Shown here: positions 1 to 64,000 of the stretch, piece by piece
Position numbering within the stretch: position 1 is the first letter of the stretch
Layout of the letters: every line of letters begins with the position of its first letter
NCBI RefSeq assembly: GCF_000178995.1
Contig: NZ_ADVZ01000006.1
Location: 1 to 64,000 of the forward strand
Reading direction: 5' to 3'
DNA: 64,000 nucleotides
From: Afipia sp. 1NLS2
Lineage (GTDB): Bacteria; Pseudomonadota; Alphaproteobacteria; Rhizobiales; Xanthobacteraceae
The notes under the pieces: model-generated
The model's input: only the letters and a program-made list of their open reading frames with translations
Told to the model about the DNA's origin: nothing
The model's database searches: none
Program-made: the position numbers and the translations under genes

Positions 1-72
1 CATTCCGGCGATGATGAGCAGCAACACCAAAATAATTGCGAGGTAGACTCGATTTCGTATTGTACCAGTCAT
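1..72 (-). CDS. N-terminal fragment of a cytochrome c'-like membrane-anchored protein (cut by window edge)
   Basis: The first 24 codons on the minus strand start at an ATG at 72-70 and read MTGTIRNRVYLAIILVLLLI, then run off the window. They closely match the start of the complete gene at 23932-24414 (MISAIRNRIYPVIIVVLLLI) at both protein and DNA level. That gene encodes an anchored protein with a C-terminal CxxCH haem motif, so this is inferred to be a second copy. Only the signal-anchor helix is visible, so presence of the haem domain is unproven. Confidence 0.6.
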   Translation of the reverse strand, partial: MTGTIRNRVYLAIILVLLLIIAGM

Positions 73-149
73 CTTGGGTCTCGTTGGGTCTTAATGAGTA
101 CAATCATGTCTCCAAATACACGGCCTGGCCATAGGTCAGAAGCCGCGTG

Positions 150-330
150 CCGACAGGCGGCCGTTCTTGCCCATGTAATCCAGGTCACAAATCAAATGTG
201 TTTTCAGAGCGCCTCTTAAAAACTCCAGTTTGGGCATCTGACGGCCGGCCAACCGCCCGAGCACGGCGATGCGTGCTTTATATTCCTGGACCAGATCTGC
301 AGCGTGCGCGTCGTCGCCCGGCGTGCCGGC
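150..330 (-). pseudogene. Remnant of an IS3-family transposase OrfA
   Basis: On the minus strand an open reading contains DLVQEYKARIAVLGRLAGRQ followed by MPKLEFLRGALK. The pattern resembles the C-terminal coiled region of IS3/IS2-type OrfA proteins (a leucine-rich helix, then a xxEFLKGALK-like segment). There is no start codon, no helix-turn-helix portion and no OrfB, so it is a fossil. Family assignment is from memory of the motif and is moderate at best. Confidence 0.4.
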
Positions 331-693
331 CTCGTGTTTTCGACCAAAATGAGGGCCAGGTTACGCGAAAGCGTCGTTGCATTTAAACTCAAGGTTATGG
401 GATCGGTGTCTTGGCAGGAGCTTTTCTCCAAAGCCCCTGCTGGTCAATCGACTCTGCTTACCTGCCCCAGCACCAGGGGGCTACCTCAGGCTCACTCCAA
501 TGAAGGAGCAAGGTTCAACGCCGATTGACAATCCGGGCTCGATTGCACCGGCCCTGCCGACGATCACGGCAAAAGCCGCCCATCACAGCGCCCAGGTGAG
601 GCGCGGGTCGGGGTGGCTGCTTTGCTCGGCCCTGCACGTCGTTTTCGGGGGGCACGATCTGTAGAGAACTCACTGCTGCTCTTGCGACAATGA
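331..693. other. Intergenic stretch without a supportable gene
   Basis: Short overlapping frames exist on both strands, but none has a recognisable domain, a good ribosome binding site or coding-like composition. It probably consists of decayed DNA between the IS remnant and the next small frame. Confidence 0.4.
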
Positions 694-1071
694 ATGAATC
701 GCCGTTCGGCCGCAGACCTTTCTCATCGAGCTATCGAAGCTGCCTTGCTTTTCAAAGCGAAGCTGATGGCAATTTTGAAAAAAGAGCGGGGCCGGTACGA
801 AAGCTCTTGGGAAGCTAATTTGCCGTCGAGGCTATCTCAATGTGTTTTACCGGTAAGAAACGGTGAGATAGATATCCGTCCTGCCTGCGACTTGATTGAG
901 CAGTTTGTGCAGATCTGGGCTGATGGGAAGCTAATTGCGTTTAGCGTTCTATCTGTTGCTGGGGCCATTCGACACTTTTACCCATACCTCATATGGAATC
1001 CGGTCTTGCTAACTATAGCAACTGTTGCCGATGTTGGCGTGCAAAGGCACCCGTTAATTGACAAGATCTGA
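694..1071 (+). CDS. Hypothetical protein, 125 aa, doubtful
   Basis: An open frame with ATG start encodes a basic N-terminal half (about residues 1-60) and a hydrophobic segment near residues 80-108 that could span the membrane once or pack as a buried helix. No family is recognised. There is no convincing Shine-Dalgarno sequence before the ATG, and the surrounding DNA contains decayed genes, so it may be a remnant. Confidence 0.25.
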   Translation: MNRRSAADLSHRAIEAALLFKAKLMAILKKERGRYESSWEANLPSRLSQCVLPVRNGEIDIRPACDLIEQFVQIWADGKLIAFSVLSVAGAIRHFYPYLIWNPVLLTIATVADVGVQRHPLIDKI

Positions 1072-1146
1072 CCTTTCAAAGCCTCGATTCTCGACCTACT
1101 CTGGGGGCGACTATTCGCATTTTTATTGATCGAAATGAGGGGCACG

Positions 1147-1644
1147 ATGCTCAATAGTGGCCAAACGTCTGCTCGGGGATGGATCGGCGCCCGAATCCGT
1201 AAGTTAGTTGGACCTCGATCCGGCCTGTGGATCGCGATGTTGGCCGTCTTGTTTGCGGCAATATCGTCGCCCAGCTACGCGGAAACAGGATCGGTTCGCT
1301 TCAAGTTCTTCAAGGCCGGGTGGTTCGTTGGCGCGCAGACAGGCAGCGGCATTCTGGAATTTCGCGACCAGATCTATCCGTTTCATGTCGGGGGCATCAG
1401 CGCGGGATTGACGTTCGGTGGCTCCTCGACGGATTTCGTCGGCACTGCTCGTAACATGCACCAGCCAACAGACATCGAAGGCGTCTACACGGCGCTCGGC
1501 GCGGGTGTGGCGGTGGTTCGGGGCGTGCGGGTTATTCAAATGCGCAACGCAAAAGGCGTCATCCTGACTCTGGAAGGCAAACAGCTTGGACTTCAGTTTG
1601 ACTTTGACCTGAGCGGCATGAACGTCTCCATCCAAAAGCAATGA
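1147..1644 (+). CDS. Conserved secreted protein of unknown function, 165 aa
   Basis: The ATG at 1147 is preferred because GAGGGG lies 4-5 bases upstream; in-frame starts at 1126 and 1135 lack this. The N-terminus is basic, followed by a hydrophobic stretch ending SPSYAETG, consistent with a Sec signal peptide cleaved after SYA. The mature part is rich in glycine and aromatic residues, with alternating hydrophobic strands (for example SGILEFRDQIYPFHVGG) and a GVYTALGAGVAVVRGVRVIQ segment, suggesting a beta-rich periplasmic or outer-membrane-associated protein. The strand pattern is reminiscent of lipid-binding SYLF/DUF1134-type proteins, but I cannot confirm membership. It stands alone, tail to tail with the next gene. 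Confidence 0.7.
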   Translation: MLNSGQTSARGWIGARIRKLVGPRSGLWIAMLAVLFAAISSPSYAETGSVRFKFFKAGWFVGAQTGSGILEFRDQIYPFHVGGISAGLTFGGSSTDFVGTARNMHQPTDIEGVYTALGAGVAVVRGVRVIQMRNAKGVILTLEGKQLGLQFDFDLSGMNVSIQKQ

Positions 1645-1689
1645 TAATCCGTGAGCTTCATCGAGGACTGAGCGCGGTCGGCTGGCGCG

Positions 1690-3240
1690 CTACTCCGCTG
1701 CATTCCCAAGAGCTGGCGCCTTAACGGTCTGCGGCGGCACGGGCACCTCGCAACCTGTGGCGCAGCAGCGTCCAGGTTGTTTGGAGACGCGGCGGCCTTC
1801 GTCAAGAACGCCACGGTCGAGAAGGCTCTCCACCAGTTCGACCTTTTCCATCACCGGATAATTGCGCCAGATTTCGCGCTTCATCGCTTCCGGCGAGCCT
1901 CCGCCGTGCAGCGAGATCACCGAGTACCAGCCCGCTTCGTGTGAAACTGTCAGGTCCTCAATGAAGCGCGCGACCTCGCCCCGCTGTTCGGCGGGAATAT
2001 CGGGCCGGCCGCCCATGACGGCGGCGAGCGAAGCCTTGGTTTCCGGGTTGTGATCTTCATCGGGGCCCGGCAGTGCAACGATCAAGCCGCCCGAGACATA
2101 ATGGGCGATCCGATGCATGTCGTAGATCTTGGTGGCGAGCAGCAGCTTGCCGATGTTGGAGAACACCGCATCCGGCATCACCGACCCGGCAGGGTCCTTC
2201 TTGCAGTAGACGGATGAAGCGACGCCGCAAGCGTAGAAGCCCTCCGTGATGGTGATGAGTTCGACCATCGCTTCACGGATATGGGCGTGGCGCTCGACAT
2301 CGAGCCCGTTGGCTTCGATCATCAGTGCTCCGCCACCGATCAGGAGATCGCCGAACCCCGCGCGGGCGCCGATGCAGGAATGGCGGTGGTGCGTGGCATA
2401 AGACGTTGTGAGGAAGCCGCCTTCCTCAGTCTCGCCCGCAAGGAAAACGCGATCGTGCGGCACGAAGACGTCGTCGAAGATCACGACGCCGACCGATTGG
2501 CCGTATTTGGCGGAGAATTTGGCGGAAGCCTCGCCGGGGCGCCCGGCCGGGCGTGCAACGATGGTCACGCCGGGCGCATCGCAAGGAACGGCGCAGCACA
2601 CCGCGCAATCCTTGTCCTCCGGCGCATGTGTGCGGCATGGCATGACGAGGAACTCGTGCATATAGGGCGCGCCGGTGACGATCGCCTTGGTGCCGCGGAT
2701 GACGATGCCGTCCTTGCGGCGCTCCTTGATGTGCACGTAGACGTCCGGATTGACCTGCTGGCCTGGCCGCTTCGACCGGTCGCCCTTGGCGTCGGTCATC
2801 GCGATGCCAAGCGTGAGGTCCTTCTCTTGGACTTCGTGAAGGTAGGCGAGAAGGCGCTGGCTGTAATCGGTGCCGTGGCGCGCATCCGTCAGGGCCGTCG
2901 ACTGATAGAGGCCGTTGAAAGCATCGTGCGCAAGATAGCGCTGGGCGCAGCCGGATGTCTTGCAAACCAGGCGCACGGCTTCGAGCTTGTATAGCAGGTC
3001 CTGCGACGTCTCGTCGATGTGGAGCATTCGGTTGACGATCTTTCCGGAGGTCGCCTGCCTCGCCGTCATGATCGGCGCGTGCTCCTCGCGCAGCGCAAAA
3101 TCGTAGGTCACGCCCACGCCCGCGATGCCGGGTGCGAGCAGCGGCTCGTCGGCCACGTTCTCCACGGCCTGCCCATTGATGAAAACCCGAGGCTTGTAGG
3201 CGCGAAGGGATTCCCGGTAGCCGTCCGCCGACATCAACAT
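1690..3240 (-). CDS. HpaB / 4-hydroxybutyryl-CoA dehydratase-fold flavoprotein (516 aa)
   Basis: The protein aligns along its whole length with the family containing 4-hydroxyphenylacetate 3-monooxygenase (HpaB) and clostridial 4-hydroxybutyryl-CoA dehydratase (AbfD). Shared segments are HDAFNG (residues 105-110), AMTDAKGDR (147-155) and the FDDVFVPHDRVFL stretch (255-267). AbfD binds a 4Fe-4S cluster with Cys99, Cys103, His292 and Cys299. By my alignment only C98 and H285 are kept; the other two positions are Y102 and A292. The cluster should therefore be absent, pointing to a flavin-dependent hydroxylase or an unassigned activity. A cysteine-rich run (residues 212-220) and a roughly 35-residue C-terminal extension with CC are unusual. 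It is divergent from a TetR gene and an isochorismatase-type hydrolase, so it probably belongs to a ring-hydroxylation or acyl-CoA catabolic step controlled by that TetR. Confidence 0.85.
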   Translation of the reverse strand: MLMSADGYRESLRAYKPRVFINGQAVENVADEPLLAPGIAGVGVTYDFALREEHAPIMTARQATSGKIVNRMLHIDETSQDLLYKLEAVRLVCKTSGCAQRYLAHDAFNGLYQSTALTDARHGTDYSQRLLAYLHEVQEKDLTLGIAMTDAKGDRSKRPGQQVNPDVYVHIKERRKDGIVIRGTKAIVTGAPYMHEFLVMPCRTHAPEDKDCAVCCAVPCDAPGVTIVARPAGRPGEASAKFSAKYGQSVGVVIFDDVFVPHDRVFLAGETEEGGFLTTSYATHHRHSCIGARAGFGDLLIGGGALMIEANGLDVERHAHIREAMVELITITEGFYACGVASSVYCKKDPAGSVMPDAVFSNIGKLLLATKIYDMHRIAHYVSGGLIVALPGPDEDHNPETKASLAAVMGGRPDIPAEQRGEVARFIEDLTVSHEAGWYSVISLHGGGSPEAMKREIWRNYPVMEKVELVESLLDRGVLDEGRRVSKQPGRCCATGCEVPVPPQTVKAPALGNAAE

Positions 3241-3271
3241 GGCGCCCTCTCCCCACTTGTTTCATTTATTG

Positions 3272-3298
3272 AACAGTGTTAAAAAATCTAACGCTGTT
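3272..3298. promoter_or_regulatory. Probable TetR operator: imperfect inverted repeat
   Basis: AACAGTGTTA (3272-3281), a 7-base spacer, then TAACGCTGTT (3289-3298); the arms match at 9 of 10 positions. It lies in the short divergent region between the HpaB-like gene and the TetR gene, where a TetR dimer could repress both. That this regulator binds it is inference. Confidence 0.6.
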
Positions 3299-3335
3299 AG
3301 AATTACTGTCAAGCTGGATTCGAAGGACCGACGCG

Positions 3336-3956
3336 GTGGAAAAGCGGCAGAGCCGGCGCGAGGCGGTCAGCGAACACAAGCGCGAACTCATTCTCGAGGC
3401 GGCGAAGCAGATTTTCGCCGAGGAGGGGCTTGAGGGCGCGAGCCTCAGGGCGATCGCGGTCAGGGCCGGCTACACGCCTGCAGCGCTCTATTTTTACTTC
3501 GAGTCCAAGGAAGCGATCTATGCGGAAGTGCTGAAGGCTTCCCTCGCGTCGCTCGGTGCGGCGGTTCACGAGGCGGTTGCGCAGACAAGAACGGCCGCGC
3601 AGAGGCTGAAAGCGGCGGCGATGGGCTTCTTCCGGTTTTATACAGAGAACCCACGGGACCTGGATCTTGGCTTCTACCTGTTCCGAGGCGGCATGAAGCC
3701 AGCCGGTCTCGGGCGCGCGCGCGACGAGACCCTGAACGCGGCGCTCGAACTCGCGCTGCGTCCCATCGCCGACGCGGCGCTCGAACTCGGTGTCTCGCGG
3801 CAGAAAGCCAATCTTCTCATGGTAGATTGCTTTGCGCACGCCACCGGATTGCTTTTGCTGCTTCACACTGGGCGCATCCGCATGTTCGGCGCATCCGCCG
3901 CGGACCGAATGGAAGCTTACGTCAAGGACCGGATCGCCCACCTCTCCGAAGGCTAG
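3336..3956 (+). CDS. TetR/AcrR-family transcriptional regulator
   Basis: The N-terminus carries a TetR helix-turn-helix: ILEAAKQIFAEEGLEGASLR, then IAVRAGYTPAALYFYFESKE, followed by an alpha-helical ligand domain of about 150 residues. The start is probably GTG at 3336, preceded by GAAGGA (3322-3327). A longer frame opens at GTG 3276, but that start lies inside the palindrome likely to be the operator and adds 20 residues not typical of the family. It is divergent from the HpaB-like gene and 4 bases upstream of the isochorismatase-type gene, so it probably autoregulates and controls both in response to an aromatic or acyl-CoA ligand (inferred). Confidence 0.85.
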   Translation: MEKRQSRREAVSEHKRELILEAAKQIFAEEGLEGASLRAIAVRAGYTPAALYFYFESKEAIYAEVLKASLASLGAAVHEAVAQTRTAAQRLKAAAMGFFRFYTENPRDLDLGFYLFRGGMKPAGLGRARDETLNAALELALRPIADAALELGVSRQKANLLMVDCFAHATGLLLLLHTGRIRMFGASAADRMEAYVKDRIAHLSEG

Positions 3957-3960
3957 AACG

Positions 3961-4500
3961 ATGCTTACGATTGATCCCAAGCACTCCCTTTTGCTCGTCG
4001 TCGATTTCCAGTCGCGTCTGATGCCCGCGATCGATGAAGGTGCGCTCGCGATCCGGAATGCAAACAGGCTGATCGAGATGGCGGAACTGGCCGGCATCCC
4101 CTTCATGTTCACTGAGCAGAACGCCAAAGGCCTCGGTCCGACCGTCAAGGAATTGCCCGCTGAGAAAGGCCCGCTGGTTCACAAGCAGTTCTTCGACGCG
4201 TGCCGGGAAGACGGTTTTCTCGACCGCATTCCTGCCGATGCGCATGTCGTGGTTGCCGGGTGCGAGGCACATGTTTGCGTCCAGCAAACGGTGCTTGGCC
4301 TGCTGAACGCTTCCCGGAAGACTTACGTTGCGCGCGATGCGCTCGGCTCACGGAGCCCGGAAAACAAGGAAACTGCGATTGGGCGCATGGAACGTCATGG
4401 TGCGGAGATCGTCACGACGGAGATGGTCGTGTTCGAATGGCTTCAGACAGCCGAGCATCGCAATTTCCGGGACGCGATTGCGCTGATCAAGGAAAAATGA
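3961..4500 (+). CDS. Isochorismatase-superfamily cysteine hydrolase
   Basis: A 179-residue single-domain protein of the nicotinamidase/isochorismatase fold. The expected catalytic triad is visible: D15 (VVDFQ), K75 (VHKQFF) and nucleophile C106 (EAHVCVQQT, the usual position before a VxQT-type helix). These enzymes hydrolyse amides or vinyl ethers such as nicotinamide, N-carbamoyl compounds or isochorismate. The exact substrate cannot be read from sequence. The length is normal for the YcaC/YecD-type subgroup. It begins 4 bases after the TetR stop codon, so the two genes are cotranscribed. Confidence 0.85.
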   Translation: MLTIDPKHSLLLVVDFQSRLMPAIDEGALAIRNANRLIEMAELAGIPFMFTEQNAKGLGPTVKELPAEKGPLVHKQFFDACREDGFLDRIPADAHVVVAGCEAHVCVQQTVLGLLNASRKTYVARDALGSRSPENKETAIGRMERHGAEIVTTEMVVFEWLQTAEHRNFRDAIALIKEK

Positions 4501-4536
4501 CGATCCGCGCCTGTAAGGTTCTATAAGTCCAAAAGA

Positions 4537-4794
4537 CTAGGATTTGTTCTCGAACAGACTCCCGATCATCTGGACGACCAGATCGAATGTTTTTGAATCG
4601 TCGAGTATCGACATATCGATATCCCCGCTTTTCAGCGCGCTCATGAATTCTTCTTTGAACTGTGCGGTCGATGCAACGTCTGTGGGCTTGGCGATGCGCT
4701 CGACCATATAACCCAGGCTCAGGTAGAGTGTTCCTATGATGATGTGAAGCTGCTCAATGCTCGCATCCTTGGGGAACACAACCTTTTCGATCAT
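4537..4794 (-). CDS. Small conserved protein, family A (85 aa), paralogue of 37559-37870
   Basis: An acidic, helical small protein starting MIEKVVFPKDASIEQLHIII. It shares the segments DASxEQLxIIIGTLYLSL, LKxGDIDMSxLDDxKTFDLV with the protein at 37559-37870. No known domain is recognised. The pattern, amphipathic helices with a conserved GDIDMS turn, suggests a small all-helical soluble protein, perhaps an adaptor. The conservation between two distant copies, with divergence elsewhere, argues that both are expressed genes. Its neighbour 4980-5174 also has a distant paralogue in the window. Confidence 0.65.
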   Translation of the reverse strand: MIEKVVFPKDASIEQLHIIIGTLYLSLGYMVERIAKPTDVASTAQFKEEFMSALKSGDIDMSILDDSKTFDLVVQMIGSLFENKS

Positions 4795-4979
4795 CGCATC
4801 CCATCACTACTTGCAGGTTTATTCAGCCCTAACGATGGTGAATAACCCTTGTTCCTCCTTTGAATATTGATGGTTTCACGAGAGCGGCTTTCCTGGACAG
4901 GACCTTGTAGGGGGCAATTCCATTATGGAAACGTTGCGCAGCAGAGCCCGCTCGAACGGAGTCATCGATGGAGGCGATT

Positions 4980-5174
4980 ATGAATAATCCGAATGCCGAA
5001 ACCGACAATTCCAATGATTTTGCGTTCTTGCGATACGAGGGCAATAATCACCGCTGCAATTCGTTACAGGAAGCAAAGCAGGCCTGGGAAAAGCTCACGC
5101 CTGCTCAGAAGGTGCACGCCTCGATCGTGGCAAATGGCACGATGTATAATCAGGCCGAGATCGTTGAGATGTAG
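4980..5174 (+). CDS. Small conserved protein, family B (64 aa), paralogue of 51119-51253
   Basis: The ATG at 4980 is chosen because GGAGG lies just upstream (GGAGGCGATT-ATG). The C-terminal 29 residues, WEKLTPAQKVHASIVANGTM and then YNQAEIVEM, are nearly identical to the end of the protein at 51119-51253. The N-terminal half is polar and asparagine-rich and is not shared. No domain is recognised. The conserved C-terminal block up to the stop codon suggests a functional tail. It is divergent from the family A gene, with about 185 bases between them. Confidence 0.6.
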   Translation: MNNPNAETDNSNDFAFLRYEGNNHRCNSLQEAKQAWEKLTPAQKVHASIVANGTMYNQAEIVEM

Positions 5175-5209
5175 AGGTCGATTTGCTGGGTCTGTGACCT
5201 AAGCCCTGC

Positions 5210-5440
5210 CGCTGCTTTGGGCCTGACGGCCCCAAATGAAAGCGTGCCGGCTTCACGCCCGGCACGCCAGCTACTTCGTATTCGTCGTTCAGATCGGGTT
5301 TGCCGTTTCCGGTAAAAAGAGGACGGTCACGACAAACGACGCCGCCGAGATAGCGACGGGATACCACAAACCGTACCGGATGTTCCGGTAGCCGCCATCA
5401 CGACGAAAGCCATCGTCGGGAGGAAGCCACCGTTGTTAAC
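5210..5440 (-). pseudogene. C-terminal remnant of an MFS (metabolite:H+ symporter type) transporter
   Basis: On the minus strand one frame reads LPTMAFVVMAATG and a second, shifted by one base, reads NIRYGLWYPVAISAASFVVT then VLFLPETANPDLNDEYE. This is the typical end of MHS-type major facilitator proteins (last transmembrane helix followed by a PETxxxD tail). The frameshift and missing 5' part show it is a fossil. Nothing else is seen between 5175 and 5467. Confidence 0.6.
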
Positions 5441-5467
5441 GCAATAGGAATGACACAAGACGCGAAT

Positions 5468-6556
5468 TCAATATCCGGTCATCTCAAGGTAGCCCACTCC
5501 GCCGTGGCTACCACGAAAACTAATCGGGCCTTCCCAATACGCGAAGCGCGTGCCCATCCAGCTTTTCGGGTTGAGCGGGACGCTGTCGATCTTCAGTCCG
5601 CGATCGGGGACAGTGATGCTCCACGAAGTCGACATCCTGCGCCCGTCGATGTTGGTGAAAGCCGTCGGCGTCATTGCAATCGCGTCCGCAGGCAAGGGCT
5701 CCGAATATCCCTTTGCGTCAATCCAGTTGCCGGCGAAATAGTTCCCGCCGCCCTTCTGGCGCAGCCGAAACAGCATCACCTTTTCGCCCGTCTCGAGGTG
5801 CAGTGAGAACCAGTCCCATCCGATCTGGTCCGACGCCAGCGGCTGACTGCTCCATTCGCGGTCCATCCAGGCGTAGCCAGTCACGGCGACATGCTTTTCA
5901 CCGAGCGTGATCGCGCCCGACGCACGATAGTAAGGCTGGCTATAGTAGTACGATGCCTGCCCGCGTTCGGATTTCTTGCTGTAGCCGCTCGCGCCCTGCA
6001 GAACCAATGCACGATCCGCCTCCAGCGTCAATGCGTATCTAAAATCAACGCCTGATGCCGTGACGATCAAAGGCGCGATGGTCTGCGGCGCAAATGAATC
6101 CTGCCCACGCAGCTGCCATGAATCGATCCAGATCTGAAACGGATCGGCCTTCGCGCCCGCTTGCCCGATCCCGCCGCGCGCGAACGTCTCGGCAAAGCGA
6201 TGCGTATCCGCATTGGTGACCGCGGCGTGTCCCATCCATATCTGTTGATTGGCCCAGCCGTGCTGTTCGGCACCGGACGCGATCGCTTGGCGGAACAGGG
6301 TCCACTGCGTGCCCCAGGCCGCGCCGCTCTCGTCGCGCAGGTTCGCGGTCAGATACCACCATTCGATCCGGTAATCGGGATGCGGGCCATGGTCGCGCGG
6401 AAATTCCAGCACCTTGCCCGGAACGACGGCCGCGAAGCCGCCGCTCTCGGTACCAAGCCCGGCGAAACCCTGCGCCCGCGCAGCGATGCTTGTGAATGGC
6501 GCGAGCAGACTGCCGCCGATGAACCCACGACGGCTGATGCGAAGATCATCGTTCAT
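5468..6556 (-). CDS. CrtC/AttH-type lipocalin-like protein, Tat-exported
   Basis: 362 residues. A twin-arginine signal is visible (SRRGFIGG, then a hydrophobic stretch ending ARAQG). The mature part matches the carotenoid 1,2-hydratase / AttH-like family with two lipocalin-like halves: DHGPHPDYRIEWWYLTANL near residue 55, and YAWMDREWSSQPLA and WDWFSLHLETGEKVMLFRL near 240-260. It overlaps the following ABC permease gene (start at 6556 inside that gene's last codons) and is cotranscribed with it. This grouping with an FtsX-type exporter is common, and there the protein is thought to receive or carry a hydrophobic exported compound. Carotenoid hydration is unlikely because no carotenoid genes are nearby. 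Confidence 0.85.
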   Translation of the reverse strand: MNDDLRISRRGFIGGSLLAPFTSIAARAQGFAGLGTESGGFAAVVPGKVLEFPRDHGPHPDYRIEWWYLTANLRDESGAAWGTQWTLFRQAIASGAEQHGWANQQIWMGHAAVTNADTHRFAETFARGGIGQAGAKADPFQIWIDSWQLRGQDSFAPQTIAPLIVTASGVDFRYALTLEADRALVLQGASGYSKKSERGQASYYYSQPYYRASGAITLGEKHVAVTGYAWMDREWSSQPLASDQIGWDWFSLHLETGEKVMLFRLRQKGGGNYFAGNWIDAKGYSEPLPADAIAMTPTAFTNIDGRRMSTSWSITVPDRGLKIDSVPLNPKSWMGTRFAYWEGPISFRGSHGGVGYLEMTGY

Positions 6557-9005
6557 TGGCGAATATCTTCACAAGAGCTGCTGGTTGCAGTCTCATCAGC
6601 CTCAGGACCGGCAGGCATGCCGCGAGCAGCGCCGCCAGCATCGCGATGGCGAGCAATTCCACAAGCTGCGCCGGGAAGATATGGAACGGCAGGCGCCAGC
6701 CGAACGCCTTCACATTGACCACAGCGACGAGACACCACGCCACTAGCATGCCAAGTGGCAGCGCCAGCAGCGCCGTGATGAGCGCGACTGACATGGTTTT
6801 GAGGAGTTCGATTCCGGCGAGCCGTCGGCGCGTCAACCCGAGTGCCCAGAGCGGCGCGAGTTGGGGCAACCGGCTGTTGCTCAGTGTCAGCAGACCCGTC
6901 AGCAGCGCAACGCCCGCAACACCCAGCGTGAAAGCATTCAGCGCGGATGTCACCGAGAAGGTGCGGTTGAAGATGCGCGTGGAGTCGGCCTTGAGCGTCG
7001 CCTGATCCAAGAGCCGGCTGGAATCGAGTCCGAATTTCTCGCGCATGGCTGCAACAAGCGGCGCGATTCCTTCGGATTTGACACGGAGACCGAACCGCGT
7101 GCGCGCGACATCAGGCCAGTGCTTCGCCAGCGCCGCGACATCGACGCCGATCTGGCCTTTCGGATTGCCGTAGTCAGGATAAATCCCCACGACCTCGACC
7201 TGCCATGGGCCCGCCGCCGTGGGAATACGAACATGGTCTCGAAGAATAACCTTCAAGCGCCTTGCAAGCTGTTCGCTGAACATCGCGCCCTCGCCGGCAT
7301 GCACCTTGTCCCAGATGCCGGGCTCGGATTCGATCAGTGGCCAGCGTTCGCGATAAGTCGCATGATCGGCGAAACCGATCACCTCGGCGGGAAACGTCGA
7401 CAGCGTCACGTCGGTGCGCCATGCTGGCAGGATCGCCTCCACTTCCGGCCGGCGACGCAACCACGCGACGATTTCTTCGCCCTGCGCGTCGCTGAGCGCA
7501 TTCAGGTAAACTTCCGCCGCCAGCCGCTCGTCGAGCCACGCCGTGAAGGTTCTCGAGAAGCTCTGCACCATGGTGCCGACACCAACATTCACGGCGAGCG
7601 CCAGCAGCAGCGCCATCATCGCCAGCGACAAGCCCGGCAATTGCTGGCGGCTGTCGGCCCAGAACCATTTCACCAGCGGACGCACCGAACCGCGCTGGGC
7701 GAGCCAGAGCACCCCCCCGAGTAGCACTGGTAGTGCCAGCGCCGCCGCGAGCAGCAGTCCCGCCAGCACGAGAAAGCCAGAGGTCAGCGAATCTCCGAGA
7801 TATAGAGACGCGGCGGCCACCAAAGCGATAACGATTGCAAATGCGCCCTGCCGTAACAGCCAGCGCTGCTGCGCCTTTTGCCAGGCATAAGGCTGCGCAG
7901 CGGCCAGTACCGGCAACCGGTAAGCGCGGTAAAGCCCTGCGGCGGCGGCAATCAATGCGCCGATAACACTCATACCGAGTCCCGACAGCCACCAACTCGC
8001 CTTCAGCGACAATTGTCCGGGAATCTGCGCGCCATACAGTCCGCGCAAACTCGCGGCCACATCCGGCAGCAGAAACGCCGCGACCATATAGCCGCAGATC
8101 AGCCCGACGACGCCGGACAACAGCGCGATCGAGACAAGCTCGGTCACCAGCACAGCGGTCAGAGCCCTTGCCGATACGCCGCAGGCGCGCATGGTGCGCA
8201 GCATAGGCAGTCGCTGTTCGAGCGCAAGCCCGATGGCCGAATGCACGATGAAAAGTCCGACAACGAATGAGAGCAGGCCGAATGCCGTCAGGTTCAGATG
8301 GAAGCTGCTCGTGAGCCGTTCGAGATCGCTCGGCGCGCCGGCCTCCGCGAGGCGAAGCTGATCGCCAGTCACCTGTTCCAGCGGCAGGCGCGTGCCCGCC
8401 TGCGGCCCGACGAGAAGCCGTGAGACCTCATCCGGCATGTTAAGAATATGCTGCGCGATGCCGATATCCACCACCAGCACGCCGGGCGCGAGATTGTCCT
8501 GCAGCGCGAGGGGCGGCAGGGCCATCGAATTGACCTGCGGCGTTGCGCCTTCGTTCAACTTGAGGTCCGCCAATGTTTCCGGCGCGACCAGCGTCTGCCC
8601 CGGCGGCATCAAGAATTTCTGCAGATCTGCCTGCCCGATCTCGGGCGCCGATCCTGTACCTGCGGGCAACGACAGCGGCTCGATGCCGAGCAGCCGGAAC
8701 GCATGCCCGCTGATCAGCACGCGGCCCTCGACCACCGGTGATACCGGCCAGCCCGCGCGGCGCAGATCGACAAACAGCTTTTGGGAAAACGTGGGACCAT
8801 CGTAGCCCACCAGCATGGCGGTGCTGCCACCGCCGAAAGTGGCCGCTGCGCGGTCGTAGCTGTTGCGCGCCTGCTGGTTCAGCGCCTGCACGCCGCTCCA
8901 CAGGGCTGTCGCGGAGATGAGTCCTACCAGCAAAGTTGCGAGCTGCATCCGGTGCCGGGTCCAGTGGCTGAGCAGAACGCGAAGGACCCAGACCGCGTGT
9001 ATCAT
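6546..9005 (-). CDS. FtsX-type ABC transporter permease (819 aa)
   Basis: A large MacB/FtsX-like permease: one N-terminal transmembrane helix (about residues 20-40), a periplasmic region, then blocks of helices near 235-360 and 390-480, a second periplasmic region and three helices at the C-terminus (about 690-810). It has two FtsX modules, as in LolCE/AttFG-type fused permeases. Its start overlaps the ATPase stop codon by 4 bases (ATGA type), and its end overlaps the lipocalin-like gene. The operon probably moves a lipid or other hydrophobic molecule across the periplasm (inferred). Confidence 0.9.
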   Translation of the reverse strand: MIHAVWVLRVLLSHWTRHRMQLATLLVGLISATALWSGVQALNQQARNSYDRAAATFGGGSTAMLVGYDGPTFSQKLFVDLRRAGWPVSPVVEGRVLISGHAFRLLGIEPLSLPAGTGSAPEIGQADLQKFLMPPGQTLVAPETLADLKLNEGATPQVNSMALPPLALQDNLAPGVLVVDIGIAQHILNMPDEVSRLLVGPQAGTRLPLEQVTGDQLRLAEAGAPSDLERLTSSFHLNLTAFGLLSFVVGLFIVHSAIGLALEQRLPMLRTMRACGVSARALTAVLVTELVSIALLSGVVGLICGYMVAAFLLPDVAASLRGLYGAQIPGQLSLKASWWLSGLGMSVIGALIAAAAGLYRAYRLPVLAAAQPYAWQKAQQRWLLRQGAFAIVIALVAAASLYLGDSLTSGFLVLAGLLLAAALALPVLLGGVLWLAQRGSVRPLVKWFWADSRQQLPGLSLAMMALLLALAVNVGVGTMVQSFSRTFTAWLDERLAAEVYLNALSDAQGEEIVAWLRRRPEVEAILPAWRTDVTLSTFPAEVIGFADHATYRERWPLIESEPGIWDKVHAGEGAMFSEQLARRLKVILRDHVRIPTAAGPWQVEVVGIYPDYGNPKGQIGVDVAALAKHWPDVARTRFGLRVKSEGIAPLVAAMREKFGLDSSRLLDQATLKADSTRIFNRTFSVTSALNAFTLGVAGVALLTGLLTLSNSRLPQLAPLWALGLTRRRLAGIELLKTMSVALITALLALPLGMLVAWCLVAVVNVKAFGWRLPFHIFPAQLVELLAIAMLAALLAACLPVLRLMRLQPAALVKIFANER

Positions 9006-9655
9006 GCGATCCGCCCTGCATGCAGATGCACACGGTGGTCGAGCATTGCCGCCAGCCGTTCGCTGTGTGTTACCATCAGAAAGCCGCAGCCGGTGCGCGA
9101 GACCAGATCGCGAGCCAAGGCCATCACCTCGTCGGCGGTCGCTTCGTCGAGGTTGCCCGTTGGTTCGTCCGCGAGAAGCAGTAATGGTTTGATCGCGAGC
9201 GCGCGGCCGATGGCGACCCGCTGCTGCTGGCCGCCGGACAGCTGCTCAGGATAGCGGTCGAGCAAAGCACGCAGGCCGAGCCGCTCGATCAATTCGTCTT
9301 GCCACGCGGCGACATAGCGGCCCGCGATCCGCGCCTGAAATGCAAGATTGTCGCCGACCTGCAGGCTGGGAATGAGATTGAACTGCTGGAACACGAGGCC
9401 GAGGCGCTCCCGCCGTATCGCCGCGCGCGCGCCGTCGGACAGGCCGGAGACCAGTGTACCGTCGAGCCATATTTCACCGCTGTCCGCGCTGTCGAGACCC
9501 GCGATCAGATGCAGCAGCGTGCTCTTGCCGCTGCCTGATTCACCGGTGAGTGCCATGCTCTGGCCCGCGGCAAGTTCGAGCTCCACGCCCCGCAGAACCG
9601 CGAGCTGCCTCTCCGATGTGGAATAGGATTTCGTGAGATTGCGAACGGTCAGCAT
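9002..9655 (-). CDS. ABC transporter ATP-binding protein (LolD/MacB type)
   Basis: 217 residues from the ATG at 9655 (MLTVRNLTKSYS). A longer frame upstream adds 28 residues unlike the family. Walker A is GESGSGKST, the signature is LSGGQQQR, Walker B is LLLADEPTGNLD and the switch His is in VTHSERLA. The DEPTGNLDE signature and length place it with ATPases serving FtsX-like permeases. It is the first gene of the three-gene operon running to 5468. Confidence 0.92.
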   Translation of the reverse strand: MLTVRNLTKSYSTSERQLAVLRGVELELAAGQSMALTGESGSGKSTLLHLIAGLDSADSGEIWLDGTLVSGLSDGARAAIRRERLGLVFQQFNLIPSLQVGDNLAFQARIAGRYVAAWQDELIERLGLRALLDRYPEQLSGGQQQRVAIGRALAIKPLLLLADEPTGNLDEATADEVMALARDLVSRTGCGFLMVTHSERLAAMLDHRVHLHAGRIA

Positions 9656-9801
9656 GATCGCAAGGATCATATACTCGCGCGAAGGAAGCGTACAATCGTT
9701 CGCCACCCTGGACAGACAGCCGGTGACGTGCGCGGTCATTGCGAGCGCAGCGAGGCAATCCAGCCTTGAGAAACAAAACTAGCCCCATTCTGTCCTAGGC
9801 G

Positions 9802-9880
9802 TTGGACGACGGCTATTTCCTCTACTGTCCAAGCCGGCGTCAGAATCTTCCCGCGTTAAGGTCATTGTCGATGCGGTACG
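9802..9880 (+). pseudogene. C-terminal remnant of a LysR-type regulator
   Basis: On the plus strand the codons read DDGYFLYCPSRRQNLPALRS. This matches the signature end of LysR regulators of the (F)[20 protein letters not shown] type. The rest of the gene is absent. A second, better-kept copy of the same signature lies just downstream on the opposite strand. Confidence 0.5.
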
Positions 9881-9922
9881 ATAGCGGGATCGATCGTTCG
9901 CGCGAAATCCGTTCGCGCGATG

Positions 9923-10687
<765 letters not shown>

Positions 10688-10764
10688 TCATCGGCGCGAT
10701 CGGCATCACAGCAAGCGCGATGGCATAGCTTTAACTTAATTGAGCTCATTACCGGGACTTGTTC

Positions 10765-12738
10765 TTACGCCAGCATGTCGGCGGAAGATGCTTTCGGAAG
10801 GGATGTTGATGAGCGCTGATCGTCCCGCGTCCGACGAGTAGGCGTTATTTCGCCTGTGTTTTGCCGAATCTTGTCCGACAAGAGGCGTAAGCCATTCAGA
10901 ACGACGAGTACTGTCCCGCCTTCATGTCCGATCACAGCCAATGGGAGTGGCAGATCGAAAAATAAGCCACCTGTGACAAGCACCAGCATAGCGCCGATCG
11001 CAACAACGAGGTTTTGTCGAATAATTACCGCCGTACGACGAGCCAGACCGTGCGCATTGGCCAGTTTATTCATATCTTCCGACAACAAAGCGACATCGGC
11101 CGCCTGAAGAGCAACATCGGAGCCGGCCGCGCCCATGGCGATACCAACATCGGCGCGAGCGAGTGCTGCCGCATCGTTTACGCCGTCCCCCACGAAGGCG
11201 ACCTTGCCATGCTCGGCTAACTCACCTACGCGGCGCACCTTATCCTCCGGAAACATCTCGGCGTGAATTGCATCGGAAGCGAGGCCAAGTTCCGCGCCGA
11301 TCCGCAAAGCCACCGGCCTGCGATCGCCGGTCATCATGACGATGCGACGTACTCCGCCATCACGCAATGCGGCGAGCGCAGGAGCAGAGCTGGCTCTCGC
11401 CTCGTCCGCCACGCTGACAGCGCCCAGAACAGCTGAGCCGCGCCCCAGATAGACTACGGTTTGTGCGCTATCAGCTAGTTCTCTAAACTCAATACGGTCG
11501 ATGGATGCGCCCATTTCTCTGACGAGGTGAGGGTTGCCTGCCCACAGCGGGCCACACTCGTCGGAACCAATAATGCCCGCGCTTGGAAGGGAACTGACGT
11601 TCACGATACTTGCAGGCTCAATGCCCTGTACCACGGCCTCCCGACGAATAGCTGCTGCGATATGATGCTCGGAATGAGCTTCAAGCCCGGCCAAAATGGA
11701 CAGAAAGCGCTGTTCATCACCATTCAGAGCGATAATCCGCGTTACCACCGCACGGCCATTGGTCAGTGTGCCGGTCTTGTCAAAGGCGAAGGTATCGACG
11801 GCGGCCAGCGTTTCAAGCGCACTGCCTCCCTTGAACAACACACCGCCTCGCGCGGCCGCGGAAAGGGCTGACAAGATGGCGGCCGGCACCGATATGACGA
11901 TTGCACAGGGGCTAGCCGCAACGAGCAGCGTCGCAGCCTTGTAGAGAGCTTGCTCCCAATCATGGCCCAGCACGTAAAATGCGGCAAAGGCCAGCATCGC
12001 ACCCAGGATGACTGCAATGGTGTAGCGTTGTCCAAACCACGAACTAAACCGTTCAGACGGGGCCTTTGCTTCTTGAGCTTGCGTCACAAGCTTGATCATG
12101 CGCGCGATGGTGCTGTCGCCAATCGTCTTGGTGACACCAACTTCCAAAACCCCATCGAGATTCACGGTGGCTTCGAACACCTGTTGGCCGGCCTCTTTGG
12201 AGACAGGCATAGATTCCCCTGTGATGTTCGCTTCGTCGACACCGCCTCGGCCATGTATGATGACGCCGTCGGTTGGCACGCGTGCGCCCGGGCGCAATAT
12301 CACGATATCGCCGACCATAAGCTCCGCGGCAGGAACCTCCACAACTGTGCCGTCTTTGGACTTGCGATACGCCGTTTCCGGGCGAAGCGCCATCAGAGCT
12401 TCGACTGCGCGCCGCGCACGCCCGAGCGCTTGATGTTCAAGCGTGGTCGATACACTGAAGAGTGTCAGCAACACAGCGCCTTCGAACGGTGCACCGACGA
12501 TAGCGGCAGCAATAGCGGCAACTACCATCAGGAGATCGATATCGAGGGTGTGGTCCCGCCAAAGTGCCAACACCGCGCTCCATGCGGCAGGAAGTCCACC
12601 AGCGAGATAGACGAGTACCAGCCCTGGCCATCGAAGGATGGCAAGCTCCGGCAACCAGGTCCCGGCTATGGCAAGGATCATCCCCAGCGTCGCCAATAGC
12701 GACATAAAGGTCAGCAAGTCGAACGACATGCGTTTCAT
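10765..12738 (-). CDS. P1B-4-type metal-transporting ATPase
   Basis: 657 residues from the ATG at 12738. Family landmarks: TGES in the actuator domain, the metal-site motif SPC (VAASPCAIVIS), phosphorylation motif DKTGTLT, GDGVND hinge, and HEGGT in the last membrane helix pair. The SPC plus HEGGT combination and the lack of an N-terminal metal-binding domain are hallmarks of P1B-4 ATPases (CoaT, CtpD, PfeT), which export Co2+, Fe2+ or similar divalent metals. It starts 2 bases after the stop of the VIT-type transporter gene, so both share the promoter with two ICE boxes. That makes Fe2+ export the most likely role (inferred). Confidence 0.88.
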   Translation of the reverse strand: MKRMSFDLLTFMSLLATLGMILAIAGTWLPELAILRWPGLVLVYLAGGLPAAWSAVLALWRDHTLDIDLLMVVAAIAAAIVGAPFEGAVLLTLFSVSTTLEHQALGRARRAVEALMALRPETAYRKSKDGTVVEVPAAELMVGDIVILRPGARVPTDGVIIHGRGGVDEANITGESMPVSKEAGQQVFEATVNLDGVLEVGVTKTIGDSTIARMIKLVTQAQEAKAPSERFSSWFGQRYTIAVILGAMLAFAAFYVLGHDWEQALYKAATLLVAASPCAIVISVPAAILSALSAAARGGVLFKGGSALETLAAVDTFAFDKTGTLTNGRAVVTRIIALNGDEQRFLSILAGLEAHSEHHIAAAIRREAVVQGIEPASIVNVSSLPSAGIIGSDECGPLWAGNPHLVREMGASIDRIEFRELADSAQTVVYLGRGSAVLGAVSVADEARASSAPALAALRDGGVRRIVMMTGDRRPVALRIGAELGLASDAIHAEMFPEDKVRRVGELAEHGKVAFVGDGVNDAAALARADVGIAMGAAGSDVALQAADVALLSEDMNKLANAHGLARRTAVIIRQNLVVAIGAMLVLVTGGLFFDLPLPLAVIGHEGGTVLVVLNGLRLLSDKIRQNTGEITPTRRTRDDQRSSTSLPKASSADMLA

Positions 12739-12740
12739 GT

Positions 12741-13436
12741 TCAGACCGCTCGACCAACAAGGGAGCCAATGGCGGCTGTCGACGCCAGGGCAACTACGCC
12801 CCAAAACACCACTCTCGCAGCTGGCTTCCATATGCTGGCGCCGCCTGTGCGGGCGCCGATTGCTCCAAGGACAGCAAGCCCGATCAGACAGGTGATGGAT
12901 ACAGTCCAGGCGGCCGTTGTTGGTGGCACGAGCAAGGCGACGATCAGTGGCAAAGCGGCACCTGTAGAGAAAGTCACTGCGGACGTGAAAGCCGCTTGGA
13001 CGGGCCTCGCCATTACGTGGCTCGTCAGGCCAAGTTCGTCACGCGCATGCGCCTCAAATGCGTCCTTTGCCATCATCTGCTCCGCGACTTGGCGGGCCAG
13101 ATCCGGCGACAAGCCGCGTTGTTCATAGATCGCGGCGAGTTCAGCTAGTTCGGCCGCTGGCTGAGTAGCCAGTTCGTGCCGTTCACGCGCCATATCGGCT
13201 TTTTCGGTGTCGGCCTGGGAGCTGACGGAGACATATTCTCCTGCTGCCATCGACATCGCGCCGGCGACTAACCCCGCGACACCTGCCACGAGAATTTCGT
13301 GAGAGGCCGGGGTTGCAGCTGCCACGCCCACGATAAGGCTCGATGTCGAAATCAGTCCGTCGTTAGCACCCAGCACTGCAGCTCGAAGCCAACCGATGCG
13401 TTCAATCAGATGGTTTTCTTTGTGAAGGGCGCGCAT
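12741..13436 (-). CDS. VIT/CCC1-family Fe2+/Mn2+ transporter
   Basis: 231 residues from the ATG at 13436 (MRALHKENHL); the open frame extends 30 codons upstream without homology. VIT hallmarks: LGANDGLISTSSLIVG in helix 1, VAGAMSMAAGEYVSVSSQ in helix 2, a cytosolic metal-binding loop rich in Glu (EKADMARERHEL to MMAKDAFEAHARDEL) and three C-terminal helices. The rubrerythrin-like N-terminal domain found in MbfA is absent. Such proteins move Fe2+ or Mn2+ out of the cytosol by proton antiport. Two perfect Irr boxes upstream and a P1B-4 ATPase downstream support iron detoxification. Confidence 0.9.
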   Translation of the reverse strand: MRALHKENHLIERIGWLRAAVLGANDGLISTSSLIVGVAAATPASHEILVAGVAGLVAGAMSMAAGEYVSVSSQADTEKADMARERHELATQPAAELAELAAIYEQRGLSPDLARQVAEQMMAKDAFEAHARDELGLTSHVMARPVQAAFTSAVTFSTGAALPLIVALLVPPTTAAWTVSITCLIGLAVLGAIGARTGGASIWKPAARVVFWGVVALASTAAIGSLVGRAV

Positions 13437-13531
13437 CGACAATGCTCCAGACCATGAACTGTAGGTTCTGAAACACCGCGTCTTTGTTCGGATGTCGGCA
13501 GCGAGGCTGCAGGTTGTCTTGAACAAAGTGA

Positions 13532-13548
13532 TTTAGAACCATTCTAAA
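13532..13548. promoter_or_regulatory. ICE box 1 (Irr-type iron control element)
   Basis: TTTAGAA-CCA-TTCTAAA, a perfect 7-3-7 palindrome, about 95 bases before the VIT gene start. It matches the iron control element bound by Irr in rhizobia (TTTAGAA-N3-TTCTAAA as remembered). Irr represses such genes when iron and haem are low. Confidence 0.8.
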
Positions 13549-13580
13549 TAGATGGCATTAGTGCGGTCGCACGTCAACAC

Positions 13581-13597
13581 TTTAGAATAGTTCTAAA
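13581..13597. promoter_or_regulatory. ICE box 2 (Irr-type iron control element)
   Basis: TTTAGAA-TAG-TTCTAAA, a second perfect palindrome whose centre is 49 bases from that of box 1. Two tandem ICE boxes upstream of a VIT-type transporter resemble the arrangement known for the iron exporter gene mbfA of Bradyrhizobium. Confidence 0.8.
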
Positions 13598-13673
13598 TAT
13601 TATATCGTGCAGTCATGGGTATGGACGCGCACGTCAGGCCTGACTGGCTTAGTGGGAGGCGTACTGCACCCCA

Positions 13674-14035
13674 TTAGCTACGGATATTGACTTGGATAGA
13701 GGGCAGCAACGGCCGCGACGCCGACAGCTTGGCGTCCCGCGTTTGGCGCATGATTACAAATTCATCTTCTGTGACGCCTTCTTTTGACATGGATGTTTTT
13801 CTCGCATTCCTCTCGTACTGTCGTCTCCCAGGCGTAGGTGCCACGGCCGGGAGCCTTGTAATCGTGACACATAAAGAGCCGCGTCTCCGGTAACAGCGCA
13901 AGGAGCCCCTTGATCGATCGGTAGAGCTTGTGCGCATCCCGCCGGGGGAGTCTGCTCGTGCAGTGCCATAATCCGGCATAAATTAAATAAAGTGTCGCCA
14001 CGAACACAGCATCTTCGATCTTTGCGGGCTGCCAG
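13674..14035 (-). pseudogene. Frameshifted C-terminal part of an MBL-fold hydrolase (Blh / sulfur dioxygenase type)
   Basis: Three minus-strand frames must be joined to recover a protein: GDTLF, then PDYGTARADSPGG, then DAHKLYRSIKGLLALLPETR and LFMCHDYKAPGRGTYAWETT, then EGVTEDEFVIMRQTRDAKLS and LPSIQVNIR. This is the C-terminal half of metallo-beta-lactamase-fold proteins of the persulfide dioxygenase/Blh group (GTxRxDF, CHDY, NxH). The N-terminal HxHxDH site is missing and at least two frameshifts are present. The remainder of 13437-14041 holds only the promoter region with the ICE boxes. Confidence 0.7.
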
Positions 14036-14041
14036 CGGCAA

Positions 14042-14584
14042 TTACGGTCTCATTCGGTTAAGCAGGTCGTCGCGCCAAACGTATTGGTGAACGAGCGCCG
14101 CCATAGCGTGTAGGAAAGCGACTAGGACGGTCAAATTGGCCGCAAGCTCGTGCCATTCATTGATGTTGTGCCGGGTCGCGGCGTCGCCCGCCCCCAACTG
14201 CGGTACGGACCAGACTCCGAACAGATTGAAGCCACGATACGAAGCATCGATGATGCCAAGTGCGACCACCGCCCCGAGCAGAATATACAGTACGAGGTGC
14301 GTAGCTACTGCAGTCGCATGGAGCATTCCATTGTCGCTAGGCGGCAGAGCGCGCCCGAAATGTGCTCGCCAGGCCACACGAGTTAGAAGGACGACCCCTG
14401 TGGCAAGTCCGAGTATCACGTGGATAGACCACAGCCCCGTTCGAAGCGGGCCGCGCGGCGCCCAATCGGCCGTCTGACCGATCACCCACAGGAGAACGAT
14501 GAGCGCAACAGTCGCCCAGTGGAGCCAAATTGTCATCAGATCGTAACGGGCAGTTTGTGGTTCACGAGGGTTCTGGATCAGCAT
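14042..14584 (-). CDS. Cytochrome b561-family protein
   Basis: 180 residues from the ATG at 14584 (MLIQNPREPQTARYD); an alternative ATG at 14602 adds six residues. Four transmembrane helices are visible (about 17-35, 47-68, 88-112, 140-160). Haem-ligand histidines fit the family: H in IWLHWATV, H in IHVILGLAT, H in TAVATHLVLY and H in LHAMAALVHQYVWRDDLLNRM, the last with the usual C-terminal Y-x-x-R/D-D tail. These diheme proteins shuttle electrons between quinol and periplasmic acceptors or superoxide. It is followed downstream by the MBL pseudogene. Confidence 0.85.
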   Translation of the reverse strand: MLIQNPREPQTARYDLMTIWLHWATVALIVLLWVIGQTADWAPRGPLRTGLWSIHVILGLATGVVLLTRVAWRAHFGRALPPSDNGMLHATAVATHLVLYILLGAVVALGIIDASYRGFNLFGVWSVPQLGAGDAATRHNINEWHELAANLTVLVAFLHAMAALVHQYVWRDDLLNRMRP

Positions 14585-14736
14585 CGCTCTTCTCCATGCC
14601 ATTCCTCATGCCATCCGAGTGCTCCACCGCGGCGGACGTACCGGCGAAATATCTAACCAAACTGACCCGATGGCTTACTGATATGGATCAACCGCCGCGC
14701 CGATGGCCTCTTGATCGAATCGCCTCAGACCGCACC

Positions 14737-14769
14737 TTACTCGTAACGTAGTGCTTCGATTGGATTGAG
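14737..14769 (-). pseudogene. Terminal remnant of a MacB/FtsX-type permease
   Basis: The minus strand reads LNPIEALRYE followed by a TAA stop, the stereotyped end of MacB-type permeases (xLxPIEALRYE). The codon before the segment is preceded by an in-frame stop, so only the last eleven codons survive. The rest of 14603-14895 shows no recognisable gene. Confidence 0.5.
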
Positions 14770-14895
14770 CGGTTACCCGCCAAGGCCCATCCCGATCACG
14801 ACGTCGCGAACGCTTTCGGAGGCGGTGAAGTGCTTTTCGACGTGCGGGATGGCTGGACAGGCGCTCCTAGTTGCGGTTGGGTTTGAAGAGAGCTC

Positions 14896-15462
14896 CTAGT
14901 CAGCAGCTCTCTTGCGGCCGGAGATCATGGCCGCGATTAGGTTCTCGCGATGCTCAAAGCCCGCGATCAGTACGCCGAGGACATGCGCCACGACCAGGCC
15001 AACGGTCAGGTTAGCTAGGAATTCGTGGACGTGTTCGATCAGCTTGGAGCCCCAGTAGGCATCGGTCGTCATCATGTAGCCCGTCGCGCACGTACCGGCC
15101 AGCGCGACGAGCATCGCGACGATCATGGCACCGCCCGCTGGGTTGTGCCCGATGTAGCGGGGAGCTCTGAGCATCGCAACATCACGAAGATAGGTGAGCA
15201 CCTCGCGCGGCGTACGAACGAAGTTCGAAAAGCGCGCATGCCGCGGGCCGACGAAACCCCAGACGATGCGGATCGCGAGGAGGCCGGCGATCGTGTAGCC
15301 GGCCGCGAGGTGCACCCGCTCGATCTCGTCGCCTGTGGCGTAGGCGATCACGAAGGTGGCCACCAGCGACCAGTGGAAGATTCGGACCAACGGATCCCAT
15401 ACCTTGACCGTGGCCGGCCGCGTCGCGCGGCCGGCTCCGATCGTGTTGCCCATGATTCTCAT
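14896..15462 (-). CDS. Cytochrome b (b561/hydrogenase-type) domain protein
   Basis: 188 residues; the start may be the first ATG (15462) or the fourth codon (MGNTIGAGRA). It has four membrane helices with histidines in IFHWSLV, EIERVHLAAGYT, IEHVHEFLAN and VVAHVLGVLI, typical of the Ni,Fe-hydrogenase I cytochrome b / b561 superfamily. It starts 10 bases downstream of a PepSY protein gene and forms an operon with it, divergent from a second PepSY gene and a two-component system. That layout suggests a regulated periplasmic electron-transfer unit. Confidence 0.87.
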   Translation of the reverse strand: MRIMGNTIGAGRATRPATVKVWDPLVRIFHWSLVATFVIAYATGDEIERVHLAAGYTIAGLLAIRIVWGFVGPRHARFSNFVRTPREVLTYLRDVAMLRAPRYIGHNPAGGAMIVAMLVALAGTCATGYMMTTDAYWGSKLIEHVHEFLANLTVGLVVAHVLGVLIAGFEHRENLIAAMISGRKRAAD

Positions 15463-15472
15463 TTGCGAGCCA

Positions 15473-15745
15473 TCATATCTGGCCGATAATCTGGCCGTTG
15501 GTCGGGTCGATGAACAGCTCGACCCGGGTGCCGTTCTTGTCCAGCGTGTAGAGCTCGCCGCAGGCGTTCTTGAGCTTGGCTTTCTGGACCTTGTAGCCCT
15601 GGGCCTCGACCTTGGCCTGCAACTGTTCCATCGGCAGCCACTGCGCCTCGGGGGCGGACGTGCACGGTTTACCGAGGCTGCCGGCCTGGGCGGACGCCAC
15701 CCCGAGGGTCACGGCGGCAATGGTAATAATTGCGATCTTGCGCAT
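15473..15745 (-). CDS. Secreted PepSY-domain protein (90 aa)
   Basis: A Sec signal (MRKIAIITIAAVTLGVASAQ-AG) is followed by a single PepSY domain: EAQWLPMEQLQAKVEAQGYK, then KNACGELYTLDKNGTRVELF, IDPTNGQI. Two cysteines (in GKPCTSA and KNACGEL) could form a disulfide. Small PepSY proteins often accompany cytochrome b561 genes and two-component systems, as here. The exact function of such stand-alone domains is not established. Confidence 0.85.
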   Translation of the reverse strand: MRKIAIITIAAVTLGVASAQAGSLGKPCTSAPEAQWLPMEQLQAKVEAQGYKVQKAKLKNACGELYTLDKNGTRVELFIDPTNGQIIGQI

Positions 15746-15894
15746 AGGTTATCTCCTGACGGTGGCCGGCCGCACCATGCGCCGGCGATGCGGGGCAGCC
15801 TGCCAGAAGGGGCCTGACCGACGCCTGTAGAGCCAAGTCAGCTATTTGTCAGGTGATATCTGGCATCCATATCTTCCGGATGATGAGTTGCTTC

Positions 15895-16206
15895 ATGGAT
15901 TTTCGCCCTTACCAAATTCCCGCTCTGGTTCTTGCCGCCCTTCTTGCCGCCAGCGGCGGGACGTCGGCGTTCGCGCGCGACCACGATGATGCGCGACGGG
16001 CCGTCGAGGCCGGCGAGATCCGTCCGCTTGCCGACATTCTGGATGTGGTCAAGGGGAAGCTTCCCCGAGACGTCGTCGGCGTGAAGCTCGAGCGAGAAGC
16101 CGGCGTCTGGATGTACGAGTTCCGCGTCGTCGACGACAAGGGGCGGCTGCTTGAGATCCACGTCGATGCCCGCAGTGGCGAAGTCGAACGGACCAAGGAG
16201 AAGTAA
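15895..16206 (+). CDS. Secreted PepSY-domain protein, start of the two-component operon
   Basis: 103 residues from the ATG at 15895 (MDFRPYQIPALVL); a longer frame from 15853 adds residues before the signal peptide. The signal ends near TSAFARDHDD. The domain has the usual DVVKGKLPRDVVGVKLER, then WMYEFRVVDDKGRLLEIHVD, ARSGEV pattern. Its stop codon overlaps the start of the response regulator (16206), so it is translationally coupled to the regulator and kinase. A role in periplasmic sensing is plausible but inferred. Confidence 0.85.
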   Translation: MDFRPYQIPALVLAALLAASGGTSAFARDHDDARRAVEAGEIRPLADILDVVKGKLPRDVVGVKLEREAGVWMYEFRVVDDKGRLLEIHVDARSGEVERTKEK

Positions 16207-16868
16207 TGCGTGTGCTTGTTGTCGAGGACGACCAGCGGATCGCGTCCGATGTTTCGCGCACGCTCGAAGCGTCCGGTTACGTGGTCGAAACGGTTGCGAA
16301 CGGCGAGGATGCCTTGTTCCTCGGCGACACCGAGGACTACGGAGCCATCATCCTCGACCTAGGCCTGCCGGGCATGGAGGGGCTTGCGGTCCTCAAGCGC
16401 TGGCGCACCAACGGACGCCACATGCCCGTCCTGATCCTCACCGCACGGGGAAGCTGGGCCGAGCGGGTGGATGGGATCGACGCTGGGGCCGATGACTACC
16501 TGCCGAAGCCGTTCCGGATGGAGGAGTTGTTGGCGCGGTTGCGGTCGATCGTCCGGCGCTCGGCGGGGCATGGGTCCTCGATCATGTCTGCGGGAGAGAT
16601 CACGCTCGACGAGCGGCAGATGAAGGTGACCCGCCGCGGCGTGCCGATCACGCTCTCACCGCTCGAATACAGGCTGGTCGCCCATCTTCTACGCAATCGC
16701 GGGCGGGTCGTCTCGCCGCAGGAGATCGATGAGAACGTCTATGGCCACGGCGAAGAGCACGACTCAAATACCCTCGAGGTGCTAGTCGGCCGCGTGCGCA
16801 AGAAGCTGGGCGCGGATGCGATAGAGACGCGGCGTGGGTTCGGTTATCTGATGCCGGAGGCCCCCTAA
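16206..16868 (+). CDS. OmpR/PhoP-type response regulator
   Basis: 220 residues. The receiver domain has acidic pocket EDD (residues 7-9), phospho-acceptor D51 (IILDLGLPG), T79 and K101 (YLPKPF). The C-terminal winged helix (about 125-220) has the family end VLVGRVRKKLGADAIETRRG and GFGYLM. It overlaps both neighbours by one base, forming a PepSY-regulator-kinase operon. Likely targets are the divergent PepSY/cytochrome b operon and its own operon (inferred from layout). Confidence 0.93.
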   Translation: MRVLVVEDDQRIASDVSRTLEASGYVVETVANGEDALFLGDTEDYGAIILDLGLPGMEGLAVLKRWRTNGRHMPVLILTARGSWAERVDGIDAGADDYLPKPFRMEELLARLRSIVRRSAGHGSSIMSAGEITLDERQMKVTRRGVPITLSPLEYRLVAHLLRNRGRVVSPQEIDENVYGHGEEHDSNTLEVLVGRVRKKLGADAIETRRGFGYLMPEAP

Positions 16869-18280
16869 TGAGTCGGCATTCGCTCAAACTGCGACTCGTC
16901 GCCGGCGGCATCGTCGCGATCCTGATCGCGCTTGGGATCGCCGGCGGCGCGCTTGTCGTCGTCTTCGAGCGCCATGTCTCGCGCACTCTGACTCAGGATC
17001 TCGACGTCCATCTGAAGCAGCTTCTCGCGAATATCGACGTCGACCCCCAAGGTAAGTTGGTGTTGACGCAGACCCCCGTCGATCCGCGGTTCGCGGATCC
17101 TCTTTCCGGACTTTACTGGCAGGTCGGCGATGATCACGGGCAGTTGCTTCGCTCGCGCTCGCTGTGGGATTCCACTATGGAGCTCCCGGCGGATCGGCTC
17201 GCGCCCGGCGAAACGCACCAGCACGAAGCGGTCGGACCTGGTGGCAAGCGAGTGCTGGTGGCCGAGCGCGCCATCACGCTTTCAGCGGGCGGGAAACCCG
17301 TGACCATCCGCCTTGCCGTCGCTGAGGATTTGGCGAGGGTTGCGGACGCAGGCTCGGCGTTCGCCAAAGATCTCTCGATTGCGCTCGTCCTTCTCGGTTG
17401 CGTGCTGGCCCTAGCGACTTGGGTACAGGTGGAGGTCGGGTTGCGTCCGCTGGTTGGGCTGCGCCGCGGAGTGGCCGATATCAGAGCGGGGCGGATTCAC
17501 CGTCTGCCGGCCTCGGTCCCGACCGAAGTCCATCCCCTCGTCGAGGAAGTCAACGCGCTCATCGATGCGCAGGAACACGAAATCGAACGGTCTCGCGGCC
17601 GCGCCGCAGACTTGGCGCACGGGCTGAAGACGCCGCTGGCGGCTCTCGCGGCCGATTCTTCGCGCCTCAGGGAGCGGGGCGAGCACGATATCGCCGAGGA
17701 CATCGAGGCCGTTGGCGAAGCCATGGGACGCCACGTCGACCGCGAACTCGCTCGCGCCAGAGTTCGCGGGCGCGCCAGAGGCGGCGCAGCAACGTCTGCT
17801 TCCGTGAGACCGCTCGTGGGGTCTATCGTCGCGACGGTGTCCCGCACGCCCGAAGGTGCGCAAGTGAGATTCGAGAACCTTGTCGCCGACGATCTTTGCC
17901 TCCCGCTCGACAGGACCGACCTTGCGGAAATCCTCGGCAATCTAATCGAGAACGCTGCCCGCCATGCTGCAGAATGCGTCCGCATCACCACCGATGAGAA
18001 TCGACCATCCGTTGCCGTCGAGGACGACGGAGCGGGCATTGAACCGACCCACCTATTACGCGTGATCGAGCGCGGCACTCGCGTCGACGAGCGGGGAGGA
18101 ACCGCGGGGCTGGGTCTTGCCATCGCCCAGGATGTCCTTGACGCGTACGAGTGGGGGCTGGAACTCTCGAAGTCGGAGCTCGGTGGGCTGAAGGCGACAA
18201 TCGCCCCGAGATCTGCGGCCCCCAAGCGTCCTTCCGCGAAAGGATCGAACACGTTGTCGCCTTCGCCGCAGCAAGCCTGA
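16868..18280 (+). CDS. PhoQ-like sensor histidine kinase
   Basis: 470 residues: transmembrane helix near 9-32, a periplasmic sensor region to about 168, a second helix near 168-190, a HAMP-like linker, dimerisation/phospho-acceptor box DLAHGLKTPL with H251, and a HATPase domain (LIENAARHA, VEDDGAGI, GTAGLGLAIAQDVL). The ALKTPL-type H-box and sequence layout fit the PhoQ/RstB-like group. It pairs with the overlapping response regulator upstream. The signal is unknown. Confidence 0.92.
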   Translation: MSRHSLKLRLVAGGIVAILIALGIAGGALVVVFERHVSRTLTQDLDVHLKQLLANIDVDPQGKLVLTQTPVDPRFADPLSGLYWQVGDDHGQLLRSRSLWDSTMELPADRLAPGETHQHEAVGPGGKRVLVAERAITLSAGGKPVTIRLAVAEDLARVADAGSAFAKDLSIALVLLGCVLALATWVQVEVGLRPLVGLRRGVADIRAGRIHRLPASVPTEVHPLVEEVNALIDAQEHEIERSRGRAADLAHGLKTPLAALAADSSRLRERGEHDIAEDIEAVGEAMGRHVDRELARARVRGRARGGAATSASVRPLVGSIVATVSRTPEGAQVRFENLVADDLCLPLDRTDLAEILGNLIENAARHAAECVRITTDENRPSVAVEDDGAGIEPTHLLRVIERGTRVDERGGTAGLGLAIAQDVLDAYEWGLELSKSELGGLKATIAPRSAAPKRPSAKGSNTLSPSPQQA

Positions 18281-18375
18281 CACTTCAGGTTCGGGCACCA
18301 GTATTTTGATTAAGTCCTCGAAAGCCACTCAGAAGCTCTCGCTTAGATCCGATCACTCGTTCGGCCGAACGGGAT

Positions 18376-18570
18376 TTATTGTCCGGAAATGCGATAGGCG
18401 CGTTCGAGGATCATCCGTGCAAATGCCTTGGCCTCTGCTTGCGTGGGAAAAGCCCTGATCCCGCGCCGGTGGACACGGTTTTTCCGCGGTTGGCTGGTTC
18501 GAAGGGGATATGCGACTTCGGCTTCATAGCCGGTCTTTATCGTCGAGTGGACCTTACAACTTGCTGACAT
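18376..18570 (-). CDS. Small basic hypothetical protein (64 aa)
   Basis: A basic protein ending RGIRAFPTQAEAKAFARMIL and ERAYRISGQ. The AFPTQAEAKxFAR segment resembles short stand-alone proteins common in rhizobia that have no assigned function. No ribosome binding site stands out. It lies alone between the kinase and the RND operon, on the opposite strand to both. Confidence 0.5.
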   Translation of the reverse strand: MSASCKVHSTIKTGYEAEVAYPLRTSQPRKNRVHRRGIRAFPTQAEAKAFARMILERAYRISGQ

Positions 18571-18631
18571 GGCTCAACAGCTTCCGGTCAGTGAGGGTGT
18601 CATATTGTTCAAACAGTGATCGGCGGCACGC

Positions 18632-19849
18632 TTGATGAATATCAACCGTTCACATGCAGATCGGAGATTAGTTGGTTCGACGGCCAAAATCTCCAATCTC
18701 GATCGCTGCGATAGGATCTTGGCAGTGTATCTGAGTTCATCTGCGCCCCCATGGCTGAACTGGACGCGCGTCCTGATTGCACTAACGTTCCTGGCCCTTC
18801 CGGCCAAATCGGTGGCCGAGGACCAGTTAAAACTCAGTCCTGAGCAGGCAACGAGCCTGGGCATCCGCGTGGTTCATCCCGTTGCGAGCCCGACCGACAA
18901 GACGCTGCCCTATCCCGCCCAAATCGTCATTCCTACCCCGCAATTGTGGGTCGTTAGCGCTCCTGTGGCCGGCATGGTGACCAATCTTTCAGTGGCGCGG
19001 GGTGACCGTGTTGTCGCTGGACAGCCGCTCGCCACGATGGAGAGCCCAGGCTTCGTGTCGCAGCAGCGCGACTATCTGCATGCCGTTGCGCAGGAAGGCC
19101 TGGCTGCCCAGCAACTCAACCGCAATACCCAACTGTTTCAAGGCAATGCGGTGGCACAGCGCGTTCTCGAGGCGAGCCAGGCGGAGGCGCGGCAGGCAGG
19201 CATTGCAGTCGCGGAGCGTCGGCAGGTGCTTCGGCTAAGTGGCCTTTCCGATGAGGCAATCTCAAAGCTGAGTAACGAGGCAGCGATCAGTGCGACCCTT
19301 ACGGTTGCCACGCCGCGGCCGGCGACTGTCATCGATATTGCCGTTTCTCCCGGCCAACGCGTGGAGCAATCGGCGCCACTGATCAAGGTCGCACAGCTTT
19401 CTCCGTTATGGGTTGAGATCGCAGTTCCGGCCTCGAACATTAAGGCCATTCGACAAGGCGCGAAGGTGGAAGTCGAAGGTCACGAAACTCCAGGCGAGGT
19501 GGTGCTGGTTTCTGAAACGACCGATCCGGCTACACAGACCGTATTGATCCGGGCAGAGGTACCGAACTCCGGCGACCTGCGACCGGGGCAGACCGCTGCC
19601 GCTCGAATCTCCTTCGCATCCAAACGGGAAAGCGCTTGGGAAGTCCCTTACAGTGCGCTGATCCGGCGTGGTGAACAAGCGTCTGTATTCGTGTCAACTC
19701 AGGGCGGCTTCCGTCTGATGCCGGTCACGCTACTTGAGGAGGACCAGGACCATGTCGTGGTCTCTGGCGCCCTCACGGATAAGGACGAAGTGGCGGTCAG
19801 CGGAATCTCCGCTCTCCGCGGAATCCTGCTGAAGCTGGGCGCAGGTTAG
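18632..19849 (+). CDS. RND efflux periplasmic adaptor (CusB/CzcB type)
   Basis: 405 residues. A hydrophobic signal segment (WTRVLIALTFLALPAKSVAE) lies unusually far in, near residues 43-63, so a later start is possible although no good in-frame ATG is nearer. The biotinyl-lipoyl half-motif PVAGMVTNLSVARGDRVVAG is followed by a helical hairpin and the second half (ATPRPATVIDIAVSPGQRVE), then beta-barrel and membrane-proximal domains. No His- or Met-rich metal-binding tail is seen. It ends 2 bases before the RND pump gene. There is no intact outer-membrane channel gene beside it. Confidence 0.88.
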   Translation: MMNINRSHADRRLVGSTAKISNLDRCDRILAVYLSSSAPPWLNWTRVLIALTFLALPAKSVAEDQLKLSPEQATSLGIRVVHPVASPTDKTLPYPAQIVIPTPQLWVVSAPVAGMVTNLSVARGDRVVAGQPLATMESPGFVSQQRDYLHAVAQEGLAAQQLNRNTQLFQGNAVAQRVLEASQAEARQAGIAVAERRQVLRLSGLSDEAISKLSNEAAISATLTVATPRPATVIDIAVSPGQRVEQSAPLIKVAQLSPLWVEIAVPASNIKAIRQGAKVEVEGHETPGEVVLVSETTDPATQTVLIRAEVPNSGDLRPGQTAAARISFASKRESAWEVPYSALIRRGEQASVFVSTQGGFRLMPVTLLEEDQDHVVVSGALTDKDEVAVSGISALRGILLKLGAG

Positions 19850-19851
19850 TC

Positions 19852-22800
19852 ATGCTCGAACGCCTTGTCGCATTTGCACTTTCCCAGCGGCTGTTCGTTA
19901 TTCTTGGCGTGCTTCTATTGATCGGCGCCGGACTGGTTGTGTTGCCTAGTCTACCGATCGACGCTTTCCCGGACGTCTCGCCCGTCCAAGTCAAGGTCAT
20001 CATGAAGGCGCCGGGTCTCACGCCGGAGGAGGTGGAACAGCGAGTCACCGTGCCGATCGAGCTCGAACTTCTCGGGTTGCCAAACAAGAAAATCCTGCGC
20101 TCCACCACGAAATACGCGCTCGCCGACGTCACAGTCGATTTTGAGGATGGCACCGACATCTACTGGGCACGTAATCAAGTGTCCGAACGTCTGGCTAATA
20201 TCAGTCGCGACTTCCCGGAAGGAGTTAACGGCGGACTGGCGCCGATCACGAGTCCGCTCGGTGAAATGTTTATGTTCACCGTCGAAAGTGCGGATCTCTC
20301 GCTGGCCGAGCGACGAAGTCTGCTTGATTGGGTGATCCGTCCGGCGCTGCGGACAGTGCCAGGAGTAGCCGACGTGAACGCACTCGGGGGCTATGTTCGG
20401 GCGTTTGAGATCGTACCGCTCAACGATGCGCTCGCAGCGCGCGGCATTTCCTATGAGATGTTTCGGCGTGCCATCGAGACGAACAGTCGTAATGACGGCG
20501 CCGGCCGCGTCAATCAGGGCGAAGACAGCGCTCTTGTGCGTATCGAAGGCAGCATTCGGACTATCGACGACATTAGGCAGATCGTCGTCGATACCAAGGA
20601 TGGCGTTCCGATCCGGGTCAAGGACATTGCCCGCGTTCAGTTGGGCTCACTGACGCGGTACGGCGCTGTTACCGCGAATGGCCACGGCGAAACGGTCGAA
20701 GGCCTTGTTCTTGGCCTGCGAGGCGTTAACGCGCGCCAACTCGTGACCGACGTGCAGGCACGGCTTGACGAGATCAAGCAATCACTCCCCCGGGGTGTCA
20801 GCATTCAGGTCTTTTACGACCGCGGCCGGCTAGTTGACCGCGCGGTTGGTACGGTTATCCGCGCACTTGGCGAAGCAACCGTCCTGGTCGTCGTTCTCCT
20901 TCTGCTTTTTCTCGGCAACTGGCGAGCCTCGCTGGTGATCGCCCTGAGCCTGCCGCTCGCGATCGTTATCGCGCTGATCGTCATGCGCCTCGTCGGCATG
21001 TCTGCAAACCTGATGAGCCTGGGCGGCCTTGCCATCGCTATTGGCATGCTGATCGACGCGCTAGTGGTGGTGGTCGAAAACGTCGTAGGAAATCTCAGCA
21101 AGGGACAACGAGGAAAGGCTGCGCCGCTCGTTCATATCATCTATCGCTCGGTATGCGAGGTGCTCCAGCCGGTCGCATCGGGCGTGCTGATCATCATGAT
21201 CGTATTCCTGCCGCTGTTGACACTTGAGGGGCTTGAAGGGAAGTTATTCATCCCTGTGGCGCTCGCGATCATATTCGCGCTCGGCGGATCGCTGCTCTTG
21301 GCGCTCACGGTTATCCCCGTGGCAACTTCGTTTCTGCTCAAGAACACATCGCACCACGAACCATGGTTGATCAGAATTGCGTCCCGGCTTTATGCACCGG
21401 CACTTGATTGGGCTCTGATCAACGAGCGTAAGGTCATCATCGCGGCAATCGCGGCCCTCGTCGCTGCTGGCTATGCCTACACCCAGCTCGGCAAGAGCTT
21501 TATGCCGACCATGGACGAAGGCGATGTCATCGTCAGCGTCGAGGCGCTGCCATCAATCAACCTCGACGAAATGATTGCGATCAATGCCAGACTTCAGTCG
21601 GCTATCCTCGCGAAGGTCCCAGATATCAAAAGCATAGTGGCCCGGACTGGCTCCGACGAACTGGGGCTTGACCCAATGGGACCCAACCAGACCGATACGT
21701 TCCTGGTTCTGAAGCCTGCGGAGGAACGGAAGACGGTTGACAAACCTGCCCTGATTGAAGAGCTGCGGCAGGTGCTCAGCAATTTCCCGGGACTATCGCT
21801 CAGCTTTACACAGCCGATCGACATGCGTGTGCAGGAGATGGTCAGCGGCGTGCGCGGCGATGTCGCAGTGAAGATCTTTGGATCTGATATCGCTAAGCTC
21901 AATGAGATTGCGAGCAAGCTATCCGCCATTTTGTCCAGCATCGATGGCGCCGAGGATGTCTACACCACTCTCAACGAGGGCGCCCAATATTACACGGTTG
22001 CCGTGAATCGGATGGAGGCGGGACGCCTCGGCCTGACTGTGGACGCCATCTCCAATTCGTTACGTACCCAGATCGAGGGGCGCACGATCGGAACGGTGCT
22101 GGAAGAGGGGCGGCGCACTCCCATCTTGGTTCGCGGCAGCGAAACAACGCGCGAGGCGCCGACTTTGCTCGCGAGTCTGCCGCTGACTCTCGCCTCGGGT
22201 CAGCATGTGGCGCTCTCGCAAGTAGCCCGCATTCAACGGGTCGATGGTCCCGTTGTGGTCAATCGCGAGAACGGGAACAGGATGAGCGTTGTGCGTGCCA
22301 ACGTTCGTGGCCGCGATATGGTCGGATTCGTTGAGGCTGCTCGACAGAAGGTTGCCACGGAGTTGCCCTTGCCAGTGGGTTACAGGCTCACGTGGGGCGG
22401 TCAGTTCGAAAATCAGCAACGCGCTGCCGCACGCCTTTCGATCGTTGTGCCAGTGGCGATCGGTCTCATCTTTGTGCTGCTGTTCACGACTTTCGGTTCA
22501 ATCCGACAGGCGCTGCTGGTTTTGGTCAATATCCCGTTCGCCGTGATTGGCGGCGTCTTTGCCCTGATACTTACCGGCGAATACCTTTCGGTTCCGGCGT
22601 CCGTCGGATTCATCGCACTGCTCGGAATCGCGGTGCTGAACGGTGTCGTTCTGGTCTCCTATTTCAACCAGCTACGCGCTCAGGGCGTACCCGAGGGGCG
22701 TATTGTTGTTGATGGCGCCATGCGCAGGCTCAGGCCGGTCCTGATGACGGCGAGCATCACAGCCTTGGGCCTGATCCCGCTCTTGTTTGCGACCGGGCCG

Positions 22801-22929
22801 GGATCAGAGATCCAGCGCCCTCTCGCGATCGTGGTAATCGGCGGCTTGCTCTCGTCGACAGCTTTGACGCTAATCCTTCTGCCGATCCTCTATCGCCGCT
22901 TTGGCGGCGTAGTGAAGGGGGACGAATGA
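19852..22929 (+). CDS. Heavy-metal efflux RND pump (CzcA/CusA family)
   Basis: 1025 residues with 12 membrane helices and two large periplasmic loops, as expected for HME-RND transporters. Helix 4 reads GGLAIAIGMLIDALVVVVEN. Compared with CzcA (DFGxIVDGxVxxVEN), the first Asp (D402 in CzcA) is an Ala here while the second Asp and the Glu are kept, as in CusA-like pumps. Metal choice (Cu/Ag or divalent) therefore cannot be set by this motif. It overlaps the DUF3240 gene by 4 bases (ATGA). Confidence 0.92.
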   Translation: MLERLVAFALSQRLFVILGVLLLIGAGLVVLPSLPIDAFPDVSPVQVKVIMKAPGLTPEEVEQRVTVPIELELLGLPNKKILRSTTKYALADVTVDFEDGTDIYWARNQVSERLANISRDFPEGVNGGLAPITSPLGEMFMFTVESADLSLAERRSLLDWVIRPALRTVPGVADVNALGGYVRAFEIVPLNDALAARGISYEMFRRAIETNSRNDGAGRVNQGEDSALVRIEGSIRTIDDIRQIVVDTKDGVPIRVKDIARVQLGSLTRYGAVTANGHGETVEGLVLGLRGVNARQLVTDVQARLDEIKQSLPRGVSIQVFYDRGRLVDRAVGTVIRALGEATVLVVVLLLLFLGNWRASLVIALSLPLAIVIALIVMRLVGMSANLMSLGGLAIAIGMLIDALVVVVENVVGNLSKGQRGKAAPLVHIIYRSVCEVLQPVASGVLIIMIVFLPLLTLEGLEGKLFIPVALAIIFALGGSLLLALTVIPVATSFLLKNTSHHEPWLIRIASRLYAPALDWALINERKVIIAAIAALVAAGYAYTQLGKSFMPTMDEGDVIVSVEALPSINLDEMIAINARLQSAILAKVPDIKSIVARTGSDELGLDPMGPNQTDTFLVLKPAEERKTVDKPALIEELRQVLSNFPGLSLSFTQPIDMRVQEMVSGVRGDVAVKIFGSDIAKLNEIASKLSAILSSIDGAEDVYTTLNEGAQYYTVAVNRMEAGRLGLTVDAISNSLRTQIEGRTIGTVLEEGRRTPILVRGSETTREAPTLLASLPLTLASGQHVALSQVARIQRVDGPVVVNRENGNRMSVVRANVRGRDMVGFVEAARQKVATELPLPVGYRLTWGGQFENQQRAAARLSIVVPVAIGLIFVLLFTTFGSIRQALLVLVNIPFAVIGGVFALILTGEYLSVPASVGFIALLGIAVLNGVVLVSYFNQLRAQGVPEGRIVVDGAMRRLRPVLMTASITALGLIPLLFATGPGSEIQRPLAIVVIGGLLSSTALTLILLPILYRRFGGVVKGDE

Positions 22930-23249
22930 GTGTCGAATTCGTCTGTCTCACGCTGATCGCCGGCCGATCGCTCCGCGACGAGTTGTTTGACTATCTCAGC
23001 GAACAGCGCGATCTCGTTTCCGGATTCACGGCTTCGGACGCCGCGGGCCATGGTCCCGACGTCCGATTGCAGACGCCGGAGGAGCGGGTGAAGGGACATG
23101 CTGACGAACTGATGGTGCGGACCATTCTTCAGGCGCAAGAGGCAGCGCAGTTGCTCGAACGGCTGAAGGCGGAGTTCGCCGGTTCCAGGATCGTTTATTG
23201 GATCATGCCTGTGTGGGATTTTGGCATCACCGATGTTCTCAATCAATGA
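22926..23249 (+). CDS. DUF3240 PII-like protein linked to metal RND pump
   Basis: 107 residues matching the small family that follows CzcA-type pumps: N-terminal CLTLIAGRSLRDELFDYLSE, middle GFTASDAAGHG, C-terminal ELMVRTILQAQEAAQLLERL and WIMPVWDFGITD. The fold is predicted to be ferredoxin-like/PII-like. It is thought to bind metal or modulate the pump, but its job is not firmly known. Translationally coupled to the pump gene. Confidence 0.8.
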   Translation: MSVEFVCLTLIAGRSLRDELFDYLSEQRDLVSGFTASDAAGHGPDVRLQTPEERVKGHADELMVRTILQAQEAAQLLERLKAEFAGSRIVYWIMPVWDFGITDVLNQ

Positions 23250-23770
23250 GCCTTCGTTCAACACGCTCGATCATGTTTTTGCGAGATCGCAAGAACATCT
23301 CCGCTACGTCCTGACACCTATCGTTGAAACAGAGAACAATAAACGGATTCTGGTGGCCCGGTCATCTGGACTGTGTCTGACATCCTCTTGGTGTACCCGT
23401 CATGTTCGGCGGCGACCTCTTGGAGGGCAATCGACCGGACGAGCTTTCCGGCCTCCGCGACCGCGCTAAAGCCAAAGAGAAGCTGCGCACCCACGGCGGG
23501 CCATCGCGACCATGTTGTTCGAAGAACCTGCGTAAGGACTTCCAGCGGCCCATCAATGGGTGGGACAAGCAGTCCCGATTTACGTAGATGTTTGTTCGTC
23601 AGTCGGTGATTGCGCCAGCGCATCAGCCGTACCATTCACCCATCATTCCGAACTGAACCGTCCATTGATCCCCCGGAGATCAGGGGCCTATCTTGGGCAG
23701 AGAAAGCGCTAGGAGCGGGAAGCTCGTAAGCGTCAAAAGCTGGATCTAGAGGCGGCGTAATGCGAAGCAA
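23250..23770. other. Intergenic stretch with no supportable intact gene
   Basis: Short overlapping frames occur on both strands, none with a recognisable domain or a good start. Likely decayed DNA after the RND operon. Confidence 0.4.
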
Positions 23771-23935
23771 CTACTCGACCCAGAAATCGGCAAGCAGATC
23801 GACTACGAAGCCCTGAAGCCGAATGGATACCGGGAGCAAGGCATCGTTGGCGTCGGGTTGGATGATCACCAGCTGAATGATTTCGAACGCCAGTTCCTCC
23901 AGAACATTGGCGGGAAGCTATATGGCCCTATCTAA
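23771..23935 (+). pseudogene. C-terminal remnant of an unrecognised protein
   Basis: The plus strand reads LLDPEIGKQIDYEALKPNGY, then REQGIVGVGLDDHQLNDFER and a tail ending GGKLYGPI before TAA. The composition is clearly protein-like but there is no start codon and upstream the frame is interrupted. I do not recognise the family. It overlaps the last 4 bases of the cytochrome c'-like gene on the other strand. Confidence 0.35.
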
Positions 23936-24414
23936 TTAGGCGTTGTGGCTTTGATCTGGTAGCCGCTGTGGCAGGCTGCGCAGTTTCGTAAGACTTCTGA
24001 GAGTTGGCCGAGGGTGTGTTTTGGCATGGCGAGTGTCTCGGCATCCATAGCGATGGTGTCGAATCCGCCGTGGGTGCTGAAAGCAAGCTTTTTGAATTCC
24101 AGCGGCAACTTTCCCATGATTCCAAGTGGCACGTCGCGGGCTCGTGATGTTCCCATAGGACGAGCGGCTTTCGCTACGCCTTTCATGTCATCTTTCGACA
24201 GAGCTTCCGTGATTTTCTGAAGGCCTTCAACAAAACCGCGCATTTCCCTTAGCACTAAGTCGCGCTCAGCAGGCTCCAGGATGATTGCAATCCGTCCATC
24301 CTGTGTTCTTTCGGTCGATCCGGCAACGATGAACTTGTAAGCCATCGCTGCAATGATGAGCAGCAACACCACAATAATTACCGGGTAGATTCGATTTCGT
24401 ATTGCGCTAATCAT
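23932..24414 (-). CDS. Membrane-anchored cytochrome c'-like protein
   Basis: 160 residues from the ATG at 24414 (MISAIRNRIYP). A 30-codon longer frame upstream is not supported, because the paralogue at the window start begins at the same position. An N-terminal helix (about residues 10-30) anchors it, followed by helical segments (ERDLVLREMRGFVEGLQKIT, then HTLGQLSEVLRNCAACHSGY) and a single CAACH haem site (C145, C148, H149) near the C-terminus. A late CxxCH on the last helix of a four-helix bundle is the class II (cytochrome c') pattern. A role in NO binding or electron transfer is possible. It lies about 2.6 kb from the nos cluster. Confidence 0.8.
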   Translation of the reverse strand: MISAIRNRIYPVIIVVLLLIIAAMAYKFIVAGSTERTQDGRIAIILEPAERDLVLREMRGFVEGLQKITEALSKDDMKGVAKAARPMGTSRARDVPLGIMGKLPLEFKKLAFSTHGGFDTIAMDAETLAMPKHTLGQLSEVLRNCAACHSGYQIKATTPN

Positions 24415-24521
24415 CTTGAATTCCGTGGTATCTCCATCGGGGCAAGCCTCACTCCTAATGCGCGTCGGTGCGCCCATAGGGTCAAAGTCGTAACGTCGCT
24501 TCAAATTGCGGCAGAGAGATC

Positions 24522-24965
24522 TTATGGCACAATCAAAACTGGTATGGGGCTGTTGGAAACAACTTCAGCGGCCTGGCTGCCAAGGAGAAGCCTCTCGACG
24601 CCACGCCGGCCATGAGATGCCATAACGATCAGGTTGCACGTGGCCTGTTTCGCCGTTTCGAGGATCGCAGTAGCGGGGCTGGTATCAGGCACATAGGTTG
24701 TAGTGGCTGAAATGCCCATCTTCGTTGCCGTCGCCTTGATCTTGGCAAGCAAATCTTCGGCTTCTGTCCTGCAATTTGCAGCGTAGCGGTCAATATCATC
24801 ATGCTTGATGCCCCAAGAAATTCTACTTACCGGAAGCGGGAATGGCGCACTTGCTGTGATGATCGTGACGTTGCTGCCAAGCGCTTTTGCTAAGGAAAGG
24901 CCGTGATCAACGCCTCTCTGCGCCAGCTCCGAGCCATCGGTCGGAATCAGGATATGTGTGTACAT
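24522..24965 (-). CDS. Universal stress protein (UspA family)
   Basis: 147 residues from the ATG at 24965 (MYTHILIPTDGSE); a longer frame adds 34 residues without homology. It keeps the ATP-binding motif G-2x-G-9x-G-S/T (ASHGRRGVERLLLGSQAAEV), so it probably belongs to the ATP-binding UspF/G-like subgroup. Such proteins are often induced by low oxygen, in line with the respiratory genes nearby. Confidence 0.9.
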   Translation of the reverse strand: MYTHILIPTDGSELAQRGVDHGLSLAKALGSNVTIITASAPFPLPVSRISWGIKHDDIDRYAANCRTEAEDLLAKIKATATKMGISATTTYVPDTSPATAILETAKQATCNLIVMASHGRRGVERLLLGSQAAEVVSNSPIPVLIVP

Positions 24966-25405
24966 CACAGCCTCCAAGCTTGGCTGTGAGATAAGCACAC
25001 GCGGCAATAACCGACAAGCAATGTAGAGAGGGCGAGAAGAGTGAGCAGCGCTCGTGACTTCACTCACAACTGGCTGGTCATCGTTCTAGGGCTTTGCGTC
25101 AGTTATGCGCGATTATATGGTGGCATCTTCACATAAAGTTGCCAGTGCGAGATGGTCAAGCAGGTAGGGGAGAAGCTGTATGGGTCATCAATCCGTTGAG
25201 TAGGCTGGCTACCAGAAGCGCTTATCTGACCATTGGTAGCTAAAGAACGGTTTGAATGGAGCGTATTTTTCGAAAGACCTGAATGGCAGAAACTGTTTGG
25301 AACCTTTGAAAGGTTCAAACTCCGTCGAGACGGTCGAGAGTCGAGCTTCACCATCAGCGCCAGGTATGATTGTCTGAACTTGCTTGTTTTGAGATGGAGG
25401 CCGTT

Positions 25406-25555
25406 ATGCTAACTGGACCGCTCTGCGCCGCTGCCCGCGCCCTCGTTGAAGTCAGTCGTCCGCGCTTGGCCGACAAATCATGCATTAGCGAAAGTGCTAT
25501 TGAAGACTTCGAAAATGGAGTTGCGTAACCTGACGGCGCTACCATCAAACGATAG
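25406..25555 (+). pseudogene. Remnant of an XRE-type helix-turn-helix protein
   Basis: MLTGPLCAAARALVEVSRPR, then LADKSCISESAIEDFENGVA, a TAA stop at 25526-25528, and in the same frame PDGATIKR before a second stop. The pattern matches short rhizobial XRE proteins (MITGxQCRAARALLxWSRxxLAxxSGVSxxTIxxFExG-RxPxxATIxxI), broken by in-frame stops. An in-frame ATG at 25394 is an alternative start. Nothing else is seen from 24966 to 25576. Confidence 0.6.
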
Positions 25556-25576
25556 CCTAGAACAATAGCATCCGTA

Positions 25577-25924
25577 ATGAAGGATAATATCGTGGCCTTG
25601 CAGCACGCAGAACCGGGAGAGATCGTTAACTTACGTCCACTGGGGGATAGACTGAAAGAAGCCAAGACGGCAGCTCTCGTCAAATCTGAATGTTTTGAAG
25701 CAGTTCGGTTGATCGTATTGGCGGGAGTGGAAATCCCGCCGCACAAGGTGCCTGGCAATATTATGCTGCATTGTCTGGAAGGATGCATATCGATCAGGCT
25801 GACAGATTCGACTATCACATTGAGCGCAGGCGAATGGGTTTACCTCGCAGGCAACGAGATTCATTCGCTGAAGGGCATCAAGGATTCGTCCATCCTCCTA
25901 ACGATCCTGCTCGGCACCCGATAA
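25577..25924 (+). CDS. Small cupin-domain protein
   Basis: 115 residues with a single cupin barrel. Motif 1 is degenerate (IPPHKVPGNIMLHCLEG) and motif 2 reads LSAGEWVYLAGNEIHSLKGI. Two histidines of the usual metal site are seen (in PPHKVPG and NEIHSLKG). Such stand-alone cupins often modulate stress responses or act as small dioxygenase-like proteins. The substrate is unknown. It stands alone between an XRE remnant and the ferritin-like gene. Confidence 0.75.
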   Translation: MKDNIVALQHAEPGEIVNLRPLGDRLKEAKTAALVKSECFEAVRLIVLAGVEIPPHKVPGNIMLHCLEGCISIRLTDSTITLSAGEWVYLAGNEIHSLKGIKDSSILLTILLGTR

Positions 25925-26012
25925 TTTGCCCCAGAAGTGACGACAGCATTGCTTGCGACCCATCGGTGCGCACTGCGATATTCTTCTGAAGTGCCCGGAA
26001 CTCTGATAAATC

Positions 26013-26900
26013 CTACGGTGCCTGTCTCTCGGGCAATGAGGCGGCGGCCCGCAAATCGGCAAGACGCGCAATCGAACGCGAGGCAAGTTCTTGCGCAAAT
26101 TCCAAGCTGCGTTGATCCTTGGCTCTGTCCGCCTCGTCGAGATACACATTCAACAGTTGCTCGGCTCGCTGCAGAGCGCGCCGCTTGATCTGTTCGATCT
26201 CAAGAGTGGGCATCTCAATATTCTCGGACGGAGCGGCGCTATGATGTGAGGGCCCCAATGTTCCTGCATACAGCAGCTGTCTGCCTGTCTCAGGCGGGAG
26301 AGTTTGTGACCACGCGATGACGTCCCGCCGTAATAAGCTCTCAAGCAAGGCCGCGGATGCGTTCTTTTCACCTGAATCGTTCTCAGCGGCGAGTTTATGT
26401 TCGTTCTGCCACGCAAGGCGGCGCTCTCGCCGTAACAGATTGGCATCCATCAGGGCCTCGCGGGCCAAACTTTCAGCCGCGACGCTTATCGCCGGCTGTT
26501 TGGCGAGGGCGGCGACATAAGTCCAATATATAAAGGCACGCCGGCGATGGCGGACGGCGAGAGCCCACGCGATATAAGGGGTAGAGAGACTGGACTGAGA
26601 AATGTCCGCCAACTCTTGCGCCGGGACAAGATCCATAAATGTAGCCGGCAGCCGACCCATGTCCGGTGGGGCGCGACATGCTTCAATGCAGTCTTTTTTG
26701 ATCGCATTGATCCGGATGTTTTCTCGCGCGGCGAGAGCCTCGAAAACAGGGCGCAATACCTCCAGGTTTTTGCCTGGATGCACCGCCAATGCGGCATAGC
26801 GCTGTGCTGCGAGCTCTGCCTGATGAAGGGCGATCGCGTACAACTCCGGCAGATCCTCGGTAGGCTCTGGCGCCACCGTCAGCAGAGACTCTTCATGCAT
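26013..26900 (-). CDS. Ferritin-like (rubrerythrin-related) helical protein divergent from nosR
   Basis: 295 residues, almost wholly helical. The first half has ALHQAELAAQRYAAL and FEALAARENIRINAI, which resemble helix A (ExxxAxRY) and helix B (AxEExxHA) of rubrerythrin. The second half has HRRRAFIYWTYVAALA and ESLAREALMDANLLRRERRL in the places of helices C and D. Only some diiron ligands (Glu in helices A and B) are kept and the usual His positions are replaced, so metal binding is uncertain. The C-terminal 100 residues are an extra helical region. It is transcribed away from nosR and shares the intergenic region with a candidate FNR/NnrR box, suggesting low-oxygen control. Confidence 0.6.
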   Translation of the reverse strand: MHEESLLTVAPEPTEDLPELYAIALHQAELAAQRYAALAVHPGKNLEVLRPVFEALAARENIRINAIKKDCIEACRAPPDMGRLPATFMDLVPAQELADISQSSLSTPYIAWALAVRHRRRAFIYWTYVAALAKQPAISVAAESLAREALMDANLLRRERRLAWQNEHKLAAENDSGEKNASAALLESLLRRDVIAWSQTLPPETGRQLLYAGTLGPSHHSAAPSENIEMPTLEIEQIKRRALQRAEQLLNVYLDEADRAKDQRSLEFAQELASRSIARLADLRAAASLPERQAP

Positions 26901-26921
26901 GCAAAGTCTCGCAGTGCTATT

Positions 26922-26935
26922 TTGACATACAGCAA
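26922..26935. promoter_or_regulatory. Candidate FNR/NnrR-type box in the nosR promoter region
   Basis: TTGAC-ATAC-AGCAA. Each half resembles the FNR/CRP-family half-site TTGAT/ATCAA, with one mismatch in each arm. It lies about 120 bases before the nosR start and 22 bases before the start of the divergent ferritin-like gene. Regulation by FixK, FnrN or NnrR is inferred from the operon type. Confidence 0.45.
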
Positions 26936-27051
26936 CACTTTATAATATCGTTTCCGATAAAGGATGTCCACGCGAGTTCCCCCAATGGCGATGGTTGGCG
27001 ACTCGATTTTGTCGACTTCACTCGAAGCTGCAAAGTTCGACGAGGAGCATC

Positions 27052-29331
27052 TTGTCTGATTTTAAAAGTCTTTACGCCACCAGCATCGCCGCTCTTTGTC
27101 TGATCGGAATGATGCTGTTCGCTGCGAGTGCGCACGCGGCTGGGCAGCTAGGTAATTATATCGTCAAGGCACAACCGGCAGAACTGATCCCGGAGGCAAA
27201 TCGCTTCGGATCACCGCAGGGCGACCCGCCTATCGCTCCGATCTACAAAAATGACGAGCTTTTGGGCTTTGCTTATCTTAATTCCGATTTTTCCAATGCG
27301 GTCGGCTATTCCGGAAAGCCGATCAAGGTCCTTGTCGGCATCACCACACGAGGCGTACTCACCGGCTTCAAGCTTGTCGAACACAAGGAACCGATCGTCC
27401 TCATCGGCATTCCGGAAAAGCGCATTCTCGATGCCGTGAACAAGCTGGTCGGCACGGACATGGCGCCCGTGGTGAGTGGTGCAGCCAAGGCGCCGCAAGT
27501 CGATATCGTCAGCGGCGCAACTGTCACCGTGCTGGTGATCGGTGACAGCATCGTCCGTTCGGCAACAAAGCTGATCAAGACCGGGCGGCTTGGGACACAA
27601 GGACAGGCCAATGTGGCGGCAACTGCGGCACAAGTGGTCAAGACCATCGATATGGCCAGCGGCGAGGTGCGCGACTGGCAAACGCTCCTCGGCGACGGCT
27701 CGATCCGGCGGCTGCATCTGAGCGTTGCCGATATCAACGAGGCCTACGAAAAGTCCGGCAACGCCGCGGCGGCGGCGCACGCCGAAACTGGCGACCCGGC
27801 GGATGATTTCATCGATCTGTATACCGCTGACGTCGCGGTGCCGACCATCGGTCGCAGCCTGCTCGGCGATGATGGCTTTAAACGCCTCCAGGCCAGGTTC
27901 AAACCCGGCCAGCAGGCGATCGTGGTTGCAGGCTCTGGCCGCTATTCGTTCAAGGGGTCCGGCTATGTTCGTGGCGGCATCTTCGACCGCATCGAGCTTT
28001 TGCAGGACGGTAACAGTATTCGCTTCCGTGATCGCGATCATACGCGGCTGGGTGATTTTGCCGCTGAGGGAGCGCCAAGCTTTCCCGAGATCAGCCTGTT
28101 CGTTCTGCCGGCGGATTTTACCTTCGATCCAGCCGAACCCTGGACGCTGCAGCTTCTGGTGCAGCGGGCCATCGGCGCACGCGACAAGGCATTCCTGACC
28201 TTCGATCTCGGCTATACGCTGCCGGATGCGTATCTGAAGCGCGAGCAGCCCGCGACGATCATTTCGACCGAACCGCCTTCTGCGGCATCGCCACAGTCCT
28301 CGCAAAACCCGATCACGACTGCCCCCGACGACGAGCCGTTATGGATCCGGATCTGGCGCGGTGACGCGGTTCGAATCGGCATCACCGTGTTCGCGCTCGG
28401 CATGCTTACGCTGATCTTCTTCTTTCAGAATGTTCTGGTGCGGCGGCCACAAGTCTATGTCTGGGTCCGTCGTGTGTATCTGTTGTTCGTGCTGGTGTGG
28501 CTCGGCTGGTATGTCAATGCGCAGCTCTCCGTGGTCAACGTGCTGACCTTCGTGAATTCGCTGCTGACAGGGTTCAGTTGGGAATATTTCCTTTCCGCAC
28601 CGCACATCTTCCTGCTGTGGGCTTCTATCGCGGCAGGACTGCTGTTCTGGGGACGAGGACCGTTTTGCGGCTGGCTTTGTCCGTTCGGCGCGCTGCAGGA
28701 ACTGCTCAACAACATCGCCCAGGCGGTGAAGGTGCCGCAGCTTCGGCTGCCATGGGGCCTGCACGAGCGGCTGTGGCCGATCAAATACATGATCTTTCTC
28801 GTCCTGTTCGGTTTGTCGCTTTATTCTACGGCGCTGGCCGAACAGGTCGCGGAGATCGAGCCGTTCAAGACCGCGATCATCCTCAAATTCGCGCGTGACT
28901 GGCCGTACGTGATCTACGCGCTGACTCTGCTGGCCGCCGGCTTGTTCATTGAGCGCTTCTTCTGCCGCTATCTGTGTCCGCTTGGGGCCGCACTCGCCAT
29001 TCCGGGCCGCATCCGCATGTTCGAATGGCTGCGCCGTTGGCCGGAATGCGGCTCTCCCTGCCAGCGTTGCGCCGTCGAATGTCCGGTGCAGGCGATCCAT
29101 CCCGAAGGGCACATCAATGTCAACGAATGCATCTATTGCATGCACTGTCAGGAGCTTTATTTCGACGATCATCGCTGCCCTCACATGATCCAGGTGCGTC
29201 TCAAGCGTGAGAAGCGCGAAGCGCTGTCCTCGCCATCCATGCGTGCCGGAAAAGGCCCGAACACAATCATTACCGCCGGAGGCAAAGCGGTCAGCGCCCC
29301 CGGCGGTTCAGTCGCAACACCCCCAACCTGA
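27052..29331 (+). CDS. nosR: NosR, membrane flavo/iron-sulfur protein for N2O reduction
   Basis: The start is probably TTG at 27052, with GAGGAG at 27042-27047; a longer ATG frame at 26995 lacks a signal-like start. There is a Sec signal helix (near residues 10-30), then a periplasmic FMN-binding domain with the flavinylation motif DIVSGAT (D151 to T157). Next come several membrane helices, cytosolic CxxxCP sites (CGWLCPFGALQE, CRYLCPLGAA) and a C-terminal polyferredoxin (CGSPCQRCAVECPVQAI, CIYCMHCQELYF). NosR passes electrons from quinol to NosZ and is needed for its expression and activity. It is the first gene of the nos operon; nosZ follows after 17 bases. Confidence 0.95.
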   Translation: MSDFKSLYATSIAALCLIGMMLFAASAHAAGQLGNYIVKAQPAELIPEANRFGSPQGDPPIAPIYKNDELLGFAYLNSDFSNAVGYSGKPIKVLVGITTRGVLTGFKLVEHKEPIVLIGIPEKRILDAVNKLVGTDMAPVVSGAAKAPQVDIVSGATVTVLVIGDSIVRSATKLIKTGRLGTQGQANVAATAAQVVKTIDMASGEVRDWQTLLGDGSIRRLHLSVADINEAYEKSGNAAAAAHAETGDPADDFIDLYTADVAVPTIGRSLLGDDGFKRLQARFKPGQQAIVVAGSGRYSFKGSGYVRGGIFDRIELLQDGNSIRFRDRDHTRLGDFAAEGAPSFPEISLFVLPADFTFDPAEPWTLQLLVQRAIGARDKAFLTFDLGYTLPDAYLKREQPATIISTEPPSAASPQSSQNPITTAPDDEPLWIRIWRGDAVRIGITVFALGMLTLIFFFQNVLVRRPQVYVWVRRVYLLFVLVWLGWYVNAQLSVVNVLTFVNSLLTGFSWEYFLSAPHIFLLWASIAAGLLFWGRGPFCGWLCPFGALQELLNNIAQAVKVPQLRLPWGLHERLWPIKYMIFLVLFGLSLYSTALAEQVAEIEPFKTAIILKFARDWPYVIYALTLLAAGLFIERFFCRYLCPLGAALAIPGRIRMFEWLRRWPECGSPCQRCAVECPVQAIHPEGHINVNECIYCMHCQELYFDDHRCPHMIQVRLKREKREALSSPSMRAGKGPNTIITAGGKAVSAPGGSVATPPT

Positions 29332-29348
29332 AAATCTAGGAGACTTCC

Positions 29349-31277
29349 ATGAGCAACCAAGAAGGCGACAAAGGTGTCAGCCGCCGGGCATTGCTCGGCA
29401 CGACGGCAGCGGCGGCCGGGGTCGGTCTTGCCGGCGGAGCCGGCTTCACCACGATTGCGGAGGCCCAAACCAAGGCGCAGCCGAAAGCCCCTGCCGCACG
29501 GCCCGCGGTTCACAAGACCGAGGTCGCGCCCGGCGATCTCGATGAATATTATGTATTCTTCTCATCCGGCCAGTGCGGCGAGATGCGTATCGTCGGCCTG
29601 CCGTCGATGCGTGAACTGATGCGGGTGCCGGTGTTCAATCGCTGCTCGGCGACTGGCTGGGGCCAGACTAATGAGAGCCTCAAGATCCTGACCGAGGGAC
29701 TGACCCCCGAGGGGCGCGAGTTTCTCAAGACCCGTGGCGGCACCTATGTGAATGGCGACCTGCACCATCCGCACCTCTCGTTCACCGATGGCACCTACGA
29801 CGGCCGCTACGTCTTCATGAATGATAAGGCTAATACCCGCGTCGCCCGCGTGCGTCTTGACGTCATGAAGTGCGACAAGATCATCCAGTTGCCGAACCAA
29901 CATACGGTGCACGGACTGCGCGTCCAGAAATATCCTCGTACAGGCTATGTTTTCTGTAACGGCGAGGATGGCGTGCCGCTGCCGAATGATGGCAAGATCC
30001 TCGACGATCCGAAGCAATATCGCTCGATCTTCACGGCGGTCGACGGCGATACCATGAAGGTTGCCTGGCAGGTCATCGTCGACGGCAACCTCGATAACGT
30101 CGACGCTGACTATCAGGGCAAGTACGCCTTCTCGACTTGCTACAACTCCGAGGGCGGCGTCACGCTTGCGGAAATGACCGCCAACGAACAGGACTGGGTC
30201 ACCATCTTTAATATCAAGCGCATCGAGGAGGCGGTGAAGAAGGGCGATTACAAGACGATGGGCGGCGTACCGGTGCTCGACGGCCGCCATGGCTCGCCTT
30301 ACACTCGTTACGTGCCGGTCTCCAACAGTCCACACGGTATCAACACTGCACCGGACGGTATCCATGTCATCGCCAACGGCAAGCTCGCGCCGACCTGCAC
30401 CGTGTTTGATGTGCGGCTGTTCGACCAGTTGTTCGACGATAAGATCAAACCGCGCGATGTGGTCGTGGCGGAGCCTGAGCTCGGCCTCGGACCGCTGCAC
30501 ACCGCCTATGACGGCAAAGGCAACGCCTATACTACGTTGTTCATCGACAGCCAGATCTGCAAGTGGAACATCGATCTCGCCAAGCGCGCTTTCAAAGGCG
30601 AGAAGGTCGACCCGATCCTCCAGAAGCTGGACGTCCACTACCAGCCCGGCCACAACCACACCTCCATGGGCCAGACCAAGGAGGCCGACGGAAAATGGCT
30701 GATCTCGCTGAATAAGTTCTCCAAGGACCGCTTCCTCAATGTCGGCCCGCTCAAACCGGAAAACGATCAGCTCATCGACATCTCAGGCGACAAGATGTTG
30801 CTGGTGCATGATGGCCCAAGCTTTGCCGAACCTCACGACGCCACTATTGTCCATCGTTCCAAGATCAATCCGATCTCGATCTGGAATCGCGCCGATCCGT
30901 TCTTTGCCGATGCGGTAAAACAAGCTAAGGCGGACGGCGTCGATCTCGAATCTGATTCCAAAGTGATCCGCGACGGCAACAAGGTGCGCGTCTACATGAC
31001 ATCCACTGCGCCAGCCTTCGGTCTTGAGCAATTCACGGTGAAGCAAGGCGATGAGGTAACTGTCCACGTCACCAATATCGACGCCGTCGAAGACCTCACG
31101 CACGGGTTTACGATCGTGAACTACGGCATCGCAATGGAAGTTGCACCACAGGCGACAGCCTCGGTAACTTTCACGGCGGACCAGGCGGGGGTCTACTGGT
31201 ATTACTGCCAGTGGTTCTGCCATGCCATGCATATGGAAATGAAAGGCCGTATGCTTGTCGAACCGAAATCGGTGTAA
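29349..31277 (+). CDS. nosZ: Nitrous oxide reductase catalytic subunit
   Basis: 642 residues. A twin-arginine signal ([14 protein letters not shown]) marks it as a clade I, Tat-exported enzyme. The seven-bladed propeller carries the CuZ histidines (for example [46 protein letters not shown]). The C-terminal cupredoxin domain has the CuA site C620-x3-C624-x3-H628-x2-M631, with the upstream His in DLTHGFTI. It reduces N2O to N2 in the periplasm, taking electrons from cytochrome c or NosR. The lack of any frameshift and the full set of motifs indicate an active enzyme. Confidence 0.98.
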
Positions 31278-31288
31278 GCGGGGCATCC

Positions 31289-32653
31289 GTGCGCTGCTTC
31301 CTCAACATACTTCCCGCGGCGATTCTTGCCGCGGGATTGCCTAGCTTCGCGAGCGCGGAGACTCTTACACTTGCAGCCGGCCAGTTGACGCAGGAGATGC
31401 TGGATCGGGCGCAGGATGGCGACATCTTTGTGCTGGCCGCTGGGAAGCACAAAGGGCCGATCCGCATCGAGCGGCCGATCACGCTACGAGGCGAGCCCGG
31501 CGCGACACTCACCGGCAACGGCAAAGGCAGCGTCATCGATGTCTATGGGCCCGATGTCGAAATCCGCGGGTTAACAATCAGCGGATCAGGTCGCGATCTG
31601 CCGGCGATGAATTCTGGCATCTACCTAGAGAAAACCGCTGAGCGGGCGCTGGTTGAAAACAATCGCATCATCGGCAATCTATTCGGTGTCTATGTCCACG
31701 GCGCCGCAGGCACGCGTGTCCTGAACAATGTGATCGAAGGGATGCAGAACATCCGCCTCTCCGAAGCCGGTAACGGCGTATCGGTGTGGAATGCGCCGGA
31801 CGTAACGATCGATGGCAACACCATCCGCCACGGTCGAGATGGCATCTTCACTATTTCCAGCCGTAAGGACCGATTCACCAACAACCGCTTTGAAAATGTG
31901 CGGTTTGCCGTCCATTACATGTACACGAACGACAGCGAGATCAGCGGTAACGTCTCGATCAAGAGCCATGTCGGCTACGCAATCATGTATTCAAACCGCC
32001 TCGTCATTCGCAACAACGTCTCGTATCGCGACCGGGACCACGGCCTGCTGTTCAATTACGCCAATTATGCGAAGATCGAAGGTAATCTGGTCGCTGGCGG
32101 CGCGATCAACAACGTGTCGGATCCGCAAGAGGTGGCGAACGACGAGCGCGGCATGTTGCCGGATGCGAGCTCGGCCACGCGTGGCATTGCGCGCAATGGT
32201 CCTGACAAATGCGTGTTCATCTACAACGCTAACCACAATCAGTTTCGTAATAACTGGTTCGAGCACTGCGAGATTGGCGTCCACTTCACGGCAGGCTCGG
32301 AAGGCAATGAGATCACCGGCAATGCCTTTGTCGGCAATCGAAACCAAGTGAAGTATGTTGGCACCCGCAACCTCGACTGGTCGAAGGATGGGCGCGGCAA
32401 TTACTGGAGCGACAACCCGGCGTTCGATCTGAACGGCGACGGTGTGGCCGATACTGCATACCGGCCGAATGACCTCGTCGATCGAGTGCTGTGGACCGCG
32501 CCGTCCGCAAAAATTCTGATCAACAGTCCTGCGGTTCAGGTGCTCCGCTGGGCGCAGGCGCAGTTTCCAGCGCTTTATCCCGGCGGCGTGGTCGATACTC
32601 ATCCGCTAATCGCGCCGCCACCGCGGCCGGACGCAGGCCGGAGTCTGCCATGA
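31289..32653 (+). CDS. nosD: NosD, periplasmic copper-site assembly protein
   Basis: The start is GTG at 31289, 11 bases after nosZ (VRCFLNILPAAILAAG, a Sec signal ending SFASAE). The frame extends into nosZ upstream, but that part does not resemble the family. The mature protein is a right-handed beta-helix of repeats such as GIYLEKTAERALVENNRIIG, GVYVHGAAGTRVLNNVIEG and AIMYSNRLVIRNNVSY. NosD works with the NosFY transporter to supply sulfide or copper for the CuZ cluster. Its stop overlaps the nosF start (ATGA). Confidence 0.95.
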   Translation: MRCFLNILPAAILAAGLPSFASAETLTLAAGQLTQEMLDRAQDGDIFVLAAGKHKGPIRIERPITLRGEPGATLTGNGKGSVIDVYGPDVEIRGLTISGSGRDLPAMNSGIYLEKTAERALVENNRIIGNLFGVYVHGAAGTRVLNNVIEGMQNIRLSEAGNGVSVWNAPDVTIDGNTIRHGRDGIFTISSRKDRFTNNRFENVRFAVHYMYTNDSEISGNVSIKSHVGYAIMYSNRLVIRNNVSYRDRDHGLLFNYANYAKIEGNLVAGGAINNVSDPQEVANDERGMLPDASSATRGIARNGPDKCVFIYNANHNQFRNNWFEHCEIGVHFTAGSEGNEITGNAFVGNRNQVKYVGTRNLDWSKDGRGNYWSDNPAFDLNGDGVADTAYRPNDLVDRVLWTAPSAKILINSPAVQVLRWAQAQFPALYPGGVVDTHPLIAPPPRPDAGRSLP

Positions 32654-33561
32654 CTGCGACCGTCTCGATCCAGGCAGTCGACAAGATCTACGGCCAGATT
32701 CGCGCTCTGCACGAGGTATCGTTCGATCTGGCGCCCGGACGAATCTGCGCGCTGGTTGGCCATAATGGCGCCGGCAAAACGACTCTGATCAAGCTGATGC
32801 TGGGGCTCATCCGGCCAAATGGCGGCGCCATCCGTGTGCTCGATGAGGATCCAGCCGCCGGTGAATTTTCGGCACGGCGGACGCTCGGTTACCTGCCGGA
32901 GAACGTCGCTTTCAATGCCGCACTGACCGGGCGAGAGACGCTCAGCTTTTATGCGCGGCTCAAGCAGCTGAAGCCGACGACTGCATGGGCCCTGCTCGAC
33001 CGCGTTGGCTTGGGAGATGGCTCCGATCGCCGGGTCGGGACCTATTCCAAGGGTATGCGGCAACGGCTCGGTCTCGCACAAGCACTGCTCGGACGTCCGC
33101 GTATTCTGCTGCTCGATGAGCCGACCACGGGTCTCGATCCGGCGTTACGCCAGACCTTCTACGACATCCTGTGCGCACTGCGCGACGACGGCGCGACGGT
33201 GCTGATCTCCTCACATGCGCTAAGCGAGCTTGAGGGCCGCGCCGAGCACGTGCTGATCATGAATCACGGTCTCCTGGTAGCGCAAGGCACGCTGACGCAA
33301 TTGCGCCAACTTTCGCAATTGCCGATCCGGGTCACGTTCGACTTTATAACTGGTAGCGATGATAGGATACCGGAGTGGCTGATGAACGGCACGTCGTCAG
33401 GCGCGAACGGCCATGTGGTGCTGGTGCCGGACGATGAGAAGAAAATGGCGCTGCTGCGATTGGCCGCCGGCGATCCGCGGGTACGCAACATTGAAGTTGT
33501 GGCGCCGACCCTCGACGACCTTTACGCGCATTTTCTTCGCGAGCGGGAGGCTGCCGAGTGA
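32650..33561 (+). CDS. nosF: NosF, ABC transporter ATPase for CuZ assembly
   Basis: 303 residues from the ATG at 32650. Walker A is GHNGAGKTTL, signature YSKGMRQRL, Walker B LLLDEPTTGLDP, switch His in SSHALSE. It has a C-terminal extension of about 80 residues, as in NosF. It energises the NosFY complex that interacts with NosD. It overlaps nosD and nosY by 4 bases each, implying translational coupling. Confidence 0.96.
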   Translation: MTATVSIQAVDKIYGQIRALHEVSFDLAPGRICALVGHNGAGKTTLIKLMLGLIRPNGGAIRVLDEDPAAGEFSARRTLGYLPENVAFNAALTGRETLSFYARLKQLKPTTAWALLDRVGLGDGSDRRVGTYSKGMRQRLGLAQALLGRPRILLLDEPTTGLDPALRQTFYDILCALRDDGATVLISSHALSELEGRAEHVLIMNHGLLVAQGTLTQLRQLSQLPIRVTFDFITGSDDRIPEWLMNGTSSGANGHVVLVPDDEKKMALLRLAAGDPRVRNIEVVAPTLDDLYAHFLREREAAE

Positions 33562-34379
33562 GAACCGTCGCCATCATCGCCGGCAAGGAAATCCAGGAGG
33601 GCTTGCGCAACCGCTGGGTACTCGCGACCACGTTGCTACTGGCCGCGCTTGCACTATCGCTGACCTTTCTCGGCAGCGCACCGACCGGCAATGTCGGTGC
33701 GGGCGCACTCGACGTTGTTGTCGTCAGTCTCTCCAGCCTCACCATCTTCCTGCTGCCGCTGATCGCACTTCTGATTTCGCATGACGCAATCGTGGGCGAG
33801 ATGGAGCGCGGAACCATGATTCTCCTGCTCAGTTATCCGGTCGGCCGCTATCAGGTCGTTCTCGGAAAATTCTGTGGCCATGTGCTGATCCTCGCCTTCG
33901 CCACCGTGATTGGCTACGGCGTCGCGGCGGGGGCCTTGGCGGTCAGTGGTACGAAAGTCCTGGCTGCGAGCTGGTATGCGTTTGCCTGGATGATCGGGAC
34001 ATCGATTATGCTCGGTGCGGCATTCGTTGCGATCGGCTATCTCATCAGCAGCCTGGCGCGGGACCGTGGCACGGCGGCAGGGGCTGCTGTCGGTGTCTGG
34101 CTGATCATGGTGCTAGTATTCGACATGGCCCTACTCGGCCTGCTTGTCGTTGATCAGGGCAGGATCGTCTCCGCCTCGGTCCTGGAGCAACTGCTCTTCC
34201 TCAACCCAGCCGATATCTATCGTCTCGCCAATCTCACTGGCTTCAATGTCAGGCAGTTCTCCGGTATGGCCGGACTTACCGGCAGCACCGGCACCCCCGC
34301 GCTGCTGCTTGGGATGGCGCTGTGGATTGCGATTCCGCTCGGTCTTGCGACGGCTTCTTTTGCACGGAGGGAGTTATGA
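33558..34379 (+). CDS. nosY: NosY, ABC transporter membrane subunit
   Basis: 273 residues with six predicted membrane helices (about 20-40, 55-80, 105-130, 140-165, 175-200, 245-265). The start region MRTVAIIAGKEIQEGLRNRW is typical of NosY. It forms the membrane part of the NosDFY complex. Overlaps nosF and nosL by 4 bases. Confidence 0.95.
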   Translation: MRTVAIIAGKEIQEGLRNRWVLATTLLLAALALSLTFLGSAPTGNVGAGALDVVVVSLSSLTIFLLPLIALLISHDAIVGEMERGTMILLLSYPVGRYQVVLGKFCGHVLILAFATVIGYGVAAGALAVSGTKVLAASWYAFAWMIGTSIMLGAAFVAIGYLISSLARDRGTAAGAAVGVWLIMVLVFDMALLGLLVVDQGRIVSASVLEQLLFLNPADIYRLANLTGFNVRQFSGMAGLTGSTGTPALLLGMALWIAIPLGLATASFARREL

Positions 34380-34918
34380 TCCTGCGCGTGCTCTGCATCG
34401 CGGCGGTTGCGATCACACTTGCGGCTTGCAATCAGGATGAGTCGGCCTCCGCGCCGCCGCCTATCTCACTCAAGGACGATGCACTCGGCGTGTTCTGCGG
34501 CATGAACGTGCTGGAGCATCCGGGCCCGAAGGGACAGATTATCACCGCGAGCCGGATCGATCCCTATTGGTTCACGTCGGTGCGCGACACGGTGGCCTTC
34601 ACTCTGATGCCGGACCAACCGCGCGACATCCGCGCGATTTACGTGTCCGACATGGGAGTGGCGCCAAGCTGGGAAGAGCCCGGTGCCACCAACTGGATCA
34701 ACGCGCGCAAGGCCTTTTTCGTGATCGAGAGCCGCAGGCGAAGCGGCATGGAAACGGATGAGGCGGTGCCCTTTGGCAACCGCGCAGCAGCCGACGCATT
34801 CGTTGCCAGCAACGGCGGCCGCATCGTCAGTTTCGATCAGATTCCGAAAACTTATGTTCTGGGTGGCGACACATCGGAATCAAGTAAACATAGTCCTACG
34901 GAGATACGGACGAATTGA
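34376..34918 (+). CDS. nosL: NosL, copper chaperone lipoprotein
   Basis: 180 residues. A lipobox LAAC places C18 as the lipidated residue, anchoring it in the membrane. The mature part has the NosL copper-binding segment VFCGMNVLEHPGPKGQI with C41 and M43. It delivers Cu(I) to NosZ for CuZ assembly via NosDFY. The stop overlaps the following gene's frame. A serine/asparagine-rich tail follows the conserved domain. Confidence 0.94.
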   Translation: MILRVLCIAAVAITLAACNQDESASAPPPISLKDDALGVFCGMNVLEHPGPKGQIITASRIDPYWFTSVRDTVAFTLMPDQPRDIRAIYVSDMGVAPSWEEPGATNWINARKAFFVIESRRRSGMETDEAVPFGNRAAADAFVASNGGRIVSFDQIPKTYVLGGDTSESSKHSPTEIRTN

Positions 34919-34926
34919 AGGCAGCC

Positions 34927-35922
34927 ATGACACACTCACCTATCACGCGCCGACGGTTGATTTCTATTACCGCGATGGCGAGCGGAGTCATCCTGCTTGG
35001 CAAGCGCCGCGCCTTAGCTGATGCCCCGACCCGATGGCAGGGCTCGGCACTAGGTGCGCAAGTGTCGATAGAGATTTATCATTCCGACCGGACGGAAGCT
35101 GAGCGACTCGTTCAGACATGTGTGCAGGACGTTCGGCGGCTTGAGCAGCAGTTCAGCCTTTATCGGCCGGATTCAGCAATCTGCGCGCTCAATCGCACCG
35201 GCGTTCTGGTATCGCCCGACGCCGATATGATCGCGCTGCTCAATGCATCGCTCGAGTTCGCCGTACTGACGGATGGCGCGTTCGATCCCACCGTGCAGCC
35301 GCTATGGGATCTGTATGCCGCACATTTTTCGGAAGCACATCCCGCGCCGGACGGACCAGCTGCAGACAAGCTCGCGCATGTGCTGTCAAAAGTGGGTTAT
35401 CAGCACATCAAGGTCAGTCCCGACCGTGTCGCTCTCTTAAAGCCGGGCAGCGCGATCACGCTGAACGGCATCGCACAGGGCTATGCGACCGATCGCGTCG
35501 CGGAAACACTACGCGCTGCCGGCCTCTCGACGATGCTCGTCAACATGGGTGAGATCCGCGCGATTGGAACAAAACCCGATGGCATCCCATGGCAGGTCGG
35601 CCTTGCTGATCCAGACAGGCCGGGCGTGGTAAGCGAAACCATCGGGCTTGCTGATCGGGCGGTTGCAACAACCGCCGGCGCGGGATTCAGATTCGATGCC
35701 GCCGGCCGCTTTACTCACCTATTTGATCCCCGCACCGGCCACAGCCCATCACGATACCGCTCGGTTAGCATCATCGCCCCGACCGCGACGGAGGCTGACG
35801 CGCTCTCGACAGCTTTCAGCTTACTGCCCGTTTCGCGCATACGCGAGATCGCGGCGTCTCGATCGAACATCCAGGTCCATCTCACCGATTCTGATGGAAA
35901 AACGCGTGTCTACGGAACCTGA
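34927..35922 (+). CDS. nosX: NosX, ApbE-type flavin transferase for NosR
   Basis: The ATG at 34927 has GAAGG 6 bases upstream and is preferred to TTG 34915. The N-terminus has a Tat-like motif (TRRRLISITAMASG). The ApbE fold is shown by DGAFDPTVQPLWDLY, ITLNGIAQGYATDRVAE, LVNMGEIRAIG and VATTAGAGF. It transfers FMN from FAD to the Thr of the D-x-x-S/T-G-A-T motif, which NosR carries at T157. Last gene of the nos operon proper, about 90 bases before the cytochrome c gene. Confidence 0.94.
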   Translation: MTHSPITRRRLISITAMASGVILLGKRRALADAPTRWQGSALGAQVSIEIYHSDRTEAERLVQTCVQDVRRLEQQFSLYRPDSAICALNRTGVLVSPDADMIALLNASLEFAVLTDGAFDPTVQPLWDLYAAHFSEAHPAPDGPAADKLAHVLSKVGYQHIKVSPDRVALLKPGSAITLNGIAQGYATDRVAETLRAAGLSTMLVNMGEIRAIGTKPDGIPWQVGLADPDRPGVVSETIGLADRAVATTAGAGFRFDAAGRFTHLFDPRTGHSPSRYRSVSIIAPTATEADALSTAFSLLPVSRIREIAASRSNIQVHLTDSDGKTRVYGT

Positions 35923-36011
35923 GGCGCTATCTTTCGTCGTTTACCTTTTGCGTCGTGGTACGAACTATTTAACTGGCCCATGATGGGCGATTTCCACGAG
36001 GGAGAAACCAA

Positions 36012-36401
36012 GTGAAAAAGATGATGTTTGTGACTTTGCTGGCTTTGGTTAGCGCCGGTATCAGCCCGGCCCAGGCGCAGGATGCTGCTGCGGGAGAAAA
36101 AGTCTTCGCGGTATGCAAAGCCTGCCATCAGATTGGCGAGAACGCCAAGAACGGCGTCGGACCGGAACTCAATGGCGTAATTGGCCGGAAAGCGGGCAGC
36201 GTGCCGGGGTATAACTATTCCGCAGCCAACAAGAACTCAGGGCTCACTTGGGATGAACCCACATTCCGCGAATACATCAAGGATCCGAAAGCCAAGGTGC
36301 CCGGCACCAAGATGGTCTTTGCCGGATTGAAAGACGAGAAAAAGGTCGACGATCTGACGGCCTTCCTTAAGCAATTCGACGCCAGCGGCAAGAAGAAGTA
36401 A
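36012..36401 (+). CDS. Class I cytochrome c (c550/c2 type), periplasmic
   Basis: 129 residues starting at GTG with GGGAG upstream. The Sec signal ends near PAQAQD. The haem site is CKACH (C35, C38, H39) and the likely axial Met is M101 (PGTKMVFAG), the full class I pattern. It is probably the soluble donor that carries electrons to NosZ, given its place right after nosX and the strong terminator behind it. Separate expression is possible because about 90 bases lie before it. Confidence 0.92.
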   Translation: MKKMMFVTLLALVSAGISPAQAQDAAAGEKVFAVCKACHQIGENAKNGVGPELNGVIGRKAGSVPGYNYSAANKNSGLTWDEPTFREYIKDPKAKVPGTKMVFAGLKDEKKVDDLTAFLKQFDASGKKK

Positions 36402-36430
36402 GCCGCATTTCTCGCCTGGTGGGTGCAATT

Positions 36431-36464
36431 TGATGGTGGCGTCTGCCGGCAGACGCCACCATCA
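36431..36464 (+). terminator. Strong hairpin at the end of the nos / cytochrome c unit
   Basis: A perfect 17-base inverted repeat without loop bases (arms 36431-36447 and 36448-36464, arm start TGATGGTGGCGTCTGCC), followed by a weak T-rich tail (ATTGTTTC). It ends the transcript from the cytochrome c gene and may also serve convergent transcription. Confidence 0.75.
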
Positions 36465-36590
36465 ATTGTTTCCGGCCTTCTGAACGCTCGTTGGTGATGG
36501 CGCCACGACGCTGTCACCCTCGACGCCAGGAGTGAGGCAAGCCTTGGGAGATAGGCCAGCGCAAACAAGCTAAAAGTAAGCGATCTCTCG

Positions 36591-36745
36591 CTATGAGGGT
36601 TCACCGGGCCACATTCGTTGCATTACGCGATCTCTATAAACCAACAGATGTATGATCGCGGCACCGACATGAATGCCGACCACGATGAGCAGTGCCCATT
36701 CCAGGAACTGATGCAGCCCATCGATCTCATGACGTGCCCTGAGAG
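36591..36745 (-). pseudogene. C-terminal remnant of a cytochrome b561
   Basis: The minus strand reads RHEIDGLHQFLEWALLIVVG, then IHVGAAIIHLLVYRDRVMQR and a TAG stop after WPGEPS. This is the last helix and tail of b561-type cytochromes, comparable to the intact gene at 14042. The rest is absent. From 36402 to 37558 only this and the next remnant are recognisable besides the terminator. Confidence 0.65.
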
Positions 36746-36860
36746 CGCGCCTTAATCTCCAATTACCTGGCGCTTCGATCTTCTATTGGGATCAGCGCCT
36801 CGCTTGCATTGGTCCTACCGCTTATCCAGATAAAGACATGCAGCATGTCCACGGAGCGCC

Positions 36861-37457
36861 GTGTCATCCGCAGACCCAATCCATATCGATGTATACGATG
36901 CCGCCCTCAACGAGACCGTCTTCCCAGCGCTCCCGCGCGGTTTTCCCAATCGTGGCCCGGTTGGTCTTGAGGTACGTCATCGCGAGCGGCAGGCTCAGGT
37001 ATGTGCTCCTGAATATACACTCCTGGCGGATGTTTCCGAAGGTGTGGCTGAGATGAAGGCGAAAACCGGCCGCGAGCAGGGGTCCGTTAAGATCGTGAGG
37101 GCGCTAGGCCAATATCGTGAATACTTTGAGCCTGTCGGCTGGTCGGTTCGTGCCGGAGTGGGTCTCAGTGCACAGGCAGCAAAAGGCCCGCCGGTGAGAG
37201 CGGGTCGAGCGCCATGCGGGGTTAAGGTGCAGCCCAGCGGATACCCGGATTATTTCCCGCAATCGCTGCCGAATCCCCAGCCGGCATATTGCTATCCTGA
37301 CGATGCCCTCCCGGAATTTCGTGAGTAGATCAAGAAAGAGTATCTGCCGAAGCAGTTGCCGACCTACCTTTTGGGCAAGGTGAAGCAGAATCAGATCACT
37401 GCCTCGGCAGAAGCTATCAATCCGAAGCGGCTGGCGCCGCCGAAGCTACGTATCTGA
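36861..37457 (+). pseudogene. Unrecognised gene interrupted by an in-frame stop
   Basis: The frame runs MSSADPIHIDVYDAALNETV onward to DDALPEFRE, meets a TAG at 37326-37328, and then continues in the same frame with IKKEYLPKQLPTYLLGKVKQ and a basic tail ending PPKLRI before TGA at 37455. The smooth continuation indicates a single point mutation to a stop or a remnant. The family is not recognised; cysteines at APCGVK and AYCYPDD are the only notable features. Confidence 0.4.
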
Positions 37458-37558
37458 GACACTATGAAAACCGCGCTCCGGCGGGGTTTCATATCTTTGG
37501 AACTCATCTCTTAAGCGCGCGTTGTTTCTTCAGATACAAAGCAACGCGGAGCAGCTAG

Positions 37559-37870
37559 ATGACGGCACAAATTGGCATTCCGGTCGATGCGAGTACTGAA
37601 CAACTTCGCATCATCATCGGGACGCTCTATCTCAGCTTGGCTCGGGCCATAGAGCACATATCAAGGACAGAGAGCCCATCATCGGTTGACGGATTCAAGG
37701 ACCACTTTCTGACAGCACTCAAGAGAGGCGACATCGATATGTCCCTTCTTGATGATGCGAAAACATTCGATTTAGTAGTTTCGATTGTCGAAGGCGCGAT
37801 GGGACGAATGACGCCGCAGCCAACTGATGCGAGTCAGGTAATGGCCTCTCACGTTACGCTCAGGCGGTGA
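37559..37870 (+). CDS. Small conserved protein, family A (103 aa), paralogue of 4537-4794
   Basis: Starts MTAQIGIPVDASTEQLRIII and shares GTLYLSL, LKRGDIDMSLLDDAKTFDLV with the 4537-4794 protein; it has an extra C-terminal tail of about 20 residues (TPQPTDASQVMASHVTLRR). A predicted all-helical soluble protein with no recognised domain. GGAG lies shortly upstream (GCGGAGCAGCTAG-ATG). It stands between decayed genes and the WD40-cytochrome gene, so a link to respiration is only positional. Confidence 0.65.
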   Translation: MTAQIGIPVDASTEQLRIIIGTLYLSLARAIEHISRTESPSSVDGFKDHFLTALKRGDIDMSLLDDAKTFDLVVSIVEGAMGRMTPQPTDASQVMASHVTLRR

Positions 37871-37936
37871 GAGGATAAAATATCGGAGAAACATAAGCCT
37901 CGTGGCCGGCCTTATTAAACGATAGGTCGTCGAACG

Positions 37937-38149
37937 GTGAAACCCGAGACGGAGGCATTTCTGATGTGGGCATTGGATAAAAAACCTCTCCGGGACGAAG
38001 CGGGTGGTGCTGCGGCTTCTCCGGTCTTGGTTGCCGTAGCACTTGCACTTTTCTTGACTCTTGTGCTCGCGATGATCGATCTGCATCGCGAAATGCTGAT
38101 TTCTGCTATCGGCAGTTACGGGCTTAATCCTCTTGTTGTGGGCCCATAG
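37937..38149 (+). CDS. Small single-helix membrane protein (70 aa), uncertain
   Basis: Starts at GTG with MKPETEAFLMWALDKKPLRD and contains one clear membrane helix (ASPVLVAVALALFLTLVLAM) near residues 27-47. No family is recognised and no strong ribosome binding site is seen. It ends 46 bases before the WD40-cytochrome start, so the two could be cotranscribed. Confidence 0.4.
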   Translation: MKPETEAFLMWALDKKPLRDEAGGAAASPVLVAVALALFLTLVLAMIDLHREMLISAIGSYGLNPLVVGP

Positions 38150-38195
38150 CTTGCGGCGTCCCGCCGGCCAACGACGTTGGATACAGAGGCTCGCA

Positions 38196-39488
38196 ATGAC
38201 TCGGGCCGCGTTTGCGGCTGTCATTGCAACAGTGCTGCTTGTTATCATGACGGATGCGGTAATGGCGCAGATGCGCGGTCATGGTGGCCCAGTGCGGGCG
38301 GTTGCGGTATCGCCCGATGGCCGAAGCATTCTGTCGGGCAGCTTCGACACATCTGTGATCCGCTGGTCAGTTGCGACCGGATTTGCGGAACAGGTTTTGC
38401 GGTTTCATTCGAGCGCGGTAAACGCGGTCGTATTCCTGAGCAATAGTCGAATGGCAAGCGCGGGGGTCGATGCACAGATTGCGATCTGGACCGCTGGGCG
38501 CTCGAAGCCGGACACAATTCTTTCAGGCCATGGTGCGCCGGTCGTCGCCCTTGCGGTCTCGCCGGATCGCAGCATGCTGGCATCGGCGTCGTGGGATAGC
38601 AGCGTACGGCTCTGGCCGCAGGATGGCGGCAGCAAGCCGCGCGTGCTCCAGGGTCATTCCCAGAATGTCAATGGTGTTGCCTTCACGCCGGACGGGCAGT
38701 CGCTGGTCAGCGTCGGTTATGACCTGACGCTACGGATATGGCCGTTGGCTGGCGGTGCACCGGAGGTCGTCACTCTGCCGTCCCCGCTGAATGCCGTCGC
38801 GATCGCTCCTGATGGAGGGATTGCGGTCGGTGCTGCGGATGGAAAGATTTATTTTCTGACCAAGGGCGGTAAGAGGACAGGCGAAATCCAGGCTGGCCCG
38901 ACGCCAGTGATCTCGCTCGCAGTTTCGCCGGATGGTGCGTCGCTGGCGGCGGCCAGTATCGGTGGCTCGGTAGCGATTATCGATCGCAAAACGCGGACCG
39001 TCGAGCACACGCTGGTCGGGCCGGGTTTGCCGGTCTGGTCGGTTGCGTTCTTTGGGGACAGCCACACATTGCTGACCGGTGGCGCCGATCACACGATCCG
39101 GCGCTGGAATGCGCTGACCGGCGAGTTGCTTGGGTCTCCGGTTGTGGGTGCGCTCGGCGATCCGCTGGCAGCATTCGCCGGCGATCATGGTGCGAAAATA
39201 TTCCGCTCCTGTATCGCCTGTCACACGTTGTCGGCGAAAGATGAAGTTCGCGCTGGCCCCACACTGGCCGGCATTTTCGGCCGCAGGATCGCGTCGCTGC
39301 CCGGTTACAACTTCTCCGAGGCGCTGAAGAAGATGAATATCGTCTGGAGTCCGGAAACCGTCGCCAAACTGTTCGAGGTCGGACCGGCGGCGTACACGCC
39401 CGGCACCAAGATGCCCGAGCAGCGCATCAATTCGCTGGAAGACCGCAAGGCGCTGACCGATTTTCTCGCCCGCGCCACGACGAAATAA
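38196..39488 (+). CDS. Periplasmic WD40 propeller fused to a C-terminal cytochrome c
   Basis: 430 residues from the ATG at 38196 (AGAGG upstream). A Sec signal (MTRAAFAAVIATVLLVIMTD ending VMAQM) exports it. Residues 30-325 form about seven WD40 repeats (for example GHGGPVRAVAVSPDGRSILS, HGAPVVALAVSPDRSMLASA, GHSQNVNGVAFTPDGQSLVS). The C-terminus is a class I cytochrome c: CIACH with C339, C342, H343 and a likely axial M406 (PGTKMPEQ). It is transcribed toward the polyferredoxin gene, tail to tail with 0 bases between the stops. Its partner may be a periplasmic dehydrogenase or N2O reductase; no direct evidence. Confidence 0.88.
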   Translation: MTRAAFAAVIATVLLVIMTDAVMAQMRGHGGPVRAVAVSPDGRSILSGSFDTSVIRWSVATGFAEQVLRFHSSAVNAVVFLSNSRMASAGVDAQIAIWTAGRSKPDTILSGHGAPVVALAVSPDRSMLASASWDSSVRLWPQDGGSKPRVLQGHSQNVNGVAFTPDGQSLVSVGYDLTLRIWPLAGGAPEVVTLPSPLNAVAIAPDGGIAVGAADGKIYFLTKGGKRTGEIQAGPTPVISLAVSPDGASLAAASIGGSVAIIDRKTRTVEHTLVGPGLPVWSVAFFGDSHTLLTGGADHTIRRWNALTGELLGSPVVGALGDPLAAFAGDHGAKIFRSCIACHTLSAKDEVRAGPTLAGIFGRRIASLPGYNFSEALKKMNIVWSPETVAKLFEVGPAAYTPGTKMPEQRINSLEDRKALTDFLARATTK

Positions 39489-41513
39489 TCAGTTCTTCGG
39501 ACTCTGGTCGCGTGCCCGCAGATAGTCGTCCGTGGTGCGCGGCGCGGGCCGTTCGGGAATGCCGGCAAACGGATCGAAGCCTTCTTCACTCATCGCGATC
39601 ACGCGGCAGTCGGCGCACATCCTGATGGCTTCGGCGCGCTTGTGGGCGTTGGGATACATCCAGTGCCTGCCTTCCAACTTGGCGGCCACGCGGTCGATCG
39701 TGCTTTTGACGCCAAACGGCTTATGACAGCGGACGCAGAGCGCCGGCTCTTCCTCCTTGATCGTGCGGGTGAGAGCGGTGGCCGCGCGGAAATCGATCTG
39801 AGGCACCAGTTCGATCACCTTTTCCGGGCAGGTCGCTTCGCACAAACCACATTGCACGCATGCATCTTCTGCGAACCGCAACATCGGCCGGTCAGGATCG
39901 TCGGACAGCGCGCCGGTCGGGCAGACGGAGACGCAGGACAGGCAAAGGGTGCATCCGTCGAGTTTGATGTTGAGGCTGCCGAATGGTGCTCCTGTGGGCA
40001 GCGCGATGATGTCTACCGGCACTGGCGCGACACGATGCAGCTCCTGCAAGGCAAAGTGCAACACGTCGCGCTTGCGGCCGACGGTCCTGAAGGTGGCCGG
40101 TTGCTGTACGGCCGGCGCGGGTGTCATGGCCCGCAAGGTTGCGCCGAGTTGATCCGGGTCGTCGGTTTCAATCGTGGAGACCCGTTCGCCGTTGAAGCCC
40201 AGCCCACCAAGGATTGCTTCGGCGAGTGCGATGGTTTTCGCAAGTCCGCCGGTCTCGTGGCGGGGGCGCGCCCGCAACAGCAGCCGAAGGTTCGAAGCGC
40301 CATAAGCGAAAGCGGCGGCAATGCTTTCAAACCCAATCTGGGTGACCTCATTGACAGCGAGCGGAAGCACGTTGGCGGGAAGGCCGTCGCCATGGCGCGC
40401 AAGTGCTTCGATCAGCGGGGTGCCATGGTCTCCGTCATGCAGCAGCAGAACGGCATCGGTGCCGCCGGCCTGGTGATAGGCTGCTAGCATCGCCCGCAGT
40501 TTGTGGATCAAGACATCGGCGGGAGGAAGCGCATAGGCTGCGGCCCCGGTCGGGCAAGCCGTGGCGCACTGGCCGCAGCCGGCGCAGATATCGGCGTCGA
40601 TGGCAACATGGTCGCCATTGGGCGTGATCGCGCCAGTCGGACACAGATCGAGGCAGCGGTGACATCCGACGATGTTCGAGCGCGAATGGGCGCACAAGTC
40701 TGCGGTGAAATTGATGTAACGCGGCTTCTCAAAGCTGCCGACAAGATCGCGCGCCTTCAGGATGGCGCGCAGGACCGATGCCGGATCTTTCGGGTCGGCC
40801 CGAAGATAGCCGTCGCGCAAATCGTGTGCCGGGAATAATGGCGGGTTGCCGGAAAGGTCGAGCACGAGATCGCAGCGGGATATCGCGCCATTTCGCGATG
40901 GTTCAAAGACAAGGATGTCGCGTGAAGACGGCAGCGGATGTGCGTAATCGTCGACGGTCAACTCGAAAGCGCCAAGATGGCCCGCCGCGTTGCGGATGGT
41001 TCCCTTGACCACGGGAAAGACCGTGACGCTCGGCGGTGTCAGCTCTCCCGGCTTGTCGAGCAGGAGGGTGACGTCGAGCTGATCGGCCAGCAGTTTGCTG
41101 GCTTCGATCGCACTTTCATCGCGTCCGTACACGAGGATGACACCTTCGCTCGAGAGGTGGACGAGTGGAGGATCCGGGGCACGCTCGGCGGCCGCTGCGA
41201 ACAGGGCAGCCATCTTCGGGCCGGCCTGTGCGCCTTCGCTAGACCAGCCTGCAGTCTCACGGATGTTGACATAGTCGAGCGGGGCTTCGCGCTCGCCTGC
41301 CAATTCCGAGAAGCGCGGGGCTTCCTGGGTGCAGCCGACGGTGATCGCCGCGCCGTCCTGCAGGGCTGCACGGAATTGCTCAGTTTCGGCCCGGCACAAA
41401 TGCCGGAAGGTGGATATATCGGCGCTGATACATGCCTTGCGCACGGTGGTCGCGTCGAGGCTCATCGTATCCTCGCACGAACACATCAGAATCTTCCGTG
41501 GTCGATCCGCCAT
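39489..41513 (-). CDS. Large polyferredoxin of the formate dehydrogenase accessory cluster
   Basis: 674 residues from the ATG at 41513 (MADRPRKILMCSCEDTMSLD), with AGGTGG upstream; a GTG three codons earlier is less likely. No signal peptide, so cytosolic. Four ferredoxin-type sites appear in two pairs: CHRCLDLCP and CAGCGQCATACP in the middle, CTLCLSCVSVCP and CVQCGLCEATCP near the C-terminus. An N-terminal MCSCED and C-terminal CVRCH / CADCR pairs could bind further metal. Proteins of this kind sit beside periplasmic formate dehydrogenases and are thought to aid maturation or cytosolic electron supply. Divergent from the next five overlapping genes. Confidence 0.85.
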   Translation of the reverse strand: MADRPRKILMCSCEDTMSLDATTVRKACISADISTFRHLCRAETEQFRAALQDGAAITVGCTQEAPRFSELAGEREAPLDYVNIRETAGWSSEGAQAGPKMAALFAAAAERAPDPPLVHLSSEGVILVYGRDESAIEASKLLADQLDVTLLLDKPGELTPPSVTVFPVVKGTIRNAAGHLGAFELTVDDYAHPLPSSRDILVFEPSRNGAISRCDLVLDLSGNPPLFPAHDLRDGYLRADPKDPASVLRAILKARDLVGSFEKPRYINFTADLCAHSRSNIVGCHRCLDLCPTGAITPNGDHVAIDADICAGCGQCATACPTGAAAYALPPADVLIHKLRAMLAAYHQAGGTDAVLLLHDGDHGTPLIEALARHGDGLPANVLPLAVNEVTQIGFESIAAAFAYGASNLRLLLRARPRHETGGLAKTIALAEAILGGLGFNGERVSTIETDDPDQLGATLRAMTPAPAVQQPATFRTVGRKRDVLHFALQELHRVAPVPVDIIALPTGAPFGSLNIKLDGCTLCLSCVSVCPTGALSDDPDRPMLRFAEDACVQCGLCEATCPEKVIELVPQIDFRAATALTRTIKEEEPALCVRCHKPFGVKSTIDRVAAKLEGRHWMYPNAHKRAEAIRMCADCRVIAMSEEGFDPFAGIPERPAPRTTDDYLRARDQSPKN

Positions 41514-41614
41514 GGCCGCCACCTGTGTTTCTCGTTATGGGACTCGTATCGAGGGCTTGGAGCCTATAACTATACGGCATCGATGGGAATAGTTGCCGGA
41601 GGCCGTGTCGCCTC

Positions 41615-42358
41615 ATGCGAATCCGTGCGCCGTTCGAACAGACTCTTGATCTGCCGCCGCCGTTCACATTGGTGACGCTGCGTGAGCGAGCGAACGCATT
41701 TACCCATGCAATGGAGATTGCACCAACAAGCGGTGCCGGCACGCTGGTCTATGTCGGGCGCTTCGATCTTGCCGAGTTTGCGGTGGTGCTTGAACCGGAA
41801 GAGCCGCTGCATCTGGCGCGCCGGGCATTTTACGCCGGCATGGTCGCGCTGAGCGACGCACTACTGGCCTATGCGCCACCGCGGAAAATCGTCACGATCG
41901 ACTGGCCGGATGCCATTCGGATCGATGATGGTCTGCTTGGCGGCGGGCGACTGGGGTGGCCGCCGGGCGCACCGGAAGACGAGCCGCCGCCATGGATGGT
42001 GTTCGGCGCGATGATCCGCACCGTGTCGATGAGTGGCGAAGAACCCGGCGTTTACCCGGTGGCAACTGCGCTCGATCAGGAAGGCTTCGACGATATCGGC
42101 GCATCGGGTCTTACTGAAGCATTCGCGCGCCATCTCATGGCAGCCATTCACGGTTGGCAGTCGGATGGATTTGACAGCGTCGCGCGGGAGTTTGTCGAAC
42201 GTCTGCCGCACGCGGCGGGCACCCATTACGGGATCGCCGACAATGGCGACCTGATCGTGACCCACGCGGGAAGAACTGATGTTGGGCGGAGTGCCCTGCT
42301 GCCGGTGCTGCGCACACCGTCATGGCTCGATCCGGAAAGAGGAGGGCCGCGGCTGTGA
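41615..42358 (+). CDS. Biotin/lipoate protein ligase-like protein (DUF4444 type)
   Basis: 247 residues. The central part resembles the BPL/LplA fold: IAPTSGAGTLVYVGRFDLAE, FAVVLEPEEPL, VTIDWPDAIRIDDGLLGGGR, LGWPPGAP. The WPD-x5-DDGLLGGG-R segment parallels the WPNDVLVDGRKLGGI motif of ligases. The GRGRxxR nucleotide loop of true biotin ligases is not visible, so it may bind a cofactor or substrate without ligating. First gene of a five-gene overlapping run; the next start (GTG 42355) overlaps by 4 bases. Confidence 0.75.
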   Translation: MRIRAPFEQTLDLPPPFTLVTLRERANAFTHAMEIAPTSGAGTLVYVGRFDLAEFAVVLEPEEPLHLARRAFYAGMVALSDALLAYAPPRKIVTIDWPDAIRIDDGLLGGGRLGWPPGAPEDEPPPWMVFGAMIRTVSMSGEEPGVYPVATALDQEGFDDIGASGLTEAFARHLMAAIHGWQSDGFDSVAREFVERLPHAAGTHYGIADNGDLIVTHAGRTDVGRSALLPVLRTPSWLDPERGGPRL

Positions 42359-42894
42359 AACTGCTTCGGACGATTGCCCTCGACCCTTCGGACACATTTG
42401 TGTTCGACCCGGTAGCGGAGCCGGGCGAATGGGCGGTGTCCGGCGCTTTCCGGTTCTGGGGCGATGATCCGAATACGCTGCGGGGCAAGGCGCGATCGGC
42501 GTTTCGCGGCGGATTTCTTGGGCTGAAATCGTGGGGCTGGTCGACGCTGGTGGAGGTTGTCGAGGCGACTGACAATGATCGCGCTGCGGTGGTCGACTTG
42601 CTGGCGCAACGACTCGTCGACCGGCTCGGCGCTCCTGATCTCGCGACGGCGCGGCAGGCGGCGGAGGAGGAGGTGAGTTTCGCCGAATCCCTTTGCAACG
42701 AGGCCACGGGTGCCCTGATCGCGGTTCATCGCACAGCGGAAGGTGGCGAGATCCGCGAGAGTTTCCGTGCGTTGCGATCACGCGGCAAGTCGGGGCATAA
42801 GCGCGCATTTGCATTTATGGAAGCGCAGAATGACGAGCCCTCCACGGAGGACGTTGACCTCGCAAATATAACGGCAGAGCATGAGGGCAAATGA
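42355..42894 (+). CDS. DUF6505-type accessory protein
   Basis: 179 residues from GTG 42355. Segments include MKLLRTIALDPSDTFVFDPV, AEPGEWAVSGAFRFWGDD, KARSAFRGGFLGLKSWGWST and ETEEVSFAESLCNE-like helices. No catalytic motif is apparent. It occurs only with formate dehydrogenase accessory genes as far as I recall, and its function is unknown. It overlaps both neighbours by 4 bases. Confidence 0.7.
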   Translation: MKLLRTIALDPSDTFVFDPVAEPGEWAVSGAFRFWGDDPNTLRGKARSAFRGGFLGLKSWGWSTLVEVVEATDNDRAAVVDLLAQRLVDRLGAPDLATARQAAEEEVSFAESLCNEATGALIAVHRTAEGGEIRESFRALRSRGKSGHKRAFAFMEAQNDEPSTEDVDLANITAEHEGK

Positions 42895-43898
42895 AGGACT
42901 TCTGGGTTTCCTGCGGTCATCATCTGCTGGATCGCGAACCGGGCGGTGGGCTCGTCGCGACCGATGAGTTCTTCAAGGCGTATTTTATCCGGCCCGAACT
43001 GATGCCGCCGGCGGATGCCTGTCAGGCCGAGCGACAACTGCATGCGGCGTTGCTGGCGGAACCGCGCCGTCCAGTCGGCGCAGATGAGATTTCCTCAATC
43101 GCTGATCCCGATGCACGGGAAAACTGGCAGTTCGTATTGGCGTTTCGCGAATTGCTGCTGAGTCATCCGACTCTCGAAGCAGCTTATCTGGCTCTGATGC
43201 GCGGCGGGACGGTCGCGTTGCCGCCGCTGTTCGTCAATCAGTTGACTCATGTCATCCTGCGCAATGCGCTCGACGGTTGTGACGATCCATTCGTCTTGCG
43301 AGCCGGCGAGCTGTTCTTCCGGTCTCAGCGCGTCACAGCCAGCCATGGGTCCCTGCTGTCCATGGATGAGGAATGGATCGAAGGCGAAAATCCGGTGCCC
43401 ACGACGCCGCTGTTGGCGTTGCTTGAAATTCCCGAAGAAGCGCAGATCGACATCCTCGGTGAAGAGAACGCCGATAGTTATTGGCGCCGCAGCGACATGT
43501 TCGACATGGGGCTCGATCTCTTCGCAGGAGGGCGGGGCATGGCGGCGGTCGCGGAAGCCATGACGCGCTGGATCGCGCACCTGCTTGCCGTCGAGGTGAT
43601 GATCGAACCGCTCGCCGAACTGCGCGATGCCACGCTGACCTGGTATGTCGGCCTCGATTCCGAAGCGACCGCAATCGGCAACCGGCTCTGGAATGGCGAG
43701 GAACTCGACGATCAGACCACCGGACGGGTAGCAGGCCTTTTCCGCCTGATTTTTTCGGACAAAACTGCCGTCAGCGATGGTCTGGCGAATGAATCGGTCT
43801 ATCTCATCATGGCGACAACGCCGGAGGGGATTTTGCGAATGAAACCGCAAAACCTGATCACGGGGTTGCCGATCAAGCGTATGGAGGTGGCCAGTTGA
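42891..43898 (+). CDS. DUF6352-type accessory protein
   Basis: 335 residues starting MKDFWVSCGHHLLDREPGGG. Mostly helical, with CGHH near the start (C8, H10, H11) as a possible metal site, and the conserved-looking FDMGLDLFAGGRGMAAVAEA and MTRWIAHLLAVEV. No enzymatic domain is recognised. It is coupled by 4-base overlaps in the fdh accessory run. Confidence 0.7.
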   Translation: MKDFWVSCGHHLLDREPGGGLVATDEFFKAYFIRPELMPPADACQAERQLHAALLAEPRRPVGADEISSIADPDARENWQFVLAFRELLLSHPTLEAAYLALMRGGTVALPPLFVNQLTHVILRNALDGCDDPFVLRAGELFFRSQRVTASHGSLLSMDEEWIEGENPVPTTPLLALLEIPEEAQIDILGEENADSYWRRSDMFDMGLDLFAGGRGMAAVAEAMTRWIAHLLAVEVMIEPLAELRDATLTWYVGLDSEATAIGNRLWNGEELDDQTTGRVAGLFRLIFSDKTAVSDGLANESVYLIMATTPEGILRMKPQNLITGLPIKRMEVAS

Positions 43899-44413
43899 GT
43901 CCTGCCGCTGTTCCGTTGCTGAGCATTCCCGTTGGAGTGGTGGTGGAGCGCCGCAAGGCAGCATCCCAATGGGCTGATTTTATCTGGCGCACGGTCGGGG
44001 TATTGCCCGGTGAGCCGGAGATGGAAGCGTGGACGGTGTTGCGTGAACAGGACGATGTCACGCTGTTCTATGTGGGATCTGCCTTGGTCGATCTCTACCG
44101 TTCGGAAACCGAGCGCTATCGCGAAAATCTTGCCTCCGGCGTCCCCAGCATTTGGGTCGTGATGAGCCCATCCGAAGGTGAACGGCCTTATGCAGTCACC
44201 GCCGCTACGGCCGATCCTGCCGAAGGTGAGAGTTTTACGGAAGCGGCAAGCAATCTCGTCGAGCCGGTGCCGATGCCGGAGATTATTCGCGATGCGATTG
44301 CCCGTTTCATTGCCGGGCAACATGTCGAGCGGGAGGAGTTCTTCAAGCGAGAGCGTGGCCGCGCCGATCCCGAGGCGCTTGCGCGACGCCTGCAGAGAGG
44401 GCGGGATGAATGA
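43895..44413 (+). CDS. DUF3305-type formate dehydrogenase accessory protein
   Basis: 172 residues. Conserved segments: IPVGVVVERRKAASQWADFI, WRTVGVLPGEPEMEAWTVL, TLFYVGSALVDLYRSETERY, RENLASGVPSIWVVM. This small-protein family accompanies formate dehydrogenases and DUF3306 proteins in Proteobacteria. It is assumed to help assembly, but the mechanism is unknown. Overlaps the DUF3306 gene by 4 bases. Confidence 0.85.
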   Translation: MSPAAVPLLSIPVGVVVERRKAASQWADFIWRTVGVLPGEPEMEAWTVLREQDDVTLFYVGSALVDLYRSETERYRENLASGVPSIWVVMSPSEGERPYAVTAATADPAEGESFTEAASNLVEPVPMPEIIRDAIARFIAGQHVEREEFFKRERGRADPEALARRLQRGRDE

Positions 44414-45099
44414 GCAATGAGGACTTTCTCAGTCGATGGTCGCGCCGCAAGCGCGTTGCGGAGGCTGCGCCTGAATCCTTGCCTTCCTCGCCGGTGTCCG
44501 GTCCGCCGTCGGCAGGAGAAGATGAAGCGCCTGTTGTGGATTCTGAAGCGGGCAAGTCCGTCAAAGAACCCGACCTTTCGGCGTTGCCGCCGCTGGATAC
44601 GATTACGGCGGCGACTGATGTCACGGCATTCCTGCGCAAGGGGGTTCCACTCGCGCTGACTCGTGAAGCGCTCCGCCGTGCGTGGGCTGCCGATCCTGCA
44701 ATCCGCGATTTCGTCGGGCTTGCCGAGAACGCCTGGGATTTCAACGATCCAAATGTGATGCCGGGATTTGGGTCGCTCGATTACACCCCGGAGCAGGTGC
44801 GTGATTTGGTTGCAAGGATCATCAGGGAGCGGAATCCGGTGGCCGAAGGCGAGGCGACTTCTGCTGCGCCGCAGCTACAACAAAATGTCATCAATCCTGC
44901 CGCTTCGCCGGTGACTTCTTCTGAAGGCGAAACGGCGATCGATACGCCAAAGGCAGCTATCGACCGTATCGAAAGTGACGGGCAAGTAGCGGAAAACGGT
45001 ATTGCAACGCCGCGAGCTGGTTCCATTGCAGTGGATGACGGGCAGGCTCGCCAGTCTTCCCTGGTGCGCCGCACTCATGGGCGCGCGTTGCCGCAATAG
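44410..45099 (+). CDS. DUF3306-type formate dehydrogenase accessory protein
   Basis: 229 residues. The N-terminus (MSNEDFLSRWSRRKRVAEAA) and the central block (LRRAWAADPAIRDFVGLAEN, AWDFNDPNVMPGFGSL) are characteristic of DUF3306. The C-terminal 100 residues are low-complexity, rich in Ala/Glu/Ser, and likely disordered. Last gene of the overlapping accessory run; 120 bases then separate it from the HTH-TorD gene. Confidence 0.85.
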   Translation: MSNEDFLSRWSRRKRVAEAAPESLPSSPVSGPPSAGEDEAPVVDSEAGKSVKEPDLSALPPLDTITAATDVTAFLRKGVPLALTREALRRAWAADPAIRDFVGLAENAWDFNDPNVMPGFGSLDYTPEQVRDLVARIIRERNPVAEGEATSAAPQLQQNVINPAASPVTSSEGETAIDTPKAAIDRIESDGQVAENGIATPRAGSIAVDDGQARQSSLVRRTHGRALPQ

Positions 45100-45222
45100 C
45101 TGCGAAAAGGAACATAGCCTCGACCTATAAGCTTTTTATTGACGGCCGCTGTCTTGCGGGCCTAACTTTGAATCATTCCAAAGTGAAAAGGCGCATATGG
45201 CGCTCACTTGAGGAAAACGAAT

Positions 45223-45999
45223 ATGCGCGATTCTGGATTAGATCGGGCAATTCAAATGGCGGGAGGCGTCGCCGAACTCGCCCGCAGAGTAGGCATACGC
45301 CAACCCTCAGTATCGAACTGGAGCCGGGTCCCCGCCGAGCGCGTGGCCGCGGTTGAAGCCGCAACCGGCGTATCGCGCGTCCATCTTCGTCCCGATCTTT
45401 ATAGTGAGTTAGCCGTGACTGATCAGGTCCACGACATCGATGTGGGCCGTGCCCAGGAATATGCACTGCTCGCTACGCTGTTGTCACAAGCCCCGTCGGC
45501 GAAATTGCTCACGCAGATCGCCAAGCTACGCGGCGACGCGACGCCGCTCGGATTGGCTCACGCGCATCTCGGAGATGCTGCATCGAAGAGCAATGCCGCC
45601 GCTGTCGAGCGCGAGTATTTCGATCTTTTCGTCGGTCTCGGGCGCGGCGAATTGATGCCTTACGCCTCGTTCTATTTAACCGGCTTTCTTAACGAACGCC
45701 CGCTGTCGCGCCTGCGGCGGGATCTGGATGCGCTCGGTATCGAGCGCGTCGAAAATAATTTCGAGCCGGAGGATCACGCGGCGACTCTCTGCGAGATCAT
45801 GGCCGGTTTGGCCGGTGGCCGTTTCCCCGCCCGCGAAGAAGCGCAGCGCGAGATGTTCGAAAAGCACATGGCGCCGTGGATGGGCCGTCTGTTCATCGAC
45901 ATGGAGAACGCAGCGGCGGCGAACTTTTATCGATCGGTCGGCTCGCTTGGCCGGCTCTTTCTTCAGATTGAAGCGGAGGCCTTCACGCTCGCCGATTGA
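45223..45999 (+). CDS. HTH domain fused to a TorD/DmsD-type molybdoenzyme chaperone
   Basis: 258 residues from the ATG at 45223 with GAGGA 7 bases upstream. Residues 5-60 form a Cro/YdaS-like helix-turn-helix: GLDRAIQMAGGVAELARRVG, IRQPSVSNWSRVPAERVAAV, EAATGVSRVHLRPDLY. Residues 75-258 are a TorD-type chaperone: YALLATLLSQAP, EREYFDLFVGLGRGELMPYA, SFYLTGFLNERPLSRLRRDL, ENNFEPEDHAATLCEIMAGL, AREEAQREMFEKHMAPWMGR. The chaperone part should bind the Tat leader of the catalytic subunit or the small Tat-target peptide downstream. The HTH suggests it could also act on DNA, coupling enzyme maturation to transcription (inferred). Confidence 0.88.
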   Translation: MRDSGLDRAIQMAGGVAELARRVGIRQPSVSNWSRVPAERVAAVEAATGVSRVHLRPDLYSELAVTDQVHDIDVGRAQEYALLATLLSQAPSAKLLTQIAKLRGDATPLGLAHAHLGDAASKSNAAAVEREYFDLFVGLGRGELMPYASFYLTGFLNERPLSRLRRDLDALGIERVENNFEPEDHAATLCEIMAGLAGGRFPAREEAQREMFEKHMAPWMGRLFIDMENAAAANFYRSVGSLGRLFLQIEAEAFTLAD

Positions 46000-46033
46000 G
46001 CGGGCAGTCGAACGGCCACAGGGAGGACGTGCG

Positions 46034-46246
46034 ATGAAAGATAACGACAAGGCAGCCGTCGGCCGTCGTAGCTTTCTGCGCGGAGTCGGTATCGGCGCTC
46101 TCGGCGCCGGAGCGGCCGTCGTATCGCCGCTGATGCCCGAGGCAAAAGCCGATAGCGAGACGAACGATGAGAAGCGCAAAGCGCGCTACAATCCCAATTC
46201 GCCCGACATCCAAGCTTACTACCGCGTGAATCGTTACCCCAAATAG
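46034..46246 (+). CDS. Small Tat-target peptide of the formate dehydrogenase region
   Basis: 70 residues with a twin-arginine motif GRRSFLRGVGIGALGAGAAV and a short mature part ending YNPNSPDIQAYYRVNRYPK. It matches the known 'formate dehydrogenase region TAT target' family. Its role is unclear; it may be a small subunit or an assembly factor cotransported with the enzyme. It lies 34 bases after the HTH-TorD gene and 12 bases before the catalytic subunit gene. Confidence 0.88.
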   Translation: MKDNDKAAVGRRSFLRGVGIGALGAGAAVVSPLMPEAKADSETNDEKRKARYNPNSPDIQAYYRVNRYPK

Positions 46247-46258
46247 CGGGAGGCGGCC

Positions 46259-49210
46259 GTGCTGATCAAAAAAACCCAACGACAGAACTCGCAGGCAATG
46301 CGTCAAGGTTCGGCGGCGGGCGCGCTGGCCGATCGAGGACAAGGTTTGGATCGCCGAACGTTTATGCGCCAGTCCGGTCTGGCTGCGGGTGGCTTGGCTG
46401 TCTTGAACACATTGTCGCCCGGCAGTGTCCGCAAGGCCGAGGCGGCGATGGCGGGTCCGCTGACTTCGGGTGCAACCGTTCGCAAGAGCATATGTACCCA
46501 CTGCGCCGTCGGCTGCACCGTGACTGCCGAAGTCTTGAATGGCGTGTGGATCGGTCAGGAGCCGAGCTGGGATTCTCCGATCAATCGCGGTTCGCATTGC
46601 GCCAAGGGCGCCTCCGTCCGTGAACTGGTCCACAGCGATCGTCGCCTTCGTTATCCGATGAAGCTCGTCAACGGGCAGTGGACGCGTACGTCGTGGGACA
46701 CCGCGATCAACGAGATTGGCGACAAATTATTGCAGATCCGTGAGAAGTCGGGCTCGGATTCGGTGTACTGGCTGGGCTCGGCCAAGATGACCAACGAAGG
46801 TTCGTATCTATTCCGCAAGCTCGGCGCCTATTGGGGCACCAACAATACCGACCATCAGGCGCGTATTTGCCATTCGACGACCGTGACCGGCGTAGCCAAC
46901 ACCTGGGGTTACGGCGCGATGACGAACAACCTCAATGATATGCGGAATGCCAAGACGCTGGTCTATATCGGCAGCAACGCCGCCGAGGCGCATCCGGTCG
47001 GCATGCAGCACATGCTCGAATCGAAGGAGCTGAACAAGGGTAACTTTATCGTTTTCGATCCGCGCATGACCCGTACCGCGGCGCACGCGACCGAATATGC
47101 GCGGATTCGTCCCGGCACCGACATTCCGGTGCTGTACGGAATGATGTGGCACATTCTGAAGAATGGATGGGAAGACAAGGAGTTTATCAGGCAGCGGGTT
47201 TATGGCTTCGACGATCTCCGCAAGGAGGTTGAGAAATGGAATCCCGAAGAAACCGAACGGGTCACGGGCGTTCCTGGCGCACAGATGGAGCGCATCGCCA
47301 AGATGTTCGCCACGGAAAAGCCGGCGACGCTGATCTGGTGCATGGGCCAGACGCAGCATTCGGTCGGCACCGCCAACGTGCGCGCGAGCTGCATCGCCTT
47401 GCTGATGACGGGTAATATCGGCAAGTCGGGCACCGGTGCCAACATTCTGCGCGGCCACGACAACGTTCAGGGCGCAACTGACGTTGGTCTCGATATCGTG
47501 ACGCTGCCGTTCTACTACGGTCTCGCCGAAGGCGCGTGGAAGCACTGGGCCCGGGTCTGGGAGACCGACTTCGAATGGTTCAAGTCGCGCTTCGACGATC
47601 CGAAGATGATGAACACTCCCGGTATTCCGCTGACGCGCTGGTTCGACGGCGTGAACCTGCCCAAGAACGACGTGGCCCAGAAGGACAATATCCGGGCGAT
47701 GTTCGTGCAGGGACATGCCAGCAACAGCATCACCCGTATCCCGGAATCGATGAAGGGGCTGAAAGCCCTTGAGCTTCTGGTCATTGCAGATCCGCATCCC
47801 ACCACCTGGGCCTCGCTCTCGGTGAAGGCAGGCCGCAACAACGACACGTATGTGCTGCCGGTCGCGACACAGTTTGAGTGCAAGGGCTCGCGCGTCGCCA
47901 CGGGACGCCAGTTGCAGTGGGGCGAGCAGATCGTGAAACCGATTTTCGAGTCGAAAGACGATCTCGAAGTCATGTACCTGACCGCCAAGAAGCTCGGCTT
48001 CGCCGACAAGATGTTCAAGAACATCAAGATCGAGAACGGCGTGCCTTCGGCGGAAGATATCCTGCGCGAAATCAACCGCGGCAGCTGGTCGACTGGCTAT
48101 TGCGGCCAATCTCCCGAGCGGCTTAAGGCGCATATGAAGAACCAGGCAAAGTTCGATCTGGTGACCACGCGGGCGCCAAAGGACGATCCTGAAGTCGGAG
48201 GCGATTACTACGGATTGCCATGGCCGTGCTGGGGATCTCCCGAAGTGCGACATCCCGGAACGCCGCTCCTGTACAATACTCACCTCGGGGTCATGGACGG
48301 TGGCGGCACCTTCCGCCCGCGGTTCGGCCTTGAGCGTGAAGAGAAGTTGCCGGACGGCACGACCCGCAAAGTCAGCCTGCTGGCGGATGGCTCCTATTCG
48401 AAGGACTCCGAAATCAAGGACGGCTATCCGGAGTTCACGCTGGCGAGCCTCAAGAAGCTTGGCTGGGACACCGATTTGACGGAAGCTGAGATGGCCGTCA
48501 TCAACAAGGTCAATCCGGCCAGTCCGGATACGGTGTCGTGGTCGACCGATCTGTCGGGCGGCATCCAGCGCGTCGCGATGAAACATGGCTGCGTGCCTTA
48601 CGGCAACGGCAAGGCGCGCATGAACGCATGGAGTTTGCCGGACCCGATCCCGGTGCACCGCGAGCCCATCTACACGCCTCGCGTCGAACTGGTGTCGAAA
48701 TATCCGACGCTGCCCGATGCCAAGCAGTTCCGTCTGCCCAACATCGGCTTCTCTGTTCAGAAGGCGGCGGTGGAGAAGGGCATTGCCAAGCAATTCCCGC
48801 TCATCCTGTCGTCCGGCCGGCTCGTCGAATATGAGGGCGGCGGCGAGGAAACGCGAACCAATCCATGGCTCGCCGAACTGCAGCAGGACATGTTCATCGA
48901 AATCAGCACAGCGGATGCGGCCGATCGCGGCATCAAGGATGGCGGCTGGGTCTGGGTGACCGGCGCGGAAAACGGGTCGAAAGCCCGGATGAAGGCGCTT
49001 GTGACCGAGCGGGTCGGCAAAGGCGTTGCCTGGATGCCGTTCCATTTTGGTGGCTGGTTCGAGGGCAACGATCTGCGCGGCAACTATCCGAAGGGCACCG
49101 ACCCGATCGTGCTCGGCGAAAGCGCCAATACGATCACGACCTACGGATACGACCCCGCGACCGGCATGCAGGAACCAAAGGTCACTCTTTGTCAGATTGT
49201 CGCGGCATAA
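46259..49210 (+). CDS. fdhA: Formate dehydrogenase catalytic subunit (Mo/W-bisMGD, Fe-S), Tat-exported
   Basis: 983 residues from a GTG with GGGAGG upstream. The Tat motif is RRTFMR (residues 32-37). A 4Fe-4S site is C79-x2-C82-x3-C86-x27-C114. The metal-ligating residue is Cys (C204 in QARICHSTTV), followed by H205, so no selenocysteine is used. The C-terminal molybdopterin dinucleotide domain is present (LILSSGRLVEYEGGGEETRT, then AWMPFHFGGWFEGNDL). It oxidises formate in the periplasm and passes electrons to the ferredoxin subunit downstream. The fdhB gene follows after 12 bases. Confidence 0.95.
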   Translation: MLIKKTQRQNSQAMRQGSAAGALADRGQGLDRRTFMRQSGLAAGGLAVLNTLSPGSVRKAEAAMAGPLTSGATVRKSICTHCAVGCTVTAEVLNGVWIGQEPSWDSPINRGSHCAKGASVRELVHSDRRLRYPMKLVNGQWTRTSWDTAINEIGDKLLQIREKSGSDSVYWLGSAKMTNEGSYLFRKLGAYWGTNNTDHQARICHSTTVTGVANTWGYGAMTNNLNDMRNAKTLVYIGSNAAEAHPVGMQHMLESKELNKGNFIVFDPRMTRTAAHATEYARIRPGTDIPVLYGMMWHILKNGWEDKEFIRQRVYGFDDLRKEVEKWNPEETERVTGVPGAQMERIAKMFATEKPATLIWCMGQTQHSVGTANVRASCIALLMTGNIGKSGTGANILRGHDNVQGATDVGLDIVTLPFYYGLAEGAWKHWARVWETDFEWFKSRFDDPKMMNTPGIPLTRWFDGVNLPKNDVAQKDNIRAMFVQGHASNSITRIPESMKGLKALELLVIADPHPTTWASLSVKAGRNNDTYVLPVATQFECKGSRVATGRQLQWGEQIVKPIFESKDDLEVMYLTAKKLGFADKMFKNIKIENGVPSAEDILREINRGSWSTGYCGQSPERLKAHMKNQAKFDLVTTRAPKDDPEVGGDYYGLPWPCWGSPEVRHPGTPLLYNTHLGVMDGGGTFRPRFGLEREEKLPDGTTRKVSLLADGSYSKDSEIKDGYPEFTLASLKKLGWDTDLTEAEMAVINKVNPASPDTVSWSTDLSGGIQRVAMKHGCVPYGNGKARMNAWSLPDPIPVHREPIYTPRVELVSKYPTLPDAKQFRLPNIGFSVQKAAVEKGIAKQFPLILSSGRLVEYEGGGEETRTNPWLAELQQDMFIEISTADAADRGIKDGGWVWVTGAENGSKARMKALVTERVGKGVAWMPFHFGGWFEGNDLRGNYPKGTDPIVLGESANTITTYGYDPATGMQEPKVTLCQIVAA

Positions 49211-49222
49211 GGAGCAGCAGTC

Positions 49223-49819
49223 ATGGCCCGGATGAAATTTCTCTGTGACGCGGATCGCTGCATCGAGTGCAATGCCTGCGTCACGGCCTGCAAGAACGAG
49301 CACGAGGTGCCGTGGGGCATCAATCGCCGCCGCGTGGTGACCATCAACGACGGCAAGCCTGGAGAGCGGTCGATTTCGATGGCGTGCATGCATTGCACGG
49401 ATGCGCCGTGTGCGGCTGTCTGCCCCGTCAATTGCTTCTACACCACAGCCGATGCCGTTGTGCTGCACTCCAAGGATCTCTGCATCGGCTGCGGCTATTG
49501 CTTCTATGCGTGTCCGTTCGGCGCGCCGCAGTATCCGAAGCTCGGAAACTTCGGGTCGCGCGGCAAAATGGACAAGTGCACGTTCTGTGCCGGTGGTCCC
49601 GAAGCCGACGGCAGCAAGGAAGAATACGAGAAGTATGGCGCCAATCGCCTTGCCGAAGGCAAGCTACCGTTATGTGCCGAGATGTGTTCGACCAAATCGC
49701 TTCTGGCGGGCGATGGCGAGATCATCGCCCAGATCTACAAGGAAAGGGTGACCAAGCGAGGATACGGCTCGGGCGCGTGGGGCTGGCAGACAGCCTATCG
49801 GGGGACCATTGCCTCGTAA
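49223..49819 (+). CDS. fdhB: Formate dehydrogenase iron-sulfur subunit (FDH3 beta type)
   Basis: 198 residues with several 4Fe-4S sites: CIECNACVTACKNEHEVPWG, CMHCTDAPCAAVCPVNCFY, CIGCGYCFYACPFGAPQYP, and CTFCAGG with CAEMCSTK. This is the four-cluster ferredoxin subunit that links the catalytic subunit to the cytochrome b. No signal peptide is visible, so it would be carried across with the Tat-exported catalytic subunit. The next gene begins about 60 bases later. Confidence 0.94.
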   Translation: MARMKFLCDADRCIECNACVTACKNEHEVPWGINRRRVVTINDGKPGERSISMACMHCTDAPCAAVCPVNCFYTTADAVVLHSKDLCIGCGYCFYACPFGAPQYPKLGNFGSRGKMDKCTFCAGGPEADGSKEEYEKYGANRLAEGKLPLCAEMCSTKSLLAGDGEIIAQIYKERVTKRGYGSGAWGWQTAYRGTIAS

Positions 49820-49879
49820 TTCATAAAGCCGGAATGGCTGCACGGGCGCGCGGCCGACAGAAATCGAGGGAGAACGCTC

Positions 49880-50893
49880 ATGGCGTCTTTTGCAAGGTAT
49901 CTCCGTTTCGTGGCTGGCGTCGCCATTTTCTTCCTTATGATCGCCTCGTCCGTTCCGGCAGCCGCCCAGCAGCCGTCACGGGTCGATCCGACTGCCAGTG
50001 CGGTCCACGAGCAGCAATTGTTGAAGGAATTGGACCGCATCCAGGGACGTGTCAGCATCCCGGACAGGCGATCCGGCGTTCTTGAGCAGCCGGCTGGCCG
50101 TGATTGGCGATACTTCCATAGCGTGACGCTGCGCTGGATCGGCGGAATCGCGATCCTTGGAATGCTTGCCGTTCTCGTCATTTTCTATCTGATGCGTGGC
50201 ATGGTCCGTATCGAAGGCGGGCGCTCAGGGCGCACCATTGTTCGCTTTTCCGGATTCGAGCGGTTCGTGCACTGGATGACCGCGACCTGCTTTATCATTC
50301 TGGCCATCTCGGGCCTGAACATCACTTTCGGCCGGCCGCTGCTGCTGCCGGTGATCGGACACGAAGCCTTCTCGGCTTGGTCGCAGTGGGCGAAGTACGC
50401 GCACAATTATCTGAGCTTTCCCTTCACTATCGGCGTCATTCTGATTTTCCTGATGTGGATTGGCGGCAATATCCCCAACAAGGTTGATGCCGAGTGGTTG
50501 AAGGAAGGCGGTGGCATCGTTGGCCACTCCCATCCGCCGGCCTATCGGTTCAACGCCGGGCAGAAAGCAATTTACTGGATCGTCGTGCTCGGGGGCGGCG
50601 CGGTTGCCGTGACCGGCTATCAGTTGATGTTCCCATTTTATGTCACGGGCATCGAAGGCATGCAGCTCGCGCAGATCGTTCACGCGGTCGTGGGTGTGCT
50701 GTTTGTCGCCGTCATGTTGGCACATATCTATATTGGCACCATCGGAATGGAGGGTGCATTCGAAGCCATGGGCGAGGGAACAGTCGACCTGAACTGGGCG
50801 AAGGAGCACCACAGCCTATGGCTCGAAGAGGAGAGTGCGCGAAGAGGCGTTAATACAGCGCACCATCATCCGTCATCAACACCGGCGGAGTAA
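49880..50893 (+). CDS. fdhC: Formate dehydrogenase cytochrome b556 (gamma) subunit
   Basis: 337 residues. A hydrophobic N-terminal segment (about residues 8-30, ending PAAAQQP) may be a signal, followed by a periplasmic region and membrane helices near 92-112, 135-152, 175-195, 232-252 and 268-290. Haem histidines appear in FERFVHWMTA, KYAHNYLSF, IVHAVVGVLF and LAHIYIGTIG. It anchors the enzyme and delivers electrons to quinone. The C-terminal tail is rich in Glu and His. Confidence 0.93.
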   Translation: MASFARYLRFVAGVAIFFLMIASSVPAAAQQPSRVDPTASAVHEQQLLKELDRIQGRVSIPDRRSGVLEQPAGRDWRYFHSVTLRWIGGIAILGMLAVLVIFYLMRGMVRIEGGRSGRTIVRFSGFERFVHWMTATCFIILAISGLNITFGRPLLLPVIGHEAFSAWSQWAKYAHNYLSFPFTIGVILIFLMWIGGNIPNKVDAEWLKEGGGIVGHSHPPAYRFNAGQKAIYWIVVLGGGAVAVTGYQLMFPFYVTGIEGMQLAQIVHAVVGVLFVAVMLAHIYIGTIGMEGAFEAMGEGTVDLNWAKEHHSLWLEEESARRGVNTAHHHPSSTPAE

Positions 50894-50942
50894 TGATATT
50901 GTCGGAAGTTGACGAACGGCCATTGTTTTGGAGAAGACTTTC

Positions 50943-51068
50943 ATGAAAGCCTTTTTGCTGGCATGCGTTTGCGCCGTCGTGATTGCGGTTGTGGCGGCCC
51001 AGAGCCTGAATTCGGTTCAGGAGCCCGTGAGCGTGGCCTTTTCCTCATCATCGGGCGTTCGCCTTTAG
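50943..51068 (+). CDS. 41-residue secreted or membrane peptide at the end of the fdh operon
   Basis: The reading is MKAFLLACVCAVVIAVVAAQ, then SLNSVQEPVSVAFSSSSGVR and L before a TAG. GGAGAAG lies upstream. A single hydrophobic helix (residues 3-20) is followed by a short polar tail ending VRL. Similar tiny proteins occur in Bradyrhizobium as I recall, but no function is known. Its place 50 bases after fdhC suggests cotranscription. Confidence 0.6.
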   Translation: MKAFLLACVCAVVIAVVAAQSLNSVQEPVSVAFSSSSGVRL

Positions 51069-51118
51069 CGCGACCTGTGCCCGATATTCCTCAGCGTTGC
51101 CCCAGATAAAATCGATCC

Positions 51119-51253
51119 CTACATCTCCACGATCTCGGCTTGGGTGTATATCGTGCCATTGGCCACGATAGTGGCATGCACCTGCTGAGCCGGCGTGAGT
51201 GCTTCCCAGGCTTGGAAGAGGTGTTTGAGCCGCTTCTCAAGAGACTCGATCAT
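51119..51253 (-). CDS. Small conserved protein, family B (44 aa), paralogue of 4980-5174
   Basis: From the ATG at 51253: MIESLEKRLKHLFQAWEALT, then PAQQVHATIVANGTIYTQAE and IVEM. The last 29 residues match the end of the 4980-5174 protein nearly residue for residue. A longer open frame reaches 51538, but the added part does not resemble the paralogue. No domain known. It is transcribed toward the fdh operon end, tail to tail with the 41-residue peptide. Confidence 0.55.
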   Translation of the reverse strand: MIESLEKRLKHLFQAWEALTPAQQVHATIVANGTIYTQAEIVEM

Positions 51254-51710
51254 AACTGTCTGAATGATGTCCCTGGATTGGAAAATCCACGGCCGAAAAC
51301 ATCGCTGTCTGGATATGGAAGAAAGCAAAACAACGACTGCTGCAAATTTCCAGCGTGAGAGTCTACGAGACGCCCGATTGCTGGGCGGAATACGATGGCC
51401 CGATCGAATCGTGTGAGAAGGGAGGTTGACGTCGACGGCGGCATCCATCACTTGGTCTGGGATACGGTTCGCGGCTTTAAGTTGTGCGATATCTATACCT
51501 CGGGATGGATCGTTCCGGACATTTGTTACCCGGCTCATAAGCTAAATCCAAGCCACGCCAATTGCGAACGTTCGTTGAAGGGCGACGCTGGCGCACAGCA
51601 CCGTTCTTGTTTGCGTACCAACAAGGAAAGACTATTTGGATTGGGATAGCAGAAGCTAAGTATCATCAGCCTGCAGCCGTTAGGCGCTGCGATGTTTTCT
51701 GAGGGGTATT
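51254..51710. other. Intergenic stretch with no supportable gene
   Basis: An 84-codon frame on the plus strand (51395-51649) and an N-terminal extension of the family B frame on the minus strand overlap here. Neither has a recognisable domain. Promoter for the P450 gene may lie in the last 100 bases. Confidence 0.4.
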
Positions 51711-52874
51711 GTGGACATAAGATTGGACAAGCCACAGCCGGACTGGGATCCTCGATCCGATACGGTTCTCTCTGACCAGATCAAAGCTTATGACGCGATG
51801 CGCCGCCACTGCCCGGTCGCATACAGCGACTATCTGGGCTGGTCGCTGTTCCGGCACGAAGACGTCGTGCGAGCGATCGACGACCATCGTACGTTCAGTA
51901 ACATTGTCTCGCGCCATCTCTCGGTGCCAAGCGGTATGGACCCACCGCAGCATACGGCGTACCGGCAGCTGATCGAGCGTCATTTCGAGCCGACGCGCGT
52001 CGCCGCATTCGAGCCGCTTTGCCGGATGATCTCGGCCAACCTCGTGTCCAGCTTGGAGCGAGATGTTGAAATCGATCTGGCGACGCAGTTTGCCCAGCTC
52101 TTCGCCGTGCAGGTCCAGTGCGCCTTTCTCGGTTGGCCTGCGAGTCTGCACGAGCCGCTGCTTCAGTGGGCGCGCAAGAACCATGCGGCCATCCTGGCCA
52201 GGGATACTGGGCAGACGGCCGCCGTCGCGCTCGAATTCGATAGCTATATCATGGAGTTGCTGGAAGCGCGGCGTGCGGCTGGTGTGGCGGCGCCGAACGA
52301 CATCACCACAGACCTCCTGCGGGAGAGGATCGGCGACAGACCGCTGAACCACGAGGAAATCGTGAGTATCCTGCGCAACTGGACGGTCGGCGAACTGGGC
52401 ACGATCACTGCCTGCGTCGGCATTGTTTGCCACTATCTGGCGAGACACCCGCAGGTCCAACGGCAGCTCCGGGATGCGCTTGACCTGCTGCCGGTAGCAA
52501 TCGACGAGATATTACGTATGCACGCACCGCTGATCTCTAACCGGAGGGTGACGACTGCGTCTGTAGAGATCGGTGGACATAAGATCCGGGCCGGTGAGCG
52601 AATCACGCTGATGTGGGCATCTGCCAATCGCGATGAGGCAGTCATCGGTGATCCCGACGAATTCCGCCTTGACCGCGATCCCACGCAGAATCTTCTCTAT
52701 GGTCGCGGCATCCACGTTTGCCCGGGCGCGCAATTGGCACGGCTAGAACTGCGTGTCATTTCGGAGGAGTTGCTGAAGCATACCCAGCAGATCACACTCA
52801 TACCCGGCCGCCAACCGACAATCGCTATATATCCGGCAAGCGGGTTCTCCGAACTGCCTGTGCGGATTTCGTAA
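51711..52874 (+). CDS. Cytochrome P450 with atypical I-helix
   Basis: 387 residues starting at GTG. The haem loop is YGRGIHVCPGAQLAR with thiolate ligand C337. The K-helix ExxR motif is DEILRMHAPL. In the I-helix, alignment to A-G-x-E-T-T gives V-G-E-L-G-T-I: the Thr is kept but the acidic residue before it is a Gly. The N-terminus lacks a membrane anchor, so it is soluble and needs separate redox partners, which are not in the window. Substrate unknown. Confidence 0.9.
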   Translation: MDIRLDKPQPDWDPRSDTVLSDQIKAYDAMRRHCPVAYSDYLGWSLFRHEDVVRAIDDHRTFSNIVSRHLSVPSGMDPPQHTAYRQLIERHFEPTRVAAFEPLCRMISANLVSSLERDVEIDLATQFAQLFAVQVQCAFLGWPASLHEPLLQWARKNHAAILARDTGQTAAVALEFDSYIMELLEARRAAGVAAPNDITTDLLRERIGDRPLNHEEIVSILRNWTVGELGTITACVGIVCHYLARHPQVQRQLRDALDLLPVAIDEILRMHAPLISNRRVTTASVEIGGHKIRAGERITLMWASANRDEAVIGDPDEFRLDRDPTQNLLYGRGIHVCPGAQLARLELRVISEELLKHTQQITLIPGRQPTIAIYPASGFSELPVRIS

Positions 52875-52916
52875 CTCGCAGGTTTAGAGTGGACTTTGTT
52901 TTTTGGCAGAGTGTTC

Positions 52917-53161
52917 TGAAGTGCCCCGGCCAAATTAGGCCAATCTGGGCTGGAATTTTCCACTTATGATCCCCGGACGGGGGACGAGGAGGGTTCCATG
53001 AAAACGAAAAAGTTTTCAGAGTCGCAGATAGCCTTCGTCTTGAAGCAGGCGGCCGGATCGGGAGCAGCTATTATCGATATTTTCGCAGTTTTATTCCGAA
53101 TGGCGCGCCATTTGCGTAAAAAACACGAACATTTTCGTTCGCGGTCTGTTTTCCGGCAATG
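52917..53161 (+). mobile_element. Truncated left end of an IS3-family element
   Basis: A likely terminal repeat begins TGAAGTGCCCCGGCC at 52917. An ATG at 52998 with GGAGGG upstream starts MKTKKFSESQIAFVLKQAA, the classic N-terminus of IS3-family OrfA (MKxxKFSExQIxxxLKQAE). After about 22 codons homology is lost and the frame runs to a stop at 53161, so the element is cut near 53065 by the foreign segment that follows. Confidence 0.65.
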
Positions 53162-53261
53162 ACCGCCCCAGTCATTATCAAATCAACTCGTGATCGATGC
53201 GGACAAAATTTTCCGCTTGAGCAGATGGTCCTCAAACCTGTCAGCCGAGGGTTTTGTCGGC

Positions 53262-55136
53262 TCAGCTTGCTGCGGCGTCCCCTCTTGTGGCGCGCCTTGG
53301 CGAGTGCATCGAAATCCAGCCCCTCAAACACGCTCCAATCGATTCCGCCGGGAGGGAGCGGCAGGCTAACTGCTGGGTCTCCGCGGCGCCGAGAGCGCGG
53401 AATCCATAAAGATCATGGACGTCGCCTAACTCGTGCCCCGTCTGAAGTCGGCGCGATCTGTCTTTGATATCAGTGTTTCGAATGTCGTCGATTGCATCGC
53501 CGCGGAGCGAGTGGAAGACCTCGATATTCGCGCCAATGGCGCCGCTTTTGCGGAGAAGCTTGTTCATTTCTTTGGATGCGTATTTTGATGGGTCTGGGTG
53601 TTCGTGGAGAGCTGCGAAAACCCAATCGTCGGCCCGCTTTTGCGCCCAGTTGACGAAGCCAATCGTGCGGAAGAAATCATGGATCACAAAGTACGTGGCG
53701 CTTTCTTCTGTTTTAATAGGCACGCGCTGCCAACGGCCGTTCACGAGCACAATTCCCGAGGTTTGAGCGATGATGGCGCCGTATTTTTCGCGGAAATCTG
53801 AACCGCGCAGATGCGCTAGCAGTCCAATGCGCCTGCCGGTGAGCTTCGCCAGCACTGGTAGCATGGCTTCGGCAAGCAAACCTGTCGCAATGCCGTTGCG
53901 GAAGGTCGCATTGATGACGGCATCGTCGACGCCCTCACGCACTGCCGATGTGCCATAAGTCTTCGGCCAACGGATTCGTGCACCTGCAAAGGGATCGCGG
54001 TAATTGTGCTTCATCATGCCGAACCGCATCATCGTTTTAACATTGGCGAGATAGCCGTCCTGCATGGTTTTTCTTGCCAGAGGTTTGAGCGCCAGACTTC
54101 GATTTGAATCCAGGATCGTGCGCGTCTCGCCAGCACCTGCGCGCTTGGTAGCGTTTGCCGGCCAGAACTGCATCGCCGTGACATAGTCCTGGAGATCGTT
54201 CGGAAAATATTGATCGACCGGACGATCGCCGATCAGGTCGATGAATGTCTGTCGGCGCAACTCGAGATATTTGATGTCGGGATGATTGTCGCCATCAACG
54301 GCTTTTCTCATCGCAATATACGCTCGTGACACGTCCCCGAAGGTCGGCAGCGCTGTCTTGAAGACAGAAGCGATGGGCAGAGCCGGATTGCTCGGCAATG
54401 GAGCTACATTCGTCACCATTGCGAGTGCGCTCTTTGCCTGTGATGGGTTCGGCGTAAGCGTCAAAACTTGAGTTAATGCCTGGCGCGTCAGTGCATCGGC
54501 ATTGGTGACCACAGCCTGTGCGCCGTCAGCGCCCTTACCAACTTCGCTCTCGATCAGCTGGAGCGAGGTGAGCGCCGAGCTCAATGAGCGGGCGAGGCCG
54601 ATCGCTGATTTCGGCTGCTTGACCGCGCGTGCGATCGCGGCCTGGCAGGCCACAACCACCTGCTCGACGAGAGCTCGGTCGTTATTGTCTGTCTGCCCCA
54701 ATTCCATTGCCGTTCTCCGTTTGCTTGCGGCGTCGTCGAAAATCGCGAAGCACAGCGCCGCAAGTTGTTTAGCCAACCGGTCCGCGTCACGCCGCGCGAG
54801 CGGACCAAGCTGTACGCGAATGATCGGGGACGGGCCTGCAAGTCGCAAATGGGGGAGGACAAGTGCGGTCGGGACGCGCAGCTGAAAACGCCAGCCGGAT
54901 GGCGTGCGGGTCAGATGGCGCGGCGACTTTACGCGCCGCGATGCGATTGGGAGGCCGTTGTCTCTGTCGCTTCCGGCGCCGGTTTGCGCTGGTACATTGG
55001 GTGGTACTTTGACTGATACACGCACGTTTTTTGCCTCTGTTGAGGCATCGCGGTGTACGGAAAATCCTGATTTTACAGGAGCCTGCCTTGAGGGCTCAGG
55101 AGGACACGAAACTGGCGGAGAGGGAGGGATTATCAT
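53262..55136 (-). CDS. Tyrosine recombinase/integrase, long form (DUF6538-like N-terminus)
   Basis: Up to 624 residues; the exact start is unclear because the first 60-70 codons look non-homologous. The N-terminal part (HLTRTPSGWRFQLRVPTALV) resembles the DUF6538 module of large phage-type integrases. The catalytic domain has Arg in KLTGRRIGLLAHLRGSD, the H-x-x-R box in FHSLRGDAID and the nucleophile region VHDLYGF. It probably mediates integration of the adjacent element. It is divergent from a second, unrelated integrase gene. Confidence 0.82.
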   Translation of the reverse strand: MIIPPSPPVSCPPEPSRQAPVKSGFSVHRDASTEAKNVRVSVKVPPNVPAQTGAGSDRDNGLPIASRRVKSPRHLTRTPSGWRFQLRVPTALVLPHLRLAGPSPIIRVQLGPLARRDADRLAKQLAALCFAIFDDAASKRRTAMELGQTDNNDRALVEQVVVACQAAIARAVKQPKSAIGLARSLSSALTSLQLIESEVGKGADGAQAVVTNADALTRQALTQVLTLTPNPSQAKSALAMVTNVAPLPSNPALPIASVFKTALPTFGDVSRAYIAMRKAVDGDNHPDIKYLELRRQTFIDLIGDRPVDQYFPNDLQDYVTAMQFWPANATKRAGAGETRTILDSNRSLALKPLARKTMQDGYLANVKTMMRFGMMKHNYRDPFAGARIRWPKTYGTSAVREGVDDAVINATFRNGIATGLLAEAMLPVLAKLTGRRIGLLAHLRGSDFREKYGAIIAQTSGIVLVNGRWQRVPIKTEESATYFVIHDFFRTIGFVNWAQKRADDWVFAALHEHPDPSKYASKEMNKLLRKSGAIGANIEVFHSLRGDAIDDIRNTDIKDRSRRLQTGHELGDVHDLYGFRALGAAETQQLACRSLPAESIGACLRGWISMHSPRRATRGDAAAS

Positions 55137-55279
55137 AGCATCTTTGGCTATCCGCCAGTGTTCACCACCAAACCAGAAATTTGAATTTATTCAGTATATT
55201 GCCATCATCTTTGTTCGCTGTCGCATCTTGATGTCGCCCACAAGCATCGACATGTGTTGGGGCAGAAGTTAGGGCAGAA

Positions 55280-56449
55280 ATGGCGCGCAAGATTCACATA
55301 TTGTCGGCTAGAGGCGTTGCGACGCAGACCAAGATTGGTCGGCATGCTGATGGCGGCGGACTCTATCTGAGCATCTCGCGCAATGGTGGCCGTCGTTGGG
55401 TTTACCTGTATCGCCGTGGCGGCCGTTTGCGTGAGAAGGGGCTCGGCAGTGCCAGTACTGTCTCCCTGAAGGATGCCCGATTGGCGGCGGAGGCCGTTCG
55501 TAAACAGCTTCGAGACGGGATCGATCCCATCGACAGTAAACCCACTCCCAGAACAGTCAGTACCTTCTCCCAGTGCGCCGAAGCCTTCATCACGTCCAAC
55601 GAACACGGATGGAAGAACGCCAAGCACCGCGACCAATGGCGAAACACCCTGAAGACCTATGCTGAACCCCATATAGGCAAGCTTCCAGTGGACCGAATCT
55701 CCGTCGATCATGTTCTGAAAGCGATCGAACCGATCTGGACCAGCAAGACTGAAACTGCTTCCCGTGTTCGCGGTCGCATCGAGGCCGTTCTGGATTGGGC
55801 CGCGGCTCGCGGATATCGGAGTTCAGACAATCCTGCCCGTTGGCGTGGTCATCTCGACAAAGTGCTGCCGCCGATCCGCAAGGTCTCAAAGGTCCGCCAC
55901 CACCCCGCGCTTCCTTATAAAGACATTCCGGCCTTCATGAGCGATCTGCGGAAGCGGGACATCATAACCGCCCGTGCGCTGGAGTTTACGATTTTGACTG
56001 CCGCGCGAACAGGTGAAGTCGTGGGCGCCAGATGGGACGAGATCGACACCAATAATAGAGTGTGGACTGTCCCTGCCGATCGGATGAAGGCGGGCGTCGA
56101 GCATCAAGTGCCTCTGTCCGACCGAGCCCTCGCAATCCTCAAGGACATCCCGAAGGAGAGCGACTTCATCTTCGTCGGCATGAAGCCTTCTGAGGGACTT
56201 TCCAATATGTCGATGCTGGCGTTGCTGAAGCGGATGGACCGGGCTGACCTAACCACCCATGGATTCCGTTCGACGTTCCGCGACTGGGCCGCCGAGACCA
56301 CCGACTTTCCGAACGAACTTGTCGAGATGGCGCTTGCACACACCATCCGTAACAAAGCCGAAGCCGCGTACCGTCGTGGCAATCTTCTTGAACGGCGACG
56401 CGCGGTGATGGATGCGTGGAGTCAATATTGCAGCCGAGGACAGCTATGA
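55280..56449 (+). CDS. P4-type tyrosine integrase (DUF4102 family)
   Basis: 389 residues starting at ATG. The N-terminal DUF4102-like module has KIGRHADGGGLYLSISRNGG and RRWVYLYRRGGRLREKGLGS. A SAM-like DNA-binding middle precedes the catalytic residues: R in ARTGEVVGARWDE, H-x-x-R in THGFRSTFRDW, and Tyr in KAEAAYRRGN. Such integrases drive genomic islands into tRNA or other genes. Its stop overlaps the start of the following gene by 4 bases. Confidence 0.92.
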   Translation: MARKIHILSARGVATQTKIGRHADGGGLYLSISRNGGRRWVYLYRRGGRLREKGLGSASTVSLKDARLAAEAVRKQLRDGIDPIDSKPTPRTVSTFSQCAEAFITSNEHGWKNAKHRDQWRNTLKTYAEPHIGKLPVDRISVDHVLKAIEPIWTSKTETASRVRGRIEAVLDWAAARGYRSSDNPARWRGHLDKVLPPIRKVSKVRHHPALPYKDIPAFMSDLRKRDIITARALEFTILTAARTGEVVGARWDEIDTNNRVWTVPADRMKAGVEHQVPLSDRALAILKDIPKESDFIFVGMKPSEGLSNMSMLALLKRMDRADLTTHGFRSTFRDWAAETTDFPNELVEMALAHTIRNKAEAAYRRGNLLERRRAVMDAWSQYCSRGQL

Positions 56450-57159
56450 CGGAGCCCCTACAGATTTACGAACCGGAAACAATCGAGGATCCCCTGAACT
56501 GGCTCAAATCGAGCCTTCGTCAGCTGGCAAACTTTGATCCCGTCGTAAGCAATGATTCCTCCAAGCGAGGACAACAGCTCAATTACGTCAAACACACGCT
56601 TTTGCCGACGATGCGGATCGTGGAAATCTTTTTGAACGAGCTCGGTCTTCCCGAGAGTGCGACCCAACCTGTAAGATATGTCGTGGAAGCATTCGAGCAC
56701 GCCGCAGATGAAAGGCCGCACGATTTATTTCGGATGAGGGCTAGACGGAGCAAGTCGCTCGATTCGACCGAAATCTGGCTAAAACGCCTGCCGGTCGCGC
56801 GTCTCGCTGCTGTGCTCAAGGAAGTAGAGCCAAGAACAAATCCACTCCGACGCGTTTATGATGAACTGGCAGCGGAAATCAGTGAGATCAAGTCCTCTGG
56901 CAATCCCCGACAATCAGTTCGCCTTTATCCGCAACGGGTGATCAAGGGCTGGCTGGACTTCTTCACGAATAATCGCCAACGAACCGCCAAACATGCTCCT
57001 TCCACCGCACTGGCCCTTAGGTCACTTTACGCGGTCACCTTCGAAACGGACCTCCGTCACTACAAGAATCTAAGCGATACAGAACGTGTGAAGTGGTTTC
57101 GGAAGCAGCTGGCCGCCATCAAAGACGACCTGACTTGGTATCTTGAAGAACGCCGATAA
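56446..57159 (+). CDS. Hypothetical protein coupled to the integrase (237 aa)
   Basis: From the ATG at 56446, overlapping the integrase stop. Helical and charged throughout, with segments such as LGLPESATQPVRYVVEAFEH, STEIWLKRLPVARLAAVLKE and VIKGWLDFFTNNRQRTAKHA. No domain is recognised. Translational coupling suggests it belongs to the mobile element. Confidence 0.6.
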   Translation: MTEPLQIYEPETIEDPLNWLKSSLRQLANFDPVVSNDSSKRGQQLNYVKHTLLPTMRIVEIFLNELGLPESATQPVRYVVEAFEHAADERPHDLFRMRARRSKSLDSTEIWLKRLPVARLAAVLKEVEPRTNPLRRVYDELAAEISEIKSSGNPRQSVRLYPQRVIKGWLDFFTNNRQRTAKHAPSTALALRSLYAVTFETDLRHYKNLSDTERVKWFRKQLAAIKDDLTWYLEERR

Positions 57160-57251
57160 GCCAAGCCAAAAAGCATACATGTCGAGATATGTTCGTCGGT
57201 GCGTACTCACTACTTTCTCCGTACAGCCATTCCGGCTGCATGGAGACGACA

Positions 57252-57497
57252 ATGATGTTGATGACGATAGCGGAGTTTTGTTCGTGGGCGCGATGCAGCC
57301 GCACGACCTGTTATAAAGAGATAAAGTCGGGCCGCTTGCGAGCACGAAAGATCGGGTACGCGACCCGAATCGACACCGACGACGCCAAGCTGTGGCGCAA
57401 CCGTCTGCCCTTCCTTGGAGACGACACGACGAGCGAACAGGAGCGCACGAAGACCGATCACAGCAACCCAAACGCGTTGGAGACTATCAATGAGTAA
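57252..57497 (+). CDS. Excisionase/AlpA-like helix-turn-helix protein
   Basis: 81 residues from the ATG at 57252 (GGAG 6 bases upstream). The MTIAEFCSWARCSRTTCYKE, IKSGRLRARKIGYATRIDTD pattern is the winged helix of the excisionase (MerR-like HTH_17) family: tIaEfc...rtT.Yk.ik.GrL.a.kiG..trI. It likely directs excision or regulates the element. Overlaps the next gene by 8 bases. Confidence 0.8.
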   Translation: MMLMTIAEFCSWARCSRTTCYKEIKSGRLRARKIGYATRIDTDDAKLWRNRLPFLGDDTTSEQERTKTDHSNPNALETINE

Positions 57498-58725
57498 GGC
57501 CTCCAAATCGCGTGTAGCGACCAAAAACTCGACGAAGCGTGCGTCAGCTCGGAAGACTGCTCCCAGGTCTCGTGGTGTGCGCCATCGGGCCGAGCCACGT
57601 TCGACGAAGGGCACGGCTTTGAAATCGCCCAAAGGCAAGATTGATGAACTTCGGCAAAGTCCGAGCACCGAGCCAGTTTTGCCCCGGGCTGTTACGGCCG
57701 AGGAGTTGGCCCTGAAATACGCGCCGAAGGACTTCCCGGACTTGCATCTTCCCGGTGACTTTATTTTCGGTCTTCCAGAACTAATAAGCCAAGGCGCCTC
57801 GCATATCATCCTGGCTGGCCCGCGAGACATTGGCATCGAGTCGGCGGCGGAAATGCTTCGCAAGATACTCGGCCATCCCGTCTACAACCTAGTCGCGGAG
57901 AACCGGGACTCGGTGCCCGACATTCTCGATGAAGTGAGAACGAAAATCGCCGCTGGTTCAGGCTTTATTCTCACAACCCCTCACCCGCGAGCGGTTAGCG
58001 ACGACATTCGACTCGCGAGCCGGTGCATCTGGGCTGACCCGACAGACAAGTCGATTGCGGATCAGATCAAATGGGCGTTGACCGAGCGTGCGCGACGGAT
58101 CGTGGAAGGGGAAGGCGTAAAACTGAGATACCGCGAAGCCCTGGAAGGGCTGATCGAGCCAGCCGGGCTCTCCTGGACACGGGTGCTGGCTGTCCTCGCC
58201 ACGCACATATCTCGGATGCGAACGGAGAACACCAGCGAAGCCGAACTTGATGAGCCGGACGGCTGGCTTCCTTCGGCTAATCCGACAGCATCGGCATTTA
58301 TTCCAGGACCGAGTGGCTACACCGCCTCAACCGGAATCGACCCGACGTTGGCGAACGAAACAGCTCTGTTGCTTGATGATCTCATGGCTCGGTTCAACAG
58401 GCACATCTATCTAGGTGCGGGAGCGGCCGAAGCGCTCTCCCTGTCAGTGCTGCATTACTGGGCCTTCGAAGCCGCAGATTCGTCGCCAATTATCGCATCT
58501 GTCTCGCCGCAGCCCGAATGCGGTAAATCGACCTTGCTTTGCTTGATATCTGGCTTGTCACCGCCATCGATAATGACGATCAACGCCTCGTCCGCCGGCA
58601 TTTATTCGGCTGCGGAGGACGGAAAGCTAATTCTGTTCGACGAAGCTGAGTATTTGCTCGACAGGCCGAACGCCCCCGTTGACTCTTTAACGCGGGCGTT
58701 AAACGGGACGGAGCCGTTGTGTTAA
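57490..58725 (+). CDS. DUF3631-type replication/primase-associated protein, 5' part (frameshifted)
   Basis: 411 residues from the ATG at 57490. A basic, low-complexity N-terminus (residues 1-60) precedes an uncharacterised region, then a P-loop-like segment (VSPQPECGKSTLLCLISGLS) and an acidic Walker B-like LILFDEAEYLLDRPNA. Instead of the expected domain continuation it ends ALNGTEPLC at 58725. The continuation is present one frame back from about 58690 (NAGVKRDGAVVLRGNKTYRV), so a single-base change has split the gene. Confidence 0.75.
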   Translation: MSKASKSRVATKNSTKRASARKTAPRSRGVRHRAEPRSTKGTALKSPKGKIDELRQSPSTEPVLPRAVTAEELALKYAPKDFPDLHLPGDFIFGLPELISQGASHIILAGPRDIGIESAAEMLRKILGHPVYNLVAENRDSVPDILDEVRTKIAAGSGFILTTPHPRAVSDDIRLASRCIWADPTDKSIADQIKWALTERARRIVEGEGVKLRYREALEGLIEPAGLSWTRVLAVLATHISRMRTENTSEAELDEPDGWLPSANPTASAFIPGPSGYTASTGIDPTLANETALLLDDLMARFNRHIYLGAGAAEALSLSVLHYWAFEAADSSPIIASVSPQPECGKSTLLCLISGLSPPSIMTINASSAGIYSAAEDGKLILFDEAEYLLDRPNAPVDSLTRALNGTEPLC

Positions 58726-59438
58726 GAGGCAACAAAACCTACCGTGTGTGGTGTCCGAAAGTCATTGCGAAAATCGGGGCAATTCAACAAGATCCGCTCG
58801 AATCCAGGTGCATCGTCATAGACATGATGCGTGCACCGCCCGATCTGGCACCCGAGCGGCTTCAATCACGTCACGATGAAGGGCTGGCTGCTCTGAACCG
58901 GCGGTGCCAAGCGTGGGCTGCGAAGGCACCCGCTATTCTGCGCCAGGTCGTTCCTACGTTCCCGACTGGATTTACCGGAAGGCTCATCGACAAATGGGAG
59001 CCGCTTTTCGCGATCGCACAGCTGGCTGGATCAGATTGGGCAAACCGGGTGCAGATAGCGGCGATCGGACTCGAAAAGTCCAGGATGCTTGATGTCCATC
59101 CGTCCGAGCAGCTGCTCATCGACATTCACGAGATTTTTTCCACCACTGGGCTGCCCGCCTTCAAGTCAGAGGACCTGGCTCGATATCTGCGGCGAACTCC
59201 TGACAGGCCGTGGTCGGATTGGACCAATCCCCAGCGAAAGCTGTCCCAAATGCTCAGGGCGTATCGTATTCGGCCGAAGAACGTTCGAACCCCGACACAA
59301 GGCAAGGGCTACACGCGGGACCAGTTCCAGAGGGTGTTCGACGTCTTTATCCATAAACGTTCCTTCGCTCCCGCACTCGTTGGGACGGATGGGACGGATG
59401 GGACGGCTTCTGCACGCACCAAAGGTGACATCGAATGA
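58719..59438 (+). CDS. DUF3631-type protein, 3' part after the frameshift
   Basis: Begins in frame as NAGVKRDGAVVLRGNKTYRV (before any start codon, from about 58689), then VWCPKVIAKIGAIQQDPLES, RCIVIDMMRAPPD. This is the region of DUF3631 proteins usually reading LNAGHxRxGAVxxR...xRFSVWGPKAIAxIGxLPxTLxDRxIxIxMxR. A GTG at 58719 could start a separate product but cuts that conserved block. The C-terminal 60 residues include a helical domain and a GTDGTDGTA repeat. Probably part of the element's replication system. Confidence 0.75.
   Translation: MLRGNKTYRVWCPKVIAKIGAIQQDPLESRCIVIDMMRAPPDLAPERLQSRHDEGLAALNRRCQAWAAKAPAILRQVVPTFPTGFTGRLIDKWEPLFAIAQLAGSDWANRVQIAAIGLEKSRMLDVHPSEQLLIDIHEIFSTTGLPAFKSEDLARYLRRTPDRPWSDWTNPQRKLSQMLRAYRIRPKNVRTPTQGKGYTRDQFQRVFDVFIHKRSFAPALVGTDGTDGTASARTKGDIE
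59382..59406 (+). repeat. Short tandem repeat GGGACGGAT
   Basis: Two full copies and one partial copy of the 9-base unit GGGACGGAT, encoding GTDGTDGTA near the C-terminus of the DUF3631 3' part. Such repeats can vary in copy number. Confidence 0.7.
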
Positions 59439-59647
59439 TGTTCTGCGGCATCTGCCTCGACCACGATGGGGTATCTGCTCGGGAGGTGGAAGCGACAATG
59501 ATCGCGCTACCGTCTCCAAGACCCGCATATCCAGGACTGGTTTGTAAGCGCTGTCGTTCTCTTGGTCGCACGACGCTAGTAACTTGCCGAACATTTCGGC
59601 CGATCACGCCGGATAAAACCAGCAGCGAAGGGCGATCAGCCGGTTGA
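59435..59647 (+). CDS. Small zinc-ribbon-like protein (70 aa)
   Basis: Starts at ATG overlapping the stop of the upstream gene (ATGA). Two CxxC pairs (CGIC at residues 4-7 and CKRC near 37-40) could bind one zinc. The tail is basic. Family not recognised; translational coupling suggests a real gene of the mobile element. Confidence 0.5.
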   Translation: MMFCGICLDHDGVSAREVEATMIALPSPRPAYPGLVCKRCRSLGRTTLVTCRTFRPITPDKTSSEGRSAG

Positions 59648-59843
59648 GTGATTTTTAACGGTGAACGTGGTGGTGAGTTTGTCACCGCCATGATCGCCAT
59701 TCTCTCACCATTGTGGACGGTGGCAGAGACCATAAGAAGGCCATTAGAAATACGGCGTGGTCCGGATAACACTTTTTATCGCCGCCAAATTCTCCCGATG
59801 TCATGAGAGAAAGCCACGATCTGTCTGACAGCCCTTTTCGGAC

Positions 59844-60332
59844 TTAGACTACATACGTCATCGGCTCGATATCCACTTCGCGAACGCCACGCCGGCGACG
59901 GCTCTGCTCAATCGCATTGCGAAGTGTTTCGCGAACCTTACGTGCATCAAAGACGTAAGGGATCGTCAGAGCATGGTCGCGCGTGGTTGGGTCGCTCGAC
60001 CTCAACGTGATGGTCCCGATATTGAACGCTTGGTTCAGCAGGGAATAATCGACTTTGACGTCTTTGATCCGATACAGCTCAACCTCGTCGATCCGTCGAA
60101 AGATGATGCCGGTTTCGAGCTTTACGCGTTGATTCGTGATGATGAACTTCGTGCAGATATTCCTTAGCCAGACACAGAATATGCTGAGAAAGCCGAGGAA
60201 GATGAAACACGCCATCAAATTCATCCAACCCGCAAACGTTCCGAATATCCAGCGGATCGTGCTCGGCTTCAGAGTGACGATTTCCTGTTCCGAACCATAA
60301 GCGTCGTCTGTGACCACGGATTCCCCCTTCAA
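59844..60332 (-). CDS. Membrane protein with a bacterial PH (bPH2/YdbS-type) domain
   Basis: 162 residues. One or two membrane helices near 28-56 (FGTFAGWMNLMACFIFLGFL) are followed by the PH-like domain: CTKFIITNQRVKLETGIIFR, RIDEVELYRIKDVKVDYSLL, NIGTITLRSSD. These domains often act in envelope stress or membrane-associated roles. The function here is unknown. It ends near the element's right side and is transcribed away from it. Confidence 0.85.
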   Translation of the reverse strand: MKGESVVTDDAYGSEQEIVTLKPSTIRWIFGTFAGWMNLMACFIFLGFLSIFCVWLRNICTKFIITNQRVKLETGIIFRRIDEVELYRIKDVKVDYSLLNQAFNIGTITLRSSDPTTRDHALTIPYVFDARKVRETLRNAIEQSRRRRGVREVDIEPMTYVV

Positions 60333-60350
60333 ATGATAAACGCGCCACGA

Positions 60351-60860
60351 CTAGGGTGTCGGGCTTCTAAACACTAATGACGCTTGGGCGATCATGTAGC
60401 CGCCGACTAACGCTTGAAGCTGCCGATCGAGGCCTGAGCACCATTGTTGCAGCTGAGCTCGCTTGGTTTGCTTTGTAGCGTCCTGTTCGGCCTCATTCAG
60501 AGTCGATTGTTTGTCGCCACCGGGCCGGGTCGACGGCTTGCCCGGCGTCTCAACGAAGAAGAGGTCCTTCTCTCGTTCTCGATACTCCAGACTCACCGGA
60601 CGCCTTGGGTCGAGCAGGTTTTCAACATCAATTCCCATGTTCTGGCCAGCACGGACTACGACACGAAAGAACTCTGTCTGATCCCGCCTCTGAGCGTCGT
60701 CGTAGATGAGAAACTTCCCAATTTCGCACAGATTGAGGGCGTCCTTCAAATCAAGATAGTGGGCGACTGTCTCAAACGTCATTTGCTTTGAAAGGTCGTC
60801 AGCAGTGGCTGGCGTCGCAAATAAGATAACGAGAACGAGCATCCCCATACGCTTCATCAT
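60351..60860 (-). CDS. Secreted hypothetical protein (169 aa)
   Basis: A Sec signal (MKRMGMLVLVILFATPATAD) is followed by a helical mature part with one cysteine at LNLCEIGKFL and another at QQWCSGLD. The DLKDALNLCEIGK segment vaguely resembles Rap1a/Tai-type or lysozyme-inhibitor-like small proteins, but no assignment is possible. It lies 18 bases upstream of the PH-domain gene on the same strand, so cotranscribed. Confidence 0.6.
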   Translation of the reverse strand: MMKRMGMLVLVILFATPATADDLSKQMTFETVAHYLDLKDALNLCEIGKFLIYDDAQRRDQTEFFRVVVRAGQNMGIDVENLLDPRRPVSLEYREREKDLFFVETPGKPSTRPGGDKQSTLNEAEQDATKQTKRAQLQQWCSGLDRQLQALVGGYMIAQASLVFRSPTP

Positions 60861-61049
60861 CTGCTCGATGTCCTAAAATCAATTTGTCCACGTCAATGGC
60901 ATATATTATAGCGAATACTATTGTGGCTTTAAAGCAGAGTCTTGGTTTCCTGGCTTTGCTGCCGGAGGCGACATTGGACCGCTACCTCTTTCGAAATATT
61001 TCGGTCTTAAAGCCGTGGTTAGAAAAGCCGTTAAGTCGTTGGTTGGCGT

Positions 61050-61283
61050 ATGGATATTCGCCAACTATTCGCCGCAAACCTGCGCCGTATTCGGCACGAA
61101 AAGGGGCTGTCCCAAGAGGATCTAGCCCATGGAGCGGACGTAGACCGGGCTCATGTCAGCAAAATTGAACGAGGCGTTACCTATGTTGGGCTCGAAATAA
61201 TCGGGAAGTTTGCAAGGGTCCTGGGCGTGCCGCCAGACGCTTTCCTGCAACCTATTGGCCGCAAGCGGAAGACAGCTAAATAG
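61050..61283 (+). CDS. XRE-family transcriptional regulator (77 aa)
   Basis: A single Cro/CI-type HTH: LRRIRHEKGLSQEDLAHGAD, VDRAHVSKIERGVTYVGLEI, IGKFARVLGVPPDAF. Length and tail are typical of small rhizobial XRE proteins. No neighbour in the same direction is clearly coregulated. Confidence 0.88.
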   Translation: MDIRQLFAANLRRIRHEKGLSQEDLAHGADVDRAHVSKIERGVTYVGLEIIGKFARVLGVPPDAFLQPIGRKRKTAK

Positions 61284-61328
61284 GGGTTTCGCTGAACAAT
61301 CCGCTGCCTGGTGCGTGCGAGACCGATA

Positions 61329-61682
61329 ATGGACGATGCAATGAACTGCCCAAAATGTAATTCCGGACATACCTATCAGGATCGGGGCTTATGGGCTTGC
61401 CCGGAATGCGCTCATGAATGGAGTGTTGAGGACGGCGGCGCAAGCGCAGAAACATCACTTGAAGCGAGTGTGCGCGATGCACATGGCAACGCGCTTGCGG
61501 ATGGAGATAGCATCATCGTAATCAAAGACCTCAAGGTCAAGGGAGCTTCATCGGTCATCAAGGGAGGCACAAAGGTCAGGAATATTCGCCTGACGGATGC
61601 GTCTGATGGACACAATATCGCCTGTAAGATCGAGGGCATCGGTGCGATGAATCTAAAATCGAAATTCGTGAAAAAGGTTTAG
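61329..61682 (+). CDS. PhnA/YjdM-type zinc-ribbon protein
   Basis: 117 residues from the ATG at 61329 ([13 protein letters not shown]). The N-terminal zinc ribbon has CPKC and CPEC pairs. The C-terminal KOW-like domain ([34 protein letters not shown]) ends in the diagnostic [20 protein letters not shown]. The family is named alkylphosphonate utilisation protein PhnA, but it does not itself break C-P bonds in most bacteria, and its role is unclear. Stands alone. Confidence 0.9.
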
Positions 61683-61815
61683 TCCGCAGGGCGGATTAAC
61701 CGATCCAAGCGCTTGCGCCCCTTATACTAGCGATGCCGAAATCCCACGGGGAGGCGGTTCTCAATCGGAGCGCATTGCCTCTACACCGATCACAATCAGC
61801 CCCTGTATTCACTGA

Positions 61816-62580
61816 TCAGCTGTGAAAAGATGCTGACCTTAGTTTCTGGGAGATTTTCTTCGCAGCGGCTGACACAGTCTTTGCCAGTTGCTCCACGATT
61901 TCAGGTGTAATCCGGGCGGTCGGGCCACAAAGATTAAGAGCGGCGATGATGGTATCCCCATCACGAAAAATCGGTGCAGCGACCGCAAATTGACCTAGAA
62001 CCGCCTCCTCCATGCTTATCGCCAATCCCGTCTTGCGGATGGATTCCATCTTCTGCAATAGCGCGGCGGTGGATGTAATGGTCGCTCGGGTGACGGACCT
62101 CAAACGAGGTTTATTCAATAGGCCCGCAGTCTGTTCTGAAGGCAGATATGCTAGCAAAACCCGTCCAGCAGCCCCCGCGTAAAGCGGCTTTGTCCCTCCC
62201 TTCTCAGGCGCAGCCTTGAGTTCGTGCGTCCCTAGAGCCACCTCAATCGTGAGACGGTGTTCTCCACTCGGGACTACAAGCGTGACAGTCTCGCGCGTCT
62301 TGTCGCGGAGCGTTTCCATCACAGGCCGTGCATTGCGAACCAATTCTTCATAGGCCCCAACTCCCCGAGTCAGCCGCAACAAACCGTCACCGATGAAATA
62401 CCGGGTGGATTGTTCATCCTGCCGAGCAAACTGCGAGTCCACCAGAGTCTGTAAAATCCGGTAGGTCGTTGCTTTGCTGAGTCCGACCCTGCGCGAGGCT
62501 TCGCTGAGGGAGAGCCCCTCGGGCTCACCGCCGATATGGATCAGAATTTCGGCCGCGCGTCTTACTGAACGTGTCTCCAA
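61816..62580 (-). CDS. IclR-family transcriptional regulator
   Basis: 254 residues. An N-terminal winged HTH (SVRRAAEILIHIGGEPEGLS, LSEASRRVGLSKATTYRILQ) is followed by the IclR effector domain (GAAGRVLLAYLPSEQTAGLL, SMEEAVLGQFAVAAPIFRDG). It is divergent from the substrate-binding protein gene with 171 bases between, and a perfect palindrome at 62596-62612 lies 15 bases before its start. It probably controls its own gene and the transport/catabolic operon to the right. Confidence 0.92.
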   Translation of the reverse strand: METRSVRRAAEILIHIGGEPEGLSLSEASRRVGLSKATTYRILQTLVDSQFARQDEQSTRYFIGDGLLRLTRGVGAYEELVRNARPVMETLRDKTRETVTLVVPSGEHRLTIEVALGTHELKAAPEKGGTKPLYAGAAGRVLLAYLPSEQTAGLLNKPRLRSVTRATITSTAALLQKMESIRKTGLAISMEEAVLGQFAVAAPIFRDGDTIIAALNLCGPTARITPEIVEQLAKTVSAAAKKISQKLRSASFHS

Positions 62581-62595
62581 TTATCCCCTCCATTA

Positions 62596-62612
62596 GGTTC
62601 ACCTGATGAACC
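62596..62612. promoter_or_regulatory. Candidate IclR operator palindrome
   Basis: GGTTCA-CCTGA-TGAACC is a perfect 6-5-6 inverted repeat just upstream of the iclR-type gene. A related half-site (AATGAACC) recurs near 62717-62724 before the divergent gene. Binding is inferred. Confidence 0.55.
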
Positions 62613-62751
62613 AGATCAAAATTCACTAACGAACGCCAGCCCGATTGTCACAGAGGAGGCTATTGACAGATTTTAAGTGATCTTCCACTGTTTCGACAGA
62701 AGAACCTAACGTTTCGTCTAATGAACCGCCTTACTCTGAGAGGATCTGAGT

Positions 62752-63810
62752 ATGAGAAATAGGAAGCAAGCGTCAAAAGTTCGATTTGTCTTCGGAAGGT
62801 TCATCGCGGTCTGTTTGATCGGAGGGGCCGCTGGTGTTCTTGGTTCTGTTGCGGCCGCCGCAGAGAAGAGCGAGCTGGTCATCGCCCAACAAAGCGGCGT
62901 TGGCTACATCCCGATGATGATCGCGGAGAGGCGCCACCTCATTCAAAAGCATGCCCAGAATGAAGGTCTCGGGGAGATTTCAGTCAAGTTCGTAAGCCTC
63001 GGCGGCGGCTCGGCGATGAACACATCGCTCCTGTCTCAGTCGCTCGACATTGCTGCAGGCGGCCTCTCACCCGCTTTGCTTCTCTGGGATAAGACAAACG
63101 GCGCGGCAAAGTTAGCTGCCGCCGTGAGCACGATGCCCGAGAAACTGACAATCCGAAATGAGAAGGTGCGCACGATCGCTGATCTGGGATCGGGCGACAA
63201 GATCGCGCTGCCCGCGGTCAAGGTTTCGGATCAAGCGAGATTCCTGCAAATGGCTGCGGCCAAGATGTACGGAATTACTGAATACGCCAGGCTCGACAGG
63301 TTCACGGTCAGTCTGTCTCATCCGGACGGCTTCGCTGCTATTTCCTCAAATCAGGGAATCAATGGGCACTTCACGGTATCTCCATATCAGGAGATGGAGC
63401 AGAAACTGCCGGGCGCACACACGATCCTGTCTTCATATGAAGTCATGGGCGGCCCTATCACAGCGACTGTATATTGGACGACCTCGCAATTCCGCGATGC
63501 CAATCCCAAGCTCTATCGAGCCTTTTTGGCTGGCCTCAATGAAGGGATCGAAATCGCGAATAGAGATAAGCTGGCGGCTGCCGAATTATATGTCGAGTAT
63601 GCCAAGTCAAAGCTCTCGGCTGCCGAGATTCACCGCATCATCTCGGATCCTGATTTTTATTACTCTCTGAAGCCTCACAACGTCGAGCGGTTTGCCGAAT
63701 TCTTGAACAGCATCGGCGTCCTTAAGAGGCAAGCCACCACCGAAGATATGTTTTTCCCCGAAGTGTTCAGGATGCTTGCGGAAAAGCCCCCTGCTCGCTC
63801 TGAGCGCTAA
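62752..63810 (+). CDS. NitT/TauT-type ABC transporter substrate-binding protein
   Basis: 352 residues. A long basic N-terminus and hydrophobic segment (FIAVCLIGGAAGVLGSVAAA, cut near AAA-EKSE) form the signal. The mature part starts like SsuA/TauA-family proteins (ELVIAQQSGVGYIPMMIAER), with SLGGGSAMNTSLLSQSLDIA and the later MGGPITATVYWTTSQFRDAN typical of the type 2 periplasmic fold. The ligand is unknown. No permease or ATPase gene is in the window; they may lie beyond 64000. Confidence 0.87.
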   Translation: MRNRKQASKVRFVFGRFIAVCLIGGAAGVLGSVAAAAEKSELVIAQQSGVGYIPMMIAERRHLIQKHAQNEGLGEISVKFVSLGGGSAMNTSLLSQSLDIAAGGLSPALLLWDKTNGAAKLAAAVSTMPEKLTIRNEKVRTIADLGSGDKIALPAVKVSDQARFLQMAAAKMYGITEYARLDRFTVSLSHPDGFAAISSNQGINGHFTVSPYQEMEQKLPGAHTILSSYEVMGGPITATVYWTTSQFRDANPKLYRAFLAGLNEGIEIANRDKLAAAELYVEYAKSKLSAAEIHRIISDPDFYYSLKPHNVERFAEFLNSIGVLKRQATTEDMFFPEVFRMLAEKPPARSER

Positions 63811-63846
63811 ACAATTCCCTCCAACCAATAACCATCGGAGCATGGC

Positions 63847-64000
63847 ATGACGAAGTCTCCTCTAACCGGAATGGAACTCGTTTCGGAGTTCACACCGGAG
63901 CGCGTGGCGCAGCACTTCCCTGTAGACAGCGAAGAAAGAATTATGACGATGGCCAAGCCGGTCATCATCGAGAGCGCATGTCCTGGTTGGCAAATTGGTG
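63847..64000 (+). CDS. Start of a BKACE-like (beta-keto acid cleavage, DUF849) enzyme, cut by window edge
   Basis: Begins MTKSPLTGMELVSEFTPERV and reaches AKPVIIESACPGWQIG at the window end. The K-P-V-I-I-E-S-A segment resembles the first strand of DUF849/BKACE TIM-barrel enzymes (RPVIIExAxxG), which cleave beta-keto acids with acetyl-CoA. The roughly 35-residue leader before it is longer than usual. Only 51 codons are visible. It is 36 bases after the substrate-binding protein gene, hence in the same operon. Confidence 0.5.
   Translation, partial: MTKSPLTGMELVSEFTPERVAQHFPVDSEERIMTMAKPVIIESACPGWQIG

Follow-up and report, generated by a model that had tools for sequence, protein, structure and literature searches.

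Bifunctional trigger enzymes such as PutA, BirA, and NadR combine a metabolic job with a DNA-binding head in one protein. Two further protein families lie closest to the gene described here: the molybdoenzyme chaperones of the TorD/DmsD/YcdY/NarJ type (PF02613), for which we take E-P-x-D-H to be the signature motif of the TorD/NarJ-type family, and the Cro-like proteins typified by YdaS of CP-933P, which belongs to the family that gives the Pfam model PF15943 its name. For NarJ, the title of structure 8jzd states that the same chaperone fold binds a signal peptide. The excerpted text of PMC8630535 describes YdaS of CP-933P as a Cro-like protein that binds and represses its own promoter, with a footprint covering the promoter, and argues that it is a Cro analogue and not a toxin. 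In E. coli, immature (apo-)TorC is described to lower torCAD expression through the sensor kinase TorS (PMC10845959, excerpt).

In Afipia sp. 1NLS2, the two families meet in a single gene, hth-torD. The following features were assigned in the window, i.e., the whole stretch of 64,000 nucleotides that was analysed:

43895..44413, forward strand: DUF3305 protein, upstream neighbour (Pfam)
44410..45099, forward strand: DUF3306 protein, upstream neighbour (Pfam)
45114..45128, no strand assigned: operator-like palindrome ATAGCCTCGACCTAT (ATAG-N7-CTAT), centre 101.5 nt 5' of the start codon
45139..45144, forward strand: candidate -35 element TTGACG (sigma70 matrix scan; not listed by a stricter scan)
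45163..45168, forward strand: candidate -10 element TAACTT, spacer 18 (sigma70 matrix scan; weak by consensus)
45223..45999, forward strand: hth-torD, Cro/YdaS-type helix-turn-helix (HTH) joined to a TorD/DmsD/YcdY-type molybdoenzyme chaperone, 258 aa
45238..45408, forward strand: HTH domain coding region, residues 6-62 (Pfam PF15943; 3bd1 Cro by sequence and fold)
45301..45327, forward strand: putative recognition-helix segment, residues 27-35, QPSVSNWSR (alignment; association with the operator)
45307-45309, forward strand: codon of residue 29 (Ser), the position co-varying with an operator base
45430..45996, forward strand: chaperone domain coding region, residues 70-258, with EPEDH at 181-185 (Pfam, alignment, fold)
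46034..46246, forward strand: fdhX, small formate dehydrogenase region TAT-target protein (NCBIfam TIGR02811, 56.3 bits, cut-off 48.45)
46259..49210, forward strand: fdhA, molybdopterin formate dehydrogenase alpha subunit with an RR leader (RRTFMRQ), the presumed client (profile matches)
49223..49819, forward strand: fdhB, 4Fe-4S subunit (Pfam)
49880..50893, forward strand: fdhC, cytochrome b (gamma) subunit (TIGR01583)

Comparison of this locus with its relatives makes it highly probable that HTH-TorD, besides being a chaperone, acts locally as a transcription factor on the torD-fdhXABC promoter of its own operon, most probably by repression.

The gene is a single open frame on the forward strand (45223-45999) with an ATG start; a TTG five codons further 5' also lies in the open frame, and the ATG is the start conserved among relatives, with MR(D/E) as the conserved N-terminus across orthologues. 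The original prediction, which had read an uninterrupted joining of a Cro/YdaS-like HTH to a TorD/DmsD-type chaperone from this frame, is borne out by Pfam, by fold matches, and by 185 orthologues. Both halves exceed the Pfam gathering cut-offs, i.e., YdaS_toxin (PF15943) over residues 6-62 (E 7.5e-15; 54.9 bits, cut-off 30) and Nitrate_red_del (PF02613, the TorD/NarJ family) over residues 105-223 (E 1.1e-29; 103.7 bits, cut-off 22.2). Scores for P22 Cro (PF14549, 26.4 bits) and the carph-isopro domain (NF046037, 25.9) stay under the gathering cut-off of 30.2 and the curated cut-off of 38, respectively, and those for the NCBIfam equivalogs of TorD/DmsD sensu stricto are far under theirs (NF003442, 43 vs 132; NF008632, 34.7 vs 162).

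A model of residues 1-66 built from a 61-sequence alignment (pLDDT 88.8) predicts a Cro-type HTH whose residues 27-31 are helical in the HTH position, in agreement with the earlier expectation for residues 1-70. The nearest solved fold is Xfaso 1 Cro (3bd1; Z 9.7, rmsd 1.6 over 59 residues, 44% identity), which is also the nearest solved chain by sequence (E 2e-7), and YdaS (8co2) is among the Foldseek matches (E 0.26). The enzymes HppE and HEPD appear in the list of fold matches as well, and because an HTH-like fold thus also occurs in enzymes, the fold by itself does not prove DNA binding. In the full-length AlphaFold2 model (32 sequences; pLDDT 83.5, pTM 0.69), residues 3-62 match Xfaso 1 Cro (Z 7.6), and the all-helical REMP fold of the chaperone half matches YcdY 9m26 over residues 72-258 (Z 19.7, rmsd 2.6 over 173), DmsD 3efp over residues 68-257 (Z 18.0, rmsd 3.3 over 184), and NarJ over about residues 70-258. 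Residues 24-32 have no helix assignment in this full-length model, and the recognition helix is seen only in the HTH-only model with its deeper alignment. Within EPEDH (residues 181-185), P182, E183, D184, and H185 are invariant in the 32 sequences and E181 is nearly so.

The fusion is real and represents a conserved architecture in Alphaproteobacteria, no local accident. Matches were found in 33 of 61 relatives' genomes (own genome included), at least 21 of the matches listed spanning residue 1-2 to 255-258. A scan of named genomes gave 93 places encoding a relative, of which 80 were kept, and 85 of the 110 loci then compared begin at query residue 1-2; these belong to Bradyrhizobium, Nitrobacter, Afipia, Microvirga, Rhodoblastus, and others. 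A draw of genomes from the order gave matches in 166 of 397, with at least 38 full-length among the matches listed. An even draw over the class gave matches in 61 of 385 genomes; these include seven full-length fusions like that of the window and three whose HTH is divergent, and the rest consist mainly of the chaperone part or of a short HTH by itself. A draw over the phylum gave matches in 77 of 398 genomes, and among those listed for other classes of the same phylum there is no full-length fusion. In total, 185 non-redundant fused orthologues carry S, T, or A at residue 29 (type-A fusions), and inside their clade the N-terminal domain is not lost from most orthologues, a loss that would have told against the original prediction. 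Over 85 fusions (not thinned for relatedness), mean column entropy is lower in the HTH (0.74 bits) than in the chaperone (0.93) and the linker (1.99), and each of Q27, P28, S29, S31, and W33 is present in 84 of these 85 (likewise unthinned). In the plasmid records, the three full-length fused matches bear no other name than 'molecular chaperone TorD family protein', so that these annotations overlook the regulatory half.

Some related frames deserve mention. In two Bradyrhizobium fdh loci (L094 and L096; L224 is probably the same locus as L096), DUF3306 and TorD apparently share a single frame that replaces HTH-TorD, and no perfect ATAG-N7-CTAT was found upstream of either L094 or L096. A 496-aa frame (L149, G379:C2:115800-119800) joins a YdaS-type HTH to an enzyme that we take, from its sequence, to be MurA-like, a possible HTH-enzyme fusion. 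A 588-aa frame (L148, G076:C86:34200-37500) joins a YdaS-type HTH to a presumed NAD(P)HX epimerase/dehydratase-like part, this label likewise being a reading of the sequence; a Met codon between the two parts means that they may be two overlapping genes. In L354 and L355 (G626, G604), a YdaS-type HTH is followed in the same frame by about 160-170 uncharacterised residues.

The neighbourhood of hth-torD is that of a formate dehydrogenase operon, outside any phage or prophage immunity region. On the 5' side lie a biotin/lipoate-ligase-like gene and genes for DUF6505, DUF6352, DUF3305, and DUF3306 proteins, and on the 3' side fdhX is followed by fdhA, fdhB, and fdhC, which places hth-torD between DUF3306 and fdhX-fdhA. 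A search for other HTH-TorD fusions and their operon contexts, as proposed with the original prediction, found the fusion to be widespread, with FdhA downstream in all 144 fused loci that have at least 900 nt there. Under the same requirement FdhA follows in 42 of 44 unfused loci; because unfused loci have FdhA downstream about as often, the fdh operon works elsewhere without the HTH. DUF3305/DUF3306 lie upstream of torD in 160 of 162 fused loci (those with at least 700 nt) and in 55 of 86 unfused ones, a constancy that suggests a role in maturation. From the DUF3306 stop (45099) to the hth-torD start (45223), the gap of 123 nt (45100-45222) is the largest between DUF3305 and fdhA. This gap had been proposed, at 120 bases, as a natural place for an operator, and it does hold an operator-like palindrome, which in comparisons between loci co-varies with the HTH and with residue 29.

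The palindrome at 45114-45128 is the sole copy of ATAG-N7-CTAT in the 64 kb, where 0.13 are expected and 13 of 100 shuffles contain one. It is an inverted repeat that was noticed, on reading the 200 nt upstream of 85 fusion genes, as common to them, and in a first count it was the best hit, perfect and with spacer 7, in 80 of these 85 fusions vs 0 of 25 other loci. The motif was then kept fixed while further loci were fetched. The final table holds 285 non-redundant loci of 300, 15 having been dropped because their last 150 chaperone residues are identical to another's; near relatives remain among them. Here, ATAG-N7-CTAT lies within 250 nt upstream in 152 of 155 fusions with S or T at residue 29 (S/T29), and within 450 nt in one of 89 loci classed as unfused, namely, L298, in which the HTH is readable in another frame upstream of the chaperone frame and which is still counted as unfused. 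Among the other unfused loci, one has the ATAA form 244 nt away and two have hybrids. When only loci obtained once the respective motif had been named are counted, ATAG-N7-CTAT occurs in 71 of 72 S/T29 fusions and ATAA-N7-TTAT in 23 of 26 fusions with Ala at this position (A29).

As an unbiased control, meant to guard against a motif chosen by eye, all 256 four-base arms with spacers of 2-12, i.e., 2816 inverted repeats, were counted. ATAG with spacer 7 ranks first in the S/T29 fusions (152/155; the runner-up, with 51, is nested in the same palindrome), and ATAA with spacer 7 ranks first in the A29 fusions (27/30; runner-up 20, again nested in the same palindrome). In the unfused loci, the best of all repeats reaches 8 of 89. 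The chance rates per 250 nt under an order-1 Markov model are 0.0012 for ATAG-N7-CTAT and 0.0016 for ATAA-N7-TTAT. This comparative evidence indicates a putative inverted-repeat operator upstream of the protein's own gene, as is typical of YdaS/Cro-type regulators. Two side observations concern the same region. Upstream of L009, L011, L018, and L020, a second palindrome around AGAACTAGAACAGTTCTA lies a few bases 3' of ATAG-N7-CTAT, with weaker versions in neighbours. In L213 (G701), an unfused torD nested among fusions has a hybrid ATAG-N7-TTAT about 90 nt upstream, possibly an operator decaying after loss of the HTH.

The type of palindrome follows the recognition helix. The A29 fusions comprise 27 of 30 with ATAA-N7-TTAT, two with hybrids (L246, L309), and one with ATAG (L249), so that A vs S/T at residue 29 goes with one symmetric base change per half-site (ATAG to ATAA). 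In ten fusions whose helices are of other kinds, and in L087, both the ATAG and the ATAA palindrome are missing. The helices of these ten are KQANVWHW (eight loci of one family), KSQGHVWHW (L125, of another family), and yet another in L102. Seven of the ten carry ACAAA-N4-TTTGT with its centre 28-43 nt before the start, compared with 0 of 185 type-A fusions and 0 of 89 unfused loci; this repeat was found by enumeration without hold-outs, and its carriers are mostly close relatives in one family. Of the other three, L278 and L279 show ACAA-N6-TAGT, and all three motifs are absent from L102. The S/T29 exceptions are L037, with a normal HTH and no intact palindrome, L090, with a hybrid, and L287, with ATAA and a degenerate HTH (S29). 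Degenerate HTHs differ in this respect: L087 is without a palindrome, whereas one persists in L287 and in L082, the latter having ATAG and lacking the conserved Trp of the helix region. A stand-alone HTH paralogue (L356, G690) has no ATAG or ATAA palindrome in its 2288-nt locus. We take the pattern of helices and palindromes as the strongest evidence, of a comparative kind, that the HTH of HTH-TorD, and not another regulator, reads the palindrome. Correlations between Cro helices and operators have reportedly been published; a search for literature on Cro recognition in open-licence PubMed Central yielded no direct precedent for the recognition proposed here.

The association is strong in counts and rests on few independent events. 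Trees of 94, 103, and 101 rows were used; alignment A1 comprises 32 of the loci and A2 61. In the chaperone-domain tree of 103 rows, the type-A fusions lie in one region with a support of 93, L102 included, and unfused lineages without either palindrome are nested in this region; the type-A state needs eight changes and the palindrome nine. A clade of type-A fusions alone is rejected (AU p 0.006, on a quick tree and with the group chosen after the tree was seen), and therefore the HTH was lost, or gained, repeatedly. On the 101-row tree, residue 29 needs seven changes and the operator base four. Sign tests of fusion against palindrome and of residue 29 against palindrome were not significant, because only one to three pairs (2, 1, and 3) fall on well supported branches; over all branches the independent pairs number 5, 7, and 6. 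TorD proteins outside the clade and several lineages nested within it have no HTH. Most simply, HTH and palindrome would have been gained once and lost together several times. Because the two adjoin, one deletion could remove both without any functional linkage; such a deletion does not explain the association between helix and operator.

Promoters were located with a simple sigma70 matrix; their positions are consensus guesses, and an arm of the palindrome can mimic a -10 box. Set against the best promoter of each locus, 75 of the 181 palindromes are wholly upstream of -35, 74 are on -10, and 12 on -35; in the remaining loci the palindrome falls in the spacer (6) or downstream (7), or the promoters are weak (7). 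Two peaks stand out. The -60 to -50 bin has 64 loci, among them the window (-53.5) and the majority of the Bradyrhizobium loci listed, and the -20 to -10 bin has 68, including many other lineages and a subgroup of the window's genus (e.g., L010 at -16.5). In the window and its close relatives, the palindrome is thus just upstream of the predicted -35; the window's promoter is absent from the stricter consensus scan. The -20 to -10 peak suits repression, and the -60 to -50 peak allows either sign.

Further sites in the genomes were also considered. Perfect ATAG-N7-CTAT sites vs sites of a reversed control pattern number 8 vs 24 in the own genome (G000), 17 vs 31 in G012, and 7 vs 26 in G004; because the own genome has fewer sites than the control pattern gives, control looks local. 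Two intergenic sites in G000, L117 beside an apparent LysR-type gene and L118 beside genes without an evident formate link, recur in G012 as the same 15-mers, and no link to formate was found at either. A candidate second target inside a gene of G004 (L176, ATAGCTTCAGGCTAT, PWM 25.6), which we read from its sequence as fdsG-like, was rejected as a link to another formate dehydrogenase, the palindrome being present in G004 alone among 19 sequences (G004 and 18 relatives, 49-61% identical). We take it to be a coincidence of conserved codons. Control by HTH-TorD is probably local, and a wider regulon is unsupported.

It is proposed that the Cro/YdaS-type head, presumably dimeric, would bind ATAG-N7-CTAT at 45114-45128, and that the bound protein would control the promoter for hth-torD, fdhX, fdhA, fdhB, and fdhC. 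Autorepression would be the most likely mode because 74 of 181 loci have the palindrome on their predicted -10; by analogy with YdaS of CP-933P, too, HTH-TorD should repress its own operon. DNA binding, dimer formation, and the sign of regulation are inferred here. The natural input would be the degree to which FdhA occupies the chaperone domain: the unloaded chaperone would repress, and with its client bound it would release the DNA, or the reverse. Such coupling would match enzyme synthesis to maturation capacity. That HTH-TorD reads apo-FdhA is plausible, as is a coupling of client binding to DNA binding, because the chaperone half keeps EPEDH and the fold that binds a signal peptide in NarJ. 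In this tentative extension, to which we give slightly less than an even chance, HTH-TorD would be a one-component regulator with a folding protein as its ligand, the loading with immature, cofactor-free, or unexported FdhA switching operator binding. If true, the assembly line of a Tat-exported molybdoenzyme would, by its state, directly determine the transcription of this enzyme, and a chaperone lineage would have taken over a Cro head of phage type and maintained its fit to a corresponding operator. The original prediction, that the fusion senses unexported or cofactor-free FdhA and feeds back on the fdh genes, is thereby upheld in part: the predicted HTH, the N-terminal domain kept in a large clade, and the operator-like palindrome speak for its DNA-binding side, and its sensing step keeps the tentative standing just given.

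Other readings differ in what they make of the two halves. A quite possible one is that the HTH binds the operator in plain autoregulation, in which the chaperone half gives no signal and the fusion only ties the dose of the regulator to the output of the operon. The operator evidence says nothing on the chaperone half, and unfused chaperones nested among fusions indicate that the two functions are separable; against this it can be argued that the fusion is kept over a wide clade with both domains conserved, where separate genes would do. Activation in the window and its close relatives is unlikely, with the operator centre about 50 to 54 nt before the predicted transcription start, next to the -35 box and somewhat like an activator site of the CI type. 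It would agree with the 75 of 181 loci in which the palindrome is wholly upstream of -35, with the 64 scored loci in the -60 to -50 bin, and with the positions of the palindrome (45114-45128) and TTGACG (45139-45144) in the window. However, the 74 of 181 loci with the palindrome on -10, among them the subgroup of the window's own genus (L010, -16.5), suit repression. Additional assumptions would have to be made for a switch of sign inside one family, and a protein bound just upstream of -35 may also repress.

It is very improbable that ATAG-N7-CTAT is the site of another fdh regulator, with the HTH merely structural and not binding DNA. The occurrence of the same fold in HppE and HEPD gives this view some ground, but the palindrome accompanies the HTH and is nearly absent without it, distinct helix types go with distinct palindromes, and the recognition-helix residues are among the most conserved. 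For a one-genome accident, be it a frameshift, a read-through, or an artefact of annotation, it can be said that TorD partners do vary, e.g., in the apparent DUF3306-TorD frames of L094 and L096, but the 185 non-redundant fused orthologues and the conserved start MR(D/E) refute it, and its probability is negligible.

The locus bears on the question of how cells adjust the making of complex metalloenzymes to the supply of cofactors and to Tat export; here a chaperone appears to be a transcription factor with a short, defined site. The natural pairs of altered helix and altered operator are ready-made specificity variants. There is demand for formate dehydrogenases in CO2 conversion, and the title of PMC13396061 names their maturation as a bottleneck when they are produced heterologously. 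On the sequence evidence, the cell probably controls the making of its formate dehydrogenase through the protein that tends its assembly.

Both halves of HTH-TorD come from known families, and searches of open-licence PubMed Central yielded no paper on the fusion or on its combination with an operator that follows the helix. As in the TorD/DmsD/YcdY/NarJ chaperones (PF02613), whose fold is shared by residues 70-258, the gene lies beside a presumed molybdoenzyme client; unlike in these, there is an additional N-terminal Cro-type HTH with a matching palindrome, and the protein falls far under the NCBIfam cut-offs of the TorD and DmsD equivalogs. With the YdaS/Xfaso 1 Cro repressors (PF15943, 3bd1, 8co2), residues 3-62 share fold and sequence, and the gene shares an inverted repeat upstream; HTH-TorD differs from them in lying outside a prophage immunity region, in being fused to a chaperone, and in its linkage to formate dehydrogenase genes. 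Feedback from the state of assembly has a precedent by another route, because immature TorC, as a component of a molybdoenzyme system, acts back on its own torCAD operon; there, in contrast, the feedback runs through TorS, and TorD is not a DNA-binding protein in the account excerpted from PMC10845959. We file HTH-TorD as an autoregulatory bifunctional protein with molybdoenzyme chaperoning as its second job. Like PutA, BirA, and NadR, it combines a second job with a DNA-binding head, but this job is the chaperoning of a client, and the quantity sensed would be the folding state of a protein instead of a metabolite.
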